Shown: piece by piece, positions 1 through 64,000 of the stretch
Layout of the letters: every line of letters begins with the position of its first letter
Position numbering within the stretch: position 1 is the stretch's first letter
Assembly (NCBI RefSeq): GCF_900128965.1
Contig: NZ_FQUL01000006.1
Coordinates: 1 to 64,000, forward strand
Length of the DNA: 64,000 nucleotides
Direction of reading: 5' to 3'
From: Ferrithrix thermotolerans DSM 19514
GTDB lineage: Bacteria > Actinomycetota > Acidimicrobiia > Acidimicrobiales > Acidimicrobiaceae
Position numbers and translations under genes: made by a program
Notes under the pieces: generated by a model
Told to the model about the DNA's origin: nothing
The model's database searches: none
What the model saw: only the letters and a program-made list of their open reading frames with translations

Positions 1-107
1 ACCCCAAGCCCTTCATCTGGACCAAGAGCGCCGACGAGATCTTCGCCTCAATGCAGAAATACCTGGAGCCTATTGTTTCTCCGCAAACTTCTGAGGAGGG
101 ACACTAG
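1..107 (+). pseudogene. C-terminal end of an IS630-family-like transposase (cut by window edge)
   Basis: The frame opening at base 3 is open from the window edge to a TAG at 105-107. Its 34 residues contain PKPFIWTKSADEI followed by a short helix. That pattern is typical of the extreme C-terminus of IS630/Tc1-type DDE transposases, where a PKPF-W-T segment is followed by an ADEI helix. The catalytic domain would lie outside the window, so I cannot tell whether the gene is intact. The stop codon lies only five bases from the stop codon of the convergent phosphatase gene, leaving no room for a terminal inverted repeat outside that gene. This suggests an eroded copy or one whose right end lies inside the neighbour's 3' end. 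The fragment is richer in G+C than the genes around it. The family call rests on a short segment. Confidence 0.6.
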
Positions 108-111
108 CCCG

Positions 112-927
112 CTAAACAAGCATGCGTTCAATAACCTCGGCCACACCTGCGTCGTCGTTGGAAGAGACTACGAGGTTTGCCTCTTTCAAGGTACGGGGAT
201 GCGCGTTGGCAACCGCTATTGCAAGACCTGAAACCTCAAACATGGGAAGATCGTTTAGGTGATCCCCAACACAGGCAAGTGAGGACGGCTCTATCTGGAG
301 GTACTCGCAGGCCTTTAGGGCTCCGGAGCCTTTTGATACTCCTTGTGGGAGTATCTCAACCCAATCTATCGATCCAAAGCTAACCGAGACCTCGTAGGTC
401 GCAGAAGCAAAGATAGTTTCCCTTAGCTGATCCTGGGTTATACCTTCAGCTCTACAGACTATCTTCGTTGCCCTTGCTATCTTGGCGCTAAGTATGGACT
501 CGATGATATCGACGTTTTCAATAAAGATACTGTCTTTGAAGAAGCCTGCTTCATAGTAGAACTCCACTCCGTGCTCAAGTGCAAAGTATGAGTTCGGGTA
601 GGTGTCTCTTATGGCCTTTATGACCGAACCAACCTCCTCTAACTCCAAAGTCTCGTGCCAAAGGTAGGAGTTGTACTCTACGTGATAGCCGATGGCCCCA
701 TTAGCACACACTGCTATAGGCCCAAGACCGGCCTCTTTGGATATCTTTGTGGTGCTTCTAGGAGAGCGTGCGGTGCATGCAAATACGGGAATGCCACTTG
801 TTCTTGCCCTTTGAAGCGCATCGATATTGGGAGCCGGAACCGATCCGTCTGACCCTAACAAGGTACCGTCGAGGTCAGTGGCTAGAGCTACGATCCCTGT
901 TTGGAATTTATCGTCTTTTGAGACCAT
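112..927 (-). CDS. HAD-superfamily (Cof-type, subfamily IIB) phosphatase
   Basis: This 271-residue protein has the HAD motif I DLDGT at residues 18-22 (nucleophile and acid-base aspartates) and motif IV GDHLND at 221-226, which binds magnesium. A central cap region of about 100 residues matches the C2B cap of Cof-like sugar-phosphate and nucleotide phosphatases. Length is normal for that family. The substrate cannot be read from sequence; flavin, pyridoxal phosphate or sugar phosphates are all possible for Cof relatives. It is the last of three minus-strand genes, 57 bases after the lipoprotein gene, and its stop codon sits five bases from the stop of the transposase tail coming the other way. 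It is cytosolic, with no signal peptide. Confidence 0.85.
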   Translation of the reverse strand: MVSKDDKFQTGIVALATDLDGTLLGSDGSVPAPNIDALQRARTSGIPVFACTARSPRSTTKISKEAGLGPIAVCANGAIGYHVEYNSYLWHETLELEEVGSVIKAIRDTYPNSYFALEHGVEFYYEAGFFKDSIFIENVDIIESILSAKIARATKIVCRAEGITQDQLRETIFASATYEVSVSFGSIDWVEILPQGVSKGSGALKACEYLQIEPSSLACVGDHLNDLPMFEVSGLAIAVANAHPRTLKEANLVVSSNDDAGVAEVIERMLV

Positions 928-984
928 TACTAAAGCCTACCTGAAGTCGCTACGTCAGGACTGTACTTTAGGACTTGTGACGGG

Positions 985-1386
985 CTAGTTGGAAGGTACG
1001 GTTGAGGCTGGGATGTTGACGTTTGCGTACTGGCTGTTCGTCGCACACTGTTGTGAAAGCGCCCCTATGAGGCGGGACTCAGGCACTCTGTTTGACTCCG
1101 ACAAAGTGGCCTGAAGAGCCTGCCAGGCACCGTTTGTTCCTGCAGCCAAGGCGGCTAGGGGAAGAGCCTTTCGAAGGAGAAGCAATGCCTTCTCGTCCTT
1201 TTTTACAATAGTTGCTCTGCTTACATCTTTCTCGGCAGCTTTGTAGATGACGATCGATCTATTCACATATGAACAGGCTTTCTCTGCGTACTGACCAGAG
1301 GAACGGCCGCAGGATGTCAGGGAGACTGCACATATGGGTACAAGGGCTAACGCTGCTATGGCCTTTTGGAACCCTTTTAACCTCAT
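985..1386 (-). CDS. small predicted lipoprotein of unknown function
   Basis: The protein has 133 residues. It begins with a short basic segment (MRLKGFQK), a hydrophobic stretch and a lipobox ending L-T-S-C at residue 26, so it should be exported and lipidated at Cys26. The mature part is mostly helical in composition and contains two further cysteines; no known domain is recognised. It starts four bases after the stop of the upstream 185-residue gene, so the two are almost certainly co-transcribed and possibly translationally coupled. Function is unknown; an extracytoplasmic partner of the upstream protein is only a guess. Confidence 0.75.
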   Translation of the reverse strand: MRLKGFQKAIAALALVPICAVSLTSCGRSSGQYAEKACSYVNRSIVIYKAAEKDVSRATIVKKDEKALLLLRKALPLAALAAGTNGAWQALQATLSESNRVPESRLIGALSQQCATNSQYANVNIPASTVPSN

Positions 1387-1390
1387 CGCC

Positions 1391-1948
1391 CTATGGAAGA
1401 GTTAGCCACTCAGATGACTGATCGAGGAGGTGCCTTGAGACCTCCATAGCCTTTACGATCGCCTTGCAAGGAAATTCTTCTCCCATGTAAATCTTGTTCA
1501 AGGAGAAGCTGTGTGTTGCATGAACGATAAGGTGATGTGTTGGTTGATCGGTCACGGTTTTGTACTCGTGTCGAACACCAACCGACACCGGAAAGTCAAG
1601 GTCTCCGAATCGGGCTAGGTCAAGGGCTAGCGCCAAAGTGTCCAAACCTTCTCTGATCGGTGGCAACTCCCACTCGAACTTGACCTCAAGTGGGAACGCG
1701 TTTGCGGCGAGCTCTTCGTCCTGTGCTACTTTATCCTCAAAGCTATGAAGTTCTCGCGCGCTTATCGAGAGAGAGACCTTGAGATCCATGGGTCCGTTGC
1801 ACGCATCTTCTGGATGCAGATAGATGTACCAGCTTTGAGATAAAGAGTAAGTCTCTACTACGTGCTGTTCCTCATGTATGTGAAAGCTGTGCTCTACGAG
1901 GTGATCTTTGAGTTGGCTTACAAACCCCGATAGATCTATAACTGCCAT
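1391..1948 (-). CDS. conserved-looking protein of unknown function
   Basis: This 185-residue soluble protein has no signal peptide or membrane segment. Its centre is rich in alternating hydrophobic and charged residues, suggesting beta-strands, and it contains many histidines near the N-terminus (HSFHIHEEQH). I do not recognise the family. It is the first gene of a minus-strand set with the lipoprotein and the HAD phosphatase. The ATG at 1948 has no clear Shine-Dalgarno sequence, and an AT-rich run (tatatgtatata) lies directly upstream. Leaderless transcription is therefore possible, but this is inference. Confidence 0.7.
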   Translation of the reverse strand: MAVIDLSGFVSQLKDHLVEHSFHIHEEQHVVETYSLSQSWYIYLHPEDACNGPMDLKVSLSISARELHSFEDKVAQDEELAANAFPLEVKFEWELPPIREGLDTLALALDLARFGDLDFPVSVGVRHEYKTVTDQPTHHLIVHATHSFSLNKIYMGEEFPCKAIVKAMEVSRHLLDQSSEWLTLP

Positions 1949-2044
1949 ATATGTATATAGCCTAGGAGCTTTTATGAAGCTTTGAGCGATGCATGGCGAA
2001 TTCCAAAGGAACTGAAAGATAGGTGCACGCTATCGGTATGAGGG

Positions 2045-2072
2045 TTGAGATAGCGCATTTGTAACGTATAGC
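2045..2072 (+). promoter_or_regulatory. candidate promoter for the inositol-phosphatase / CBS pair
   Basis: TTGAGA at 2045-2050 and TATAGC at 2067-2072 are separated by 16 bases. Both boxes are one or two changes from the sigma-70-type consensus, and the element lies in the only gap in front of the plus-strand genes. No transcript data support it. Confidence 0.35.
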
Positions 2073-2090
2073 AGCGGGGGTCAAATTCGC

Positions 2091-2192
2091 ATGACAGACA
2101 CTTACGTCTCTATCAAGTATCGTGGCTGTACCACTAGGGGATACACATCGTCCAAACCCTTTGAGTTGGTAGATAGCATCGTTGGTGATTGA
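2091..2192 (+). CDS. possible 33-residue leader ORF
   Basis: An ATG at 2091 opens a 33-codon frame that ends at a TGA (2190-2192), seven bases before the likely start of the phosphatase gene. There is no strong ribosome-binding site, but the ATG lies about 19 bases after a plausible -10 box. The peptide (beginning MTDTYVSIKYRG) is not recognised. It may be a chance ORF or a short upstream ORF affecting translation of the next gene. Confidence 0.25.
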   Translation: MTDTYVSIKYRGCTTRGYTSSKPFELVDSIVGD

Positions 2193-2198
2193 GTCTTA

Positions 2199-3095
2199 TT
2201 GGTCGATACGTTCCGTTTCGACGCTGCAAGACCGATCTGCGATAGGCTGTTTGGTGGCGAGGAGGTCAGGTCTTTGGGCGTGGAGACGATGCCAAACTTT
2301 AGAGCGCTTCTGCCTCTTGGGCAAAGCGAGGAGGCAGAGCTATTGGAGGTCGCTTATGTCGCAGCCAGCGCTGCCTTTGAAGCAGCTCGTAAGTGTCAAG
2401 ACTGGTCTAGTACCGATGGGCACCTCGGCCAGCACAGAGGTGATCTAGTCGCCGATGAGGCCGCTCTAAAGGTACTTGAGAGCTCTGGGCTTGGGATCTA
2501 TTCAGAGGAGTCCGGTGTCAACGATAAAGACAAAGACCTCATAGCGGTTATAGACCCTGTGGATGGCTCGGCTAACGTCGCCCGTAACATCCCGTTTTGG
2601 TGTTCGTCGATTGCTGTTGTGGATAAAGCCGGTCCTCTCATCTCTTTATTGGTCGGTGCACCAGATGGGGCTGTGTACTTTGCAGTGAGGGAGGGCGGTG
2701 CCTATAAGGGTAGCCTTCGTCTAAAACCTCGTCCAGCGAAACCCCTAGGAGAGTCTGTTTTATTTGTAAATGGCTTTCCCAAGAGCCATCTGGGATGGAT
2801 GCAGTACAGAACGCTTGGGTCAGCCGCTTTGGAGCTGTGCCTGGTGGCGGCAGGAAGTGCAGAGGGGTTCATAGATGTCTCGCCACGGGGGCTTGGTCTG
2901 TGGGACTATCTTGGCGCCGCTCTTCTTCTAGGTGAGTTGGGATATGTCTTTGGAGACACAGAGAACCGAGAGGTCTATTGGATAGAACACGAAGAACGCA
3001 GGCACATCGTCGCTGCCAGAGACCAAGGTCTCTATGACGCTATAGTGTCAAAGGTATCGGGACTGAAAAGGTCAAGTACTAAGCGAGAAGGATAG
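2199..3095 (+). CDS. inositol monophosphatase / FBPase / CysQ-superfamily protein
   Basis: The protein has 298 residues. It carries the metal-binding signature of lithium-sensitive phosphatases in order: EESG, IDPVDGSAN, and a C-terminal LWDYLGAALLLGELG. These supply the acidic residues for two or three magnesium ions. The N-terminal 60 residues are less typical. Candidate substrates are inositol-1-phosphate, histidinol phosphate or PAP; the sequence does not decide. The start is a TTG at 2199, with only a weak GGTGA upstream, so the exact N-terminus is uncertain. It is followed after two bases by a CBS-pair gene, which suggests co-regulation by an adenine nucleotide ligand. A second member of the family lies at 54837-55634. 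Confidence 0.8.
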   Translation: MVDTFRFDAARPICDRLFGGEEVRSLGVETMPNFRALLPLGQSEEAELLEVAYVAASAAFEAARKCQDWSSTDGHLGQHRGDLVADEAALKVLESSGLGIYSEESGVNDKDKDLIAVIDPVDGSANVARNIPFWCSSIAVVDKAGPLISLLVGAPDGAVYFAVREGGAYKGSLRLKPRPAKPLGESVLFVNGFPKSHLGWMQYRTLGSAALELCLVAAGSAEGFIDVSPRGLGLWDYLGAALLLGELGYVFGDTENREVYWIEHEERRHIVAARDQGLYDAIVSKVSGLKRSSTKREG

Positions 3096-3097
3096 GT

Positions 3098-3592
3098 GTG
3101 ACCGTGGATAAAGATGCAAACGATCAGAGCCAAGGCGAGGCTTTGGTAGAGAGCTACATGCAAAGAGACGTATACAGCCTCAGCCCCAAAGCCACGGTAG
3201 AAGATGCTGCAAAGTTCTTTATTGAACACTCGATATCTGCGGCCCCCGTCGTCGATGAAGAGGGACGGCTTCTTGGGGTGCTGGCGGACGACGACCTTAT
3301 GGTGGAAGAGGCACAGTTGCACATACCGACCATCTTCGCTGCACTTGGAGAGGTGGCTGCCTGGCCACCGGCGGTAAGGAGGTTTGAGGAGGAGTCCAGG
3401 AGATATCTCGCCGCAACGGTGGAAGAGGCGATGACCAAGAAGGTAGTTACCGTCACTCCCCACAACTCCATCGAGGAGGCTGCAACCAAGATGCACGATC
3501 ACCATCTTCGTATACTGCCTGTCGTAAGTGATGGCAAGGTGGTTGGTGTGTTGGGTCGTAGAGATCTACTCAGGGCTTTGATTCGCAGATAG
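3098..3592 (+). CDS. CBS-domain-pair protein
   Basis: The 164 residues hold two CBS domains and little else. The first begins near residue 20 (MQRDVYSLSPKATVEDA) and ends with GVLADDDLM; the second begins near 107 (AMTKKVVTVTPHNSIEEA) and ends with GVLGRRDLL. A pair like this forms a Bateman module binding adenosine ligands such as AMP, ATP or SAM. A linker of about 35 residues separates the two domains. The GTG start at 3098 follows the stop of the phosphatase gene by two bases, so the two are translated from one message. A role as nucleotide sensor for the adjacent phosphatase is inference. Confidence 0.85.
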   Translation: MTVDKDANDQSQGEALVESYMQRDVYSLSPKATVEDAAKFFIEHSISAAPVVDEEGRLLGVLADDDLMVEEAQLHIPTIFAALGEVAAWPPAVRRFEEESRRYLAATVEEAMTKKVVTVTPHNSIEEAATKMHDHHLRILPVVSDGKVVGVLGRRDLLRALIRR

Positions 3593-3682
3593 AGATCAGA
3601 TAGAGATATGGTCGCAATCTATTGTCTGTCGTAGTCCTACCTCTAGGTGAGATAGGTAGAATTTTGGTTGTAAAACGCAAGA

Positions 3683-3706
3683 AGTGGTAACAAAACCACT
3701 AGTGGT
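3683..3706. promoter_or_regulatory. operator-like repeat ahead of a small unknown gene
   Basis: The hexamer AGTGGT occurs at 3683-3688, inverted as ACCACT at 3695-3700, and direct again at 3701-3706. The last two copies form a perfect 12-bp palindrome. A possible -10 box TATAAC lies at 3724-3729, 17 bases after the last copy, so a bound protein would cover the -35 region. The only downstream gene is the 88-residue ORF at 3759. Confidence 0.4.
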
Positions 3707-3758
3707 GGCGACTATATTGATATTATAACTGGTCGCTGAATGAGAGGGGAGTGAACCC

Positions 3759-4025
3759 GTGGAGTCAAACCAAGCTTCAACTGCGTCCTTTTCACTCAGC
3801 TTCAATGCACGACTTATAAGTGTTGCAGATGGTCCAGGAGGCGAAGATCTACTTGCCGTCGTTGAGCGCATATCAGATAGGTGTACGGTTTTGTGTCGTC
3901 TTGGGGTAGGGGATTGGCAGAGTGCCTATAGATACCTTGGAAAGACGGTCATGATCAGCGGCATGCCGATCTACGCCGATGACGGAAGAGTGATGCGATT
4001 TGATGGGTGCGAGATCCTTCTCTAG
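3759..4025 (+). CDS. small protein of unknown function, possibly OB-fold-like
   Basis: The protein has 88 residues, with a GTG start at 3759 and a purine-rich GAGGGGAG eight bases upstream. The second half (GKTVMISGMPIYADDGRVMRFDGCEI) has the strand-turn-strand rhythm of small beta-barrel, OB-like proteins: a G-K-x-V-x-x-x-G strand, then D-G-R-V and a final strand. That is a structural impression only. No neighbour in the same operon explains its role. It has its own putative promoter and operator-like repeat upstream and a gene-poor region downstream. Confidence 0.55.
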   Translation: MESNQASTASFSLSFNARLISVADGPGGEDLLAVVERISDRCTVLCRLGVGDWQSAYRYLGKTVMISGMPIYADDGRVMRFDGCEILL

Positions 4026-4780
4026 GGGTTCGTCTGAAGTTGTTTTGAACCCCATGAAATCCCAATTTATAGACTAAGTACATAGGCTGGCAGTGTTGCG
4101 GCTGTGCTGGATATCTCGACTTCGTCGTCCATCTCCAAGGAAATGGCCAACCATTAGGGTTATGAGATAGTTGAACTGTTCAATAGAAGCTTCTTCGGAC
4201 TTTGATCTTGTGAGACCAGATAAACCCAGCACGATTATTCTCTATCAAGCTGCTTTTTTCCCACAAACGCAAGGGTGTTCTGATCCAAGTCCGCAGATTT
4301 GTAAAGGTGGAATTAATCACCAAATGGGAAATGACTGTCCCATTTGGTGATTAATTCCAGTCACGCCAAGGAGGCTACAAGTGCCCCAGTCTCAGATCCA
4401 TCCACGAAGGAGATAGCTTATGACCTAGACCAAGCCTAAGTAAGCGGGTGAAGAAGGTTGGCTTCGGCTGCAGGAATTTCTAACACTGAAGAGTGAGAGC
4501 GCTGCTTTATGCCGGCCAGCCCAATTGGCGAGTCCTTGACTCCATTATCGTTTCCTAAGGACCGAGACATTCCACGCCACAACGAGCCAATGTGCTCCAC
4601 TGCTCTTTCATGTCCCAAAGGTCTCTGCTGAGACCATGTTCTGTTGGTCTCGATACGTCCAAGCTAAGCAGAGAAAAGAAACGTTGGTCATTTGCCTATG
4701 GTGGCTTTCCGATGCGAGTTGATGAGGGAGGAATCACCCTGTAACAATAGAAAAACCATTTGTGTCGCGCAACATTGAGT
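4026..4780. other. gene-poor region of about 750 bases
   Basis: Between the 88-residue gene and the tRNA I find no ORF that looks coding on either strand. Short frames exist (for example 4436-4618, minus) but lack a ribosome-binding site and any family signature. The notable element is the perfect inverted repeat at 4309-4358. The stretch could be the remains of decayed genes or a mobile element next to a tRNA; no direct repeats or attachment site were recognised. Confidence 0.5.
4309..4358. repeat. perfect 21-bp inverted repeat with 8-base loop
   Basis: The left arm 4309-4329 (beginning GGAATTAATCACC) is the exact reverse complement of the right arm 4338-4358, with loop 4330-4337. It is the strongest dyad in the gene-poor region. 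There is no T-run on either side, so it is not a classical rho-independent terminator. It is over 280 bases from the nearest gene end. It could be a miniature element, a recombination site or the stem of an unknown RNA. Confidence 0.8.
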
Positions 4781-4857
4781 TGGTGGGCGCTGGGGGACTC
4801 GAACCCTCGACCTATTGCTTGTAAGGCAATTGCTCTAACCAACTGAGCTAAGCGCCC
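4781..4857 (-). tRNA. tRNA-Val (anticodon TAC)
   Basis: Read on the minus strand, all arms fold. The acceptor is GGGCGCT paired with AGCGCCC. The D-stem is GCTC/GAGC. The anticodon stem is ATTGC/GCAAT with loop CTTACAA, giving anticodon TAC at 4821-4823 (complement) for GTA valine codons. The T-arm has a TTCGAGT loop and one A-C mismatch in its stem. The discriminator base is A and the CCA end is encoded (4781-4783). It stands alone, divergent from dinB. Confidence 0.95.
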
Positions 4858-4898
4858 GCGAGTAGAAGATACTAGTCCCCGCTCAGACAAAACTTGTC

Positions 4899-6161
4899 AT
4901 GCCACTTAGATCTAAGTTTGTACTTTCATCTTTGCAGAGCACTAAGCTTACCGATGTGGAGCAATGTCGACGAGTAATTGCACATGTCGATATCGACTGT
5001 TTCTTCGCATCCGCTGAAGTCGCAAGAGACCCGTCTCTCATTGATCGACCAGTTATCGTAGCTGGATCTTCTAGTAGGGGGGTAGTTTTAAGTCCTAACT
5101 ACGAGGCGCGACGATTTGGAGTTCGATCAGCGATGCCTGTGGCTAAGGCAAGGGCGCTCTGTCCTCATGCCATCTATGTTGTACCTGATCACGCCTATTA
5201 CAGAGAGCTCTCTAAAAAGTTTTACGACATCCTCAGGACGCTAACTCCTCTTGTTGAGATGGTGTCGGTAGATGAAGCTTACCTGGATCTCTCCGGCTCA
5301 CGCTGGCGGCTTGGTTCTCCGCTTTCCGCTGCAAGCAAAGTTCGTGAGGCCGTGTTTGAAGAGATGGCGCTTCCAGTATCGGTCGGGATAGGAACGTCGA
5401 AGACCGTAGCGAAGATAGGATCCCAGATGGCAAAACCTAAGCCTCAGCGAGATCGTGTGATCTATGGGAGCGGTATCTTCGCAGTAGAGCCGGGGCATGA
5501 AAGAGCATTTCTGTTTGCCCTGCCCGTGACTTATCTTCCTGGGGTGGGTCCAAAGTCAGCTTCTAGGTTGGCCTCTGTAGGTGTTACAAAGGTCTCTGAC
5601 CTGTTCAATGTTCCAAGAGCTACGCTTACTTCCATTTTCGGAAGATCTACAGAGTCGATCCTGTCTTATGCCGAAGGGAACGATCCAAGATCGGTTGAGA
5701 TAGATCGGGAGAGAAAGTCTTTGGGACACGAAAGAACCTTCGATAGAGACGTAACTGCAAGAGAAGATCTCGTCGTGGAGCTCAGAGATCTGTGTGAAGA
5801 GATCGCAGAAGGACTCTCCAAGATGTCTATTGGTGGCAAGACGGTGAGCGTCAAGGTAAAGTTCTCAGACTTTAGTGTTGTGTCTGTCTCTGAGAGCTAC
5901 GCTGAGATGGTCTTTAGCTACCGAGATATTCTTTTGCGATCCACGGAGCTTTTGCGTAAGATCGATCTCAAACTCCCCGTACGTCTCTTAGGGGTTTCCC
6001 TGTCGAATCTTCGATCGATTGATGCACCCAAACAGCTCTATCTAGATCGTCAAGAGAAAGACGCAGAGGAGATGGTCCGGCTACAGCGAGTTATAAGTGA
6101 GATAAATCAACGATATGGACGTAGATCTGTGCATCGTGCTAGTACGAGACCACGACCCTAG
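4899..6161 (+). CDS. dinB: DNA polymerase IV (Y-family)
   Basis: This is a 420-residue translesion polymerase. The catalytic carboxylates are in HVDIDCFFASAE (Asp31 and Asp33 from this start) and SVDEAYLDL. GVGPKSASRL is the helix-hairpin-helix of the thumb region, and the little-finger domain fills the C-terminal 120 residues. It extends unmatched primers opposite damaged bases. The ATG at 4899 lacks a good ribosome-binding site and gives about 25 extra residues before the conserved VIAHVDID segment, so the real start may be nearer 4950. No GAAC-N4-GTTC SOS box is visible upstream, although recA and lexA in this window have them. A C-terminal beta-clamp motif is not obvious. Confidence 0.93.
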   Translation: MPLRSKFVLSSLQSTKLTDVEQCRRVIAHVDIDCFFASAEVARDPSLIDRPVIVAGSSSRGVVLSPNYEARRFGVRSAMPVAKARALCPHAIYVVPDHAYYRELSKKFYDILRTLTPLVEMVSVDEAYLDLSGSRWRLGSPLSAASKVREAVFEEMALPVSVGIGTSKTVAKIGSQMAKPKPQRDRVIYGSGIFAVEPGHERAFLFALPVTYLPGVGPKSASRLASVGVTKVSDLFNVPRATLTSIFGRSTESILSYAEGNDPRSVEIDRERKSLGHERTFDRDVTAREDLVVELRDLCEEIAEGLSKMSIGGKTVSVKVKFSDFSVVSVSESYAEMVFSYRDILLRSTELLRKIDLKLPVRLLGVSLSNLRSIDAPKQLYLDRQEKDAEEMVRLQRVISEINQRYGRRSVHRASTRPRP

Positions 6162-6217
6162 CTGAGCTGAAGGGTGTGGTACAGTTACCCTTGAGTTGTA
6201 CTTTGATAGATTAGGGG

Positions 6218-7531
6218 TTGGGAAGTACCAAAGGGCACCAACACCTATGCGGGGAGAGAGCTTTGAAAGCTATTGATCAGAGACTTACGTTAGATGAGAT
6301 AGACCTATCTTCGCTTGAGTTCTGGACGCTACCTTTGGATCTTCGAGAGGGAGCGCTAAAGACCCTTAGGGAGATCCGTCCCATCTCTCACTATGAAGAT
6401 CCTCCGTGGGCGTTCCTAGATCACGATGAGGGAGGATTTTGGGTAGTCACGAAACACAAGGACGTGATGACTGTGTCACGTGATCCGAAGACGTACTCAT
6501 CTGCACGAGGAGCGGTGTCTGTGGTGGATCTACCGACTGAGTTCCTTGAGTTCTTTGGGTCGATGATCAATACCGACGACCCAAGACACGGGCATCTCCG
6601 AAGAGTGGTATCAAGAGCCTTCACTCCGAAGCGTCTTGCACAGATAGAGGGACGCATCGAAGCGCTAGCACACGAGTTGATTCAACAGGCTGTCTCGGAG
6701 AACGAACTGGACTTTGCTGTCAAAGTGGCGTCCGAGCTACCTCTTAGAGTTATTTGCGAGATGATGGGAGTTCCAGAGGATCACGCTCACTTTGTGCTCG
6801 AACGATCGAATATCATCCTCGGTGCCCTTGATCCGGAGTACGTCGATCCTGAAACCTCGATAGATGGCGCCATCTTAAACGCTGCTATCGAACTTGTTTC
6901 TCTAATGAATGAGATCGGGGAGGAAAGAGTAGATGTTCCAAGAGACGACGTTACCTCTGCCCTGGTGAATGCCTCAGTAGATGGAGAGTCGCTCTCTCCC
7001 TCCGAGTTGGCTTCGTTTTTTATACTTCTCGTAGTGGCTGGTAACGAGACGACCAGGAATGCTATCTCTTGGGGAATGGTAGCACTGGATGAGTTTCAAG
7101 ATCAAAGAGAGATCCTTCGTTCAAACCTTACCCACTACCTTCCAACTGCGGTGGAAGAGATTGTGAGATGGGCATCTCCGGTAATGTTTATGCGGCGTAC
7201 CACAACCCGATCTACGGAGATCTCAGGTGTGAAACTAGAGGCAGGAGAGAAGGTACTTTTGCTTTATGGGTCTGCAAACCGAGATGAGGAGGTATTTGAG
7301 GATCCCTATGGCTTTAGGGTTGATAGGGCTAATAACGACCATCTTGGATTTGGAGGGTATGGTCCCCATTTCTGTCTTGGTGCGCACCTAGCAAGAAGGG
7401 AGCTTGCGGCACTTTTTAGAGAGGTAATGACCTATATGCCCAACTACAGGATAACGGCAGAACCCGAAAGGCTGAGGTCGAACTTCATAAATGGAATCAA
7501 GCATCTGATGGTCTCGGCTGATGGTCGCTGA
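6218..7531 (+). CDS. cytochrome P450 (bacterial soluble class)
   Basis: This 437-residue haem monooxygenase has the I-helix AGNETTRN with the oxygen-activating acid/alcohol region, the K-helix ExxR in EEIVRW, and the haem loop FGGYGPHFCLG with the thiolate ligand near Cys386. The segment NTDDPRHGHLRR is typical of P450s acting on terpenoid, steroid or fatty substrates, such as the CYP125/CYP124-like groups. The substrate is not predictable here. There is no ferredoxin or reductase gene beside it, so redox partners must be encoded elsewhere. The start is a TTG at 6218 after a TTAGGGG that is rather close; a downstream start is possible because the first 20 residues are poorly typical. Confidence 0.92.
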   Translation: MGSTKGHQHLCGERALKAIDQRLTLDEIDLSSLEFWTLPLDLREGALKTLREIRPISHYEDPPWAFLDHDEGGFWVVTKHKDVMTVSRDPKTYSSARGAVSVVDLPTEFLEFFGSMINTDDPRHGHLRRVVSRAFTPKRLAQIEGRIEALAHELIQQAVSENELDFAVKVASELPLRVICEMMGVPEDHAHFVLERSNIILGALDPEYVDPETSIDGAILNAAIELVSLMNEIGEERVDVPRDDVTSALVNASVDGESLSPSELASFFILLVVAGNETTRNAISWGMVALDEFQDQREILRSNLTHYLPTAVEEIVRWASPVMFMRRTTTRSTEISGVKLEAGEKVLLLYGSANRDEEVFEDPYGFRVDRANNDHLGFGGYGPHFCLGAHLARRELAALFREVMTYMPNYRITAEPERLRSNFINGIKHLMVSADGR

Positions 7532-7580
7532 GATGTAGAAAGGTAGTGCTCTGACCGAAAATCAAAGTCAAAGTTCCTAT

Positions 7581-8480
7581 ATGTTGTTGGAGTTTGAGCG
7601 CCAACTAGCGTCTGTTAGTGTAAACACCCGTAGACGCTACGTCTATGAGGTGAGTCGGGCGGTTGACTTCTTTTTGAGAAATAGAGTGTCTGCTCCGGAT
7701 CAGATAACAGTCCGAACTCTTCGTTCCTACCAGGGTGAACTTGTAAGCAGAGGAGCTTCACGATCCCAGCTCTCATCTAGCACGGCAGCTTTGCGCAAGT
7801 ACTTTCGCTTTGTGATCGACAGTGGAGTACCTATTGAGCCAGCACTTTTTTCCTCGCTTGCAGCTTCAAAGGTACCAAGCAGACTACCAAGACATCTGAG
7901 CGAACAAGAGGCAGAGTCGCTTATCGATAGAGTTGCAGCTGGAAGATATGGAGGTTTACATCCTGAAAGAGACACCGCTATCTTAGAGTTTCTCTACGGC
8001 ACAGGCGTAAGGGTCTCCGAGCTTTGTTCTCTGCGCATAGCAGACATAGATTTCATGCAAAGGACCGCCTCGGTCATTGGGTCCAAAAGGGGTAAGAGCC
8101 GAACAGTTATTTTCGGTGACTTCGCACTCAAAGCTTTAGAACAATATTTTCTTACCGATAGAAAGATGTTGCCTAAACCTTATTTGAAAGACTTCAATGT
8201 GGAGATAGCAGGTCATGAGGATGAGTTTTTATTTACCTCAAGTTGCGGTCACAGGCTGGATCAGCGGGAGGTCAGGCGCATCTTGGAGAGGTCGGGATCG
8301 AAGGTGAGCCCTCACGGACTACGTCATAGCTATGCAACCCATCTGCTGAATAACGGTGCTGACCTTAGAAGTGTTCAGGAGCTTTTAGGTCACAGCAGGC
8401 TGGAGACGACTCAGATTTACACGCATGTGTCGAAGGAGAGGCTGCGTGACGTGCATCGACAGTCTCACCCAAGAGGTTAG
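7581..8480 (+). CDS. xerC: tyrosine recombinase, XerC/XerD type
   Basis: The protein has 299 residues: an N-terminal SAM-like core-binding domain (about 1-85) and a catalytic domain. The active-site set is complete: Arg144 in GTGVRVSEL, a lysine near 169-172 in SKRGK, His245 and Arg248 in SPHGLRHSYATH, His271 in LLGHS, and nucleophile Tyr280. It resolves chromosome dimers at dif with a partner. The position just before a WhiG-type sigma gene and rpsB is the same as for the xer gene in many actinobacteria. This supports a housekeeping Xer rather than a phage integrase. XerC versus XerD cannot be fixed from sequence alone. Confidence 0.88.
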   Translation: MLLEFERQLASVSVNTRRRYVYEVSRAVDFFLRNRVSAPDQITVRTLRSYQGELVSRGASRSQLSSSTAALRKYFRFVIDSGVPIEPALFSSLAASKVPSRLPRHLSEQEAESLIDRVAAGRYGGLHPERDTAILEFLYGTGVRVSELCSLRIADIDFMQRTASVIGSKRGKSRTVIFGDFALKALEQYFLTDRKMLPKPYLKDFNVEIAGHEDEFLFTSSCGHRLDQREVRRILERSGSKVSPHGLRHSYATHLLNNGADLRSVQELLGHSRLETTQIYTHVSKERLRDVHRQSHPRG

Positions 8481-8486
8481 GTTAGG

Positions 8487-9278
8487 GTGTTTGTTGTGGA
8501 AGAACTCAACTCAGAAGAACTGTTTGCCCTGTGGAGCGAGTTTAAGGACTCGCACTCAAAGTCCGCTAAAGACCGACTTCTTATCCACTACGCCCCACTT
8601 GTAAAGTTCGTTGCGGGAAGGGTGGCTGTAGGTCTTCCTCAGAGCATCGATCAGGCAGATCTTGTAAGTTATGGGATGTTTGGACTCATCGACGCTATCG
8701 ACAAGTTCGACCTTGATAGAAAGATCAAGTTCGAGACGTACGCAATATCGCGTATCAAGGGCGCCATAATAGACGAACTTAGAGCTATCGACTGGGTGCC
8801 GAGATCGGTTAGGGCTAAGGCAAGGGTTGTTGAAAAAGCCTACCAGAAACTCGAGGCCAAACTTCTTAGAACACCCACCGACAAAGAGGTCGCCGAGGAG
8901 TTAGGGATATCTGAAAAAGAGCTGCAAAGCATATACTCAAGAATCTCATTTATCGGTGTTGTAGCCTTCGACGAGGTAATATCGGGCGGAGACAAGGGCG
9001 ACGGATCGGTCTCTATTGGAGATACCATAGCCGATAAAAGAGCTAGCTCAACGAACTCATTCGAGCGCGAAGAAACCAAGCAGATACTTGCACAGGCGAT
9101 CAATAAGCTCGGAGACAGGGAAAAGGTGGTGCTCGCCCTTTACTACTTTGAGGGCTTTACGCTAGCTGAGATCGGCGATGTTTTAGGTGTTACAGAAAGT
9201 AGGGTTTGCCAGATCCATACCAAGGCGGTTATGCAATTAAAGTCAAAGCTGGCGGAGTCTGAACGTGAGCTAATCTGA
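8487..9278 (+). CDS. whiG: sigma factor of the WhiG / FliA (sigma-28) group
   Basis: The protein has 263 residues. Region 2 contains DLVSYGMFGLIDAIDKFD and KFETYAISRIKGAIIDELR. A region 3 segment (WVPRSVRAKAR, then RTPTDKEVAEELG) follows, and region 4 is an HTH (GFTLAEIGDVLGVTESRVCQIH). The run from region 2.2 to region 3 is characteristic of WhiG and FliA. In Streptomyces the WhiG gene lies in the same place just upstream of rpsB. Here it may drive flagellar or developmental genes. The GTG start at 8487 comes six bases after the xer stop, with GGTTAGG as ribosome-binding site; a GTG nine bases later is possible. No anti-sigma gene is adjacent. Confidence 0.88.
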   Translation: MFVVEELNSEELFALWSEFKDSHSKSAKDRLLIHYAPLVKFVAGRVAVGLPQSIDQADLVSYGMFGLIDAIDKFDLDRKIKFETYAISRIKGAIIDELRAIDWVPRSVRAKARVVEKAYQKLEAKLLRTPTDKEVAEELGISEKELQSIYSRISFIGVVAFDEVISGGDKGDGSVSIGDTIADKRASSTNSFEREETKQILAQAINKLGDREKVVLALYYFEGFTLAEIGDVLGVTESRVCQIHTKAVMQLKSKLAESERELI

Positions 9279-9756
9279 TGCACAGCCGTCCTAGCAAATG
9301 ACCCCTTCCGTTATAAGCCTGGACACATCAAAGCTTGATAGATGACGTAGCGAATCGCTCGTAACCGCAAGACTTTCCAAGTCCTAAAATCGAACAGTGA
9401 ATTAAAGTTTCGATGGATTTACCATGCATTGTGCTGGGAGGTGTTCCTTAGCGGGTGAAGTCTCTGATTGCTGGAAACTTGCTCCTCGCATGTAACTGTA
9501 AAGTCGATTGACAGAGGTCTAGAACTAAGCGATAAGGACGCTCTGTTCGTGATGGATGAAGTTTCTGCGGCCTTAGGGTAGCTTGCACGTCTTATCTTGG
9601 GTAAGGGTCTATAGATCCCATCGAGTGTTTCGTTGTCGACGACTTTCGTTTGCTTTACAGCTATGCTAAGTATGCAAACTTCACGGCTACTTGTACCCAC
9701 GGTCGTTCTGCCATTGAGCGTAAAAGTAGCCTGAATTGAACCGATGGGAGGAAGAC
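9279..9756. other. intergenic leader region ahead of rpsB (about 478 bases)
   Basis: No convincing gene is present; a 93-codon minus-strand frame lacks a ribosome-binding site and recognisable features. The region presumably holds the promoter and 5' leader of the rpsB-tsf operon. A -10-like TATGCT near 9663 is a weak candidate. I did not recognise a known ribosomal-protein leader structure. Confidence 0.45.
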
Positions 9757-10590
9757 ATGGCTGATAAGCCTGTAGTAACTATGAAGCAGCTCCTTGGAGC
9801 TGGAGTGCACTTTGGACACCAGACCAGGCGCTGGAACCCAAAGATGATGCGTTACATCCACAGTGAACGTAACGGAATCTATATCATCGACCTCAGAAAG
9901 ACGCTGGTCTTGATCGAAGAGGCTTACAACTTTGTTCGTGACCTGTCCGCAAAGGGTGGCGTAGTTATGTTTGTGGGAACCAAGAAGCAGGCTCAGGACG
10001 CCATCGCCTCGTACTCTACCAAGGTCGGCATGCCTTACGTGAACCACAGATGGCTCGGTGGGATGCTCACCAACTTCAACACCATCGTCTCTCGGATCAA
10101 GAAGATGAAAGAGTACCAGACCATGAGGGCAAATGGGGACTTTGAAGCCATGCCCAAGAAGGAAGCCCTTTTGCTCTCAAGGGAGCTAGTAAAGCTTGAG
10201 GCTAACCTTGGCGGAATTGCAGGTATGACCCGTCTTCCTGATGCGTTATTTGTGATCGATACCAAGAAGGAGCACCTCGCAGTTACAGAGGCTAACAGGC
10301 TTGGTATTCCAGTAGTGGCGGTTGTAGACACCAACTGCGATCCAGATCTCGTGCAGTACGTAATACCTGGAAATGACGATGCTATAAGAGCTGGAGAGCT
10401 CATGTGTGAGATCATCGCTACAGCTATCGAAGATGGAAAGAGATCTCGAGCTGATCAGCTAAGGCCCAAGGAGTTTATTGAGGATCCTGAGGCTAAAGCC
10501 AAGAAAGAACAGGAGCAGCAGGAGGCACGTCGCCAAGCGGCTCTTGAGGCGCAAGCACGTGAGAAGAGACTGGCTGAACAGTCCAAGTAG
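9757..10590 (+). CDS. rpsB: 30S ribosomal protein S2
   Basis: The protein has 277 residues. Family landmarks are [19 protein letters not shown] near the N-terminus, [21 protein letters not shown] and [12 protein letters not shown]. The C-terminal 40 residues form an acidic/basic helical tail rich in E, K, Q and A, common in actinobacterial S2. The start is the ATG at 9757, preceded by GGGAGGAAG. An in-frame TTG at 9736 would place the ribosome-binding site inside the gene and is rejected. It is the first gene of the rpsB-tsf-pyrH-frr operon. Confidence 0.98.
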
Positions 10591-10677
10591 GCTGAACATA
10601 GGTCAGATATTTGAGAAAAAGTTTTATGGGAAGTTCTTGGCTTCCCCAAAGTACTTAGTTATAAAGGAGAGATACCG

Positions 10678-11469
10678 GTGGCGATAACAGCTGCGGACGT
10701 ACAGAGCCTTCGAAAGAGAACCGGCGCTGGCATGCTAGATGCAAAAAAGGCCTTGGAGGAGGCGGGCGGTGATGCCGAGAAGGCTGCTCAAATCCTTAGA
10801 GAAAAGGGGCTGGCTGGTGCAGTAAAGAGATCTGATAGGGAGAACACCCAAGGTGCCTGTTACGTTAGTGTGAATGACCGTTCTGCATCTATCGTCGAGC
10901 TTAGATGTGAGACCGACTTCGTTGCTAAGTCGGAGTCCTTTGTGTCTTTGGTCGAAAAGATCGCGGCTGCGGTAGCAGAGAGAGGTCCCGAGGCGACGAA
11001 GGAGTTCGACTCGGAGGTAGATGAGCTAAAGATTACGCTCAAGGAGAATATCGATCTAGGAAGAGTTAGCTACCTCGAGGCATCCGAGGGTGAGACTTTA
11101 GATGGTTATATGCACGTCCAAAGCGGTCGTGGAACGGTCGGAGTTCTTGTCAAGCTCAGGGGCGGCTCCAAAGACCTTGCGCACGACATAGCTCTTCATG
11201 TAGCCTTCGCACGACCTAGCTATCTAAGGCGTGAAGACGTTCCTGCAGATGTGGTGGAAAAAGAGCGAGAGACCCTTACCGCTATAACGAGAAACGAAGG
11301 TAAGCCTGAAGCTGCTATCGACAAGATCGTCTCAGGTAGGCTGGACGGATTTTTCAAGAACATCTGTCTAACCGAGCAGGCCTTTGTCAAAGACGAGAAG
11401 CTAAAGGTACAAGACGTTCTGGGCAGTGCGGAGATCGTACAGTTTGCCTTAGTCGTCGTAGGCTCATAG
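10678..11469 (+). CDS. tsf: elongation factor Ts
   Basis: The protein has 263 residues. The UBA-like N-terminal domain ([22 protein letters not shown]) is followed by the diagnostic [11 protein letters not shown] of the core that opens EF-Tu for GDP/GTP exchange. The GTG start at 10678 has a strong AAAGGAGAG eight bases upstream. The 87-base gap to rpsB shows no clear terminator, so read-through is expected. It is followed by pyrH after seven bases. Confidence 0.97.
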
Positions 11470-11476
11470 GCGAAAG

Positions 11477-12223
11477 ATGCAAGGTGACAACGATCCCAAG
11501 GTGAGGTCACGCTGGAGCAGAGTCGTGCTAAAGCTTTCCGGAGAGGCTCTTGGTGGCGACAACGTCGATGACCCGGTAGATGCCAAGACGCTTGAGCGTA
11601 TCGCGTCAGAGATAGCTCAGGTAAAGGAGGAGGCCGGTGTAGAGTTGGCGGTGGTTGTAGGAGGAGGCAACATATGGAGAGGTACAAACGGTACGGCGAT
11701 TGGCCTGGACCGTGTGACCTCAGACCACATGGGAATGCTTGCCACGACTATCAATGCACTTGCGCTCCAAAACGCTATCGAGCGTCACGGTCAGCCAACC
11801 AGGGTACAGTCGGCTATACAAATGGCAGAGTTGGCTGAGCCTTACATAAGACGACGGGCGATAAGACACCTAGAAAAAGGACGTGTCGTAATCTTTGCCG
11901 CTGGTACAGGAAGCCCCTACTTTACCACCGATACAGCAGCCTCTCTAAGGGCGGCGGAGATCGGAGCCCAGGCGATGCTCAAAGGCACGCATTCAGGGGT
12001 GGATGGCATCTACAGTGCGGATCCCAAGGTCGACCCTAGTGCCAAAAAGTACGAAACTTTGGAGTATATGGACGTCATCACTGAGAGTCTTTCGGCGATG
12101 GATATGACTGCGGTTACGTTTTGCAAGGACAATAACTTGGAGATCTTGGTGTTTGACGTCTCGATCTCGGGTAACATAATTCGAGCCTGTCAAGCTAGAA
12201 ACATTGGGACGTTGGTGAGGTAA
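11477..12223 (+). CDS. pyrH: UMP kinase
   Basis: This 248-residue protein of the amino-acid-kinase fold phosphorylates UMP to UDP with ATP. Visible landmarks are [10 protein letters not shown] (phosphate binding), [11 protein letters not shown], the UMP-contacting region around [14 protein letters not shown], and the nucleotide loop [14 protein letters not shown]. Bacterial PyrH is a hexamer, normally activated by GTP and inhibited by UTP. The gene sits between tsf and frr as in most bacteria, and its TAA stop overlaps the frr ATG by one base. Confidence 0.97.
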
Positions 12224-12795
12224 TGGCGGAATACGAATCGATCGACGCTCTGATAGCTGCTGTCAAGGAGAAGATGGCTAAGGCCGTCTCACATGCAGAA
12301 GGAGAGTTTGCCACAGTCAGGACCGGTAGGGCTTCCTCTGTGCTGGTAGAGAGGCTACCTGTGGAGTACTACGGAACAGAGGTCCCATTGATGCAGATCG
12401 CTAACTTCTCAGTTCCTGACGCTCGCACCTTGGTGATTACTCCTTACGACAAAGCGGCTCTTAAAGAGATTGAAAAGGCGATTCAGTCCTCTGAGCTGGG
12501 CATTAACCCAAACAACGACGGTTCTATAATTCGTCTCAACTTTCCGCCTTTGACCGAGGAGCGACGAAAAGAGCTGGTCAAGGTGGTAAAGCAAAAAGCT
12601 GAAGATGGAAAGGTTGCTATCAGGGGAGTTCGAAGGTCTGCACGCCACGACCTCGAGTCGATGGAGAAGGCAGGTGTATTGACCTCCGACGATGTAGATG
12701 CGGCTGAAAAAGAGTTGGACAAGATTACGCAGAGCTTCGTCCAAGAGCTGGACAAGGCCTTATCGCATAAGGAAAAAGAGCTGCTAGAAGTTTGA
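12223..12795 (+). CDS. frr: ribosome recycling factor
   Basis: The 190 residues (usual length 185) fold as a three-helix bundle with a small beta domain. Family segments are TVRTGRASSVLVERLPVEYYGTEVPL early, then GINPNNDGSIIRLNFPPLTEERRKELVK, the classic RRF signature. With EF-G it splits post-termination ribosomes. The ATG overlaps the pyrH stop, indicating translational coupling. cdsA follows 18 bases later. Confidence 0.97.
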   Translation: MAEYESIDALIAAVKEKMAKAVSHAEGEFATVRTGRASSVLVERLPVEYYGTEVPLMQIANFSVPDARTLVITPYDKAALKEIEKAIQSSELGINPNNDGSIIRLNFPPLTEERRKELVKVVKQKAEDGKVAIRGVRRSARHDLESMEKAGVLTSDDVDAAEKELDKITQSFVQELDKALSHKEKELLEV

Positions 12796-12813
12796 TAAGG
12801 CGAAAGGGAATTG

Positions 12814-14262
12814 ATGGCAGAGCAGAACCTTGGTCAGGGTGACAAGAAGGACGACGACAGGCTCAACAGGATAGATAGCTTAGTCTCCAAGATTCTTCCC
12901 CCTGACGACGAAGAGATCGTTCTGCCTCACTGGAGTGACCCCCCCACAGGGGAGATCCCACGGGTCGTCCTTGAGATGTCAGGTGACAAACCCCTTTGGC
13001 TGGATCCCTCCACCTCCTCAGAGGACCTTCTAATTGCACCCGAAAAAGAACCAGAAAAAGACAGGGAAGGCGATCGGGCTCTAGGTTCTAGAGCTGGTTC
13101 CTCCAGAAACCAACAGGGAAGCTTTAGCGGGGCTGGTGTTGGATTTGACGATGGCCTTGACCTTGACAAGCTTTATGAACCGCCTCCAGCGAATTCAGAT
13201 GATCTTATGCTGGATAATCCCGGGATGGGCGAACCAGCGACTAACAAAAGCTATCGCAAGGTTCGCATCCCTCGAAACTCCTCGGCAAGCAAGGGGAGTG
13301 GTAGAGTTAGCTCTGAGAAGGGTTTGCGATCAAGGCCAAAAAGACCTCCTGTTTCGACAGCAGAGGGGGACGATGTGGAGATGTCTGGTGGATCTGATTC
13401 CGAGTCAGAGCGACCGATGAGATCAAAGTTCAAGAGGTCTGCATCTGGGGGACGTTCTAAGTCCAAGTCGATCTTTACGGGGATAGTGCTAGGGGCCCTC
13501 GTTCTTGGCGCACTAGCTGCAGGACCCAAGGTCTCTGCAGGGCTGGTAGCTGTCGCACTCGTCGTGGCTGCCGCCGAGTACTACTCGAACGTGCAAAAGG
13601 CAAAGATGAAGCCGGCAAAACTCGTTGGACTAGTATCTATCGTGCTCATGAGCATCGGAGGCTATGTTCAAGGGATGCAAGGCGTACTAGACGCTCTTTT
13701 GCTTGGGGTGGTGGTGACGTTTCTTTGGTATCTTGCCGGTCTTTTGCACACCCCGGCGCTTGAGGGAGTCTCGGTCTCTCTAATGCCACTTCTTTGGATC
13801 GGACTTCTAGGTTCGTTTGCTTCTTTGATTCTGCGTCCCCAAGACTTCCATGGTTATGGTGTGAGGCTTCTCCTAGCCGTCCTCATCACCACCACCTCTG
13901 CAGATACCTTCGCTTACTTTGGTGGAGCATTCTTAGGGAGGCGGAAGCTGGCCCCCTCCGTGAGTCCTTCAAAGACTCTCGAAGGAGTAGTAATAGGCGC
14001 TTTGGCGGCAGTCTTGCTAGGCGCCTTTATTGCGGGCGCTATATTCCCTATGAACCTAGAAAAAGGTGCAGTTCTTGGACTCGTGGCGGGTTTGGTGACA
14101 CCTCTTGGCGATCTTTGTGAGTCGATGATTAAGCGATCCTTGAACGTCAAAGACACATCGAACCTTCTTCCTGGGCATGGAGGGGTTCTTGATCGCATCG
14201 ATGGGGTGCTCTTTATGTTGCCTACCGCTTACTTTCTCTTTCAGCTCTTCCATCTAGGCTAA
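12814..14262 (+). CDS. cdsA: phosphatidate cytidylyltransferase with long N-terminal extension
   Basis: The enzyme makes CDP-diacylglycerol from phosphatidate and CTP in the membrane. The C-terminal 260 residues carry about eight hydrophobic segments and the family signature: S-M-I-K-R near residue 432, then K-D and LPGHGGVLDRIDG. The protein has 482 residues instead of about 270-300. Roughly the first 215 are hydrophilic, rich in D, E, S, G and P, and turn strongly basic (KFKRSASGGRSKSK) just before the first membrane segment. A compact LPHWSDPPTGEIPRVV sits near residues 36-51. The ATG at 12814 is chosen over the TTG three bases before it; AAAGGGA is the ribosome-binding site. It lies in the frr-cdsA-dxr order. 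Confidence 0.95.
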   Translation: MAEQNLGQGDKKDDDRLNRIDSLVSKILPPDDEEIVLPHWSDPPTGEIPRVVLEMSGDKPLWLDPSTSSEDLLIAPEKEPEKDREGDRALGSRAGSSRNQQGSFSGAGVGFDDGLDLDKLYEPPPANSDDLMLDNPGMGEPATNKSYRKVRIPRNSSASKGSGRVSSEKGLRSRPKRPPVSTAEGDDVEMSGGSDSESERPMRSKFKRSASGGRSKSKSIFTGIVLGALVLGALAAGPKVSAGLVAVALVVAAAEYYSNVQKAKMKPAKLVGLVSIVLMSIGGYVQGMQGVLDALLLGVVVTFLWYLAGLLHTPALEGVSVSLMPLLWIGLLGSFASLILRPQDFHGYGVRLLLAVLITTTSADTFAYFGGAFLGRRKLAPSVSPSKTLEGVVIGALAAVLLGAFIAGAIFPMNLEKGAVLGLVAGLVTPLGDLCESMIKRSLNVKDTSNLLPGHGGVLDRIDGVLFMLPTAYFLFQLFHLG

Positions 14263-14268
14263 CAAGAC

Positions 14269-15450
14269 ATGTCTAGGACACCGAAGTTACTCAGCGTGTT
14301 CGGCTCGACAGGATCGATCGGCACTCAGACCCTTGAGGTCGTCTCCGACGCCCAAGCCACCGATCTAGCAGATGAGATCTCTTTATATGGACTCGTAGCA
14401 AACAGTTCCCTAGATGACCTAGTAGGTCAGGTCAAGAGGTTCTCTCCAAAGGTGGTCGGACTGTATAAGTCATCGCTATATCGAGATGCAAAGGAACAGA
14501 TGTCTGCGTTTGACGTTGAGGTCGTCTGCGGAGAGGAGATCTACGGTATCGTAAGCGACTCGGATATAGTGATGAACGCTGTAACGGGCTTCAGTGGGGT
14601 AAGGGTTACGGAGCAAGCCCTTGTTTTAGGTAAAAGACTTGCGAATGCAAACAAAGAGTCGATCGTTGCAGCTGGAGATTTAGTTGAGATTTGGAGACAA
14701 AAAGGAAACAGTGAGCTCATTCCGGTTGACTCTGAGCACTCTGCGATCTTCCAGGTGCTCTCTTCTTCTCCTCTTTCTAGAGTAGGTGTCAAACAACTGG
14801 TTGTGACGGCATCTGGCGGTCCGTTTCGCTCACTTACAAAAGATGAACTAGATTCTGTAACCCTTGACGAGGCGCTGAGGCATCCCACTTGGAACATGGG
14901 TCCAAAAAATACCATAGACTCCTCCACCTTGGCGAACAAAGGTCTGGAGGTAATAGAGGCACACTACCTCTTCGGTGTCGACTACGACAACATAGAGGTA
15001 GTTATTCATCCCCAGTCGATCGTGCACTCAATGGTCGAATATCAAGACGGCACGGTGCTTGCGCAGGTATCGATGCCCGATATGAGACTGCCTATCTCCC
15101 TGGCGATCTTTTACCCAAAGCGATCGATACATAGCTACGGGGCCATGGACTGGAAGACCGTAGTCTCTTTAGAGTTTGAGCCCCCCGACCATGAGCGCTT
15201 TCCAGCACTCAAGCTCGCTTATAGAGCAGGTTCACTTGGAAGTGGAGGGACCTGCTGGTACAACGCAGCTAACGAGGTAGCTGTCAAGGCTTTGGTCGAT
15301 GGCGTCATATCTTGGAAGGATGTAGCAAAAGTCTTAGAGTTGTCTATGGATCGCTACGAACAGTGCAATATCTCCAGCGTTGACGATGTTATGTCTGTAG
15401 ATGGGAGAGCAAGGTCCGTTGCTCACAGAGTTGTCGAGGAGATCACTTGA
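14269..15450 (+). CDS. dxr: 1-deoxy-D-xylulose 5-phosphate reductoisomerase
   Basis: The protein has 393 residues and catalyses the second step of the MEP isoprenoid pathway. The NADPH-binding GSTGSIG is at residues 12-18. Metal and substrate residues lie in PVDSEHSAIFQ, TASGGPFR, HPTWNMG and NSSTLANKGLEVIEAH-like segments (here TIDSSTLANKGLEV). Length is normal. It is followed by rseP with a four-base overlap (TTGA) and then ispG, so two pathway enzymes share this operon. Confidence 0.97.
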   Translation: MSRTPKLLSVFGSTGSIGTQTLEVVSDAQATDLADEISLYGLVANSSLDDLVGQVKRFSPKVVGLYKSSLYRDAKEQMSAFDVEVVCGEEIYGIVSDSDIVMNAVTGFSGVRVTEQALVLGKRLANANKESIVAAGDLVEIWRQKGNSELIPVDSEHSAIFQVLSSSPLSRVGVKQLVVTASGGPFRSLTKDELDSVTLDEALRHPTWNMGPKNTIDSSTLANKGLEVIEAHYLFGVDYDNIEVVIHPQSIVHSMVEYQDGTVLAQVSMPDMRLPISLAIFYPKRSIHSYGAMDWKTVVSLEFEPPDHERFPALKLAYRAGSLGSGGTCWYNAANEVAVKALVDGVISWKDVAKVLELSMDRYEQCNISSVDDVMSVDGRARSVAHRVVEEIT

Positions 15451-16781
15451 ACCAAGATCTGACGGAGAAGCCAGAGACGCAGTCGGCTGACCCGTCCCAG
15501 ACGGAGGGTCCAACTCTATCTGAGGCGAGGGGCCTTGGCGGACGAAGAGCTGTAGAGCTTCTTGTGGTGCTCGCAGTCGTCGTATACCTAGGGTACTACA
15601 CCCATACACTCCCAACCTTAGCGGTAGTGGCTGCGATAGTTGCAATGATTATGATCCATGAACTAGGTCACTTCATAGCTGCCAAGGTTTCTCACATGAA
15701 GGTAACTGAGTACTTCCTTGGTTTTGGTCCCAGGGTGTGGTCCTTCAGGAAGGGTGAGACTGAGTACGGGGTCAAACTTCTGCCACTTGGAGGATACGTC
15801 AAAATCATCGGGATGTCCTCTGCGGATGAGGTGCGCCCTGAAGATGAGCCCCGGACGTACCGTCAAGCGAGCTTTCCTAGGAGGCTTGCCGTTGCGGTGG
15901 CAGGATCGTTTATGCACTTTGTAATGGCCTTTGGTATCCTCCTTACCCTGTTGTTCATGTATGGATTTGCCAATCCGAACGTGGTGGAGATCGGTGCCGT
16001 AACGAACTTTTCAAACCTGACGTCTCCAGCCGTGATTGCACACCTCAAACCTGGCGAGGTGATTCTAAGCGCAGATGGTAAAGAGGTGACCTCTGGAAGT
16101 GAGCTTGCAAACATCATTGGATCTAGCGTTGGGAAGCCTGTTACCTTGTCTGTACAGGATGGATCAAAGGTAATACACACCTCGGTTGTGCCTGTAGATG
16201 GACGTTCTGTAAAGGTTAATGGCCAGAGCTACCTTCCTAAAGGATCCAAAGCCAGGGGCGTAATCGGAATAGGCATAGTAGAAGGTAACTCGAGGTACTC
16301 GTTCTTTGGAGCGCTGTCAGCTGCCGGTTCAGATATGATTAGTTTCTCCGCACAGACCGTTACCTCGCTAGCCTCGCACTTCTCTCCACATGGTATCTCG
16401 GCTTACTTTGGCCAGCTTGTTCATCCCTCTACGAATCCGGCCTCTAAGGGAGCGCAGGCAAGGTTCGCCTCGCCGGTAGGGATAGTACGCCTAGCATCAC
16501 AAGCAGCTCAGTCAGGGTTCGAAGCGGTACTGGCGTTGCTCTTTTCCATCAACATCTTCGTGGGTATCTTCAATATGATACCGCTACTTCCTTTAGACGG
16601 AGGGCATGTGGTAATTGCTATATACGAAAGGATCAGATCGAAAAGAGGTAGGCCGTACCATGCGGATATCTTGAAGATGATGCCTTTGACATATGCGGTG
16701 ATCTTTGTTCTCATTCTCATAAGTGCAACGGCACTTTACCTAGATATCACTCATCCCGTCGGCAATCCGTTTGTGCGTTAG
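15447..16781 (+). CDS. rseP: site-2 intramembrane zinc metalloprotease
   Basis: The 444-residue membrane protein has the zinc site HELGH at residues 71-75 in its second hydrophobic segment. One PDZ domain lies between roughly residues 190 and 270 (LKPGEVILSADGKEV). The second active-site motif is NMIPLLPLDGGHV, whose aspartate completes the zinc ligands. Family members cut anti-sigma factors or clear signal peptides. The N-terminus has an unusual polar stretch of about 30 residues and an extra hydrophobic segment before the catalytic one. The TTG start overlaps the dxr stop. The downstream neighbour is ispG. Confidence 0.93.
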   Translation: MNQDLTEKPETQSADPSQTEGPTLSEARGLGGRRAVELLVVLAVVVYLGYYTHTLPTLAVVAAIVAMIMIHELGHFIAAKVSHMKVTEYFLGFGPRVWSFRKGETEYGVKLLPLGGYVKIIGMSSADEVRPEDEPRTYRQASFPRRLAVAVAGSFMHFVMAFGILLTLLFMYGFANPNVVEIGAVTNFSNLTSPAVIAHLKPGEVILSADGKEVTSGSELANIIGSSVGKPVTLSVQDGSKVIHTSVVPVDGRSVKVNGQSYLPKGSKARGVIGIGIVEGNSRYSFFGALSAAGSDMISFSAQTVTSLASHFSPHGISAYFGQLVHPSTNPASKGAQARFASPVGIVRLASQAAQSGFEAVLALLFSINIFVGIFNMIPLLPLDGGHVVIAIYERIRSKRGRPYHADILKMMPLTYAVIFVLILISATALYLDITHPVGNPFVR

Positions 16782-16847
16782 TCTTTATTTGAAGGAGTTC
16801 TAGGACTGAAGGTCTTTGGTTCTAGATCCCCTAGGAGGTTGGTAGTT

Positions 16848-18080
16848 GTGACTAGGAAACCGGTTGAAGTAGCAAAGAGAAGACATACTCGCCAGGTTAT
16901 GGTGGGAAAGGTACCTGTAGGTGGGGGAGCTCCGATATCTGTGCAGTCGATGACCACCACCAAGACTGCAGACGTAGAAGGAACCCTCGCACAGATATAT
17001 GCGTTGGCTGCAGCGGGTGTGGACATCGTGAGATGTACTTGTAACCAGATCGAGGCGGCTGAGGGGTTAGCCCAGATCGTTCCGAGATCTCCGGTTCCTA
17101 TCGTTGCAGACATTCACTTTCACTACAAGATGGCTCTTGCAGCTCTAGAGGCCGGAGTAGCGGCCCTTCGCCTCAACCCTGGGAACCTCCGAAAGCCAAA
17201 TGAGATAAAGCTCGTGGCTCAAGAGGCGAAGGATCGTTCCGTACCGATTCGAATCGGGGTAAACGCAGGTTCGCTCCATCCCGAGCTATACGAGAAGTAC
17301 AATGGAGCGACCCCTGAGGCCCTTGTGGAATCTGCCATGCGAGAGCTTGAGTTATTTGGAGAGGTGGGCTTTGATCAGGTAGCGATCTCCGTAAAGGCGT
17401 CGAACGTGCCTCTTATGATCGAGTCCTATAGGCTTCTTTCAGAGACAACCGATCATCCCCTTCACCTTGGCGTGACTGAGGCCGGTCCTCCTCCTGGGGG
17501 GCTCATTAAGTCTACGGCCGGTATCGCTACGTTGTTGGCCGAGGGTATCGGAGATACGATCCGATACTCCCTAACGGCTGACCCCGTAGAGGAGGCAAAG
17601 GCTGGAAGACAGCTACTTGAGGCTCTGGGACTTAGAGAGAGAAAGGGGCTCGACCTTATTGCGTGTCCTTCTTGTGGACGAACCGAGATCGACGTCATAA
17701 AGGTAGCTTCTGAGGCTCAGGCGGCTCTTGAGGAGCTTCATCTTCCTATCCAGGTGGCAGTTATGGGTTGTGTGGTAAATGGCCCAGGTGAAGCCAGAGA
17801 GGCCGATCTTGGTATAGCCGCTGGTAGACACAAGGGGCATCTCTTTATAAAAGGTGAGATAGTCGCTGTGGTACCCGAGGATGAGATGGTCGAGGCGCTA
17901 GTCAGAGAGGCTCAAAAGATCGCCGAGGAGGGCATCGAGGCCCGCTTGGCGGCAGCAGATCCGAAGGCCGTCATAGAGGCGAACAAAGACAGGGCTGAAC
18001 TCCTTCTTGACAAGGGAGATGACGCAAACAACTCTTCTGTAACGATCGAAAAGATAAGACGGAAGACCAAAGAGAGCTAG
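16848..18080 (+). CDS. ispG: 4-hydroxy-3-methylbut-2-enyl diphosphate synthase (flavodoxin)
   Basis: The protein has about 410 residues. It is a 4Fe-4S enzyme of the MEP pathway converting ME-cPP to HMBPP. The TIM-barrel part begins with GGGAPISVQSMTTTKT and includes LGVTEAGPP. The cluster cysteines are in CPSCGRTEID and MGCVVNGPGEA. An in-frame TTG at 16839 directly abuts the CTAGGAGG, so the GTG at 16848 (nine bases after the ribosome-binding site) is the better start. The last 40 residues are a charged tail. It shares the operon with dxr. Confidence 0.97.
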   Translation: MTRKPVEVAKRRHTRQVMVGKVPVGGGAPISVQSMTTTKTADVEGTLAQIYALAAAGVDIVRCTCNQIEAAEGLAQIVPRSPVPIVADIHFHYKMALAALEAGVAALRLNPGNLRKPNEIKLVAQEAKDRSVPIRIGVNAGSLHPELYEKYNGATPEALVESAMRELELFGEVGFDQVAISVKASNVPLMIESYRLLSETTDHPLHLGVTEAGPPPGGLIKSTAGIATLLAEGIGDTIRYSLTADPVEEAKAGRQLLEALGLRERKGLDLIACPSCGRTEIDVIKVASEAQAALEELHLPIQVAVMGCVVNGPGEAREADLGIAAGRHKGHLFIKGEIVAVVPEDEMVEALVREAQKIAEEGIEARLAAADPKAVIEANKDRAELLLDKGDDANNSSVTIEKIRRKTKES

Positions 18081-18141
18081 GAGAAGCGCGAACTAAGGGC
18101 AACTGAAGGAGGATCGATTCTTCATCCTGTAGCATTTGCAT

Positions 18142-19863
18142 ATGCAGATGAGCCAGTTGGTCCTAAAGACCCTTCGAGAGGCGCCTAGCGAAGCAAAGGC
18201 TAGGTCGCATCAGTACCTTCTTAGAGCGGGATATATAAGGAGACTATCTTCGGGTATATATTCCTATCTCCCGTTAGGGCTCAGGGTGTTGGCCAAGGTC
18301 TCAAATATCGTAAGAGAAGAGCTCGATAGCTGTGGATCCCAGGAGATACTACTTCCGGCACTTCATCCGGTTGAGATCTGGGAACGCAGTGGCAGAATCA
18401 AGAAGATGGCAGACGTCCTAATGAAGGTGGAAGCGAAAAGTGGTGACTTTGTTCTCGGACCTACTCACGAAGAGGCGGTAATAGAAGCGGTATACCAGGA
18501 CCTCAGCTCGTACTCGGATCTTCCTGCCACCGTATATCAGATTCAAACCAAGTTTAGAGACGAGCCACGCTCAAGGTATGGTCTGATGAGAACTCGTGAG
18601 TTCATAATGGCCGACGCGTACTCTTTCGACTCTGACCAAGAGGGAATGAGAAGCTCATATTCCAAGGTGTACGACGCTTACAACAAAATCTTTGCGAAGA
18701 TGGAGATCCCATTTGAGCCTGTAGAGGCAGACTCCGGAGCCATCGGAGGTGACGTCAACCACGAGTTTATGTCTCCAGCTGAGATCGGTGAGGACTACTA
18801 CGCCAAGTGCTCTAGCTGTGGATATCGGGCTAATATCGAAGCAGCCACGAGAGGTTCCAAGGACGCAGATGCACAAGGTGTTGGTTCCGAACTACCGGAG
18901 CTTTTGTACCACTACACCCCTGAGGCCCCGGGGGTGGAAAAAGCCGTAGAGGCGATCTCTGATCTGGGGGTTCCGACTAAGGCACATGAGATGTTGAAGT
19001 GTCTAGTGGCGATAGATGGTGATCAGAGGCTCGTTATGCTGCTCGTGCCGGGGGATCGAGAGGCTCGGGTCCCCTCTGGTATGCGGCTCCTTGAGGACCC
19101 GGAGTTCGAGAGGTACCCGTATTTGCATAAAGGGTTCATTGGACCGATGAACGCTAAAGAGAACTCGATCTACGTGGTCGCTGATCTATCGGTTAAGGAG
19201 AGATCGCACTTTGCAACTGGAGGTAATAAGGCTGGTTATCACGTAACCGGGGCGGTCCTTGGTAGGGACTTCCAGGTAGATGAGTATCGGTCTTTAGTCG
19301 TTGTAAGAGATGGAGATCCCTGCCCACGGTGTGGATCTGCACTTACACTTATTCGTTCGGTTGAGATAGGGCACACCTTTCAGCTCGGACTGTACTACTC
19401 CTCGATCCTAGAAAACGCACGCTTTACAGGTCCTGATGGTCAGCAGTACCCCTACTACATGGGCTGTTATGGAATCGGTGTTACAAGACTTATAGCGGTT
19501 ATCGCCGAGCACTTTCTAGATGACCGTGGACTTATATGGCCGGTCTCCGTCTCTCCCTATCAGGTAGTCGTTGTGCCTCTCGGCGCAGCGAGGTCCAAGG
19601 AGATCGAAGAGGTCGCTGAAACGATCTATAGCGGGCTCCTAAAAGACAACGTGGAGGCGCTGATAGATGACAGGAAGCTCTCTCCGGGAGTGTCTTTAGC
19701 TGATTGTGATCTAATTGGAGTGCCCTATCAGGTGGTTGTGGGATCGAAGTCGCTCAAGGAGGGGCAGGTGGAGATCAAGGTAAGAAGAGACGGAACCACG
19801 ACGAAGATGCCCATTGAGGAGGTACCGACACGCATAAGGGAGCTTCTTGGGCGAAGTTTGTGA
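18142..19863 (+). CDS. proS: prolyl-tRNA synthetase, bacterial type with editing domain
   Basis: The protein has 573 residues. Class II motifs are visible: motif 1 near GSQEILLPALHPVEIW, motif 2 QIQTKFRDEPRSRYGLMRTREFIMADAYSF (read as separate conserved blocks), and motif 3 in GCYGIGVTRLIAVIAE. Between motifs 2 and 3 a long insertion (about 225-400) is the INS domain that clears Ala-tRNA-Pro. The ATG at 18142 gives the usual M-x-M-S-Q beginning. An in-frame stop just upstream rules out a longer protein. A strong AGGAGG near 18109 lies too far to serve this ATG. The gene ends an operon, since an intrinsic terminator follows. Confidence 0.96.
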   Translation: MQMSQLVLKTLREAPSEAKARSHQYLLRAGYIRRLSSGIYSYLPLGLRVLAKVSNIVREELDSCGSQEILLPALHPVEIWERSGRIKKMADVLMKVEAKSGDFVLGPTHEEAVIEAVYQDLSSYSDLPATVYQIQTKFRDEPRSRYGLMRTREFIMADAYSFDSDQEGMRSSYSKVYDAYNKIFAKMEIPFEPVEADSGAIGGDVNHEFMSPAEIGEDYYAKCSSCGYRANIEAATRGSKDADAQGVGSELPELLYHYTPEAPGVEKAVEAISDLGVPTKAHEMLKCLVAIDGDQRLVMLLVPGDREARVPSGMRLLEDPEFERYPYLHKGFIGPMNAKENSIYVVADLSVKERSHFATGGNKAGYHVTGAVLGRDFQVDEYRSLVVVRDGDPCPRCGSALTLIRSVEIGHTFQLGLYYSSILENARFTGPDGQQYPYYMGCYGIGVTRLIAVIAEHFLDDRGLIWPVSVSPYQVVVVPLGAARSKEIEEVAETIYSGLLKDNVEALIDDRKLSPGVSLADCDLIGVPYQVVVGSKSLKEGQVEIKVRRDGTTTKMPIEEVPTRIRELLGRSL

Positions 19864-19923
19864 CAGCGATATCGCCTCTCTCCCGCTAGAGTGCTTAAAG
19901 CTTAAGTTGTCACTATCTTTGAG

Positions 19924-19953
19924 AAAAAGCGTGGGCTCATCGCCCGCGTTTTT
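19924..19953 (+). terminator. rho-independent terminator after proS
   Basis: The stem CGTGGGC (19930-19936) pairs with GCCCGCG (19942-19948) with one T-G wobble and a five-base loop. It is preceded by five A and followed by TTTTT at 19949-19953. This separates the dxr-proS genes from the rimP-nusA-infB group. It is the only clearly classical terminator I found in the window. Confidence 0.88.
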
Positions 19954-20000
19954 GTTTGATGATGGCAAATTTGGTCTTTGTTCGGCGGAGAGGAGGAGTG

Positions 20001-20585
20001 ATGGCTGGTTCAAAAGGTTTCAACGAGCCTGTTCCATCTGACAGCTCCACGAGAGTTCAGGAGCTGAAGGACGTATTCGATTCGGTACTAGCTCCAATTG
20101 GACTAGAGGTTCTTGAACTTGAGATCGGCAAGCGGTCCTTGCGGGTAAGTGTGGAAGGGGAGGGTAGTCAGGCCATGGACGCCATCGAGAAGGCGTCGAG
20201 GCTACTGTCCGATACCGTTGACTCAATGAACTTAGATGGACTTTTTAGTGGAGCCTATGAGTTAGAGGTTTCGTCCCCAGGTCTTGAACGTCCGCTAAAA
20301 AAGCTGGAGCACTTTCGTCGTTTCAAAGAGGCGCTCGTGGATATAAAGTGGCGCAATGGCGACGATAATACCGTCAAAAAGGCGAGAGTTCGTGTTGGCG
20401 ATGTCAAAGGTAGTACAGTTGAGTTCTATAGCGACGACGCCTCTTTGAGCTTAGAGGTGCCGTTCGAAGATATTTTACGTGCCCGAACGGTGTTTGTTTG
20501 GGGAGCTCAAGGTGGCAAGCCCAAGGGCACAAAGGCCAAGAGTGCTGGCTCGATCGAGGAGGTAGAAGAAGATGGCGAAGAGTAA
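20001..20585 (+). CDS. rimP: ribosome maturation factor RimP
   Basis: The protein has 194 residues. The N-terminal domain shows GLEVLELEIGKRSLRVSVE, and the family hallmark YELEVSSPGLERPLKK is followed by HFRRF. The C-terminal SH3-like domain holds FEDILRART. It assists 30S maturation. An upstream frame from 19956 is open, but AGGAGG at 19991-19996 fits the ATG at 20001. The last 30 residues are a low-complexity acidic/basic tail. The 3' end overlaps nusA by 14 bases, as in many bacteria. Confidence 0.94.
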   Translation: MAGSKGFNEPVPSDSSTRVQELKDVFDSVLAPIGLEVLELEIGKRSLRVSVEGEGSQAMDAIEKASRLLSDTVDSMNLDGLFSGAYELEVSSPGLERPLKKLEHFRRFKEALVDIKWRNGDDNTVKKARVRVGDVKGSTVEFYSDDASLSLEVPFEDILRARTVFVWGAQGGKPKGTKAKSAGSIEEVEEDGEE

Positions 20586-21570
20586 TCAAGACTTCATGGA
20601 GGCGCTGGCTTTAGTTGCGCGTGAGAAGGGTCTCGCCGTCGATACACTGCTTGAGTCTTTGGCGAACGCCCTCGTTGCTGCTTATAAGCGTATGCCTGGC
20701 GCCGCTGAGGAGGCGTTCGTGATGATCGATCCAGACTCCGGCGAGATTAGGGTTTTTGGTCAGGAGCTAGACGAAGAGGGAAACGTCGTTCGGGAGTGGG
20801 AAGACACCCCTGAAGACTTTGGACGCATAGCTGCTCAGACCGCAAAGCAGGTAATGTTTCAAAAGATCCGTGACGCAGAGCGTGACCTAAAATACGACGA
20901 GTATGCGGGTCGTGAAGGTGACGTGATAACCGGTATCGTGCAGCAAAGCGACGCCCGTTATACCCTTTTAGATCTTGGTAAGGCAGAAGCTTTCTTGCCT
21001 CAGACCGAGCAGCCTCCGAACGAGCGCTACGAGCACGGAGCTAGAGTCAAGGCCTATATCGTTGAGGTTCGAAAGGGAGTAAGTGGACCTCACATTGTAG
21101 TATCTAGGACTCACCCTGGACTAGTAAAGCGGCTCTTTGAGCTTGAGGTTCCAGAGATCGCCTCTGGTGTTGTGGAGATTAAGGCGATAGCCAGAGAGCC
21201 AGGCGTAAGAACCAAGATGGCTGTATGGTCCAACGATCAAAATGTAGATCCTGTGGGTTCTTGTGTCGGCGCCAGGGGAACAAGGGTGAGAATGGTGACG
21301 AACGAGCTACGAGGCGAAAGAGTTGACATCGTGGCGTATTCGGAGTACCTTCCTGAGTACGTTGAGCGTTCAATTCAGCCTGCACATGTCTTAGATGTCC
21401 AGGTAGATGAGGGAACAGGCACGGCAAAGGTGATCGTTCCCAACTCAGAACTTTCTGTTGCGATCGGCAGAGAAGGCCAAAACGCACGGCTTGCGGCACG
21501 CCTTACAGGCTTGAAGATCGATATCCACTCGGAGTCGGAGAGCTACGGGGAGATAGACGTAGAGGGCTAA
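20572..21570 (+). CDS. nusA: transcription termination/antitermination factor NusA
   Basis: The protein has 332 residues, the short actinobacterial form without the extra C-terminal acidic repeats. In order there is an N-terminal RNAP-binding domain (LVAREKGLAVDTLLESLANAL), an S1 domain (GDVITGIVQQ) and two KH domains. The KH marks are DPVGSCVGARGTRV and ELSVAIGREGQNARLAARLTG. It modulates pausing and rRNA antitermination. The ATG lies inside the end of rimP. It precedes ylxR and infB, the standard nusA operon. Confidence 0.97.
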   Translation: MAKSNQDFMEALALVAREKGLAVDTLLESLANALVAAYKRMPGAAEEAFVMIDPDSGEIRVFGQELDEEGNVVREWEDTPEDFGRIAAQTAKQVMFQKIRDAERDLKYDEYAGREGDVITGIVQQSDARYTLLDLGKAEAFLPQTEQPPNERYEHGARVKAYIVEVRKGVSGPHIVVSRTHPGLVKRLFELEVPEIASGVVEIKAIAREPGVRTKMAVWSNDQNVDPVGSCVGARGTRVRMVTNELRGERVDIVAYSEYLPEYVERSIQPAHVLDVQVDEGTGTAKVIVPNSELSVAIGREGQNARLAARLTGLKIDIHSESESYGEIDVEG

Positions 21571-21613
21571 TCGAGGTCTCTACTTTTATGGGCCGAATAG
21601 GTTGGAGGCTTAT

Positions 21614-21862
21614 ATGGAGAGAAGCTGTATCGGATGCCGGGCTAAGAGGGACGTCACAGATCTGCGCCGGCTTCGATACCCAGATCCCAGATGCGGAAGG
21701 GGAGCGTGGATCTGTGCGGATTCACATGCCTGTTACCGTCTGGCCCTTAAGCGTAAGGCGTTCGATAAGGCACTTCGAGTGTCGGTACCCGATGATGTGC
21801 TAAAGGAGTGGGAAGGTTACTTCACTAACCCAGGCGACGGGTCGGCTTCATCACCCAAATAA
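21614..21862 (+). CDS. ylxR: YlxR (DUF448) RNA-binding family protein
   Basis: The 82-residue protein begins MERSCIGCRAKRDVTDLRR and contains GRGAWIC and a later ALKRKAFDKALR, the pattern of the YlxR family found between nusA and infB. Family members bind nucleic acid, and in Bacillus and Clostridium they are linked to RNase P or transcription control. The ATG at 21614 has GGAGG five bases upstream. A TTG at 21602 would overlap that site. A longer frame at 21588 is in the wrong register. Confidence 0.88.
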   Translation: MERSCIGCRAKRDVTDLRRLRYPDPRCGRGAWICADSHACYRLALKRKAFDKALRVSVPDDVLKEWEGYFTNPGDGSASSPK

Positions 21863-21869
21863 AGCTCTA

Positions 21870-21882
21870 GGCTATAATAGCC
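21870..21882 (+). promoter_or_regulatory. candidate -10 element ahead of infB inside a short dyad
   Basis: A perfect TATAAT occurs at 21873-21878, embedded in the small palindrome GGCTA-taa-TAGCC (21870-21882). It lies in the 80-base gap between ylxR and infB. The -35 region is poor. It may be an internal promoter for infB. Confidence 0.35.
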
Positions 21883-21942
21883 AGTCTTATGTAACAAATA
21901 ACTCGCTTTGTTCATGTTGTATTCGGAGGTCAGGGTCACCAG

Positions 21943-24909
21943 TTGGTAAAGAAAGTACGAGTTTATGAACTAGCTCGAGAGTTAGGTATTGAAAATAAAG
22001 AGGCGTTGGATCTCTGCATAGCCCTTGGAATTGGGGTTAGGAGCCACTCATCTAGCGTTGAGGATCCTCAGGCGGATAGAGTTAGACGGCGTGCTGAACG
22101 AGATGGGATCGGCATATACGCCAAATCAAAGTCGTCCTCAGAGGAGGCGAACGCGAGCGGTCCTTCGACCGATGCAGCTCAAATTGAATCCGTAGCTCAA
22201 GTTCTCACACCTGAGTCACCCGTACCGTTACAGTCTGAAAAGGCCGAGACGGAAGCAGCGGCAAACATCAAGATAGTGGCGGCAGAGACTACAAAGAGCG
22301 ATAACGTCTCATTTACAGGTGAACCACCTAAAGACAGGCCTAAACTCGGTGACCTCGTTGCTCAGGAGTCAGCTCGACTTAGCGCAGAGGAACGACTAGA
22401 TACAAGACCAAAGGATACCCCTCAAGCTCATCGGACACCTCAAGGAGTGCAAGGAGCCAAGCGAGCTCCTCTTAGGCCCTCCGACGTAGCTGCACGAACC
22501 AGAGAAGACGGTGCTCCAACCTCTATCTCTGGACGACCTATACCTCCTCCCCCAGGCCCACCTCGATCTGTAACCGGTCGACCTATACCTCCTCCCCCAA
22601 GACCTCAGCCAGGATACGAGCGCCCAGGGTCGAAAACGCATGGGACTCCATTTGACGGAGACAGGACAAGGCGAGGCCAACAAGGCGGTGCTTCGAGCCA
22701 ACAAGGCGGGGATCAGGGAAGGTCTGATCGAGGCCAAGGTGGATTTCAAGGGCGAGGACCTGGCCAACAAGGCGGTGCTTCGAGCCAACAAGGCGGGTAT
22801 CAGGGAAGAAGCAGTGGACAGGGTCGACCCCCATTCACCGGCGCCCAATCAGGAGCCCCAAGAGACAGACAAGGATTCTCTGGTCCTCCACGGGGAGGCG
22901 CTGGGGGCTCTGATCGCTCCTTTGGAACACGTCCTGGCGGTGCACCGGGATCGAGAGGACCCAGTGGTGGAGCTGCGTCTGCACCTATGCCACCGGCTGG
23001 CGCTCGTGGAAACGCCCGAGGTGCACGGGGTAAGACGAAGCCGTCTAAGAGAAGGTCGAAGAAGACCTTTGAAGAGTTAGAGCCTACTCAGGTCACTACA
23101 TACGTACCATCTTCTGCTCCAGTTCCAGAGGGTGAGATAATCATTGAGAGAGGTTCAACGGCACAAGAGGTAGCTCCCAAGTTCAACAGGACACCAGGGG
23201 ATATCGTTCGATTCCTCCTCCTTCAAGGGGAACTCATAACGGCTACGCAGTCGCTCTCCGACGACATGGTGGAGCTTTTTGCTGCCGAGATCGGTGCACG
23301 GGTAAAGCTCGTCGATCCAGGTCAGGAGCAAGAAGCCGTTCTTTCTGCAAAGTACTTTGACGAGGACGACACTGTAGATCCCTCCCTTCTAGCCGAGAGG
23401 CCCCCGGTCGTCACCGTTATGGGACATGTCGATCATGGTAAGACCAAGCTATTGGATCGGATTAGAGAAGCCAATGTGGTTGCGCAAGAGGCGGGAGGAA
23501 TTACCCAGCACATCGGTGCTTACCAGGTCTATCTAAACGACAAGGCGATAACCTTTATCGATACCCCAGGTCACGAAGCCTTCACGCAGATGCGAGCTCG
23601 TGGTGCAAAAGTCACCGACATCGTTGTGCTTGTGGTAGCAGCCGACGACGGAGTCATGCCCCAGACGGTAGAGGCCATCAACCACGCTAAGGCAGCGGAT
23701 GTGCCCATTGTCGTCGCTATCAACAAGATTGATCGGGAAGACGCTGATCCCAACAGGGTCATGCAACAGCTTTCGGAGTACGGTTTGGTTCCTGAGGCGT
23801 GGGGTGGTGACACCATCACAGTTCAGATATCAGCGCTTCAGAACCTTGGTATTGACGATCTGTTAGAACAGATCCTTGTGCTAGCTGAGGTGTTAGAGCT
23901 CAAAGCCAACCCTTCGGGAAGAGCGACCGGCGTTGTGCTCGAGGCCAACTTGGATGTCGGTCGAGGTCCTGTCGCTACGGTATTGATACAAGGTGGTACT
24001 TTGCACATCGGAGATCCGATGGTCGCAGGCATCGCCTGGGGACGCGTAAAAGCTTTAGTAAACGATAAAGGTAAGTCCATTAAGATTGCATCTTTGGCGA
24101 TGCCTGTGCAGGTGCTCGGATTCTCCGAGGTTCCTAGTGCTGGAGACGAGTTCAACGTAACTGCGGATCTCTCCACCGCTAAGACGATTGCAGAGTCGAG
24201 GGAGCAGCGGATCCGGATGGCTGGATACGCCTCTAGGGCTGCTTCAGCAACAGGGGCTAAGCTAGAGGACCTCTTTGAGCAGATCCAAAAAGGTGAGACT
24301 GCAACTTTGAACATCATCTTGAAGGCCGATGTTCAAGGAAGTCTTGAAGCCTTGGCGGAGAGTCTTAGAAAGCTTGAACGTCCCGAGGTGAAAGTGAGCA
24401 TAATTCACAAGGCTGTGGGCGGTATCACTGAGAACGACGTCGGTCTTGCGGCTGCCTCAAACGCTACGATCATTGGATTCAACGTCCGCCCAGATAGAAG
24501 AGCGAGGGAGCTCGCAGAGGCACAAGACGTTGAGATTAGAACCTATGAGATCATCTACAAGGTGATAGAGGACATCGAGTCCGCCGTGGTGGGTATGCTT
24601 GCGCCAGAGTATGAAGAGGTGGTTACAGGTGACGCCGAGGTCCGGGAGGTCTTTAGAGTGCCTCGAGTGGGAGCAGTTGCTGGATGTTACGTTCTCTCTG
24701 GGACCATTACCCGAGGTTCAAAGGTTAGGTTCTTGCGCGACGGCGTGGTGCTGTGGAAGGGATCGATTGCGTCTCTTAGAAGGTTTAAAGACGATGTAAG
24801 AGAGGTTCAAGCCGGCTTTGAGTGCGGTATCGGACTATCAGACTTCCAGGATCTCCATGCTGGTGACATAATCGAGACCTACGAGGATCGTGAGATTCCG
24901 CGAGTTTAG
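21943..24909 (+). CDS. infB: translation initiation factor IF-2
   Basis: The protein has 988 residues. The N-terminus has the IF2N helix segment ([22 protein letters not shown]). A disordered linker rich in P, G, Q and R spans roughly residues 60-360. A second IF2N-like segment precedes the GTPase domain (about 490-660) with [17 protein letters not shown] and NKID. Domains II-IV follow, with the fMet-tRNA-binding C2 domain at the end. The linker contains an exact 36-bp direct repeat (22675-22710 and 22762-22797) coding for [11 protein letters not shown]. The start is a TTG at 21943 with GGAGG 12 bases before it. Confidence 0.97.
22675..22797 (+). repeat. in-frame 36-bp direct repeat in the IF-2 linker
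   Basis: The 36 bases 22675-22710 recur exactly at 22762-22797. The offset is 87 bases, 29 codons, so reading frame is kept. Each unit codes for a glutamine/glycine/serine block. Partial, diverged copies lie between and after them. This is consistent with expansion by slippage or unequal recombination in a disordered protein segment. Confidence 0.9.
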
Positions 24910-24928
24910 GTGGATATAAGGTCTTGGT

Positions 24929-25309
24929 ATGAATACTAATAAAGGTTCCCGTAGGAAGGGTTACGATCGGGTGGCAAGGCTAAACCGCGTGCTTCGTGAG
25001 GTGGTGGCTGAGGAGATCGAGAGGGAAGCGGAGTACGACGACCGGCTGGTTCTTCTCACGGTGACGGAGGTTGCGGTGGATCCCGATCTAAAAAGAGCGA
25101 GGGTGTTCTTCGCCAGTCTTCCGCAGGACAAGGCGGAGGCTTTAGCTGAGGTAAGGGTATCGATTCAGCATAAAGTGGCTACCGAGATGCGCATGAAGCG
25201 CACGCCCCTTTTGAGTTTTGAGCTTGACCCGTCTTTGGAGGCGGGTGAGAAGATAGACGCTATCTTGAGGCGGGTGGCAAAGACTGGGCAAGAAGCCGAC
25301 GGAGACTGA
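24929..25309 (+). CDS. rbfA: ribosome-binding factor A
   Basis: The 126-residue single KH-like domain protein contains NRVLREVVAEEIERE near the start and TVTEVAVDPDLKRARVFFA in the middle, both characteristic of RbfA. It acts in late 30S (16S 5' end) maturation. The C-terminal 15 residues are polar. Its TGA overlaps the truB ATG by one base. Confidence 0.95.
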   Translation: MNTNKGSRRKGYDRVARLNRVLREVVAEEIEREAEYDDRLVLLTVTEVAVDPDLKRARVFFASLPQDKAEALAEVRVSIQHKVATEMRMKRTPLLSFELDPSLEAGEKIDAILRRVAKTGQEADGD

Positions 25310-26232
25310 TGGTTCGGGGTGTATTCGCTGTCGACAAAGAGAGCGGACCTACCTCCCAGAGGGTATTGAATCTGTGCAAGGATCGACTGCGCACAAAGAA
25401 GCTCGGTCACTCTGGGACCTTGGATCCATTAGCTTCGGGGTTACTTGTGGTGGCTGCAGGGCCATCTACCCGTCTTTTGTCCTACATTACAGGTGCTGAA
25501 AAGCGGTATCTCGCCCACTTTGTCTTGGGTGTCACCACGGACACATACGACATAACCGGGGTGGTACTCTCAAAGTCTGACGCTTCTGGTATCGGACTAT
25601 CCGACGTGCTTGCAGCTAAGGCGGCGCTCGAAGGAGAGATACAACAGTGCCCGCCCCGGTTCTCCGCCATACATGTAGATGGCAGACGAGCCTACGATCT
25701 TGCGAGGAAAAATGTTGAGTTTGAGATCGAACCCCGTAGTGCAACGGTCTATGGGTTAGATATTGACGAGAACGAAGACGGTTCTTTTCTTATGAGCTGT
25801 CATGTCTCAAGCGGAACCTATGTGAGGTCTCTTATATTTGACCTCGGTCAGATCCTTGGGGTCGGCGCAACTATGACAGCCCTCAGGAGGACCCATGTGG
25901 GAGCCATCTCTTTGGAGAAGGCAAAAAAAGTCGAGAGTCTTAGCCCAGATGATGTGCTATCCCCCAAAGAGGTATTTCCTCTCGATGTTCATCTGGTCCT
26001 TGGTGACGATAGGGAGATCTCAAATATAAGGAACGGAAGGTCGATAGCGCTTCAAGATTCGATTCTGCATAAAGTAGAACCGTCCCCCCTTGTCTGTGGA
26101 GTGCGAGCCTTTTTGTACGAGGGAAACACCGTCTCTTTCGACGGTCTTTTGGCTGTTGGGGAGGTCTCTAACGGCCTCTTTGCGCCTAAGGTTGTAATGC
26201 CAGGTGGCGGTGCGCCAATAGATAGACCCTAA
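25309..26232 (+). CDS. truB: tRNA pseudouridine(55) synthase
   Basis: The protein has 307 residues. The catalytic aspartate is in GHSGTLDPLASGLL near residue 44. Other marks are AEKRYLAHFVLGVTTDTYD and CSSGTYVRSL-like VSSGTYVRSLIFDLG. It isomerises U55 in the T-loop of tRNAs. The C-terminal PUA-like part is present but diverged. It is translationally coupled to rbfA and followed by ribF after 18 bases. Confidence 0.95.
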   Translation: MVRGVFAVDKESGPTSQRVLNLCKDRLRTKKLGHSGTLDPLASGLLVVAAGPSTRLLSYITGAEKRYLAHFVLGVTTDTYDITGVVLSKSDASGIGLSDVLAAKAALEGEIQQCPPRFSAIHVDGRRAYDLARKNVEFEIEPRSATVYGLDIDENEDGSFLMSCHVSSGTYVRSLIFDLGQILGVGATMTALRRTHVGAISLEKAKKVESLSPDDVLSPKEVFPLDVHLVLGDDREISNIRNGRSIALQDSILHKVEPSPLVCGVRAFLYEGNTVSFDGLLAVGEVSNGLFAPKVVMPGGGAPIDRP

Positions 26233-26250
26233 CAAGTACGGGAGAGTCAA

Positions 26251-27225
26251 GTGCAGGTTTTACATGACTATCATGGTCCTATCCCAGGTAGCGATCGCTC
26301 GATTATGACTATCGGAACCTATGATGGCATTCATCACGGCCATCGAAGGATCATCTCAGAGGTGGTGTCACGTTGTCATGATAGTGGCCTTAGCTCGGTC
26401 GTTGTGAGCTTCGATCGTCACCCTCTCTCGGTGCTACGTCCTGAGGCGGCACCGTTGATGCTCACCGGTGCACAACAAAAGGCAGAGCTGATCCAAGCTC
26501 TTGGCGTTGACTATCTCTATCTTCTCACCTTCGATCAAAGGCGTTCGCTTCAAAGTGCAAGGGACTTTGTCTACGACGTAGTTGTAAATGGTGTAAGAGC
26601 CAAAGAGGTTCACGTTGGGTCGAACTTCCGCTTTGGGCACCAACGACAAGGTGATGTTGAGTTTTTAGCAGAGGTTGGTACCTTGGAGGACTTCGAGGTC
26701 TACGCAGCCGGGCTTTCTAAGGTATCTGAAGTGTTAGGCGAGAACCACAGGGACGCCGACAAGGCGATATCTTCAACCCTAGTGCGAAAGATGGTGACTG
26801 CAGCGGAGTTGCAAGATGCATCGGCACTCCTACACCGTTTTCACTCAGTGAGAGGTGTTGTTGTCGGGGGGGATCAACGGGGATCCGGTGAACTTGGGTT
26901 TCCGACGGCTAACCTTGAGATTCCCGCGAATATGGCAGTTCCTCTTGACGGAGTCTACGCAGGTACCCTAAGACCTTTGTCCGGTCAAAGATCCCATCTT
27001 GCGGCGATCTCGATAGGGACGCGCCCTACCTTTTATCCCTCGGGCGGGCCGAGATTGATAGAAAGCTTTGTGCTGGACTATAACGGAAACCTATACGGCG
27101 AGGAGGTCGAGGTGGCCTTCGTTGAGTTTCTTAGGCCCCAGATCGCCTACGAGAGTTCAGATGAGCTGATCGCCCAGATACATTTAGATGTGGCGGCAGT
27201 TAGGGATAAGCTGACGCTCCAGTAG
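26251..27225 (+). CDS. ribF: bifunctional riboflavin kinase / FAD synthetase
   Basis: The protein has 324 residues. The N-terminal nucleotidyltransferase domain has TIGTYDGIHHGHRRI, and VHVGSNFRFGHQRQGD follows. The C-terminal flavokinase domain has GSGELGFPTANLEIP and GVYAG. It turns riboflavin into FMN and FAD. The start is a GTG at 26251. The gene lies between truB and rpsO, the usual actinobacterial order. Its residue pattern is complete, so both activities are expected. Confidence 0.95.
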   Translation: MQVLHDYHGPIPGSDRSIMTIGTYDGIHHGHRRIISEVVSRCHDSGLSSVVVSFDRHPLSVLRPEAAPLMLTGAQQKAELIQALGVDYLYLLTFDQRRSLQSARDFVYDVVVNGVRAKEVHVGSNFRFGHQRQGDVEFLAEVGTLEDFEVYAAGLSKVSEVLGENHRDADKAISSTLVRKMVTAAELQDASALLHRFHSVRGVVVGGDQRGSGELGFPTANLEIPANMAVPLDGVYAGTLRPLSGQRSHLAAISIGTRPTFYPSGGPRLIESFVLDYNGNLYGEEVEVAFVEFLRPQIAYESSDELIAQIHLDVAAVRDKLTLQ

Positions 27226-27362
27226 AGGTGCTGTGCAAGGTAATATTTCATAAGGTCTAAGGTCGTTAGTTGCTTTGTACCTGGCTAAGATGATCTAGTT
27301 GTTTAGAAGGGTTCAAGCGAACTATACGCTTCCGAGTAGAAAAGGCGTTGAGGGTCGACGCA

Positions 27363-27620
27363 ATGTCAGAAAAAGCAGAGATAATAGCAAACTATAGGAA
27401 ACACGAGTCAGACACAGGCTCAGCTGAAGTCCAAGTAGCGATCCTTAGCGATCGTATTAATCAGCTCACCGAGCACCTGCGTTATCACAAAGGGGACCAT
27501 CACACTCGTAGAGGTCTGATGATGCTCATTGGAAGGCGCCGTCGAATGCTGGACTATGTAAGGTCCAAAGATGTCGAGAGGTACAGGGAGTTAATCTCCA
27601 AGCTTGGTATCAGAAGATAG
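27363..27620 (+). CDS. rpsO: 30S ribosomal protein S15
   Basis: The protein has 85 residues. The four-helix S15 signature is clear: [23 protein letters not shown], then [21 protein letters not shown]. The ATG at 27363 is preceded by GAGGG; a TTG at 27348 in frame would add five atypical residues. It is separated from pnp by 109 bases containing a large nested hairpin, the arrangement known from E. coli rpsO-pnp. Confidence 0.97.
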
Positions 27621-27633
27621 CAGGTTTCACAGT

Positions 27634-27694
27634 CTTAGGTAGCCTCACCTCTGGGTCAAGTGGTCCAGAGGTATTGTTGTATACCTAAGTTTTT
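27634..27694 (+). terminator. nested hairpin with T-tract between rpsO and pnp
   Basis: The inner stem ACCTCTGG (27647-27654) pairs with CCAGAGGT (27665-27672) across a ten-base loop. The outer stem CTTAGGTA (27634-27641) pairs with TACCTAAG (27682-27689) and is followed at once by TTTTT (27690-27694). It could act as a partial terminator, an RNase-processing structure controlling pnp mRNA, or both. It lies 36 bases before the pnp start. Confidence 0.75.
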
Positions 27695-27729
27695 GGATTC
27701 GCCCGTTAGGGAAAAGATAAAGAGGAAAA

Positions 27730-30147
27730 ATGAATAAAGTAACGACAGTCTCCCACACCTTCTCGGATACCGACAAGACCATATCCTTTGAGACGGGAAA
27801 GTTAGCGCTTCAGGCTAACGGTGCCGTCGTCGGTCGGCTTGGAGACACTATGGTTCTGGTCACAGCTACAGCTGCCAAAGGTGTTAGGGAGGGTGTTGAC
27901 TTCTTCCCCCTTACGGTGGACATCGAAGAGAGGATGTACGCAGCTGGAAAGATCCCAGGATCATTCTTTAGGCGAGAGGGAAGAGCCTCCGATCAGGCGA
28001 TCTTGACCGCTCGTCTCATAGATCGACCGCTTCGCCCATCTTTTCCGAAAGGGTTTCGTAACGAGGTTCACGTAGTTGGTACGATCCTGGGTGCAGATCT
28101 GGAAAACCCCCATGACGTGCTTGCGATCAACTGCGCGTCAGCGGCGCTGATGGTCTCGGGTATCCCATTTGAAGGTCCGGTTGGAGCGGTCAGGATGGCC
28201 TTTACCAAACAGGGCGAGTGGATAGCTCATCCCACCTACCAAGATGGTGACGACTCGTCCTTTGAACTAGTAGTTGCAGGAAAGATGACCTCCGATGGAA
28301 ACGATGTAGCCATCATTATGGTCGAGGCCGGTGGAACGACAAGTTCTTGGAAGAACGTCACCGGTGGAGGTGTGCCGGTAACGGAGGAGCGCATCGCAGA
28401 GGGGCTAGAGGCCTCTAAGAGATGGATAAAGGAGTCCATAGACCTACAAAAAGTGCTCGTAGCAGAGGTGGGAGAGCTTCCAGAGTTTGCGTGGGAGCCC
28501 CAGGTGGACTACAGCGAAGAGATCTTTGAGGCTGTAGAGGCAGCAGGACTTGAACCACTTCGTTCCGCCAGTATCACTGAAGGCAAAACGGAACGACAGA
28601 ACGCCATCGATGAGGTTGAGGCTACGGTAATTGAGTCTCTTACTGAGCGTTTTCCAGAAGAGCAATCTCAGATCAAGGCAGCCTTTAGATCCCTCCTTAA
28701 GAAGGTAATCAGGGATCGAGTAGTAAGGGATGGTGTGCGCATAGACGGACGCGACCTTACCACCGTAAGACCGCTTTACATAGAGGTCGGTGTAGTTCCA
28801 ACGGCACATGGTTCTGGACTGTTCCAAAGAGGTGAGACTCAGGTTCTAAATATCTGCACACTTGGAATGCCCAAGATGAACCAGATGATCGACACTATCG
28901 GAGTGGATGACACCAAGCGCTACATGCATCACTACAACTTCCCTCCTTTTTCAACCGGTGAGACCGGGAGGATGACGGGTCCAAAAAGAAGGGAGATCGG
29001 GCACGGTCTTTTGGCTGAAAGAGCCCTTGTACCGGTTGTTCCCTCTCAGGAAGAGTTTGCATATACTCTTAGGCTCGTCTCTGAGGTGCTGTCGTCAAAT
29101 GGGTCGACTTCAATGGCCTCTGTCTGCGGTTCTACACTTTCCCTGATGGATGCAGGTGTGCCCATCAAAGCTCCCGTCGCTGGAATAGCCATGGGTCTAA
29201 TAGCCGAAGGGGGGTCTTATGTTACCCTTACTGACATACTTGGAGCGGAGGATGCCTTTGGCGATATGGACTTCAAGGTCGCTGGAACCTCGGAGTTTGT
29301 GACTGCTTTACAGCTTGACACAAAGATTGACGGGATACCAGCGGAGGTTCTTGGCAAGGCACTGCTTCAAGCCAAAGAGGCTCGTCTTTACATTCTCGAG
29401 GAGATGCAGAAGGTGATGCCGTCTCCAAGAGGTCAAGTGGCAGCTAGGGCTCCTAAGATCATCTCCTTTGAGGTGCCGATAGACAAGATTGGTGAGATCA
29501 TAGGTCCTAAGGGTAAGACGATTAACACGTTACAGCAAGAGAGCGGGGCAGAGGTCTCCATCGAGGAGATGGACGGATACGGTCTTGTAACCGTTGGAAG
29601 CACCGATATCGAGGTTGCGGAAGGGGTTAGAAGGAAGATCATGGAGATCGTCGACCCCCCCAAAGCGGAGGTCGGAGCTGTTTATGTGGGACGGGTTGTA
29701 AATATCACAAAGTTCGGTGCCTTTGTCAACATCCTTCCGGGCAGAGACGGTCTTTTGCACATCTCAAAGATCGGCGGCGGCAAACGCATCGATAAAGTAG
29801 AGGACGTCCTCTCTTTGGATCAAGAGATCTCTGTTCGCGTCGATGACATAGACCCTCAAGGAAAACTCTCTTTATCTCTGTCGCAAGAGACTGTGAGCGC
29901 TCGGCGGGAGAACGATGTAAGGGAGAATGGCGATACTACGGAAGTCTCCGAAGGCTCTCCTGGTGAGTTGGAAGAGGATTCGGTTTCCAAGGATACGACC
30001 GATTCGCCGTCAAAGCCGAGAGTCTCTTTCGAGGAGAGTTTCCAAGAAGAGCTGGTGCAACACTACGGTGATCTGGGACCCGATGTGTCTAAGCATATCG
30101 CTCCACAACGAGACCGAGGACCAAGGCGTAGTCCGAGAAGACAGTGA
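27730..30147 (+). CDS. pnp: polyribonucleotide nucleotidyltransferase (PNPase)
   Basis: The protein has 805 residues. Two RNase PH domains are visible (first near 20-150; second with GVRIDGRDLTTVRPL and FQRGETQVL). A KH domain follows (IGEIIGPKGKTINTLQQESGA read as separate blocks), then an S1 domain (GAVYVGRVVNITKFGAFVNILPGRDGLLHIS in outline). It degrades RNA phosphorolytically from the 3' end. A tail of about 90 acidic, serine-rich residues extends beyond S1, which is longer than usual. A hairpin lies in the leader. The next gene, dapB, is 498 bases away. Confidence 0.97.
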   Translation: MNKVTTVSHTFSDTDKTISFETGKLALQANGAVVGRLGDTMVLVTATAAKGVREGVDFFPLTVDIEERMYAAGKIPGSFFRREGRASDQAILTARLIDRPLRPSFPKGFRNEVHVVGTILGADLENPHDVLAINCASAALMVSGIPFEGPVGAVRMAFTKQGEWIAHPTYQDGDDSSFELVVAGKMTSDGNDVAIIMVEAGGTTSSWKNVTGGGVPVTEERIAEGLEASKRWIKESIDLQKVLVAEVGELPEFAWEPQVDYSEEIFEAVEAAGLEPLRSASITEGKTERQNAIDEVEATVIESLTERFPEEQSQIKAAFRSLLKKVIRDRVVRDGVRIDGRDLTTVRPLYIEVGVVPTAHGSGLFQRGETQVLNICTLGMPKMNQMIDTIGVDDTKRYMHHYNFPPFSTGETGRMTGPKRREIGHGLLAERALVPVVPSQEEFAYTLRLVSEVLSSNGSTSMASVCGSTLSLMDAGVPIKAPVAGIAMGLIAEGGSYVTLTDILGAEDAFGDMDFKVAGTSEFVTALQLDTKIDGIPAEVLGKALLQAKEARLYILEEMQKVMPSPRGQVAARAPKIISFEVPIDKIGEIIGPKGKTINTLQQESGAEVSIEEMDGYGLVTVGSTDIEVAEGVRRKIMEIVDPPKAEVGAVYVGRVVNITKFGAFVNILPGRDGLLHISKIGGGKRIDKVEDVLSLDQEISVRVDDIDPQGKLSLSLSQETVSARRENDVRENGDTTEVSEGSPGELEEDSVSKDTTDSPSKPRVSFEESFQEELVQHYGDLGPDVSKHIAPQRDRGPRRSPRRQ

Positions 30148-30645
30148 CGGGCAAAAGACCTAGCCAATTTTGTTGAAACCTTTGTTCCTAAGTATTAGGT
30201 GGGCCCTGTTAGGTATCTTGATGCGCACTAAGACCATTAGAGCTAGATGATCCGATAACAGTCTTTAGAACTGAGGTTGTCTGAGCGAGAAGATCTTCGC
30301 TTTAGAGCAGATCCAACAAAGGGAAAGGAGCGACGTAAAGAAGTGTTACGTCGCTCCTTCATCATCTAAAGCCAGTCACACATAGTTGCACTAACGGATC
30401 AAGTGGGTCTATCGGGCCGGTCTCGCCTAAAGAGAGGATCTTTGCGACATGGGAATCTCAGAGGTACGACCTAGCAGGTTATATTGACTTGGCTTATTAC
30501 ACCAAAGGCCGTGACTGTCGTCGACGAAAGAGGTTTTAGCTCAGTATCTCAGTAGTCAGATATTGTTTCCTTCCATTTCGTTAATTTGACCAGGTTTTGG
30601 TGGCTCTCGGCAAAGGTTGCAGGTCTTGTTTATTAGATTAGGTGT
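30148..30645. other. non-coding gap between pnp and dapB (498 bases)
   Basis: No ORF with coding character was found. The region holds a 14-bp perfect hairpin (30325-30359). In many actinobacteria an M16 peptidase gene lies between pnp and dapB; it is absent here and no remnant was recognised. The dapB promoter must be in the last part. Confidence 0.5.
30325..30359 (+). terminator. 14-bp perfect hairpin downstream of pnp, no U-tract
   Basis: The arm 30325-30338 (AAGGAGCGACGTAA) is the exact reverse complement of 30346-30359, with a seven-base loop. No T-run follows. It lies about 180 bases past the pnp stop and well before dapB. It may be a U-less terminator or an RNA stability element. Confidence 0.55.
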
Positions 30646-31491
30646 GTGAGGGTAGCTGTAGTAGGTGCGGGGGGCGCCATGGGATCGACGGTCTGTCGTA
30701 CCGTGGTGGAACAGCCTGATATGGAGCTCGTGGCGGCGGTTGATCCAAAGATGGCTGGAATTGATTTCTTTCAGGTGACCGGCGTCCGTGCAAGGGGTAT
30801 AGAGGTCGTAGGCGACATAAGCGTCCTTCCTATATTGGGTGTGGACGTAATCGTTGACTTCACTAATGCCCAGGCGGCTCGGGAGAATCTAAGGTTTTTT
30901 GCTGAAAATAAGATACGCTGTGTCGTTGGGACCACGGGTTTCGTTGCCAAAGATATCGACAGTTTTACCCACCTGTTCAGAGAGAACAAGGTAGGTGCTA
31001 TCATCGCGTCTAACTTCTCCATAGGAGCGGTGCTTATGATGAAGCTGTCTGAGATCTCGGCTGCGTTTTTTGACTCAGCGGAGATCGTTGAAATGCACCA
31101 CGAGCGCAAGGTAGACGCACCTTCAGGGACAGCGATCTCAACAGCTAAGGCCATGGCCACCACAAGAAAAAGACTTGGCAGACCCTTTATCGACGACCCC
31201 ACCAAGAAAGAGACGATAAAGGGGGCTAGAGGCGCTGAGTCTGAGAGTAACGTCCACATTCACTCTCTTAGAACTGTGGGGGCGGTAGCTCATCAGGAGG
31301 TTATCTTCGGTGGTGTCGGTCAATCCCTTACTATAAGGCACGATTCCTACGACAGATCATCCTTTATGCCTGGCGTGGTTATGGCTCTAAGAGAGGTGTT
31401 TTCTCTTCAGTCCCTAGCGCTTGGGATCGATTGGATACTCGAGCGTGAGCTTGACGTGTTATTTGGCGGAGATAGAGATGGAGAGTTCTAA
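30646..31491 (+). CDS. dapB: 4-hydroxy-tetrahydrodipicolinate reductase
   Basis: The protein has 281 residues; typical members have about 245-270, and here the C-terminus is about 25 residues longer. The NAD(P)H-binding GAGGAMGS is at the N-terminus, and the catalytic block is EMHHERKVDAPSGTA. It reduces the DapA product on the lysine/diaminopimelate route. The GTG at 30646 follows a TAGATT six bases upstream, so a leaderless mRNA is possible. dapA starts immediately after the stop. Confidence 0.95.
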   Translation: MRVAVVGAGGAMGSTVCRTVVEQPDMELVAAVDPKMAGIDFFQVTGVRARGIEVVGDISVLPILGVDVIVDFTNAQAARENLRFFAENKIRCVVGTTGFVAKDIDSFTHLFRENKVGAIIASNFSIGAVLMMKLSEISAAFFDSAEIVEMHHERKVDAPSGTAISTAKAMATTRKRLGRPFIDDPTKKETIKGARGAESESNVHIHSLRTVGAVAHQEVIFGGVGQSLTIRHDSYDRSSFMPGVVMALREVFSLQSLALGIDWILERELDVLFGGDRDGEF

Positions 31492-32424
31492 GTGAAAAGT
31501 TCGTTAGGTTCGCTAATCACAGCAGTCGCCACACCCTTTCGCTCAGATGGAGAGATAGACCGAGAGGTCTTTGAAAGACTCGTTAGGTATCTGGCAGATC
31601 ACGGGTCTGATGCGGTCGTAGTCTCTGGTTCCACTGGAGAGTCGGGGACGCTGACAGACGACGAAAAGATCGAGCTCGTGCGTTTGGCAAAGTCTACAGC
31701 GCCATCTTTGAAGGTGATATCCGGTACTACTACCAACTCCACTAAACACTCCTTAGAACTCGTAGAACGAGCCGAGCGAGCCGGTGCGGACGGAATCTTG
31801 GCGGTTACTCCTTATTACAACCGTCCATCTCAGGATGGACTAGTTGCGCACTTCTCTGCGATACTTTCATCGACATCTCTCCCTGTGATCCTCTACGATA
31901 TCCCTATTAGGACCGGGAGAAAGATTGAGACCTCGACCGTACTAGCGCTGCTAGAGCGGTTTGATAACCTCTTTGGATTAAAAGACGCTAGTCAGACTAC
32001 TGGTCAGGCTGCAGCTCTTTTGCGACTAAGTGGTGAGAATCTCAGCCTCTTCTCTGGTGACGACGCCTTGACTCTTCCTCTTATGTCGGTGGGTGCGGTG
32101 GGCGTAATATCGGTGGCGTCTCACTGGGCTGGACCTGTGTTCAAGGAGATGATAGAGAGCTTCAAGTCCGGTGATAATTTACGAGCCGCAAAGTTAAACC
32201 TCGTGCTTGTGCCCTCTTTCAACTTTCAAAGCCAGGACTTCGCGCCAAACCCGACACCGCTCAAGGCGATGCTTGAGGTCATGGGATTTGGAGAAGGCAT
32301 ATGCAGACTACCGCTTTTAGGTGCGTCCAAAGAGCTAAAGGACCAGGCTAAGGAGCTGTTGGATCGGCTGGTGCTTGAGGCGAAAGAGGCTGGGGTGTAT
32401 CTAGAAGAAAGATGGGAACTCTAA
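31492..32424 (+). CDS. dapA: 4-hydroxy-tetrahydrodipicolinate synthase
   Basis: The 310-residue TIM-barrel aldolase has the Schiff-base lysine near residue 164 in LFGLKDAS. The proton-relay tyrosine is in TPYYNRPSQDG, and VVSGSTGESGTL is the pyruvate-binding loop. It condenses pyruvate with aspartate semialdehyde. The GTG start lies directly on the dapB stop. The 3' end overlaps rnj by 13 bases. In several actinobacteria thyX lies between dapB and dapA; here the two are adjacent. Confidence 0.96.
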   Translation: MKSSLGSLITAVATPFRSDGEIDREVFERLVRYLADHGSDAVVVSGSTGESGTLTDDEKIELVRLAKSTAPSLKVISGTTTNSTKHSLELVERAERAGADGILAVTPYYNRPSQDGLVAHFSAILSSTSLPVILYDIPIRTGRKIETSTVLALLERFDNLFGLKDASQTTGQAAALLRLSGENLSLFSGDDALTLPLMSVGAVGVISVASHWAGPVFKEMIESFKSGDNLRAAKLNLVLVPSFNFQSQDFAPNPTPLKAMLEVMGFGEGICRLPLLGASKELKDQAKELLDRLVLEAKEAGVYLEERWEL

Positions 32425-34085
32425 CTGTGGGAGAAGTGCCTGTAAGGGTCGGGTTTTTGGGCGGCTTGGGAGAGATCGGCCGCAACTGCGCGTTTATTCG
32501 CCAAGGAGATTCGATACTGATCGTCGACTGCGGGCTTATGTTTCCAAACGAAGAGATGCCTGGGGTGGATCTTGTTCTTCCGGACTTCTCTTACCTTTAT
32601 GAGAACAAGGACAAGGTAGTGGGTTGTGTATTGACCCACGGTCATGAGGACCATACCGGCGGACTCTCCTACCTCCTGAGAGAGTTAGATCTAGACGTCT
32701 ATGGATCTCAGCTAACGATAAGCTTTGCGACAAATCGAGTGGAGGAGGCGGGTCTTATGAACAGATGCCGCACTCATGTTGTAAGCGACGGTGACGTTCT
32801 AGAGATTGGACCCTTTTTAGTGGAGTTTATTCCGGTGACGCACTCGGTTCCTTCGTCGTTTGCGCTTGCGATTACCACTTCGCAAGGGGTTATCTTCCAC
32901 ACAGGAGACTTCAAATTAGATCTTACACCCTTTGATTCGAGAAGGACAGACATCTCGAGAATAGGTGCGATCGGTGAAAGTGGTGTCCGTCTACTTCTGT
33001 CAGACTCTACCAACGCAGAGGAGAGCGGCTACAGCGACTCTGAGACTTCGGTTAGGCCAGCACTAGAGACAGTGTTTGAGTCCAACAAAGGAAAGCGGGT
33101 CGTCGTTGCATGTTTCGCATCCCACATACATAGAGTTAGTCAGGTCATCGAGGTGGCGATGTCTCAAGGAAGAAAGGTCTTTACACTTGGGAGATCGATG
33201 GCAAAGAACGTAAGCCTTGGTGTCAAACAAGGGATGATAGATCTAAAGGGGAGCGAGATCTTAGACATCGATAAGGTCTCGGACTACGAGGACTCAGAGA
33301 TCTGTGTACTCTCCACGGGGTCTCAAGGTGAACCCTTCTCTGCGCTATCACTTATGGCCTCAGGGGACTCTAAGTGGATGAAGGTTGGAGATAACGACGT
33401 CGTAATCATTAGTGCCGACGTAATACCAGGAAATGAAAGTGCGGTAGGGAAGGTCATAGACCATCTATACAGAAGGGGAGCCACGGTCATACACCCAGGT
33501 GTCGCTCACGTACACGCTTCTGGACACGCAAAGAGATCTGAGTTACTTACCATGCTGACCCTTACGAAACCGGACTCCTTTGTTCCTGTTCACGGTGAGT
33601 TCCGCCACTTGGTGAACCATGCGAAGCTAGCGATCGCAAGCGGTGTAGATCCTGACAAGGTTCTACTCGCAGAAGACGGAGACGTGATCTTGTTAGACGA
33701 CTATGGCGTGCACTACGACTCGGAGGTTCCCGCTGGATACCTCTACGTCGATGGAGTCGTCGGTGGTGTGGCTCATGGGGTACTTCGCGACAGGCGAGTT
33801 CTCTCGGAAGAAGGGATAGTGGTAGTATCTGTAGCGGTCGATCTTGGAGCCAAACAGATCTTGGCGGAACCGGAGATAGCTACTAGGGGGTGGGTTGAGC
33901 AAGGCGACGGTGAGGTTATTACGCAACTTTCCAAGGAAGTGGTTGAAGCCCTGAACCGTGCCTTATCGACAGGCAGCAAAGATGTTGATACGCTGAAAAA
34001 GGCTATCCGTACAGCGGTGGGCAAGAAGATCTCTACCTTGACAAAACGTAAGCCGATGGTTATTCCAGTGGTAACGGAGATCTAG
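32412..34085 (+). CDS. rnj: ribonuclease J
   Basis: The protein has 557 residues. The metallo-beta-lactamase motif THGHEDHTGG (zinc ligands) lies near residue 75, preceded by GGLGEIGRN. HTGDFKLD and the beta-CASP part with VHASGHAKR and PVHGEFRHL follow. It has 5'-exonuclease and endonuclease activity in mRNA and rRNA processing. The start overlaps the end of dapA. The gene order dapA-rnj-ftsK is typical of Actinobacteria. Confidence 0.96.
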   Translation: MGTLTVGEVPVRVGFLGGLGEIGRNCAFIRQGDSILIVDCGLMFPNEEMPGVDLVLPDFSYLYENKDKVVGCVLTHGHEDHTGGLSYLLRELDLDVYGSQLTISFATNRVEEAGLMNRCRTHVVSDGDVLEIGPFLVEFIPVTHSVPSSFALAITTSQGVIFHTGDFKLDLTPFDSRRTDISRIGAIGESGVRLLLSDSTNAEESGYSDSETSVRPALETVFESNKGKRVVVACFASHIHRVSQVIEVAMSQGRKVFTLGRSMAKNVSLGVKQGMIDLKGSEILDIDKVSDYEDSEICVLSTGSQGEPFSALSLMASGDSKWMKVGDNDVVIISADVIPGNESAVGKVIDHLYRRGATVIHPGVAHVHASGHAKRSELLTMLTLTKPDSFVPVHGEFRHLVNHAKLAIASGVDPDKVLLAEDGDVILLDDYGVHYDSEVPAGYLYVDGVVGGVAHGVLRDRRVLSEEGIVVVSVAVDLGAKQILAEPEIATRGWVEQGDGEVITQLSKEVVEALNRALSTGSKDVDTLKKAIRTAVGKKISTLTKRKPMVIPVVTEI

Positions 34086-34116
34086 AGACAAAGTCGCCTG
34101 AAAGGAGTTCTAACCT

Positions 34117-36534
34117 GTGGCAAACTCATCTAGCTCGAAACCCCCAGCTTCTAGGGCATCTGTAAGGTCAAAGAGTCCAGCATCAAAGGGTCAACGAGGA
34201 GCGAGAGGGTCCGTGAAAGCCTCAAGGTTTTCCCTCTCAAAAGAGGCATGGTCGGTAGTAGCTCTCATCGGCTCAGTTCTAGTTGCTGTGGGTGCTTATA
34301 CACATGTCCTTGGTCCTTTAGGGGCCTTCTTCCATGGTTTTCTTGCGGTACTTTTTGGCAATGGTGGATGGGTAGTAGTCGTTCTAGGTGCTGTTGTGTC
34401 ATTTGGAGTTCTAGCAGGCCTACGCTACGCTAAGTCGTCCTGGGTCTGGCTCGACGTCGTTGTACTGCAGCTAACGGTGGCGTCGATCTACGGCGTCTTA
34501 CACGAGGTCCATCATCACGGGCACTTCTCCTTTGTTGGGGTAGTGCACTACGGAGGCGTATTCGGTGAGTTACTCGGGTATGTGTTTATCCATCTTGCAG
34601 GGGAGACCGGTGCCTTTGTCGTGATCTCTATTATCGCTCTGATCTCGATCTTTCATCTACTTGGTCTGCACCTAGAGAAGATCTCGTCTTTGATGTCTAA
34701 CGCTTTGAGGGATACTCGCCAGGGAGTTATCTTCACCAGATCTAATAGTTCTAATGTGTCAGAGCCAGAGTTAGATAGTGGCGCTGCAGGGTCAAGAAGA
34801 AGAGGCGAGCACGTATCTCCTGTACTTAGTAAAGGTGAACTTGAACCGGAACCTTTGATCTACGACATCCCGATATTTTCTCCACACTCAGACGTTGTGG
34901 AGAAAGAATCGAGAAGACGCAGGTCTAAGAGGGGTGTTGAAGACTCTGACCCTGATGTAAAGGAGAAGGACGACGTCATCGATCTCTCTCTGATCGAAGA
35001 TCTTCAAGATAACGCTCCAGCCAAGACGACAGCGACCTCTGAGGTCGCTGGAAACTGGAGGCTTCCTCCTCGAACGATTCTGTCCAGAGGTTCGAAGCAG
35101 AAGCTGGATAAGGCTGAGCTGATAGAGAGGGGGAATGCGCTGCAGAGCTCTCTTGGAACCTTTGGAGTGGGCGTAAAGGTCGTTGGTATGACGGTTGGAC
35201 CTACTGTAACCCGTTACGAACTCGAACTCGCAGAAGGAGTGAAGGTGAGCCGTCTGCTAGCTCTTCATAGAGACATCGCATACGCTATGGCGGCAACCGA
35301 TGTCAGGATCTTGGCGCCGATCCCTGGAAGATCCGCTGTTGGTGTGGAGGTGCCTAATAGAACCAGGGAGACGGTGACCTTAGGAGACGTGATGGCCTCT
35401 GCCGAGATGTCCAGGGCAACACATCCGCTACAGGTACCCATCGGTAAAGATATCGCTGGATCAACCGTTGTTGCCAATTTGGCTGAGATGCCACATGTGC
35501 TGATCGCTGGCTCCACCGGCTCTGGTAAGTCTTCGGCGCTCAACTCCATCCTTACCTCGATCTTAATGCGTAGCACTCCTGAGGAGGTGAGACTTATCTT
35601 GATCGACCCAAAGCGCGTCGAACTAGGCCAGTATTCGAGGCTCCCTCACCTACTTACAAGCGTTGTGGTGGATCCCAAGAAAGCCGCTAACGCACTTGCA
35701 TGGGCGGTCAAAGAGATGGAGAACAGGTACGATCTTCTTGCTGCGGTAGGTGTAAGAGATATCACAGGCTACAACGCTCTTATAAAGGAGGCAAATAAGG
35801 AAGGGGTAGATAAAAGAACTCTGTCGATGGAGATCTTTGGCGACCCGACTCACGAGGATGCGATTAGGCCGCTCCCCTTCATTCTGGTGGTGGTAGATGA
35901 GCTGAACGACTTGATGATGGTGGCTGCGCGCGATGTCGAGGACTCGATATGTCGCATCGCTCAAAAAGCACGCGCCGTTGGTATCCATCTAATCATTGCG
36001 ACTCAGAGACCATCAGTAGATGTTATTACCGGAGTTATAAAGGCGAACGTTCCCTCTCGTATCGCGTTCTCTGTAGCCTCATTGGCGGACTCAAGGGTCG
36101 TGCTCGATCAAAGCGGTGCAGAAAAACTCGTTGGTAAAGGTGATCTCTTGATGATAACCGCTTCGTCGTCTCACCCTCGAAGAGTTCAGGCTCCTTGGGT
36201 CTCTGAGTCAGAGGTCCGCCAGGTGGTGTCACACTGGCTTAGGTTGGGAGGGCCAAGCTATATAGAAGGGGTGGAGGGAGACGGAAACGAGAGGGAGTCA
36301 GTCTTTGGTGGGTCTTCTCAGGACGACGAACTATATAAGGAGGCGGTAAGGCTGGTAGTTACCTCGCAGCTTGGCTCGACTTCGATGCTTCAACGCAAGC
36401 TGAAGGTAGGCTTTGCCCGCGCAGGGAGAATCATGGATCTCTTAGAACAAGGTGGTATAGTGGGTCCTCCGGAGGGTTCAAAACCCAGGGCAGTTCTGGT
36501 TACTCCTGAACAATTAGAGGAGCTTAACATCTAG
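34117..36534 (+). CDS. ftsK: DNA translocase FtsK/SpoIIIE
   Basis: The protein has 805 residues. Four to five hydrophobic segments lie between residues 40 and 195. A charged linker extends to about 320, and the RecA-like motor has Walker A GSTGSGKSS near residues 465-473 and Walker B FILVVVDEL. The C-terminal gamma winged helix includes LQRKLKVGFARAGRIMDLLEQ. It pumps chromosome ends through the septum and activates Xer recombination. A xer gene is in this window at 7581. The GTG start at 34117 has AAAGGAG upstream. Confidence 0.96.
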   Translation: MANSSSSKPPASRASVRSKSPASKGQRGARGSVKASRFSLSKEAWSVVALIGSVLVAVGAYTHVLGPLGAFFHGFLAVLFGNGGWVVVVLGAVVSFGVLAGLRYAKSSWVWLDVVVLQLTVASIYGVLHEVHHHGHFSFVGVVHYGGVFGELLGYVFIHLAGETGAFVVISIIALISIFHLLGLHLEKISSLMSNALRDTRQGVIFTRSNSSNVSEPELDSGAAGSRRRGEHVSPVLSKGELEPEPLIYDIPIFSPHSDVVEKESRRRRSKRGVEDSDPDVKEKDDVIDLSLIEDLQDNAPAKTTATSEVAGNWRLPPRTILSRGSKQKLDKAELIERGNALQSSLGTFGVGVKVVGMTVGPTVTRYELELAEGVKVSRLLALHRDIAYAMAATDVRILAPIPGRSAVGVEVPNRTRETVTLGDVMASAEMSRATHPLQVPIGKDIAGSTVVANLAEMPHVLIAGSTGSGKSSALNSILTSILMRSTPEEVRLILIDPKRVELGQYSRLPHLLTSVVVDPKKAANALAWAVKEMENRYDLLAAVGVRDITGYNALIKEANKEGVDKRTLSMEIFGDPTHEDAIRPLPFILVVVDELNDLMMVAARDVEDSICRIAQKARAVGIHLIIATQRPSVDVITGVIKANVPSRIAFSVASLADSRVVLDQSGAEKLVGKGDLLMITASSSHPRRVQAPWVSESEVRQVVSHWLRLGGPSYIEGVEGDGNERESVFGGSSQDDELYKEAVRLVVTSQLGSTSMLQRKLKVGFARAGRIMDLLEQGGIVGPPEGSKPRAVLVTPEQLEELNI

Positions 36535-36617
36535 ACATCGCTTCGGATGCGTCAGGCTATGCTGTCGCTTTGTCTGCTTGGGAAACGCCCGAGTTGTGAG
36601 AACTGTGGGAGGTATGT

Positions 36618-37901
36618 GTGGCGAGGAAAGACAAGGGTTCCTGGACAGCGGCTAGAGGCTCCTCGAGGGGATACGGTTCTCACTCCTCACGTGGAGGGTA
36701 CGCTCTTAGACGAGTATTAGCAGCCTTGATTGTTGTAGCGGTCCTGATCGTTGTGGTCGGCGTTGTCCAACTCCTAAGACCTGTGCCTCCGCCTAACTTT
36801 ACATCATCTCTAAATGTTCCAGCACTGGTACCAGGACAGGCACCGTCTTTGCCTTGGCCCTCTCAGGGCTCCGCTACTCTGGACATTCAAGGAGTGGGAT
36901 CGTTTGGTTCACACGGATCAAAGTCTCCCATCGCTATTGCTTCGGTAGCAAAGATGACGACGGCTTTGCTGATCGTCCAAGATCACCCTCTTTCCCTTGG
37001 GCAGAACGGTCCCTCGATAACCATCACCCAGTCGGACTACCAAACCTACCTTCAGATGCAAGCTGCGGTGGACTCGGTGATGGCGGTTGCTCCTGGCGAG
37101 ACCTTGAGCGAGTACCAGATGTTGGAAGGGCTTTTGATTCCATCTGCAGACAATCTGGCGGTTACGCTAGCGCAGTGGGATGCAGGATCTGTGAGTGCCT
37201 TTGTGGGCAAGATGAACGCATTTGCTAAGAAACTAGGGTTGACCGGTACGACATACACCGATCCTTCCGGACTTACGCCCACAACTGTCTCAACACCGAA
37301 GGATCAGCTAAAGATCGCCGAGTTGGTGGAACAGAACCCCGTGTTGGCTCAGATCGTTGCAGAGCCTCAGGCAACTCTACCGGTGGCTGGCACTGTGTAC
37401 AACGTTGACTACGATCTGGGACACGACGGGATAGTTGGGGTGAAGACCGGATCTACTCCAAATGGTGGGGACTTTGCCTTTGCTGCCGATGTCAACGTGG
37501 CGGGTGGTGCTACCGATAAGATAGTCGGTGTCGTCCTTGGTCAACAAGGGCTACAGCCACTCATTACCGCTTTGGATGCTGCGAAAAGTCTTGTGAAGGC
37601 GGCAGCCTCTGTTCCTAAGACAGTTCAGGTTGTAAAAGCCGGTGGGGTCGTAGGGTCGATAACGGTTCCTGGGAAGGGGTCGATCCCAGTACTTGCGAAA
37701 GACACCCTGACGGTCCAGGAATGGGCGGGTCTGACCGAGTCGGACAGCTTTTCGATAAAGGTAAAGAAAGCCCCCATCAAAGAAGGACAGGTCGTAGGTA
37801 CTTTGACGATGATGGTCGGGGAGCAGCATCTAAGCACGCCGCTGATTGCCGGAGCCGCTATTGGATCCACTCCGATTAGCTATCGCCTACTTCATCTCTA
37901 G
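36618..37901 (+). CDS. D-alanyl-D-alanine carboxypeptidase (peptidase S11)
   Basis: The protein has 427 residues. A basic, glycine/serine-rich cytosolic tail of about 30 residues is followed by one membrane segment (32-50), so it is anchored with the catalytic domain outside. Penicillin-binding motifs are complete: SVAK near 109-112, SADN near 176, and KTG near 276-278. The C-terminal part is a beta-rich domain like that of PBP5. It trims pentapeptides in peptidoglycan. The GTG start has a GGGAGG upstream. It is separated from ftsK by 83 bases. Confidence 0.9.
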   Translation: MARKDKGSWTAARGSSRGYGSHSSRGGYALRRVLAALIVVAVLIVVVGVVQLLRPVPPPNFTSSLNVPALVPGQAPSLPWPSQGSATLDIQGVGSFGSHGSKSPIAIASVAKMTTALLIVQDHPLSLGQNGPSITITQSDYQTYLQMQAAVDSVMAVAPGETLSEYQMLEGLLIPSADNLAVTLAQWDAGSVSAFVGKMNAFAKKLGLTGTTYTDPSGLTPTTVSTPKDQLKIAELVEQNPVLAQIVAEPQATLPVAGTVYNVDYDLGHDGIVGVKTGSTPNGGDFAFAADVNVAGGATDKIVGVVLGQQGLQPLITALDAAKSLVKAAASVPKTVQVVKAGGVVGSITVPGKGSIPVLAKDTLTVQEWAGLTESDSFSIKVKKAPIKEGQVVGTLTMMVGEQHLSTPLIAGAAIGSTPISYRLLHL

Positions 37902-37946
37902 ACTCTAACGATCAAGAGTCGAATCTTTGTTGGGGGTGTTGCTTTC

Positions 37947-38813
37947 TTGATCGTCGAGGGTGTAGTAAGGGTGCCTGGTTCGAGCGCCAATCTCGGACCC
38001 GGTTTCGATGTCCTTGCGTTGGCCATAGGCATGTATCTAGAGGTTAGAGCCACGCCCTCAAAGAACTTTAGGGTAACGGCGAACGGAGAAGGCTCTGAGC
38101 TAAGGAGCGATGCAAACCACATGGGATCTGTGATCGCTAAAAAGGTTCTTGGTCACGACCATGTTCATCTCGATATTCGATCAGAGATACCCCTTGCTAG
38201 AGGTCTCGGTTCATCGGCTGCGTTCTCGGTCGCCGTAGCTACAGCACTTGGAGCTAAGGATCCACTGTCTTTGGCGGTAGGACTTGAAGGGCACCCTGAA
38301 AACGCTGCAGCGTCATACGCTGGGGGCCTTGTGGCGGCTGGATGCATCGATGGTGATCCCATCTTCGAAAGACTAGAGGTTGATAGTCGAATCCGTCTTG
38401 TGCTAGTGGTTCCAAGGATTCGACTCTCCACGGAAGAGGCTAGAAAGACCTTAGCGCCTTTGGTGCCAAGGGAAGACGCGGTGTTCAATCTTCAAAGGGC
38501 GGTACTTTTATCTCATGCCTTGGCAGATATTACAAGACTCCAGCAGGGACTCTTTGACGACAGGCTCCATCAGCTACAAAGGTCGCAGCTGTTTCCACAG
38601 GCGATCTCAATCATCGATGTGTTGATCCACTCTGGAGCTATCGGTGCGACCTGGTCGGGTGCGGGTCCGACGATGATCGGTTTTTCCAGCTCCAGTGATG
38701 CTGAGTCGGTAGTGGCATGCACAAGGAAACACCTAGATCGATTAGAGATAGATGCTCAGGTACTTTCCGTAGGAGTCGATCACAGAGGCGTTGAAAAAGT
38801 ACTCGATTCGTGA
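37947..38813 (+). CDS. thrB: homoserine kinase
   Basis: This 288-residue GHMP-family kinase has the substrate segment PGSSANLGPGFDVLALA near the N-terminus and the ATP loop PLARGLGSSAAFSVA near residue 80. The C-terminal motif is WSGAGPTMIGF. It phosphorylates homoserine for threonine synthesis. The start is a TTG at 37947. No other threonine gene is adjacent; the gene stands between a carboxypeptidase and a methyltransferase. Other GHMP kinases are possible, but the overall pattern fits ThrB best. Confidence 0.87.
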   Translation: MIVEGVVRVPGSSANLGPGFDVLALAIGMYLEVRATPSKNFRVTANGEGSELRSDANHMGSVIAKKVLGHDHVHLDIRSEIPLARGLGSSAAFSVAVATALGAKDPLSLAVGLEGHPENAAASYAGGLVAAGCIDGDPIFERLEVDSRIRLVLVVPRIRLSTEEARKTLAPLVPREDAVFNLQRAVLLSHALADITRLQQGLFDDRLHQLQRSQLFPQAISIIDVLIHSGAIGATWSGAGPTMIGFSSSSDAESVVACTRKHLDRLEIDAQVLSVGVDHRGVEKVLDS

Positions 38814-39089
38814 AAGGGGGACGCTTGTATAGATTGCCTATGAGTATCTACGAGCCCAAAACACTCGCTTTCACTTTAGATTCTGCGAAGAACGATTACG
38901 GATCCCTTCTCTTGTACTTCATGGAGGCGATGTTGTCTTGATGGATCGATGGGTTCGGATCCATTTACTACACTTATTTTGCGTCAAGCCAATCTGGCTG
39001 CCTTAGCGATTTTTTGTTGATAGATAATCCAGGATCCTTAGTATGTACGCTGCTTGGGCGTAGCCCATATGTGAAGGGTGGTTCAAGAG

Positions 39090-39761
39090 ATGGAGTCGAA
39101 GATGGCCGATCTAGTGGATGTACATCACAGTCAGTACAGTCACTGGGAGAAAACCTACCTTGATAATCCAAAGATGTACGGCGAGCAACCCAGCCTTGCG
39201 GGGGTCTATGCGACACAACGTTTCATAGAGTCAGGGCTTTATGAAATACTTGAGCTTGGATCTGGTCAGGGTCGCGATACGCTACCTATGTTGGAGGCTG
39301 GGCTGCGTGTTAGTGCTTTGGACTACTCTAGCGTTGGTCTCAGGGCGATTGCTGAAGAGGCGAGTACTGCTAAGTTGAGTGACAGACTGATCACGCTAAC
39401 ACACGATATCTGCGACCCGCTACACTTTGAGGACGAGAGTTTTGGTGGATGCTTCTCTCACATGCTTTTTTGTATGGCGCTTTCAACGGCGGAGCTCATT
39501 GGGGCCATGGCGGAGGTGCGTCGGGTACTTCGTCCAGGTGGCATATGTATCTACACCGTACGACACGTCGGTGACGCCCACTTTGGGGCGGGAACAGATC
39601 TTGGGGACGGAATCTACGAAAATGGAGGTTTTGCCGTTCACTTCTTCGATAGGTCGTTGGTTGAAAGACTCGCAGAAGGGTTCGAGCTTGAAGAGGTCTC
39701 GCTCTTCGAAGAGGGTGCGCTTCCAAGGAGACTTTGGCGGATAACGATGCGCAGACTATGA
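39090..39761 (+). CDS. class I SAM-dependent methyltransferase
   Basis: The protein has about 223 residues. Motif I is ILELGSGQGRDTLPM, then SALDYSS (motif post-I), LTHDICDPLHFEDESFGG and EVRRVLRPGG. The substrate is not known; thiol or tellurite methyltransferases and small-molecule methyltransferases have this form. GTG at 39078 overlaps the AAGGG; the ATG at 39090 is better spaced. A 276-base gap lies upstream with a weak dyad, so it probably has its own promoter. Confidence 0.82.
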   Translation: MESKMADLVDVHHSQYSHWEKTYLDNPKMYGEQPSLAGVYATQRFIESGLYEILELGSGQGRDTLPMLEAGLRVSALDYSSVGLRAIAEEASTAKLSDRLITLTHDICDPLHFEDESFGGCFSHMLFCMALSTAELIGAMAEVRRVLRPGGICIYTVRHVGDAHFGAGTDLGDGIYENGGFAVHFFDRSLVERLAEGFELEEVSLFEEGALPRRLWRITMRRL

Positions 39762-39844
39762 CCGGTTTCAAGGTATAGCGCAATAAAGTAAGGCCGTAGT
39801 CGTCTAGGCTTGGCCATCATAGTTTCTTTCTAAGGTGTGTTCGA

Positions 39845-41143
39845 TTGACTAAGTACTGGTTTGAGACCCTTGGGTGTCCAAAGAATCAGGTCGACTCCGA
39901 CCGTCTCATCACCCAGCTTGAAGCTAAAGGTCTGCGCGAGGCGAACAAGGTGGACGAGGCGGACGTGGTGGTTGTAAACACCTGTGCCTTTATAGATGCT
40001 GCTCGAGAAGAGTCTATCGAAACCATACTTGAACTCTCGGAGTTGAAAGCGGATGGCGCAAAGCTGGTGGTCACAGGTTGTTTGGCCCAAAGATACAAGT
40101 CGGAGCTAGCCGATGCTCTCCCCGAAGTCGACATCGTAGCGGGTTTTGGAGAGGACTTCTCAGCGTCGGTTGCAGTAGGTGTTACCATAGGCCGCAAGGC
40201 GAGGGGTGCAGAACGAGAAGCTGGCGCAAGAGACGATCTGCCTGTAATGGATCTCCTGAGGCTCCCACGCAGAAAGGCTTCGCTGCCATGGAGCTATGTT
40301 AAGGTTGCAGAGGGTTGTAACAAAAACTGCGGCTTCTGTTCGATTCCGTCTTTCCGGGGTAGACAGGTTTCAAAGTCCATCGAGGAGATCGTCGCTGAGA
40401 TATTAGAGCTTGAAGTAAAAGAGGCTGTCCTGGTCGCCCAAGATCTAGCAAACTACGGGGCTGATCTGTATGGACGTCCATATCTTGAGACTTTATACAA
40501 GACTGTTCAAGAAGTGGTGCCATGGGTAAGGCTGCTTTATATCTACCCCACCGGACTTACAGAGTCGTTGATCGATATGGTGGCCGCGTCCCCTGTTCCG
40601 TACTTCGACCTCTCTTTACAGCACGTTAGCGCCCAGCTCCTAAGAAGAATGAAGCGTGTGGGATCTGCAAAGGCCGTGCTTTCGAAGATCGAAAGAATCC
40701 GGTCTCTTAGGCCAGAAGCTGTATTTCGTACTTCCTTCATTCTCGGCTATCCAGGTGAGACAGAAGAAGACCAAGAGATACTACGAGACTTCATAGAAGA
40801 AGCCCAGCTGGACTGGGTTGGTTTTTTCGCATTTTCACACGAAGAAGGTACCTATGCTGCTTCCTTGGGTGATCATATAGAGCGTTCCTTAGCCGTAGAG
40901 CGGATAAACGAGCTGAGCGAGATACAAGACAGGATTACCCGGATCAAGCGGATGTCACTTCTGGGCAAAGAGGTGTCGGTGCTGATCGACAGCGAAGGTA
41001 AAGGGCGATCCTTTAGGGAGACCCCAGAGATAGACGCTTTATGTAAGGTGGTCGGTGATGCTCATGTTGGTAGTTTCATAGAAGGAAAAGTGATAGACAC
41101 TAATGGCCTTGACTTAGTGGTCAAACGGGTCAAAACGCTCTAA
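39845..41143 (+). CDS. rimO: ribosomal protein S12 methylthiotransferase
   Basis: The protein has 432 residues. The N-terminal MTTase domain starts YWFETLGCPKNQVDSD with its three cluster cysteines. The radical-SAM motif is EGCNKNCGFCSIP, and a TRAM domain ends the protein. LGCPKNxVDSD separates RimO from MiaB, which has FGCQMN. It methylthiolates Asp of S12 using two 4Fe-4S clusters. The start is a TTG at 39845. The second family member, miaB, is at 44331. pgsA follows after 11 bases. Confidence 0.96.
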   Translation: MTKYWFETLGCPKNQVDSDRLITQLEAKGLREANKVDEADVVVVNTCAFIDAAREESIETILELSELKADGAKLVVTGCLAQRYKSELADALPEVDIVAGFGEDFSASVAVGVTIGRKARGAEREAGARDDLPVMDLLRLPRRKASLPWSYVKVAEGCNKNCGFCSIPSFRGRQVSKSIEEIVAEILELEVKEAVLVAQDLANYGADLYGRPYLETLYKTVQEVVPWVRLLYIYPTGLTESLIDMVAASPVPYFDLSLQHVSAQLLRRMKRVGSAKAVLSKIERIRSLRPEAVFRTSFILGYPGETEEDQEILRDFIEEAQLDWVGFFAFSHEEGTYAASLGDHIERSLAVERINELSEIQDRITRIKRMSLLGKEVSVLIDSEGKGRSFRETPEIDALCKVVGDAHVGSFIEGKVIDTNGLDLVVKRVKTL

Positions 41144-41154
41144 AGTATAGTTAG

Positions 41155-41700
41155 ATGACTAGCAGCGTTTATGGTCCCACAGCTATTAGGACACCGGCAA
41201 ACCTCATAACATTATTGCGTATATTAGCTACGCCTCTTGTAGTGGTTTTCGTCCTAAACGACAAAGGTAGCTACTGGCCTGCGGCGATGTGGTTTGTCCT
41301 GGCCCTAACCGATGGTTTCGATGGATTTGTGGCGCGAAAACAAGGTGCGACCCGTTCAGGAGCGTTTCTTGACCCATTGGCCGACAAGCTCATGGTCTTT
41401 TCGACCTTTGGGGTACTTGTCTATTTGGGGCGCATCTCTATATGGCTGGTGTTGATCATGGGTGTTAGGGAACTCGCTGTCAGTCTTTATCGAACCTTCG
41501 CTCTCAAAAATGGCGTCTCTGTACCGGCAGGCATGCTAGGAAAACTTAAGATGGTGTCACAGCTCTTTGTGATAGAGCTTGCACTCTTGCCAGATTATCG
41601 TAGCTTTGCGCTCTTTATCTCTCCGCTTATGTTGTTGGCTACGGCTCTTGCTATCGTATCGGCGTACCAATACTTCCGAAATGCATCTTTAGCGACCTAA
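41155..41700 (+). CDS. pgsA: CDP-diacylglycerol-glycerol-3-phosphate 3-phosphatidyltransferase
   Basis: This 181-residue membrane enzyme carries the CDP-alcohol phosphotransferase signature D-G-x2-A-R-x8-G-x3-D-x3-D, seen as DGFVARKQGATRSGAFLDPLADKL. It has four or five hydrophobic segments and an N-terminal TPANLITLLRI. It uses CDP-diacylglycerol made by CdsA. The rimO-pgsA-cinA-recA order is typical of Gram-positives. Phosphatidylglycerophosphate synthesis is most likely, though other CDP-alcohol acceptors cannot be excluded. Confidence 0.9.
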   Translation: MTSSVYGPTAIRTPANLITLLRILATPLVVVFVLNDKGSYWPAAMWFVLALTDGFDGFVARKQGATRSGAFLDPLADKLMVFSTFGVLVYLGRISIWLVLIMGVRELAVSLYRTFALKNGVSVPAGMLGKLKMVSQLFVIELALLPDYRSFALFISPLMLLATALAIVSAYQYFRNASLAT

Positions 41701-41852
41701 GCGCCGATATCAATCGCTTCTGCCAACGCTAGTGCTCATCGCCTGTGTTGCATTCATGGCTTAGAGTTGGTTTGGATGGTAGGCTCCTGTTGAGTTATGG
41801 CGTAAGTGGAAACCGTTCTGATCGGTCTTCTTACTCGTTGGAAAGGTAATGT

Positions 41853-43103
41853 ATGCGCGCCGAGATAGTAGCTGTAGGTACGGAGCTTCTCCTAGGTCAA
41901 GTCATAGACACGAACTCTGCGATGATCGCAGCCAAGTTGACAGAGATAGGGGTCGACTGTTATTACCAAAGCCGTGTGGGAGATAATCACGGACGAATCG
42001 TGTCTGTTCTAAGAGCGGCGCTCGCCAGATGCGATGCGGTAATCGTCTGCGGAGGCTTAGGTCCAACCCAGGATGACATTACCCGGGAAGCCATAGCTGA
42101 GGTCATGGGGGTCGATCTTGTACTTGACGAGACGGTCTTGGCCAAGGTCCGTTCCTTCTTTGATCGCCTGGGACGTCAGATGCCCAAGAACAACGAACGC
42201 CAAGCTCTCGTGCCCAAGGGAGCAACAGTCATAGAACAGCAAAGAGGCACGGCTCCGGGACTTATATGTAGCCTTGGACACAAGGTGCTTTACGCTATGC
42301 CCGGCGTCCCTTATGAACTCGAAGATATGCTGGATAGAGCGGTTCTCCCTGACCTTCTAAGAAGAAGTGGCTCGTCTACAAAGATCCAATCTTTGGTAGT
42401 TAGAACATGGGGTCTGAGTGAGTCGAAACTTGCGGAGACTTTGGCACCTGAGATCGAGCGTCTCGATTCTGAGGAGGGTCTAACGCTTGCCTTTTTGGCC
42501 TCGGGCATGGAGGGACTTAAGGTGAGGGCTACAGCCAAAGGCCAAAGTGATGCAGAGGTTAACGAAATGCTCGTAGATGAGCGAGGTCGGCTAGAGAAGA
42601 TCCTTGGCGACTACATCTTTGGTTACGACTCTGAGACGATGGAGTCGGTCGTTGGTGATCTGTTGCTTGCAAAGGGCAAGACTCTCTCTGTAGCTGAGTC
42701 CCTTACGGGGGGTATGGTGTCCTCCAAGATCGTGGCAAACCCTGGAGCCTCTGCTTATTTTCGAGGAGGAGTGGTCTCTTACGCCACTGAGGTGAAACAG
42801 ACCGTTCTTGGGGCTAGGGATCTCCCGGTTATCTCCTCGGAGATGGCTTCAGAGATGGCTATGGGTGTAAAGAGGGTTCTGCAAAGTGACTTGGGTCTGT
42901 CGTTGACCGGAGTTGCCGGACCTGAAACCCAGGAAGGAAACGATCCGGGAACGGTCTGGATCGGCATCGGAGATGGCGAGACAAGTTATACCCGTCTGAC
43001 TCTATTTGGCGGGGATAGGGAGCGTATCAGATGGTACGCAACCATGACCGCCTTAGATCTTCTTCGTCTTTACCTGAAGGAATCTCCCAGATTTCATGCT
43101 TAG
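41853..43103 (+). CDS. cinA: competence/damage-inducible protein CinA
   Basis: The protein has 416 residues. The N-terminal MoaB-like COG1058 domain (AVGTELLLGQVIDTNS, then CGGLGPTQDDITREA) hydrolyses ADP-ribose or similar. The C-terminal domain (LSVAESLTGGMVSSKI, GVAGPETQEG) is a nicotinamide-mononucleotide deamidase. Length and domain order are normal. The ATG is preceded by GGAAAGG. It lies 115 bases before recA, as in many Gram-positive bacteria. Confidence 0.95.
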   Translation: MRAEIVAVGTELLLGQVIDTNSAMIAAKLTEIGVDCYYQSRVGDNHGRIVSVLRAALARCDAVIVCGGLGPTQDDITREAIAEVMGVDLVLDETVLAKVRSFFDRLGRQMPKNNERQALVPKGATVIEQQRGTAPGLICSLGHKVLYAMPGVPYELEDMLDRAVLPDLLRRSGSSTKIQSLVVRTWGLSESKLAETLAPEIERLDSEEGLTLAFLASGMEGLKVRATAKGQSDAEVNEMLVDERGRLEKILGDYIFGYDSETMESVVGDLLLAKGKTLSVAESLTGGMVSSKIVANPGASAYFRGGVVSYATEVKQTVLGARDLPVISSEMASEMAMGVKRVLQSDLGLSLTGVAGPETQEGNDPGTVWIGIGDGETSYTRLTLFGGDRERIRWYATMTALDLLRLYLKESPRFHA

Positions 43104-43123
43104 TGTGTTAGCTGAGGTTATTA

Positions 43124-43139
43124 TAGAACATGTGTTCTA
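43124..43139. promoter_or_regulatory. SOS box (LexA site) upstream of recA
   Basis: GAACATGTGTTC at 43126-43137 matches the Gram-positive/actinobacterial LexA consensus GAAC-N4-GTTC. The flanking TA on each side extends the dyad to TAGAAC/GTTCTA. It lies about 80 bases before the recA start codon. The same operator type recurs at the lexA gene in this window. Confidence 0.88.
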
Positions 43140-43176
43140 AGATTATCTACCGGGTTTTGTAACTACACATTTGTAA

Positions 43177-43202
43177 GTTATCTATATAGGATTGTAGATA
43201 AC
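43177..43202 (+). repeat. 8-bp inverted repeat in the recA leader
   Basis: GTTATCTA (43177-43184) pairs perfectly with TAGATAAC (43195-43202) across ten bases. The right arm ends five bases before the recA ribosome-binding site GAGGAG (43208-43213). It could be an RNA hairpin modulating translation or a second operator. Confidence 0.5.
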
Positions 43203-43218
43203 CAGCTGAGGAGTGATG

Positions 43219-44265
43219 ATGGATAGGGAAAAGGCGTTAGAGGTAGCTATCTCGCAGATCGAGAAGCAGTTTGGTAAGGGTTCGATCATGAAGATGGGGG
43301 AGAGTCCTCAACTTGCCATAGAGGCGATATCTACCGGGGCGATGGCTTTGGATCTTGCCCTTGGTGTAGGAGGTTTTCCAAAAGGTAGAGTTATAGAGAT
43401 CTTTGGTCCAGAGTCCTCTGGAAAGTCGACCTTAGCCCTTCACGTGGTCGCTGAGGCGCAGAGGCAGGGAGGCAACTGTGCTTACATCGACGCCGAGCAC
43501 GCTCTGGACCCGATCTATGCACAAGCTATCGGGGTGGACATCGATGAGCTCCTTATAGCGCAGCCAGACACAGGTGAACAGGGACTTGAGATCGCCGACA
43601 TGCTTATTAGGTCAGGTTCTTTAGACGTAATCGTCATCGACTCTGTCGCAGCCCTGACGCCAAGGGCAGAGATTGAAGGTGATATGGGAGACTCTCACGT
43701 TGGTCTGCAGGCACGCCTTATGTCGCAGGCTCTTCGCAAGATTACAGGAACCCTGTCTAGATCAAATACGATCGCCATCTTTATCAATCAGCTGAGAGAA
43801 AAGATCGGTGTTATGTACGGCTCTCCGGAGGTAACTACCGGAGGAAGAGCTCTTAAGTTTTACTCATCTGTGCGTCTCGACATCAGAAAGGTCGAAGCCA
43901 TAAAGGAAGGCACCGAGATAGTTGGTAGCCGTACCCGGGTCAAGGTCGTAAAGAACAAGTGCGCGCCCCCCTTTAGGCAAGCCGAGTTTGACATAATGTA
44001 TGGCAAGGGGATATCGCGTGAAGGATCTCTATTGGATGTAGGGGTGGAGCTCGGTCTCATAAAGAAGTCAGGCTCTTGGTATACCTACGATGGTGAACAG
44101 CTTGGTCAGGGGCGGGAGAACGTCAAGGTGTTTCTTAGGACCAATCCTCAGCTTATGTCTGAACTGGATATGAAGGTTAGGGAGTTGATAAACAACGTCG
44201 CTCCAGGGATCCTTACTCATGGGTCGGTTCAGGAGATTCCCGAAGACAGCTTCATGGAGGACTAG
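43219..44265 (+). CDS. recA: recombinase RecA
   Basis: The protein has 348 residues. Walker A is GPESSGKST at 63-71. The DNA-binding loops and [13 protein letters not shown] follow, then the ATP-cap region. It forms filaments for strand exchange and triggers LexA self-cleavage. Three consecutive in-frame starts exist (GTG 43213, ATG 43216, ATG 43219); GAGGAG at 43208-43213 favours the last. A LexA box lies upstream. No recX follows; miaB begins after 65 bases. Confidence 0.98.
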
Positions 44266-44299
44266 CTAAGAGGTATTGTGAGGCCTTGTGGTGCTAGAA

Positions 44300-44320
44300 C
44301 CTAAAGCTTAGACCTTTAGG
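44300..44320 (+). terminator. hairpin between recA and miaB, no U-tract
   Basis: CCTAAAG (44300-44306) pairs with CTTTAGG (44314-44320) across a seven-base loop, and CTAG flanks both sides. No T-run follows. It lies ten bases before the miaB start codon, so it could attenuate read-through or affect miaB translation. Confidence 0.45.
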
Positions 44321-44330
44321 CTAGTTAGAC

Positions 44331-45788
44331 GTGAGTCAGCATTATTTTGTCAAGACCTTTGGTTGCCAAATGAACGTGCACGACTCCGAACGTATTGCAG
44401 GGATCCTGTCAGAGGTCGGATATGAAGCCTCTAACAGCATAGATACGGCGGACGTTGTAGTACTAAATACTTGTTGTATACGTGAGAACGCAGACAACAA
44501 GCTCTACGGCAACCTCGGTCATCTAAGTGCACTAAAGGCCGAAAGGCCAGGTATGAAGATCGTAGTAGCCGGCTGTTTGGCTCAAAAAGACAAGGAACTC
44601 GTTGCCAAGAAGGCTCCTTATGTGGACGTGGTGGTAGGTACCTTTAACCTCTCTTCCATTCCTGATCTTTTATCTCGTGCGGATGGCTCTAAAGCAGAGA
44701 TGGAGTTCTTAGATGCGCCAAAGGAGTACGACGAGGTCTCTTCGATCGCTATGAAGAGGGAGTCTTCGATCTCGGCATGGGTGAGCATACAGACCGGTTG
44801 TAACAACTCCTGTGCGTTTTGTATCGTACCAAGTGTTAGGGGCAAAGAGGTGTCTCGGCCGTTTCAAGACATCGTGGATGAGGTGCGTCTTCTCGCTCGT
44901 AGTGGAGTGCGAGAGGTTACCTTGCTCGGACAAAACGTCAACTCTTACGGCCGTGACATTACGCTTTCTCTTCGTAAGGGCGAGATCGAGGGAGATCTTG
45001 AGCGTTGGAGTGGGGAGAGGTGGCTCCTGGACCCAAGGCCAAGGGTACGTCCTCTCTTTTCGGATCTGCTCAGGGCGGTAGGGTCTGTCAAGGGCATCTC
45101 TAGGGTAAGGTTTACCTCTCCTCATCCAAAGGATATGGTTATAGAGACCTTTGAGGCTATGTCGGAGACGGAGGCGGTCTGCGAGCAGCTACATTTCCCG
45201 CTTCAATCAGGCTCTGACCGGGTTCTTTCAGAGATGCGCAGGGGATACAGCTCCGCAAAGTACCTTGAGAGACTCAGATTAGCGCGCTCGATAGTACCTG
45301 ATCTGGCTGTCTCTACCGACATTATCGTTGGCTTTCCCGGAGAAAGTGATGAGGACTTCAAAGATACTCTTCGAGTAGTCGAAGAGGCGAACTTCGACGG
45401 AGCGTTTACCTTTATATTTTCTCCAAGACCCGGAACCAGGGCTGCAGAGATGACGCAGAGCTTCATCGATCCGGAGATAGTCCAGACTCGCTTCGATGCT
45501 CTAAAGGAGGTAGTGGAGGTCTCTGCTTTAGGCAAACATGAAGCGAGGGTGGGACGTGTTGAAGAGGTCTTGGTAGAAGGATCTTCTAAGAGAGACTCTT
45601 CTGTGCTCAGCGGCAGAACTAGGCAAAACAAGCTGGTTCACTTTGTGCCCCCAAGCGATCTAGAGCTAAGCGAAGGCGACTTGATCGGTGTCCGTATCGG
45701 ATCTGCCGCCCCACACTTTTTGCGAGGAGAGGTAGATAGGGTAATATCTAGACCTAGGGTAAGGCAGAGCATCGCCCTAAAGCCGTAG
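44331..45788 (+). CDS. miaB: tRNA-2-methylthio-N6-dimethylallyladenosine synthase
   Basis: The protein has 485 residues. The MTTase domain begins VKTFGCQMNVHDSE. The radical-SAM motif is GCNNSCAFCIVPSVRG, and a TRAM domain ends the protein. It methylthiolates i6A37 of tRNAs, the product of MiaA, encoded nearby. An insertion of about 30 residues follows GQNVNSYGRD (KGEIEGDLERWSGERW and nearby), which makes it longer than most MiaB. The GTG start is at 44331. The stop codon sits in the loop of a strong hairpin. Confidence 0.96.
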   Translation: MSQHYFVKTFGCQMNVHDSERIAGILSEVGYEASNSIDTADVVVLNTCCIRENADNKLYGNLGHLSALKAERPGMKIVVAGCLAQKDKELVAKKAPYVDVVVGTFNLSSIPDLLSRADGSKAEMEFLDAPKEYDEVSSIAMKRESSISAWVSIQTGCNNSCAFCIVPSVRGKEVSRPFQDIVDEVRLLARSGVREVTLLGQNVNSYGRDITLSLRKGEIEGDLERWSGERWLLDPRPRVRPLFSDLLRAVGSVKGISRVRFTSPHPKDMVIETFEAMSETEAVCEQLHFPLQSGSDRVLSEMRRGYSSAKYLERLRLARSIVPDLAVSTDIIVGFPGESDEDFKDTLRVVEEANFDGAFTFIFSPRPGTRAAEMTQSFIDPEIVQTRFDALKEVVEVSALGKHEARVGRVEEVLVEGSSKRDSSVLSGRTRQNKLVHFVPPSDLELSEGDLIGVRIGSAAPHFLRGEVDRVISRPRVRQSIALKP

Positions 45789-45802
45789 GTTTGGGGCGAT
45801 GC
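45769..45802. terminator. 13-bp hairpin enclosing the miaB stop codon
   Basis: GCATCGCCCTAAA (45769-45781) pairs with TTTGGGGCGATGC (45790-45802) with one T-G wobble and an eight-base loop that contains the TAG stop. It lies between the convergent miaB and aldehyde dehydrogenase genes, so it may terminate transcription in both directions. There is no U-tract on the plus side. Confidence 0.65.
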
Positions 45803-45823
45803 TTGCGCTTTAGTCGGATCGCT

Positions 45824-47389
45824 TTAGTCCTCAAGGGGCGGGTAGGTGTGATGGTCGGGGAAGTTTCCAAAGAGCTTCTCACCTGGAGGCCCCTCCGTTA
45901 CTGCTTGTACAAGATACTTGCCACCCACGAAGGCGCCCTTCCACGAGGCTCCTTTTCCACCGAAGGGTTCGGCCTTGTCGCCTCTTGAGCGGACCTGGTT
46001 GATGCCGACCTTGTAGGCGTTTACGTCTTGGGCTAACTTAGAGGCGAGGTCGATGTCGTCGCAAGCGATTGAGGAGACTAGTGCTCCGTTCGATACGTTC
46101 ATCTGAGCGAGCAGTTCTGCCTCTGTATCTACGAGCACGATGGTGTCTACCGGTCCAAAGGGCTCTGCGTGATAGAGGCTGGATGACTTTGGAGGTTCCA
46201 AGATGGACTGCGGCGCCAGATATGCGGAGAGATCTTGACCTTCAATGAAGTTCTCAGGGTTCAACTTTCCTCGGTATAAGGGGGTGCCGCCACGTTCGAT
46301 CGCCTCCTCGACGGTTCGTTCTAGCTCCTGAGCCTTCGCCTTGTTGATAAGCGGTCCGAAGTCAACGGCAGGGATTGGATCTGAAGGATCAGATACCGCC
46401 AAGGGGTGTCCTACGTTCAAAGACTTTAGGACCGGGATATACATCTCCAGGAACTGATCGAACAGCTGTCGCTGGACGACAAAGCGGGGGTACGCGGTGC
46501 AACGTTGCTTTGCGTAGTCAAAACCTTTCTTCACGTCCTTAGCGAGTTTGTCCCAGTTAGAGAAGTTCCATATGCCCCAGGCGTTCAGTCCTTCTTGTTC
46601 TAACATGTGTCTCTTGTCCGTGCGTACCAGCTCTGAGGCGATCTGACCGCCTGTGTCTCTTCCTCCCACAAAGGCAAGGCATCCGATCTCAGGGGAGCGG
46701 ACCAACACCGAGGAAAGCTTTCCTCCAAGCCCTGATACTAAAGTGACGGGAAGCCCCTCGTCGACCGCAAAGCTCATAGCAAGTGTAAGAGCAGCTACAC
46801 CCCCATCTGTGGGGGCCTTTGCGATCACCGCGTTTCCAGCCAGCATCTGCACCAACATGGAGTGAGCTAGTACAGAAAGTGGATAGTTCCAAGAGGCGAT
46901 GTTGGACACCGGTCCAGGTAGAGGACCACGACCTACTAACATCTCGTCGATGTTTTCGATATACCAGTCAACGCCTTCTGTCGTTCTATCGACGGAGACG
47001 AGGCTTTGTTGGTAGGGTTTACCTATCTCCCAGACCAGCAGGAGTGCAAGGAGTTCGCGGTTCTCCCGAATCTTGCTTACCACCTTTGCGATGCGCTCTT
47101 TCCTCTCGGAGAGAGGAACCTTGAGCCAGTCAAAGTGGTCTTTGACGCAGGCTTGAAGTGCTACGGCGGCCTGGTCGGTCTCAAGTAGGGAGGGCCCTAC
47201 GATCATGGAGCCGTCTACAGGGGAGTAGGTTGGGTTTGGTTCTCCCTCTTCTCTCCATCTACCTCCCCAGAGATTATTTATCCTACCAGGATAAAAGGCT
47301 GAGGGAGCGAGCTTTGCGGCTTGGTCGTATACCTCTGCAAAAGATGTGCCAGGTTTCAAAGTCTTTTTCTTTGAGATGTTTTTAGTCAC
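45824..47389 (-). CDS. aldehyde dehydrogenase family protein
   Basis: The protein has about 521 residues. Visible motifs are the asparagine of ASWNYPLS, a glutamate in LEQEGLNAWG (in place of the usual LELGGKN), the catalytic cysteine in QRCTAYPRF, and AEPFGPVD near the C-terminus. It oxidises an aldehyde with NAD(P); the aldehyde is not predictable. The frame is open for another 100 codons upstream, but that part overlaps miaA and lacks family features. The GTG at 47389 is therefore chosen; it has no clear ribosome-binding site. The gene is inserted on the opposite strand between miaB and miaA. Confidence 0.85.
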   Translation of the reverse strand: MTKNISKKKTLKPGTSFAEVYDQAAKLAPSAFYPGRINNLWGGRWREEGEPNPTYSPVDGSMIVGPSLLETDQAAVALQACVKDHFDWLKVPLSERKERIAKVVSKIRENRELLALLLVWEIGKPYQQSLVSVDRTTEGVDWYIENIDEMLVGRGPLPGPVSNIASWNYPLSVLAHSMLVQMLAGNAVIAKAPTDGGVAALTLAMSFAVDEGLPVTLVSGLGGKLSSVLVRSPEIGCLAFVGGRDTGGQIASELVRTDKRHMLEQEGLNAWGIWNFSNWDKLAKDVKKGFDYAKQRCTAYPRFVVQRQLFDQFLEMYIPVLKSLNVGHPLAVSDPSDPIPAVDFGPLINKAKAQELERTVEEAIERGGTPLYRGKLNPENFIEGQDLSAYLAPQSILEPPKSSSLYHAEPFGPVDTIVLVDTEAELLAQMNVSNGALVSSIACDDIDLASKLAQDVNAYKVGINQVRSRGDKAEPFGGKGASWKGAFVGGKYLVQAVTEGPPGEKLFGNFPDHHTYPPLED

Positions 47390-47473
47390 ACATACATATT
47401 CGTAGGTGATACAGAAAATCATGCCGAATTCTGTCCTAAATGTGATCGCTGTTCTTGTGATGCAGTGAGCTAA

Positions 47474-48409
47474 GTGCGTGAAACCTCTTATCATGTGAGG
47501 GAGGTGTACAGAGGTCCCATAGCTATAGTAGGCCCAACAGCGAGTGGCAAGACGAGGCTTGCGCTTGATTTGATGGAGCTGCTCCCACACTACGAGGCTG
47601 TCTCGGTTGATTCGATGACGATCTACAAAGAGTTTAGCGTTGGAACTGCAAAACCAACAGAAACCGAACTTGCCGGTCACCCTTATCATTTGATTTCTGT
47701 GGTCTCGGTAGTAGAAGAGTTCTCACTAGCGGAGTTCATAACTTTGGTCCAGAAGATGAAAGAGGAGATAGAGAGGCGCTTCAAGACGGCCCTTTATGTG
47801 GGAGGAACATCCCTTTATCTAAGAGCCGTGGTCGATGGTCTTACACCCCAGCCAACATATAGTGGCCTGCGGCTCTGGCTTGAGACCGTCTCTTTACATC
47901 TAGGGCAAGGAGTCCTTTATCAAATTTTGAAGACCGTGGATCCGAAGGCGGCATCGAAGATACTTAGCACTAACGACCGAAGGGTGATTCGTGCCCTTGA
48001 GGTCTCTTTGGGGTCAGGCATGCATAAAAGCATTTACGGTGAGGTCTTCTCGAATCCAGATGGTGCGGGAGGAGTGCTTCAGTTTGGGGTGAAGGTCTCA
48101 AGAGAGGTGTTGTACAAGCGTATCGAGGAGAGGATCCATCTACAGCTCGAGCAGGGCTGGATCGACGAGGTGGCCGCAGTTATCGAGAGCGATAAGGTGA
48201 TATCCAGAACGGCAGCCCAGGCTATCGGGTACAAGGAGCTTGCGGCTTACCTTAGGGGAGAGCTTGATTACGATGAGGCCGTTGAGCTTACCGTTCGGCG
48301 GACGAAGAATCTGGCTAAACGCCAACTAGCTTGGCTTAGAAGAGACAGTCGCATCCTATGGATCGAGACCCTGGACGAGGTTCTCGAGCGACTAGATGGG
48401 ACTCAGTAA
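47474..48409 (+). CDS. miaA: tRNA dimethylallyltransferase
   Basis: The protein has 311 residues. The P-loop is GPTASGKT at 20-27. SVDSMTIYKEFSVGTAKPT is the substrate-binding block, and GGTSLYLRAVVDGL and the C-terminal AIGYKEL and RRTKNLAKRQLAWLRRD complete the family set. It adds the isopentenyl group to A37, using dimethylallyl diphosphate that the MEP pathway (dxr, ispG here) supplies. The start is a GTG at 47474, divergent from the aldehyde dehydrogenase with about 84 bases between. Confidence 0.95.
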   Translation: MRETSYHVREVYRGPIAIVGPTASGKTRLALDLMELLPHYEAVSVDSMTIYKEFSVGTAKPTETELAGHPYHLISVVSVVEEFSLAEFITLVQKMKEEIERRFKTALYVGGTSLYLRAVVDGLTPQPTYSGLRLWLETVSLHLGQGVLYQILKTVDPKAASKILSTNDRRVIRALEVSLGSGMHKSIYGEVFSNPDGAGGVLQFGVKVSREVLYKRIEERIHLQLEQGWIDEVAAVIESDKVISRTAAQAIGYKELAAYLRGELDYDEAVELTVRRTKNLAKRQLAWLRRDSRILWIETLDEVLERLDGTQ

Positions 48410-48429
48410 GTTTGAGTGTATCTTTATGT

Positions 48430-49260
48430 ATGAAAGAGGTAGTTACGCAGTACTCAAAGTATAACGGTTTGGGAAACGATTTCTTGGTTCGACTCCTACA
48501 GAGTGAAGGCGACCTAACTAGCTCTGATGACGTAAGGCGTCTTTGTGATCGGAGATACGGATTTGGTGCCGACGGGGTGATCGAGACCTTCGTCAAAGAA
48601 CTAGGTGGTGCTTATATGCACCTGGTGAACTCTGACGGTTCTATCGCCGAGATGAGCGGAAACGGGGTGCGGTGCCTTATCCACCACTTGGTGAGGGTTC
48701 AGGCGATGGAGGCTAAAGACGCTGTAACCCTCGATACGCTTGCGGGACCGAGGAGGGTTCAGGCTCTTGGTTTTGTCGCCCCTCAGGTTCTTCTCTCTAG
48801 CGTTGAGATGCCCCGTGCAAAGGTCACAGCTCAAGAGGTTCTAGGCGTGAAGGGGTATCTCGTTGACGTTGGCAATCCCCACTTCGTGATCGAGTGCAAA
48901 GATATCTCAGAGCTTAGATCGCAGCCTCTATCGAAGATCGGTCCTGAGCTAGAGGGTGCCTTTGAAGGTGGGGCAAACATCGAGTGGGTCTACCTTGAGA
49001 GTCATTCGAAGGTACATCTACGGGTGTGGGAGAGGGGAGCGGGTGAGACTTTGGCGTGTGGCACTGGATCTGTGGCCTCATTTACAGCCCTGTCAGAGGT
49101 CGCTACATTGGACGAAAGAGTCGAGATCCTAAATCCAGGAGGCTCTCTCTGGGTAAGTGGGGGAGATGGACTCTCCGATGCGGAGACGCTCTGGCTGGAA
49201 GGACCATCTGTTTATGTGGGTGACATATATGCACCTGACTCCAGCGTCGGCCATCTATGA
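48430..49260 (+). CDS. dapF: diaminopimelate epimerase
   Basis: The protein has 276 residues. The catalytic cysteine pair is Cys82 in MSGNGVRC and Cys210 in LACGTGSVA. The N-terminus KYNGLGNDFLV is conserved. It converts LL- to meso-diaminopimelate for cell wall and lysine. A frame opening at 48358 overlaps miaA and adds 24 atypical residues; the ATG at 48430 matches the family start, although its ribosome-binding site is poor. The stop overlaps hflX (ATGA). Confidence 0.95.
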   Translation: MKEVVTQYSKYNGLGNDFLVRLLQSEGDLTSSDDVRRLCDRRYGFGADGVIETFVKELGGAYMHLVNSDGSIAEMSGNGVRCLIHHLVRVQAMEAKDAVTLDTLAGPRRVQALGFVAPQVLLSSVEMPRAKVTAQEVLGVKGYLVDVGNPHFVIECKDISELRSQPLSKIGPELEGAFEGGANIEWVYLESHSKVHLRVWERGAGETLACGTGSVASFTALSEVATLDERVEILNPGGSLWVSGGDGLSDAETLWLEGPSVYVGDIYAPDSSVGHL

Positions 49261-50528
49261 CGCTTATTGAACGCTCCTTTCAGGAGAGAATCATACTGGT
49301 TGGGGTGGCTTTGGGTGGAAAGAGCTATGAAGAGGTAGAAAGTGACCTCGACGAACTTGCTCTTTTGGTGGACACTGCAGGAGCCTTGGTGGTAGGACGA
49401 GTGATCCAAAGGAGGGATCGTCCCGATCCGGCCACCTTTGTTGGCGCTGGAAAAGCGGAGGAGATTCATCAACTCTCTGAAGTGCTAGACGTAGACACGG
49501 TCGTCTTTGATGAGGAGTTGACACCAGCGCAACAACGAAATCTAGAGAAGATCTTTGGAAGGACCGCGATCGACAGAACGGCGGTGATCTTGGATGTTTT
49601 TGCGCAAAACGCCTCTACACCAGAGGGCAAGGCGCAGGTTGAGTTGGCGCTTTTGTCCTACCGACTCCCAAGGCTTCGAGGGAAAGGGAAGGCGCTCTCT
49701 CAGCAGGTTGGGCGAATCGGAACCAGAGGACCAGGAGAGACAAAGCTAGAAGAAGACCGTCGCCGTCTACTTGAGCGTATGTCAGCGCTGCGACGAGAGT
49801 TGAAGGCGATTCAAAGCACTAGACAGCTTCAGAGACGATCCCGAAAGAGATCGAGAGGGGCAACTGTGTCGCTCGTGGGGTATACGAACGCCGGCAAATC
49901 GACCCTTATGAATCAGCTGACAAATGCAGGCGTATTGGCAGAAGACAGGCTCTTTGCGACTTTGGATCCCAGAACCAGAAGGCTGAGCCTTCCAGGTGGG
50001 GAGAGCATCACTTTGACTGATACCGTTGGCTTTATAAAAAAACTTCCCCACCAGCTTATCGAGTCTTTCCGGTCAACCTTGGAGGTTATCTCTGAGGCGG
50101 ATCTTTTGATCCATGTGGTTGACGGCTCCTCGCTCAATGCGCTTGAGCAGATGAAGGCTGTGCGTGAGGTTCTAGATGAGATCGGAGCAGGTAAAGTGGA
50201 AGAGGTCGTAGCCATAAATAAGGTGGACCTCCTTGAAAGTTCCGAGCATATTCAAAAGGTGGTGCCCGGTGCGGTCCTAGTATCTGCCCTAACCGGTCAA
50301 GGTGTTCATGAGTTACTCTCTGAGATATCAGGTCGACTGCGCAGAAGAGCGGTTCTGAAGGAGATCTCGGTTCCCCTGCAACATGGAGAGCTCCTGGCTT
50401 TCTTGCACAGAGAGGGAGAGATCCTATCGGAGAGAATCGACGAAGACGGCATAAACGTACTTGTAAGGTTGGAACCGGCGTCGCTTGGTCTGCTTGAGAA
50501 GATGCTGAGCGAAGTAGATGAAAGGTGA
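49257..50528 (+). CDS. hflX: ribosome-associated GTPase HflX
   Basis: The protein has 423 residues. The N-terminal HflX domain has TFVGAGKAEEI and VVFDEELTPAQQRNLE. A coiled, basic segment with RGPGETKLEEDRR follows, then the G domain with GYTNAGKSTL, DTVGFI and NKVD. It splits stalled or stressed ribosomes. The ATG overlaps the dapF stop by four bases. The gene order miaA-dapF-hflX is conserved in Actinobacteria. Confidence 0.95.
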   Translation: MTLIERSFQERIILVGVALGGKSYEEVESDLDELALLVDTAGALVVGRVIQRRDRPDPATFVGAGKAEEIHQLSEVLDVDTVVFDEELTPAQQRNLEKIFGRTAIDRTAVILDVFAQNASTPEGKAQVELALLSYRLPRLRGKGKALSQQVGRIGTRGPGETKLEEDRRRLLERMSALRRELKAIQSTRQLQRRSRKRSRGATVSLVGYTNAGKSTLMNQLTNAGVLAEDRLFATLDPRTRRLSLPGGESITLTDTVGFIKKLPHQLIESFRSTLEVISEADLLIHVVDGSSLNALEQMKAVREVLDEIGAGKVEEVVAINKVDLLESSEHIQKVVPGAVLVSALTGQGVHELLSEISGRLRRRAVLKEISVPLQHGELLAFLHREGEILSERIDEDGINVLVRLEPASLGLLEKMLSEVDER

Positions 50529-50648
50529 TTCAAAGGTGATTCAATCGAGTCAAAGCGCCCCGGTTGATCCTTTTGGGTTGGTCTGATGTAGACGGTGGTG
50601 GTAGTTGATGTCTTTGGGGGATGTAGTGATTGGTAAACTACGTAGGCT

Positions 50649-51791
50649 ATGTATTTTCGTTCAGAGTCCTCTACTGGCTTTAAGCTACCTCCATACCCCT
50701 ACGACCTGCTAAACGGTATAAAGGCGTCGGCGAGGACCTTGTTTGATGAGGTTGTCGACCTCTCGATCGGAACCCCTGTTGATCCACCGCCTCTATTTGT
50801 GCCCTCTGCACTGGCAACTTCAGGGAAGGAGAGAAGTTACCCCCCATCCTTCGGTACGCTGCAGCTTAGGTCATCGGCGTCGGCTTGGATGAAGCGAACC
50901 TTTGGGGTAGAGATCGACCCAAGTTCAATAGGTGCTACTTTGGGTTCGAAGGAGTTTATAGTCTCACTTCCACGTTATCTAAGACTTATAAATCCAAATA
51001 AAAACACGGTTTTATTTCCTCAGATCTCCTATCCTTCTTATGAGATGGGGGCCCTCTTAGCCGGCTGCGTCCCTTTCAAGGTCCCACAGGACGAGTCGGG
51101 TCTACTGCTTTTGGACTCTTTGCCAGAGTCGGTGGTTGAAGACTCGGCTTTGTTGTGGCTCAATCTCCCATCAAACCCCACTGGAAAGAACGCAGGGATG
51201 CGAGAGGCTCTAGCTTGGGCTTCCAAACACGGTGTCGTTGTTGCTTCAGACGAGTGCTATGCGGACTTTACGTGGGATGGGCGGGCTAAGTCTGCGCTGG
51301 AGTTCGGGACTAGAGCGGTCCTAGCTGTGCACTCACTGTCTAAACGGTCGAACATGGCTGGGCTTAGGGTCGGCACCTACAGTGGAGACCCTGAACTCGT
51401 TGAGTACATATCCGAGGTCCGTAAGCACAGCGGGATGATGGTTCCAGGCCCCATTCAAGACGCAGCAGCGGGAGCTCTAATGGACGACGGTCACGTCATG
51501 ACTCAGCGGAGTAGGTATCTAGAGCGACTGCAGATAATGAGCGAGGCTCTAGGAAGGATTGGTCTCGAAGCGCCTCTGCCCGAAGGCGGCTTCTATCTGT
51601 GGACAAAGGCACCAGCGGGAGCCTTTGTTAGCGGATTTGACTTTGCAAACTGGCTGGCAAAGGCTGGCGGTTTCGTATCGTCGCCTGGTGAGCTTTACGG
51701 CGCAGATGGAGTCTGTGTGCGCATAGCGATGGTGGCAACAACAGAGACGATCAAGGTATTGGCGCATAGGGTTCAAGACGTTCGTATATGA
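50649..51791 (+). CDS. dapC: succinyldiaminopimelate aminotransferase (DapC)
   Basis: This 380-residue fold-type I PLP aminotransferase has the PLP lysine in HSLSKRSNMAGLR. NPTGK-type LPSNPTGKN and DECYADF are the cofactor contacts, and RIAMVATTE gives the carboxylate-binding arginine. It is followed by dapD after ten bases, which fixes its likely role as transaminase of the succinylase diaminopimelate route. A 120-base gap separates it from hflX. Confidence 0.88.
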   Translation: MYFRSESSTGFKLPPYPYDLLNGIKASARTLFDEVVDLSIGTPVDPPPLFVPSALATSGKERSYPPSFGTLQLRSSASAWMKRTFGVEIDPSSIGATLGSKEFIVSLPRYLRLINPNKNTVLFPQISYPSYEMGALLAGCVPFKVPQDESGLLLLDSLPESVVEDSALLWLNLPSNPTGKNAGMREALAWASKHGVVVASDECYADFTWDGRAKSALEFGTRAVLAVHSLSKRSNMAGLRVGTYSGDPELVEYISEVRKHSGMMVPGPIQDAAAGALMDDGHVMTQRSRYLERLQIMSEALGRIGLEAPLPEGGFYLWTKAPAGAFVSGFDFANWLAKAGGFVSSPGELYGADGVCVRIAMVATTETIKVLAHRVQDVRI

Positions 51792-51801
51792 GGAGGACTG
51801 A

Positions 51802-52623
51802 GTGAGTCTAAAGGAAGAGATCGAGTCGCTTTGGGAGCGCAGAGACACCTTAGGAACCGAAGATGTAGATGCCAGAGACTCTGTATTTGAGGCCTTAGAT
51901 CTACTAGACAGAGGACTGGAGAAGGTTGCCTTCATTGATCAGAACGCAGATGTTGTCGTAAATGAGTGGCTTAAGTACTCTATTCTACTTTCATTTAAAG
52001 TGCGCAACCTCGTACGCTATGAGGTAGGACCTTTTGAGTTTTTAGACAGGCTTCCCCTAAAGAAGAACTACTCCGAGATTGGAGTAAGGGCACTGCCTGG
52101 AGCCTCTGCGCGATTTGGGTCTTACTTGGGACGTGGCGTGACGCTCATGCCATCCTATGTAAATATCGGAGCGTACGTGGGAGAAAATACCATGGTTGAT
52201 ACCTGGGCCACGGTTGGTTCGTGTGCTCAGATAGGTAGCAATGTCCATCTCTCTGGAGGTGTGGGGATAGGTGGAGTTTTAGAACCAGCTCAGGCGAGGC
52301 CGGTTATAGTAGAAGACGATGCCTTCATAGGATCTCGTGCCATGGTTACCGAAGGAGCGAGGGTCGGAAGAGGTGCCGTCTTGGGAGCTGGCACGATCTT
52401 GAACCCCTCGATCCCTGTCATTGATGTAAATACTGGCGAAGAGCTTTCAAGAGGTGAAGTTCCCTCTTGGTCGGTGTGTATCTCAGGTACACGAACTAGG
52501 AGCTTTCCCGGTGGTACCTTTGGCCTTCCTTGTGTATTGGTGATAAAGAGATTGAACGAGGGCGAGCGCCACAACAAGACGCTTTTGAACGACCTATTGC
52601 GCGAGCACGGTGCAGCCATCTAG
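51802..52623 (+). CDS. dapD: tetrahydrodipicolinate N-succinyltransferase
   Basis: The protein has 273 residues. The left-handed beta-helix block MPSYVNIGAYV, MVDTWATVGSCAQIG and VHLSGGVGIGGVLEP closely resembles the E. coli-type DapD, not the longer form (about 317 residues) known from Mycobacterium. It transfers succinyl from succinyl-CoA. The GTG start at 51802 has GAGGA upstream. With dapC it forms a two-gene unit. It is convergent with lexA, 35 bases apart, with no strong terminator. Confidence 0.95.
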   Translation: MSLKEEIESLWERRDTLGTEDVDARDSVFEALDLLDRGLEKVAFIDQNADVVVNEWLKYSILLSFKVRNLVRYEVGPFEFLDRLPLKKNYSEIGVRALPGASARFGSYLGRGVTLMPSYVNIGAYVGENTMVDTWATVGSCAQIGSNVHLSGGVGIGGVLEPAQARPVIVEDDAFIGSRAMVTEGARVGRGAVLGAGTILNPSIPVIDVNTGEELSRGEVPSWSVCISGTRTRSFPGGTFGLPCVLVIKRLNEGERHNKTLLNDLLREHGAAI

Positions 52624-52658
52624 AGACAGAGTCTGTAGAGGGTTGTAGGAGTGCCTAA

Positions 52659-53324
52659 CTAGTAGGTCCGCATCAGACCTAAAACCTTACCGATAACGCC
52701 GTCTCGTTCGTCGCTGAAGTAGATGGTGGAGCGTTCTTCGCTGTAGGTGGAGTTTCTGGCTCTCAGCTTGGGAACTCCATCTCGGTCCTCGTAGACCTTT
52801 ACGGTTCCATCTTGTCCTCCATTTATAAGTGCTACCACGATGTCTCCGTGTTTCGCGGTTCTTTGAGAGCCGACCACCACCACGTCGTCTTCGAAGATTC
52901 CGATATCTACCATGGAGTCGCCCCTAACCTTCAGGGCAAAGAGCTTTCCAGATTGTGAACCTATGAGATCTGAAGGAACAGCAAAGGTGTTTTCAAAGTG
53001 TTCCTCAGCTAATACCCCAACTCCGGCGGCTACGTCTCCGAGTAGGGGAACCAGGAGGACCGGCTCGTCACCTTTCTCTGGGGCTAAAGAGTCAGGGCTT
53101 TGGGTAATGCTAAGCGCACGTGGTTTTGTTGGGTCCCTCACGATCTGTCCGGCTTTTTCGAGAGCTCGCAGGTGGTACTGGACGGTCGATGGCGACGCAA
53201 ATCCAATGGCGTCCGCTATTTCGCGTACCGATGGAGGGTAGCCCTGTTCTGCGACTACCTTTTTAATAAAGTCCATAATCTGTCTCTGTTGGGCTGTCGG
53301 TAGCTGAGGGCTCGATCTTTTCAT
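52659..53324 (-). CDS. lexA: SOS repressor LexA
   Basis: The protein has 221 residues. The winged helix (PSVREIADAIGFASPSTVQYHL) occupies the first 70 residues. The cleavage site is Ala100-Gly101 (DVAAGVG), with catalytic Ser137 in VRGDSMVD and Lys176 in GTVKVY. RecA filaments trigger its autocleavage. The start ATG at 53324 lacks a ribosome-binding site, but a TACAAT (53337-53332, minus) lies exactly seven bases before it, fitting leaderless transcription. SOS boxes at 53349 and 53378 allow autoregulation. Confidence 0.97.
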   Translation of the reverse strand: MKRSSPQLPTAQQRQIMDFIKKVVAEQGYPPSVREIADAIGFASPSTVQYHLRALEKAGQIVRDPTKPRALSITQSPDSLAPEKGDEPVLLVPLLGDVAAGVGVLAEEHFENTFAVPSDLIGSQSGKLFALKVRGDSMVDIGIFEDDVVVVGSQRTAKHGDIVVALINGGQDGTVKVYEDRDGVPKLRARNSTYSEERSTIYFSDERDGVIGKVLGLMRTY

Positions 53325-53331
53325 AAAAACT

Positions 53332-53337
53332 ATTGTA
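53332..53337 (-). promoter_or_regulatory. -10 box of lexA (possible leaderless promoter)
   Basis: TACAAT on the minus strand ends seven bases before the lexA ATG at 53324, so the transcription start would coincide with the start codon. The degenerate SOS half-palindrome at 53349-53360 would lie over the spacer and -35 region. Confidence 0.5.
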
Positions 53338-53348
53338 ACTTTAAATTA

Positions 53349-53360
53349 GAACATGTGTGC
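53349..53360. promoter_or_regulatory. degenerate SOS box near lexA
   Basis: GAACATGTGTGC differs from the GAAC-N4-GTTC operator at one base of the right half. It lies 25 bases upstream of the lexA start and 18 bases from the perfect box, so LexA could bind both cooperatively. Confidence 0.5.
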
Positions 53361-53370
53361 GAATCTGTAG

Positions 53371-53376
53371 TACAGT
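53371..53376 (+). promoter_or_regulatory. -10 box of the LysM gene (possible leaderless promoter)
   Basis: TACAGT ends seven bases before the ATG at 53384, mirroring the lexA arrangement. A transcript starting on the ATG would have no leader, which agrees with the missing Shine-Dalgarno sequence. Confidence 0.5.
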
Positions 53377-53377
53377 A

Positions 53378-53389
53378 GAACATATGTTC
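53378..53389. promoter_or_regulatory. perfect SOS box overlapping the LysM gene start codon
   Basis: GAACATATGTTC is a perfect 12-bp palindrome matching GAAC-N4-GTTC, with a further C-N12-G context. The ATG of the LysM gene (53384-53386) is inside it, so bound LexA would cover the transcription start. It serves the LysM gene and probably lexA, 54 bases away. Confidence 0.9.
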
Positions 53390-53749
53390 GCATTAAATGA
53401 AAAATCTTCAACCTATTTCGAAGATTACTCAATCCCAGGCTCTCACCCCGCTAATACTCTCCATGGAAAGATAGGAGAGCGAATCTATCTCTGGTTGTGC
53501 TACGGGTTGTTTATGGTAGCACTGGCCTTTGTAGGACTGGGACTTTACTCGCACTTTATCTCCTCCAAGGGCCAAAGCGCCGTTGTAGCTAGGGAGTATG
53601 TGGTAAAGCCCGGGGATACTTTGTACTCGATAGCGCTTCGCTACAGTGACGGGTCTGATCTCAACCAATATCTCTACTCCTTGGAACAGGAGGTAGGGCC
53701 TAACGCGCTGATTTATCCCGGAGAGATTATACAACTCCCTTCGGCATAG
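53384..53749 (+). CDS. SOS-regulated membrane LysM protein, likely division inhibitor
   Basis: The protein has 121 residues. A 32-residue cytosolic N-terminus is followed by one membrane segment (about 33-57) and one LysM domain (about 71-119, YVVKPGDTLYSIALRYSDG, then YPGEIIQLP) that should bind peptidoglycan outside. This layout, and its place between lexA and nrdR under an SOS box, match YneA of Bacillus and the Rv2719c (ChiZ) locus of Mycobacterium, which block septation during DNA damage. The role here is inferred from architecture and context. The ATG at 53384 is chosen; a GTG at 53357 would place the promoter inside the gene. Confidence 0.85.
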   Translation: MFALNEKSSTYFEDYSIPGSHPANTLHGKIGERIYLWLCYGLFMVALAFVGLGLYSHFISSKGQSAVVAREYVVKPGDTLYSIALRYSDGSDLNQYLYSLEQEVGPNALIYPGEIIQLPSA

Positions 53750-53842
53750 GTGAACTATCATAAAAGCTGTGGTCAGCGGCATCACCTAAAGAATCTTCTG
53801 CATGAGCATATAGATTTTATCTGTAGGCCAATGATGGATTGA

Positions 53843-54343
53843 GTGATAGGTTTGCGCTGCCCTTACTGTTTTAGGGATGAAGATCGGGTTGTGGACTCGA
53901 GAACGGTCGATGATGGGGACGCCGTGAGACGTCGGCGCGAGTGTCTGGCATGTGGGCGTAGGTTTACCACATTTGAAAAGGTCGCCGAAGATACAAAGAT
54001 TGTCGTGCTCAAAAGAAGAGGCGCTAGGGAGAGCTTCGATCGGGAGAAGGTGGCACAAGGCATGAGAGCAGCTTTGAAAAATCGACCCTTTTCGGACTCG
54101 GAGATCGACGCTTTGGCGGCCGACGTCGAGGAGGAGATTCGATCGTTCAAGGAGGAAGTAACCTCGCAAGAGATAGGTCAAATCGTCTTACGACGGCTTT
54201 TCGAGGTCGATGAGGTGGGGTATATGCGCTTTGCCTCTGTTTACAAGGGGTTTGAGCGGCTTCAGGACTTCACCGAAGAGGCCTCATTTGTCTCTCCGGC
54301 AGTGCTTGAGAAACGGGAGGATGATAGAGATGTTGGTGAGTGA
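53843..54343 (+). CDS. nrdR: ribonucleotide reductase repressor NrdR
   Basis: The protein has 166 residues. The zinc ribbon has RCPYC and CLACGRRF, with VVDSRTVDDGDAVRRRREC between. The ATP-cone domain follows (KRRGARESFDREKVAQGM). It senses ATP/dATP and represses nrd genes. The start may be the GTG at 53843 or a TTG nine bases later that would give the usual beginning just before RCPYC. The order lexA-LysM gene-nrdR is the actinobacterial one. The nrd genes themselves are not here. Confidence 0.95.
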   Translation: MIGLRCPYCFRDEDRVVDSRTVDDGDAVRRRRECLACGRRFTTFEKVAEDTKIVVLKRRGARESFDREKVAQGMRAALKNRPFSDSEIDALAADVEEEIRSFKEEVTSQEIGQIVLRRLFEVDEVGYMRFASVYKGFERLQDFTEEASFVSPAVLEKREDDRDVGE

Positions 54344-54803
54344 TGCAAAGGAATTGGAACTTAGGCAGTTAGACGGAGTCCGCAGCATAGGCGCTTGGGT
54401 GATGGTCACAGCTCCCAGATCTGATCTCTTTGAACTCCTGGCCGATCCGTCAAAACACGCGCTCTTTGACGGATCTGGAACCGTCAAAGGTTCTCTGCAA
54501 GCTCCAAAGAGACTCTATTTGAATGCAACCTTCTCTATGAACATGCGCCTTTTGGTTCCTTATCGGATCACCAATCAGGTAGTTGAGTTTGTGGAGGGTT
54601 ACTCCATTGCGTGGCGGCATATGGGTAGGCATGTTTGGAGGTACCTCCTAGAAGACGTCGAAGATGGCTCTACCAAGGTCACTGAGATCTTTTACTGGGG
54701 TGAGGCGCGATCTCCGCTTCTTTATGAGAGTCTCAAGATACCCAAACGCAACGGAGAGTCGATTGTAGCGACGTTGAAGCGTATGAGAGATCTTTATAAC
54801 TAG
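54330..54803 (+). CDS. SRPBCC (START-like) family protein
   Basis: The protein has about 157 residues. A strand-rich N-terminus (GAWVMVTAPRSDLFELLADPSKHALFDGSG in outline) is followed by VPYRITNQVVEFVEGYSIAW, a pattern seen in polyketide-cyclase/START-like ligand-binding proteins of Actinobacteria. Such proteins bind hydrophobic small molecules; no ligand is suggested here. The ATG at 54330 has GGGAGG nine bases upstream and overlaps the end of nrdR. An earlier frame from 54210 lies inside nrdR and is not used. Confidence 0.7.
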   Translation: MLVSDAKELELRQLDGVRSIGAWVMVTAPRSDLFELLADPSKHALFDGSGTVKGSLQAPKRLYLNATFSMNMRLLVPYRITNQVVEFVEGYSIAWRHMGRHVWRYLLEDVEDGSTKVTEIFYWGEARSPLLYESLKIPKRNGESIVATLKRMRDLYN

Positions 54804-54836
54804 ACAACTAGGACCTGCGATTCGGCCCATTTGAGG

Positions 54837-55634
54837 CTAGAGGGCATCGCTAAAGTGGAGTAGATGTCTCTTCAGTGACTTGTAGATCGAAGGATTTCCG
54901 GCAATGGTCAACTCTCCTGAGGGCTCCTCTGAAAATAGAGAGCCTACGGCACCACCGGCTTCTCTCACTACCAGGGTTCCAGCACTGTAGTCCCAGGGCC
55001 AAAGTCCTATCTCGTAGTATCCGTCGGTGCGTCCGGCCGCCAGGTAGCAGAGGTCGAGGGACGCAGCTCCGGCCCTTCTTATGTCTCTAACGTTTGCAAT
55101 TAGGGTTACTAAGGTGTTGGCTTGGCGGAGTCGGATCTTGTCGTCGTATGAGAACCCTGTTGCTATGAGGGCTTTGGACATCTCGGTGGTCTTTGAGACC
55201 TGTATCGCTCGATTGTTCAGGTAGCTACCGCCGTTGTAGGTCGCATAGTACACGTCGTCGTGATAGACATCGGTTACCACTCCTACCTGTATCTGCCCAT
55301 CGCTGTCTCTTGCGGCTATGGAGACGGCATACACGGGAAAGTCGTATATGAAGTTTGTCGTTCCATCTATGGGATCCACTATCCAGGTGATCTCAGACGA
55401 GTCGACCTCCTCTGTCTCTTCTCCCATGAAGCCGTCGTTGGGTCGCTCCGATAGCAGTATCTCTCGTATTATGTTCTCTGTCTCTTTGTCTACCTTAGTT
55501 ACCATATCGGTCGGGGACGACTTGGTCTTGATCTCCAGGTTTTGGTCCCGACGGCTAGCCTTTATGTGTGCAGCGGCTCGGGCGCTGGCGCGCTCGGCAA
55601 GATTTAGAAGCTCGTACCTAGATGCAGTGTTCAC
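54837..55634 (-). CDS. suhB: inositol monophosphatase family protein (SuhB-like)
   Basis: The protein has 265 residues, with the full signature GEETEEVDSSE, WIVDPIDGTTNFIYDFP and LWPWDYSAGTLVVREAGG. This is closer to authentic inositol monophosphatase/SuhB than the copy at 2199, which has DPVDGSAN. It dephosphorylates inositol-1-phosphate and related substrates with magnesium. The GTG start is at 55634. It is convergent with the SRPBCC gene and divergent from the threonine aldolase gene, with 50 bases in between for two promoters. Confidence 0.9.
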   Translation of the reverse strand: MNTASRYELLNLAERASARAAAHIKASRRDQNLEIKTKSSPTDMVTKVDKETENIIREILLSERPNDGFMGEETEEVDSSEITWIVDPIDGTTNFIYDFPVYAVSIAARDSDGQIQVGVVTDVYHDDVYYATYNGGSYLNNRAIQVSKTTEMSKALIATGFSYDDKIRLRQANTLVTLIANVRDIRRAGAASLDLCYLAAGRTDGYYEIGLWPWDYSAGTLVVREAGGAVGSLFSEEPSGELTIAGNPSIYKSLKRHLLHFSDAL

Positions 55635-55684
55635 TCGACCAGATTAGTTGACTTGGACCATTACTGCGGTGGTAGGTTTTAGGC

Positions 55685-56731
55685 ATGGAACTCATGAAAC
55701 CCTTTGCGACTCAAAATGGTGAGGTCGTAGATCTCCGGTCTGATACTGTAACGAAACCAACCATCGAGATGAGAGAAGCTATGGCGAACGCCGTCGTTGG
55801 CGACGACCGTTACCACGAAGATCCGACAGTGGCCGAACTTGAGGCCTACTACGCAGAGCTTGTGGGGAAAGAGGCTGCTTTGTTTGTGCCTTCAGGGACG
55901 ATGGCTAATCAGGTCGCCATGAGAACGTGGACCTCACCTGGAGATGTGGTATTGGCGGGTGCCAGACAACATGTCCTTCAATACGAGAGGATGGGTAGTG
56001 CGATCAACTCAGGCGTTCAGATCGTCCCGGTGAGAGATGACCGAGGGACTCTTAGTGTAAGAGAGCTTGAAGAGCAAAGGGATATCTTCCAGTTTCTTGG
56101 GTTGCCGGTCAAGGTAGTCTGCGTGGAAAATACACATATGCCAGCAGGAGGAGTCCCGATAGGGCTAGAGGTGCTCAAAGAGATACGCTCTTTGTTCCCT
56201 GAGGCAAAGATCCACATGGATGGGGCAAGGCTGTTTAATGCATCGGTAGCTACCGGCATTGAACCCTCGGAGTATGCACAACACGTTGACTCGGTGATGA
56301 GCTGTGTATCTAAGGGACTCGGCGCCCCCGTGGGCTCCCTGCTTGGAGGTAGCAAGGAGTTCATTGAAAACGCATGGAAAGAGCGGGCGATACTTGGAGG
56401 GCAGATGAGACAGGCGGGAGTCCTAGCAGCAGCTGGACTCGTGGCTCTACAGTCCATGCGCGACAGGCTTGCCGAGGACCATCGGCGGGCCAGAAAGCTA
56501 GCCAAGGCAATTGCAGCTCGTTACGGACTAGAGGTCTTGGACCCCGATTCAGTTCAGACTAATATCGTCGTCTTTTCTCATCCAGACCCAGAGGCGTTTT
56601 TGACCCATCTCTCACAAGCAGATGTGCTAGGCGGTTCCGTTGCTCCTGGATATGTACGTTTGGTTACTCATAAGGATGTAGACGACGAGATGATCGATAG
56701 AACCATCGTTGCAATTTCAAAGGCCCCGTAA
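55685..56731 (+). CDS. ltaE: low-specificity threonine aldolase family (PLP)
   Basis: The protein has 348 residues. Family marks are [12 protein letters not shown] at the N-terminus, [24 protein letters not shown] and the PLP lysine in [22 protein letters not shown] carries the cofactor aspartate. It splits threonine or allo-threonine to glycine and acetaldehyde; related members also act on phenylserine or are serine aldolases. The PIG-L gene begins one base after its stop, so the two are one unit. Confidence 0.9.
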
Positions 56732-57451
56732 GTGAAAGCTGAGCTTCTTTCGATAGTGCCGAATCCGGTACTGGCGGTCTATGCTCATCCGGACGATGCA
56801 GATGTCGCCTGCGGAGGAACGCTAAAAAAATGGATCGACGAAGGATCTGATGTCCATGTGGTCATCTGCACAAAGGGAGAGAAGGGGACTAAAGATCCCG
56901 ATGCAGATATCAAAGAGGTGGCGGCCAAGCGCCGTAGCGAGGTTGAGGAGGCAGCTGCTATTTTGGGATTCAGTGCTTTGCATTTTCTCAATATCGACGA
57001 TGGTGAGATCGTAAACGACGAAACCCTTCGTGCTGATATCGTCGAGATTGTCCGCAGCGTAAAGCCAGAGGTGGTTCTGGCACCGGATCCAACCGCTGTG
57101 TTTTTCTCCGATCACTACTTTAACCACAGAGACCATCGCGAGATAGGATGGGCGGTTCTAGACGCAGTGTACCCGGCCTGCGGACTGCCAAAGTACTATC
57201 CTGACCGGGGAAAGGCCCATGTTGTCTCAGCGGTGATGCTAAGTGGGACCTTGGCTCCAGATGTATTTGTCGACATAACGGGCACTGTGGAAAAGAAGGT
57301 TACAGCGGTACTCAGCCACAAAAGCCAGATCTCCGGTGATGAGGAGTCAGTTAGGGACGCCATCGAACACATGGCCAAAGATGCAGGAGGAAAATGTGGG
57401 AAAGCCTTCGCTGAAGGGTTCCGCATGGTCGGATCTCTTGGAGTGTTTTAA
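56732..57451 (+). CDS. PIG-L / LmbE-family deacetylase
   Basis: The protein has 239 residues. The zinc motif AHPDDADVACGG near the N-terminus and a later YFNHRDHREIG (third zinc ligand) are complete. Members remove N-acetyl groups from sugar conjugates, including mycothiol precursors (MshB) or mycothiol S-conjugates (Mca). The length is shorter than those enzymes (about 290), so a different amide is likely. The GTG start lies directly on the aldolase stop. The gene is followed by a 307-base gap. Confidence 0.88.
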   Translation: MKAELLSIVPNPVLAVYAHPDDADVACGGTLKKWIDEGSDVHVVICTKGEKGTKDPDADIKEVAAKRRSEVEEAAAILGFSALHFLNIDDGEIVNDETLRADIVEIVRSVKPEVVLAPDPTAVFFSDHYFNHRDHREIGWAVLDAVYPACGLPKYYPDRGKAHVVSAVMLSGTLAPDVFVDITGTVEKKVTAVLSHKSQISGDEESVRDAIEHMAKDAGGKCGKAFAEGFRMVGSLGVF

Positions 57452-57758
57452 GGGTTTTTTAATTCTTGAGGCTAAGATCCGGTAGTGGGCTTTCCGCTAG
57501 GAGCAGTTCATGCATAATATGCATGATGGCTGTGATTATCGTTTCTAAAATAGCAGTTAGGTACCGGTGAGTTATATACCCATAGACGTAACTGCATAAA
57601 TTAACTACGAAGGGCTCTGTTAAAAATATTCCTTCAATTCGGATAAATAAAGATCGATATATCTGTGGGATTATTGGGTAGTCAATTGTGCGTTGTTCGT
57701 AGTAAAGTTAATTTTAGGGAATTTAGTTAGTCCTGTAGATTTTGACCAAGGAGGAGTT
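57452..57758. other. AT-rich intergenic region ahead of the DUF3040 gene
   Basis: There are 307 bases without a gene, clearly richer in A+T than the flanks. The region contains a perfect palindrome at 57508-57526 and several possible -10 boxes in the last 100 bases. An upstream frame from 57693 joins the DUF3040 gene but is not needed. Confidence 0.5.
57508..57526. promoter_or_regulatory. operator-like palindrome TCATGCAT-aat-ATGCATGA
   Basis: The eight-base arms 57508-57515 and 57519-57526 are exact reverse complements around AAT. The element is too short-looped for an RNA hairpin and looks like a dimeric repressor site. It is 230 bases before the DUF3040 gene and about 56 after the PIG-L stop. 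Confidence 0.45.
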
Positions 57759-58130
57759 ATGCCGCTGTCAGAGAACGAGTTGCGGGTACTCTCAGAGATA
57801 GAAAAGAGCTTCTACGAGCACGATTCGGCCTTCGCTGACCGTATGCGTTCCGAGACCGTCTATAAACACTCGGGTCGAAATCTAAAGTGGGCTTCGTTGA
57901 GTTTCGTTCTTGGCTTCGTATTTACGGTTGCTCTGTTTACGACATCGGTCCTTTTAGGGTTGATTGGGTTTTTGGTCATGCTCGGTTCAGCGCTTGTCTT
58001 CGAACAAAACTTGAGGCGTATGGGCAAGGCAAGCTGGCACGAGATAAAGAACTCTCAGGGACCAAAGGGTTCTCCCGTTGCCAAGTTTGGCAGCAAGCTG
58101 AAGGGCAAGTTCCCCAAGACTGACAAGTAA
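57759..58130 (+). CDS. DUF3040 membrane protein
   Basis: This 123-residue protein begins MPLSENELRVLSEIEKSFYEHDSAFADRM, in outline the typical start of actinobacterial DUF3040: an amphipathic acidic helix of about 30 residues. Two membrane segments follow (about 45-62 and 63-82), then a basic tail of 40 residues. Function is unknown; the family often lies near division genes, as here a few kb before mraZ. AGGAGGAG supports the ATG at 57759 over an earlier frame at 57693. Confidence 0.85.
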   Translation: MPLSENELRVLSEIEKSFYEHDSAFADRMRSETVYKHSGRNLKWASLSFVLGFVFTVALFTTSVLLGLIGFLVMLGSALVFEQNLRRMGKASWHEIKNSQGPKGSPVAKFGSKLKGKFPKTDK

Positions 58131-58137
58131 ACGTCGT

Positions 58138-59004
58138 TTGAACATCTTATCGATCGATATCGGTGGCACCAAGTTTCAAGTTGCTGTTGTAACGAAAGAC
58201 GGTGAGATAGTTCGCTCTCAAAAGGTTCCAACTCCAAAGTCGTACGACGGAGAGGAGCTCTTTGCGGTTCTCTGCTCAGCTATAGCAGAGGTATCGTCTA
58301 AAGAAAGTTATGACGTTGTAGGAGTCGGCTGCGGTGGTCCGATGTCTCCCATGGGCGAGTTTGTTTCGCCACTAAATATTCCGGGTTGGCGTAACTTTCC
58401 TCTTCGCTCCAGGTTAGAGAGCATTGCCGGTCTTCCTGTCTTTATCGACAACGATGCCAAGGCGATAACTTTGGCTGAGGCCTTCTTTGGCGGCGGCAAG
58501 GGAAAGCGCAACTTTATGGCTATGGTCGTCTCCACGGGCGTAGGTGCAGGACTCTACTGCGACGGTCGGCTCATCGATGGAGAGTCAGGTAATGCAGGAC
58601 ATCTCGGCCATGTCATTGTAGAACCAAGTGGTCATCTCTGCGCATGTGGATCTCTTGGGTGTCTCGAGGCGGAGATATCCGGTCTTTCCACGCAGAAGAT
58701 CCTAGGGATCACCGCAGATCTAGCGCCTAAGTCGTGGATTATAAGAAGTGGTGACCTCTTGGCAAGAGCGGTCGCTTCGGCGGCGGCTCTTTTGGACTTT
58801 GAATGTGTATTTGTCGGCGGATCGGTAGCGTTGGGGTACGGAGACCTCTTCTTTGAAGAGGCAAACAGGGCACTAAAGCGGTATGCGAAACTCGAGTTTT
58901 CTGAGAAGGTAGAGATCCTTCCAACCACTTTGGGTCCTGACTTTGCGTCTCTCTCTGGTGCTGCGGTCGCCCTTTATAGGAAGGGAATAAATTCCCTTAC
59001 CTGA
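58138..59004 (+). CDS. ROK-family sugar kinase
   Basis: The protein has 288 residues. The ATP motif SIDIGGTKFQVAVV is at the N-terminus. The sugar region is FIDNDAKAITLAEAFFG with the catalytic aspartate, and the zinc-binding HLCACGSLGCLE is typical of ROK. It is probably a glucokinase or a kinase of an N-acetyl sugar. The start is a TTG, seven bases after the DUF3040 stop. Without a DNA-binding domain it is a kinase, not a ROK repressor. Confidence 0.9.
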   Translation: MNILSIDIGGTKFQVAVVTKDGEIVRSQKVPTPKSYDGEELFAVLCSAIAEVSSKESYDVVGVGCGGPMSPMGEFVSPLNIPGWRNFPLRSRLESIAGLPVFIDNDAKAITLAEAFFGGGKGKRNFMAMVVSTGVGAGLYCDGRLIDGESGNAGHLGHVIVEPSGHLCACGSLGCLEAEISGLSTQKILGITADLAPKSWIIRSGDLLARAVASAAALLDFECVFVGGSVALGYGDLFFEEANRALKRYAKLEFSEKVEILPTTLGPDFASLSGAAVALYRKGINSLT

Positions 59005-59040
59005 TGTGCAACCGATTCAACCCTGCGCTAGCGTTTAGGT

Positions 59041-60291
59041 ATGGACATCACCTATCCCGAAAGTGCTGAAAAGTTCAGAGCAAAGGTAAGAGATTTTCTA
59101 GCTTCCAATCTGCCCAAGGACTGGAGGGGCGTGGGAGGGCTATCCCGGGACGAAGCGGCGGACTTTACTGAAAAGTGGCGTAACGTCTTGTATCGAGAAG
59201 GCTACCTTGCGGTCGGCTGGCCCAAAGAGTACGGCGGGGCGGGTCTCTCTCAGTTGGAGCAGGTGGTCTTGGCAGAGGAGTTTACCCGTGCTGGTGTGCC
59301 TTCAGGGGGCCCTAACGACGCTTTTGGGATTCAGATGCTCGGGAATACTTTGATACGTTGGGGAACCGAAGAGCAAAAAAAGAGGTTTCTCCCACGGATC
59401 CTTTCGGGTGAGGACAGGTGGTGTCAAGGTTATTCGGAGCCTAACGCTGGATCTGATCTTGCAAATCTGGCCTGTCGCGCTGTGTTAGACGGAGACGAGT
59501 GGGTTATAAACGGTCAAAAGATATGGACCTCTGCTGGTCATTTGGCCAACTGGATATTTGTGTTAACACGGACCGATCCAGAAGCGCCCAAACACAAAGG
59601 AATATCATTCTTGCTCTGTCCGATGGATCAGCCTGGAGTCGAGGTTAGACCGATCAAAATGATCTCCGGGGAGTCCGAGTTCAATGAGGTCTTCTTCACA
59701 GACGCACGGACCTCCAAGGACAACATCGTAGGTGCTCCAGGAGAGGGATGGTCTGTGGCTATGACTTTGCTTGGTTACGAGAGAGGTGAGGCTGCAGCGA
59801 CGATACCGATTCGTTTTCGTGCTGAGCTAGACAGGCTCTTGGAGCTAGCGAAGGAGACCGGTGCGTCGTCCAACCCTGTCTTTCGTGACCGCCTTGCGTA
59901 CTGTTACTCAAAAGTAGAGATCATGAGGTACCTGGGGTATAGGACGTTGACCAGTTTCCTAAGCGGGGGTGCTCCGGGTCCAGAAGCTTCAATCTCAAAG
60001 CTTTACTGGAGTGAGTACCATAAGGTCGTAACAGAGCTTGCGGTCGATATGCTTGGGCTAGAGGCTTTAGTGCCGTCGGGACGAAAGCCTACTTCAGCGT
60101 TTCAGACAGACGATATCGGAGCTCCAAACTCCTCAAACTCCTGGGTAATGACGTATCTAAACGCGCGAGCAGGTACCATCTACGCAGGAACTTCCCAGAT
60201 TCAAAAAAATATCCTTGGGGAACTAGTTCTTGGACTTCCAAAGGAACCACGCTTAGATAAAGGCCCCTGGAACGCCTCTAGCTCAAAGTAG
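59041..60291 (+). CDS. acyl-CoA dehydrogenase
   Basis: The protein has 416 residues. Landmarks are GWPKEYGGAGLS near the N-terminus, GYSEPNAGSDLANL (FAD and substrate), NGQKIWTSAGHLANW, and the C-terminal YAGTSQIQKNILGE. It has the shape of actinobacterial fatty-acyl or steroid-type acyl-CoA dehydrogenases. Electron transfer flavoprotein genes are not nearby. A 74-residue ORF follows after ten bases. Confidence 0.92.
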   Translation: MDITYPESAEKFRAKVRDFLASNLPKDWRGVGGLSRDEAADFTEKWRNVLYREGYLAVGWPKEYGGAGLSQLEQVVLAEEFTRAGVPSGGPNDAFGIQMLGNTLIRWGTEEQKKRFLPRILSGEDRWCQGYSEPNAGSDLANLACRAVLDGDEWVINGQKIWTSAGHLANWIFVLTRTDPEAPKHKGISFLLCPMDQPGVEVRPIKMISGESEFNEVFFTDARTSKDNIVGAPGEGWSVAMTLLGYERGEAAATIPIRFRAELDRLLELAKETGASSNPVFRDRLAYCYSKVEIMRYLGYRTLTSFLSGGAPGPEASISKLYWSEYHKVVTELAVDMLGLEALVPSGRKPTSAFQTDDIGAPNSSNSWVMTYLNARAGTIYAGTSQIQKNILGELVLGLPKEPRLDKGPWNASSSK

Positions 60292-60301
60292 TCTTTAGAG
60301 T

Positions 60302-60526
60302 ATGAGTCCAGCCAAGATAAAGTTGTCAACCCTCAAAGAAGGGGTGGTTCAGCTATACCTTCTAAGTGGACTAGCGACCCTATTTGCAGGTGGCGATCTC
60401 AGTCAACTAAGGAAGTACCGAAAGTTTAGGATCGAAACCTTTGCGGGAAAAGGCGGTAAAGTAAGGTTTAAAGACGTCATCGAGTTCTTGAACTGGTGTC
60501 ACCTTCAAAGGCAGTTATCAAAGTAG
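60302..60526 (+). CDS. small basic protein of unknown function
   Basis: The protein has 74 residues and is basic (K and R near 20 percent), with one short hydrophobic segment (VVQLYLLSGLATLFAGG). No family is recognised. It begins ten bases after the acyl-CoA dehydrogenase and is probably on the same message. The ribosome-binding site is weak (TTTAGAG). Coding potential looks real, but the function is not inferable. Confidence 0.5.
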   Translation: MSPAKIKLSTLKEGVVQLYLLSGLATLFAGGDLSQLRKYRKFRIETFAGKGGKVRFKDVIEFLNWCHLQRQLSK

Positions 60527-60661
60527 AGGTGTTCTGTGCAGGAAAAACCAGTTTTTGTCTGCTATGATCTCATGTAGGTGAGTATATGGACGTAATGCAG
60601 GTACGCCGAAGTTCTAGTTTCTTTACTGTATTCTTGCACCTAAGCAGGAGCGCGAGGTAGC

Positions 60662-61180
60662 GTGTCCAGGGTGCTCGTGCTAAATGCGACGTACGAAGCA
60701 CTCTGTTTAGTCTCTACGAAGCGAGCCATTGTTCTTATGGTCACGGAAAAAGCAGATCTTGTAGTAAGCACGGGTAACGACATTCATTCAGCTTCCCTCA
60801 CCGTCGCAGAGCCGTCAATCGTTCGTCTCAACTCTTATGTTAGCGTTCCGCGTACTCCCAGGATCGCTCTTTCAAGGAGGGCGATATTTGCTCGAGACAA
60901 CTACACCTGTCAGTACTGTGGAGCACCTGCGGAGAACATAGACCACGTCATCCCGAGGTCTCGCGGAGGGTTGCACGTGTGGGAGAACGTTGTCGCTAGT
61001 TGCAAGCCGTGCAACTCACGCAAAGAGGATCGATTGCTATCAGAGTCCAACTTTGTGCTTAGAAAGGCTCCAGCTCCCCCTAAAGGCAGGGCATGGGCTA
61101 TCTCCCTAGGGGTAGTCAGACCCGAGTGGGTTCCTTACCTTGGCGGTAGTGTGCAAAGTCAAAGCGCAAGGATTGCATAG
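60662..61180 (+). CDS. HNH endonuclease domain protein
   Basis: The protein has 172 residues. An N-terminal beta domain (VLVLNATYEALCLVSTKRAI) is followed by an HNH core: RRAIFARDNYTCQYCG, IDHVIPRSRGG, WENVVASCKPCN. Two cysteine pairs bind zinc. This two-part form is widespread in Actinobacteria and Cyanobacteria as single-copy genes of unknown role, so I do not call it a restriction enzyme. The GTG start has GAGG upstream. It stands alone between a small ORF and the EAL gene. Confidence 0.85.
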   Translation: MSRVLVLNATYEALCLVSTKRAIVLMVTEKADLVVSTGNDIHSASLTVAEPSIVRLNSYVSVPRTPRIALSRRAIFARDNYTCQYCGAPAENIDHVIPRSRGGLHVWENVVASCKPCNSRKEDRLLSESNFVLRKAPAPPKGRAWAISLGVVRPEWVPYLGGSVQSQSARIA

Positions 61181-61258
61181 TGTATACATAGTCGGTATAA
61201 AGTTGTCTGACTTGCCGTCCGAATAACTCATGACAATGTGCTTGTTAGGAGTTATTTG

Positions 61259-62017
61259 ATGTCCTCGGAGCTTTCAATTTCAGGGTCTTGCGATGGATCC
61301 TGCAAAACAGAACCCTTTGACCTAGAGATTACGATGGCGTTTCAACCCATCGTCGATCTCAGAAAGCAAGAGATCTTCGCATATGAGGCACTGGTAAGAG
61401 GGGCAGATGGAAGGTCTGCGGCTGAGGTCTTAGCTCTTGTGGATACCAACAACATGTTCTCCTTCGATCAGCGCTGCAGGGTTCTTGCGATAGCCCAGGC
61501 AGCGGAGTTGAAGATGGACACGAGGCTGAGCATAAACTTCATACCAAACGCTGTTTATGAACCAAGAAGCTGTATCAAAGCGACGCTTGCGGCGTCCGAA
61601 GAGTTTTGTTTTCCCAAAGAGCGACTTATCTTTGAGGTAGTTGAGGGCGAAAGGGTAACCTCAAGGCAGCACCTTGCATCGATCTTTTTAGCTTATGCCT
61701 CATTTGGCTTCATGACTGCCTTGGACGACTTTGGTGAGGGGTTCTCTGGTCTGAATCATCTCGTCCGGCTGAGGCCGGACCTTTTGAAGATGGACATGAT
61801 GTTAGTTCGAGACATAGACACTGACCCAAGGAAACGAGCCGTAGTGGGGGCTGTAGTGCGGTTGGGGAGAGAGTTGGGGGTAGGGGTTGTCGCAGAAGGA
61901 GTAGAGACCGAGGAAGAGGTTGCAACCCTGCTTGAGATCGGGGTGACGTTGTTTCAGGGGTATGTCATAGCTAGACCGGAGGTTGGAGCTCTTCCTAAGC
62001 CTCGTCTATCCTTTTAG
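61259..62017 (+). CDS. EAL-domain cyclic-di-GMP phosphodiesterase
   Basis: The protein has about 252 residues, nearly all EAL domain. The catalytic set is present: Glu in EALVRG, Asn in NFIPNAVY, Glu in FEVVEGE, the aspartate pair in LDDFGEGFSG, Lys in LLKMD, Glu in VAEGVE and Gln in FQGY. An active enzyme hydrolysing c-di-GMP is therefore likely. The NFIPNAVY variant resembles BLUF-EAL type proteins. There is no sensor domain and no GGDEF neighbour. TAGGAG supports the ATG at 61259. Confidence 0.9.
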   Translation: MSSELSISGSCDGSCKTEPFDLEITMAFQPIVDLRKQEIFAYEALVRGADGRSAAEVLALVDTNNMFSFDQRCRVLAIAQAAELKMDTRLSINFIPNAVYEPRSCIKATLAASEEFCFPKERLIFEVVEGERVTSRQHLASIFLAYASFGFMTALDDFGEGFSGLNHLVRLRPDLLKMDMMLVRDIDTDPRKRAVVGAVVRLGRELGVGVVAEGVETEEEVATLLEIGVTLFQGYVIARPEVGALPKPRLSF

Positions 62018-62210
62018 CCTTCGGCTACGACGGCGACAAGGAGATGCCATGGCGCTTTGATCCCTGTTCAGCTATCGTATGGTCGATGAGTCTAGCTGTG
62101 CTTTGTAGATAAGATCTGTCTTTGGTTCGGTTGTACAGGGAATGTGAACTAAGGCTTTTTGTGGTTGTCTAATGGCAAGCTTCACCTAGGATATTTCTGC
62201 TCCCAAGACG

Positions 62211-62918
62211 ATGGGTGTCTGTTCTTTGAGTTACCATCTAGGTATGCGAACTCAAAGATCGCTAACCGATGCTGCGTCAGCCTTCTCCTACCGTCCAACG
62301 GGAGATACTCCGTGTGGCATTGGCTTTCGCACCTTCCGTTCCACCCTTACCCTTGGAGCAGGCCAGGTCAGGTACCTAAATCAAGCTACGGATCTGCTGA
62401 GTGAACTAGGCACCGATGTCGTCGTCAGAGACAACGGGGGAGGGGCTGTATGGATCGAGCCTGAAGCACAGATCTGGGTGGGGATCTACCTACCCTCGAC
62501 AGAAGGGTTTTTGACTGAGGACTATAGGGCCGAGCTCGTGCGAATAGGAGAGGTTATAGCTCCAGCGCTTGTTAGCTTTGGACTCAGTGACGTCAGGGTT
62601 GTGCGGTCTCCTGACCTGTTGGGGCGTGGGAAAGAGCTATGTTTTGCTGGCCTTTCCTATGGTGAGATAACGACCTCTGGCAAGAAGATACTTGGCCTTT
62701 CTCTTAGGCGAACAAAGAGATGGAAGATATTTCATCTGATGGTGCCTGTCTATGAGACACAGGACAAAGCTGCGTCCGTGCTTCTACGCCTCGGTAAGGA
62801 GGTTCCATCTGCTGTTACGTGGAGCTCTCTGTCTGTAGAGATCGACGGACTAAAGGAGTCTGACCTATCTCAGTTAGAAGAAGACATTCTCCAAAGGATC
62901 GACTCGAGAGTTCTATAG
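62211..62918 (+). CDS. lipoate-protein ligase / LipM-like protein
   Basis: The protein has 235 residues. The central motif VVVRDNGGGAVWIEP resembles the R-x-x-GGGAV segment of the LplA/BirA fold, and the later KKILGLSLRRTKR supplies the lysine region. It may transfer lipoyl or octanoyl groups, but several residues differ from authentic LplA, so an orphan relative is possible. The start is uncertain: ATG at 62211 or 62244. No partner (lipA, E2 or H protein) is adjacent. Confidence 0.6.
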   Translation: MGVCSLSYHLGMRTQRSLTDAASAFSYRPTGDTPCGIGFRTFRSTLTLGAGQVRYLNQATDLLSELGTDVVVRDNGGGAVWIEPEAQIWVGIYLPSTEGFLTEDYRAELVRIGEVIAPALVSFGLSDVRVVRSPDLLGRGKELCFAGLSYGEITTSGKKILGLSLRRTKRWKIFHLMVPVYETQDKAASVLLRLGKEVPSAVTWSSLSVEIDGLKESDLSQLEEDILQRIDSRVL

Positions 62919-63125
62919 CTCCAGCTCTGGCGAAACCTCGCAGATCAATCGCAGCGAGCTAGTCCCCTATGTGGAGTGCAACTTACAAAGACCGGCTACC
63001 TAGCATAGGGCATGCTCCATACTCCCTATTTCCTCCTCGATCAACGTCTTGAAGTGGCGTTGTTATCGCTTTGGGTGGTCAGTTGTACACATTTAGAGGT
63101 ATTTTTTCGCAGAAATGATTGCGCG

Positions 63126-63165
63126 GTGGTGGATTGTGGTTTATCGTGGATGGAAGTGGGTGATT
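63126..63165. promoter_or_regulatory. MraZ operator: four 10-bp GTGG repeats
   Basis: GTGG recurs exactly every ten bases, at 63126, 63136, 63146 and 63156, giving four consecutive units (GTGGTGGATT, GTGGTTTATC, GTGGATGGAA, GTGGGTGATT). MraZ binds such tandem G-rich repeats with about helical periodicity in its own promoter in other bacteria. The array ends 21 bases before the mraZ start. Confidence 0.78.
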
Positions 63166-63186
63166 GGGAAGGTTTGAGGTAGCCGA

Positions 63187-63624
63187 GTGACTGAAGGAGT
63201 GCAGAGGCCAAGGTTCTTTGGAGCCTATGCGCATACCCTTGACCCAAAGGGCCGAATCACTCTTCCTGCGCGATTTCGGACTTTCTTTGAAGACCGATGC
63301 TTTATCACTCCAAGTCAGTACGGGGATCCATGCCTCGTGATCTGGACGCCGCAGGACTACGAAGCCTTCACAGAGAAGATCAACCCAGACTCCTGGGACG
63401 ACGCTGCAACGAGACTTCGCTTACGCAGCTGGCTGAAGGGAACATTTGAGGTCGAAATAGATAGAACCGGTCGTATGCCGGTACCGGCTCCACTTAGACA
63501 AAGCGCCTCGCTGGTCAAAGAGGTATCTGTCCAGGGAGTTCTCGAACGTATCGAACTATGGGACCCATCGGTCTGGGAAAGCTACTCAGCTCAGGAGTCA
63601 TCCATAGAACGCGAGGGGAGGTGA
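63187..63624 (+). CDS. mraZ: transcriptional regulator MraZ
   Basis: The protein has 145 residues. Two SpoVT-AbrB-like DNA-binding halves are visible, the first with AYAHTLDPKGRITLPARFR, the second with EVEIDRTGRMPVPAPLR. It binds as a ring to repeat operators and represses the division and cell wall cluster. The GTG at 63187 with GAGG upstream is preferred over a GTG 12 bases later. A matching repeat array lies immediately upstream. rsmH follows. Confidence 0.95.
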   Translation: MTEGVQRPRFFGAYAHTLDPKGRITLPARFRTFFEDRCFITPSQYGDPCLVIWTPQDYEAFTEKINPDSWDDAATRLRLRSWLKGTFEVEIDRTGRMPVPAPLRQSASLVKEVSVQGVLERIELWDPSVWESYSAQESSIEREGR

Positions 63625-63629
63625 GGAGC

Positions 63630-64000
63630 TTGACGACAAAGGAGTATCACCGTCCTGTGATGACTCAAGAGGTCCTTGACGTCTTTGATCTTGCCCCTGG
63701 AGGAACCTATCTAGATGCGACTCTGGGCGGAGGGGGACATACCGAGGCTCTTCTCTCCCATAGAGACGACCTATATGCAGTGGCCGTAGATCGAGATGAA
63801 GAGGCGATCGAAGCTGCCACTAAGAGGCTAAAGAGATTCGGCGGACGTGTGGAGATCGTACACAGCGATGTCGCCTCTTATGCGTATAGTGTCTCTCGTG
63901 ACTCCAAGGCGGCCCGGCGCTTCGTGGGGGTGATAGCGGATCTTGGGGTATCGTCCCGACACTTCAACGAAGAGGAGAGAGGATTTTCTCTCACAGGACA
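63630..64000 (+). CDS. rsmH: 16S rRNA m4C1402 methyltransferase (5' part, cut by window end)
   Basis: The frame is open from 63630 to the window end. The protein starts YHRPVMTQEVLDVF and then shows YLDATLGGGGHTEALL, the SAM-binding motif I, followed by AVAVDRDEEAI and ADLGVSS, all typical of RsmH (MraW). It methylates C1402 of 16S rRNA. The TTG start lies eight bases after GAGGGGAGG; a GTG at 63621 overlapping the mraZ stop is the alternative. Only about 123 codons are visible. Confidence 0.95.
   Translation, partial: MTTKEYHRPVMTQEVLDVFDLAPGGTYLDATLGGGGHTEALLSHRDDLYAVAVDRDEEAIEAATKRLKRFGGRVEIVHSDVASYAYSVSRDSKAARRFVGVIADLGVSSRHFNEEERGFSLTG

Follow-up and report, generated by a model that had tools for sequence, protein, structure and literature searches.

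The 59-base gap between lexA and the divergently transcribed LysM gene beside it was deduced, with a probability of roughly 0.8, to hold a pair of divergent sigma-A promoters, both leaderless, together with two LexA operators, the operator of the LysM gene being centred on its start. The gap lies in the window, the whole 64,000-nucleotide stretch of Ferrithrix thermotolerans DSM 19514 that was analysed. The arrangement of the two genes is real and conserved, and the reading that best fits the genomes compared is an SOS promoter that is leaderless and has its operator centred on the start. The features on which this rests are listed in Table 1.

Table 1. Coordinates of the lexA/LysM gap, its flanking genes and the recA control in the window
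Feature	Positions	Strand	Evidence or remark
lexA (221 aa, LexA DNA-binding domain and S24 peptidase)	52659..53324	-	Pfam PF01726 2e-23, PF00717 9e-25
lexA start codon ATG	53324-53322	-	
-10 hexamer of lexA, TACAAT	53332..53337	-	7 nt (53331-53325) ahead of the ATG
SOS box B, GAACATGTGTGC	53349..53360	none	one mismatch, degenerate
-10 hexamer of the LysM gene, TACAGT	53371..53376	+	7 nt (53377-53383) ahead of the ATG
SOS box A, GAACATATGTTC (GAACAT, ATGTTC)	53378..53389	none	perfect palindrome
LysM gene start codon ATG	53384-53386	+	
LysM gene (121 aa: ~34 aa, one TM at residues ~34-60, C-terminal LysM)	53384..53749	+	Pfam, hydropathy
nrdR, next gene, same strand as the LysM gene	53843..54343	+	Pfam PF22811, PF03477
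SOS box of recA, GAACATGTGTTC	43126..43137	none	control case; one base after TATTAT (43119-43124)

The initial annotation had described a TACANT hexamer exactly seven bases before each ATG, the lack of a Shine-Dalgarno sequence at both genes, and a perfect palindrome containing the ATG of the LysM gene. The hexamers and the palindrome were all found at the coordinates given for them, and inspection of the sequence ahead of the two starts gave no Shine-Dalgarno-like stretch for either lexA or the LysM gene. Box A has the GAAC-N4-GTTC form of the palindromic operator of the Gram-positive and actinobacterial LexA (SOS) regulon. Its dyad axis falls between 53383 and 53384, directly before the A of the LysM ATG, so that this codon is the start of the right half of the box. 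Assuming 17-bp spacers, the -35 region of lexA is expected at ~53355-53360 and that of the LysM gene at ~53348-53353, so that both fall within box B or reach its edge (53348-53360), and the -35 elements of both promoters are weak.

The genus comparison comprised four genomes, the source genome and three genus mates whose LexA orthologues are 62 to 66% identical. Box A is kept in the mates as GAACATATGTAC (read on the lexA strand) and lies within at most one mismatch in all four genomes, while box B, present in the mates as GCACATATGTTC or GCACATGTGTTC, is exactly 29 bp from box A in every case. The LysM gene shows TANNNT-N7-ATG with box A on the ATG in 4/4 genomes, the hexamer being TATAGT in the three mates. 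The alignment of this gap across relatives that had been proposed initially thus returned a fixed distance between the boxes and a fixed LysM spacing. For lexA, the claim of exactly seven bases held in the source genome but not in the mates, where TANNNT is retained and the spacing is N6. Both genes therefore have, in all four genomes, the layout of leaderless genes, namely a -10 hexamer 6 to 7 nt before the start and no Shine-Dalgarno sequence.

The LysM proteins of the genus are 52 to 56% identical, and M1 and F2 are the sole invariant residues among the first 34. These two codons are written by the box A half-site ATGTTC. Since only the operator-encoded pair is invariant while the following 32 residues drift, the pattern points to a constraint on the DNA rather than on the protein.

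An ordinary leader for the LysM gene, with translation from a GTG at 53357 or from the ATG without a Shine-Dalgarno sequence and with box A acting as a roadblock operator in early coding sequence, was judged improbable. No stop interrupts the frame from this GTG in any of the four genomes, and starting there would add nine codons to the protein; however, the codon lies inside box B, and its presence therefore follows from the box. The 27 bases from this GTG to the ATG differ among the genomes at codon positions 1 and 2. As a start codon, GTG 53357 was rejected as unlikely, having neither a Shine-Dalgarno sequence nor a -10 at leaderless distance and lying upstream of the predicted -10. The leaderless reading of the LysM ATG is further favored over an ordinary leader by the TANNNT-N7 kept before it in 4/4 genomes and by the recurrence of this layout at recG and ruvC, the latter of which has no upstream start.

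These two genes were recovered by a search of the genus for TANNNT-N-GAACATATGTTC, with the matches then inspected individually. At recG, TANNNT-N-GAACAT-ATG was observed in 4/4 genomes, with TATACT, TATGAT or TATAAT as the hexamer and GGAACAT, or a form differing from it by one base, directly ahead of the ATG. At ruvC, AGAACAT-ATG was present in 4/4 genomes and a strict TANNNT in 3/4. The ruvC gene is the most telling example: an in-frame stop codon close upstream leaves its ATG as the sole start available, and the product begins MYVLGVDPG, and for these two reasons no alternative start is possible. The recG gene is the weaker example, as in genome G000 only 24 bp separate it from the preceding gene on its strand and it has an extra in-frame ATG 9 nt upstream in the three genus mates.

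The recA gene served as the control. Its coding start is ~80 nt downstream of its SOS box, behind a Shine-Dalgarno sequence, and the offset between operator and -10 is nevertheless the same as in the leaderless genes. Across the 16 sites formed by LysM, recG, ruvC and recA in the four genomes, TANNNT occurred at exactly that offset in 15 and at any other offset in at most four. Because leadered recA keeps the operator at this distance from its -10, the operator was judged to be positioned on the transcription start. In the simplest reading of these alignments, the operator sits at +1, which in leaderless genes would be the start codon itself. The proposal of divergent leaderless promoters is supported by this control together with the four-genome conservation and the layout of recG and ruvC. 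As a separate observation at recA (window 43119-43215; L077, L083 and L186), an ATG or GTG within the operator could start a leaderless mini-ORF, 2 to ~15 codons long, in front of recA, and the length of the corresponding peptides is not conserved.

It was also considered that the ATG in box A might be there by chance, since such a palindrome frequently includes CATATG, with the start unconstrained relative to the operator. Boxes of the GAACATATGTTC type contain ATG by nature, and at dnaE2, and probably at imuA, the -10 follows shortly after the box and the start is elsewhere. Against this, the ATG occupies the identical operator position in all 12 LysM, recG and ruvC sites, 11 of which have TANNNT at the identical offset, and such a coincidence was deemed very unlikely.

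The specificity of the motif was assessed against reversed controls. The exact 12-mer GAACATATGTTC occurs at three places in the 2.49-Mb genome (reversed control, 0), the two copies other than box A being at dnaE2 and at an imuA-like gene; with one mismatch allowed, the counts were 9 and 2, respectively. The combined pattern TANNNTNGNACATRTGTNC gave 33 matches in 42 family genomes versus none for its reversed control, and these matches are not all start-codon operators, some being dnaE2-adjacent boxes read on the opposite strand and some belonging to mobile elements. Elsewhere in the genome the operator accompanies recA, dnaE2 and further repair genes, as expected for a LexA regulon. If box A were instead recognized by a different repressor, such as one of the ArsR family with a similar site, the link to the SOS response would be indirect, and ArsR-type sites are reported to resemble the mycobacterial SOS box (PMC8151990). 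This explanation can be given hardly any credence, because the genes found at such boxes (recA, lexA, dnaE2, imuA-like, recG and ruvC) constitute a classical LexA regulon and box A itself adjoins lexA.

A leaderless start for the LysM gene is also in keeping with the genome at large. In the 461 kb of the 2.49-Mb genome that were covered, TANNNT was found 6 or 7 nt before the candidate start of 25/99 genes that are the first of a divergent unit, versus 3/99 at 11 or 12 nt (Fisher p = 7e-6). From this enrichment, leaderless genes are probably common in F. thermotolerans.

Two further groups of sites were noted in the course of these searches. The imuA-like gene, whose product has no Pfam match and which was named from its position before imuB-like and dnaE2 genes, carries a long palindrome around its SOS box in G000 (L074/L078, C42:5719-5744; CAATATTGTAGAACATATGTTCTACAATATTG) and in G001 (L087/L197). 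Two leaderless starts are possible in this region, the first within the box and the second preceded by TAYAAT-N6. As a clean genus example, imuA was withdrawn, since in G000 and G001 the box is followed by another ATG that has a TAYAAT- or TATAAT-type hexamer ahead of it. In G031 and G032 (L200 and L201), which represent another genus of the family, the imuA-like gene starts in the SOS box as TATTAT-N7-ATG, with a product beginning MFA, and there the in-box ATG fits better. The second group is a repeated element in G001 and G002 (L071, L072, L075, L092, L095, L096 and L099) in which a -10-like CATACT or TATACT comes directly after the box GAACATATGTAC. The gene of this element begins beside the box, and the N terminus of its product resembles the helix-turn-helix of IS607-type recombinases; in the L092 product, a resolvase N-terminal domain (Pfam PF00239, 2e-6) comes after the HTH-like region. 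Several copies look broken. Judged by these features, the element may encode a transposon recombinase that LexA controls, and the literature search returned no paper joining IS607, LexA and the SOS response.

Beyond the genus, the start-codon layout of the LysM gene was not found family-wide, the wider acidimicrobial family being mostly without it. Other acidimicrobial relatives have several boxes in the gap, with none on the start codon, often together with a leaderless-type lexA, and at least some of their genes divergent from lexA have a Shine-Dalgarno sequence. The related lexA loci in public genomes came largely from Acidimicrobiia and other Actinomycetota. Many acidimicrobial and other lexA loci (L105-L184) were seen to carry three to six SOS-box-like sites at varying spacing in the gap, often with TANNNT 6 to 7 nt ahead of the lexA ATG.

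The mechanism proposed for the gap is as follows. Box A would have the LysM +1, presumably the A of the ATG, at its centre, and box B would lie over the -35 region of both promoters, such that bound LexA would keep RNA polymerase off both. Having two operators, the LysM gene is expected to be the more tightly shut. Upon RecA-stimulated cleavage of LexA, both genes would be transcribed into mRNAs beginning at the start codon, and the membrane-anchored LysM protein, if of the YneA/ChiZ type, would delay division. It had been suggested initially that LexA blocks initiation of the LysM gene directly on its start codon. The placement of the operator over the start is upheld, and the step blocked is refined to the engagement of RNA polymerase at the +1 region, as the promoter layout would suggest. 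The further suggestion was that the box at 53349 tunes lexA, but this box is not simply that of lexA. Given its conservation in 4/4 genomes and its overlap with the -35 positions expected for the two promoters, box B probably represses both genes, with box A probably adding control on the LysM side only. The start codon of the LysM gene would fall inside an operator because the gene is leaderless.

The LysM domain was located at residues 72 to 119 (Pfam 3e-7) and the hydropathy peak at residues 36 to 54. One TM segment followed by a C-terminal LysM domain, in a gene divergent from lexA under an SOS box, is the arrangement of the YneA/ChiZ type. From this domain plan and its place beside lexA, the protein is, by analogy, a candidate SOS-induced division inhibitor like YneA and ChiZ.

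On balance, we favor the broader view that LexA operators are fused with leaderless starts in this genus, one 12-bp palindrome serving as repressor site, transcription start and start codon at the LysM gene, recG and ruvC and dictating the second residue (Phe, Tyr or Cys). If so, operator and initiation codon can evolve only together. The fixed M1-F2 of the LysM protein, followed by 32 drifting residues, would then be a repressor site constraining protein coding. The pattern TANNNT-N-GAACAT-ATG can serve as an easy guide to SOS genes, and to where they truly start, in bacteria rich in leaderless genes, and the fusion of -10, operator and start codon would make it possible to test cleanly whether tighter control comes from LexA at +1 or from LexA at -35.

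In Bacillus subtilis, yneA adjoins lexA and mRNAs are mostly leadered, unlike the LysM gene described here, which is apparently leaderless. YneA is SOS induced, has one TM segment and an extracytoplasmic LysM domain, and blocks septal wall synthesis (PMC13396833); the likeness to the present protein is one of domain plan. In mycobacterial leaderless genes, an RTG at the 5' end of the mRNA suffices for translation and the -10 is of normal composition and spacing (PMC4633059), and the genes described here differ from these in that a repressor operator takes in the start codon. For Deinococcus, published work on the DdrO/RDRM radiation response places damage-response operators in or very near promoters and describes leaderless mRNAs as important in the genus (PMC5552922 and references therein), but the repressor and the motif are different ones.

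The closest parallel is with Mycobacterium tuberculosis, in which lexA is leaderless by experiment (PMC2897130), the gap holds four SOS boxes, of which one regulates lexA and three the opposite side (PMC8151990), and the divergent gene encodes ChiZ (Rv2719c), a DNA-damage-induced LysM division inhibitor (PMC3989709). The leaderless lexA, the several SOS boxes split between the sides and the divergent LysM gene are shared, and the asymmetry of the boxes appears, by analogy, to be similar; the present gap differs in having two boxes rather than four and in that one is centred on the LysM ATG. No start-codon operator for Rv2719c was described in the literature searched, and in a search that lay mostly outside subscription journals, no account was found of LexA operators that are centred on the start codons of several leaderless genes. 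Leaderless lexA with multiple SOS boxes is thus already known from M. tuberculosis, and the recurrent start-codon-centred operator is, as far as that search suggests, apparently new.
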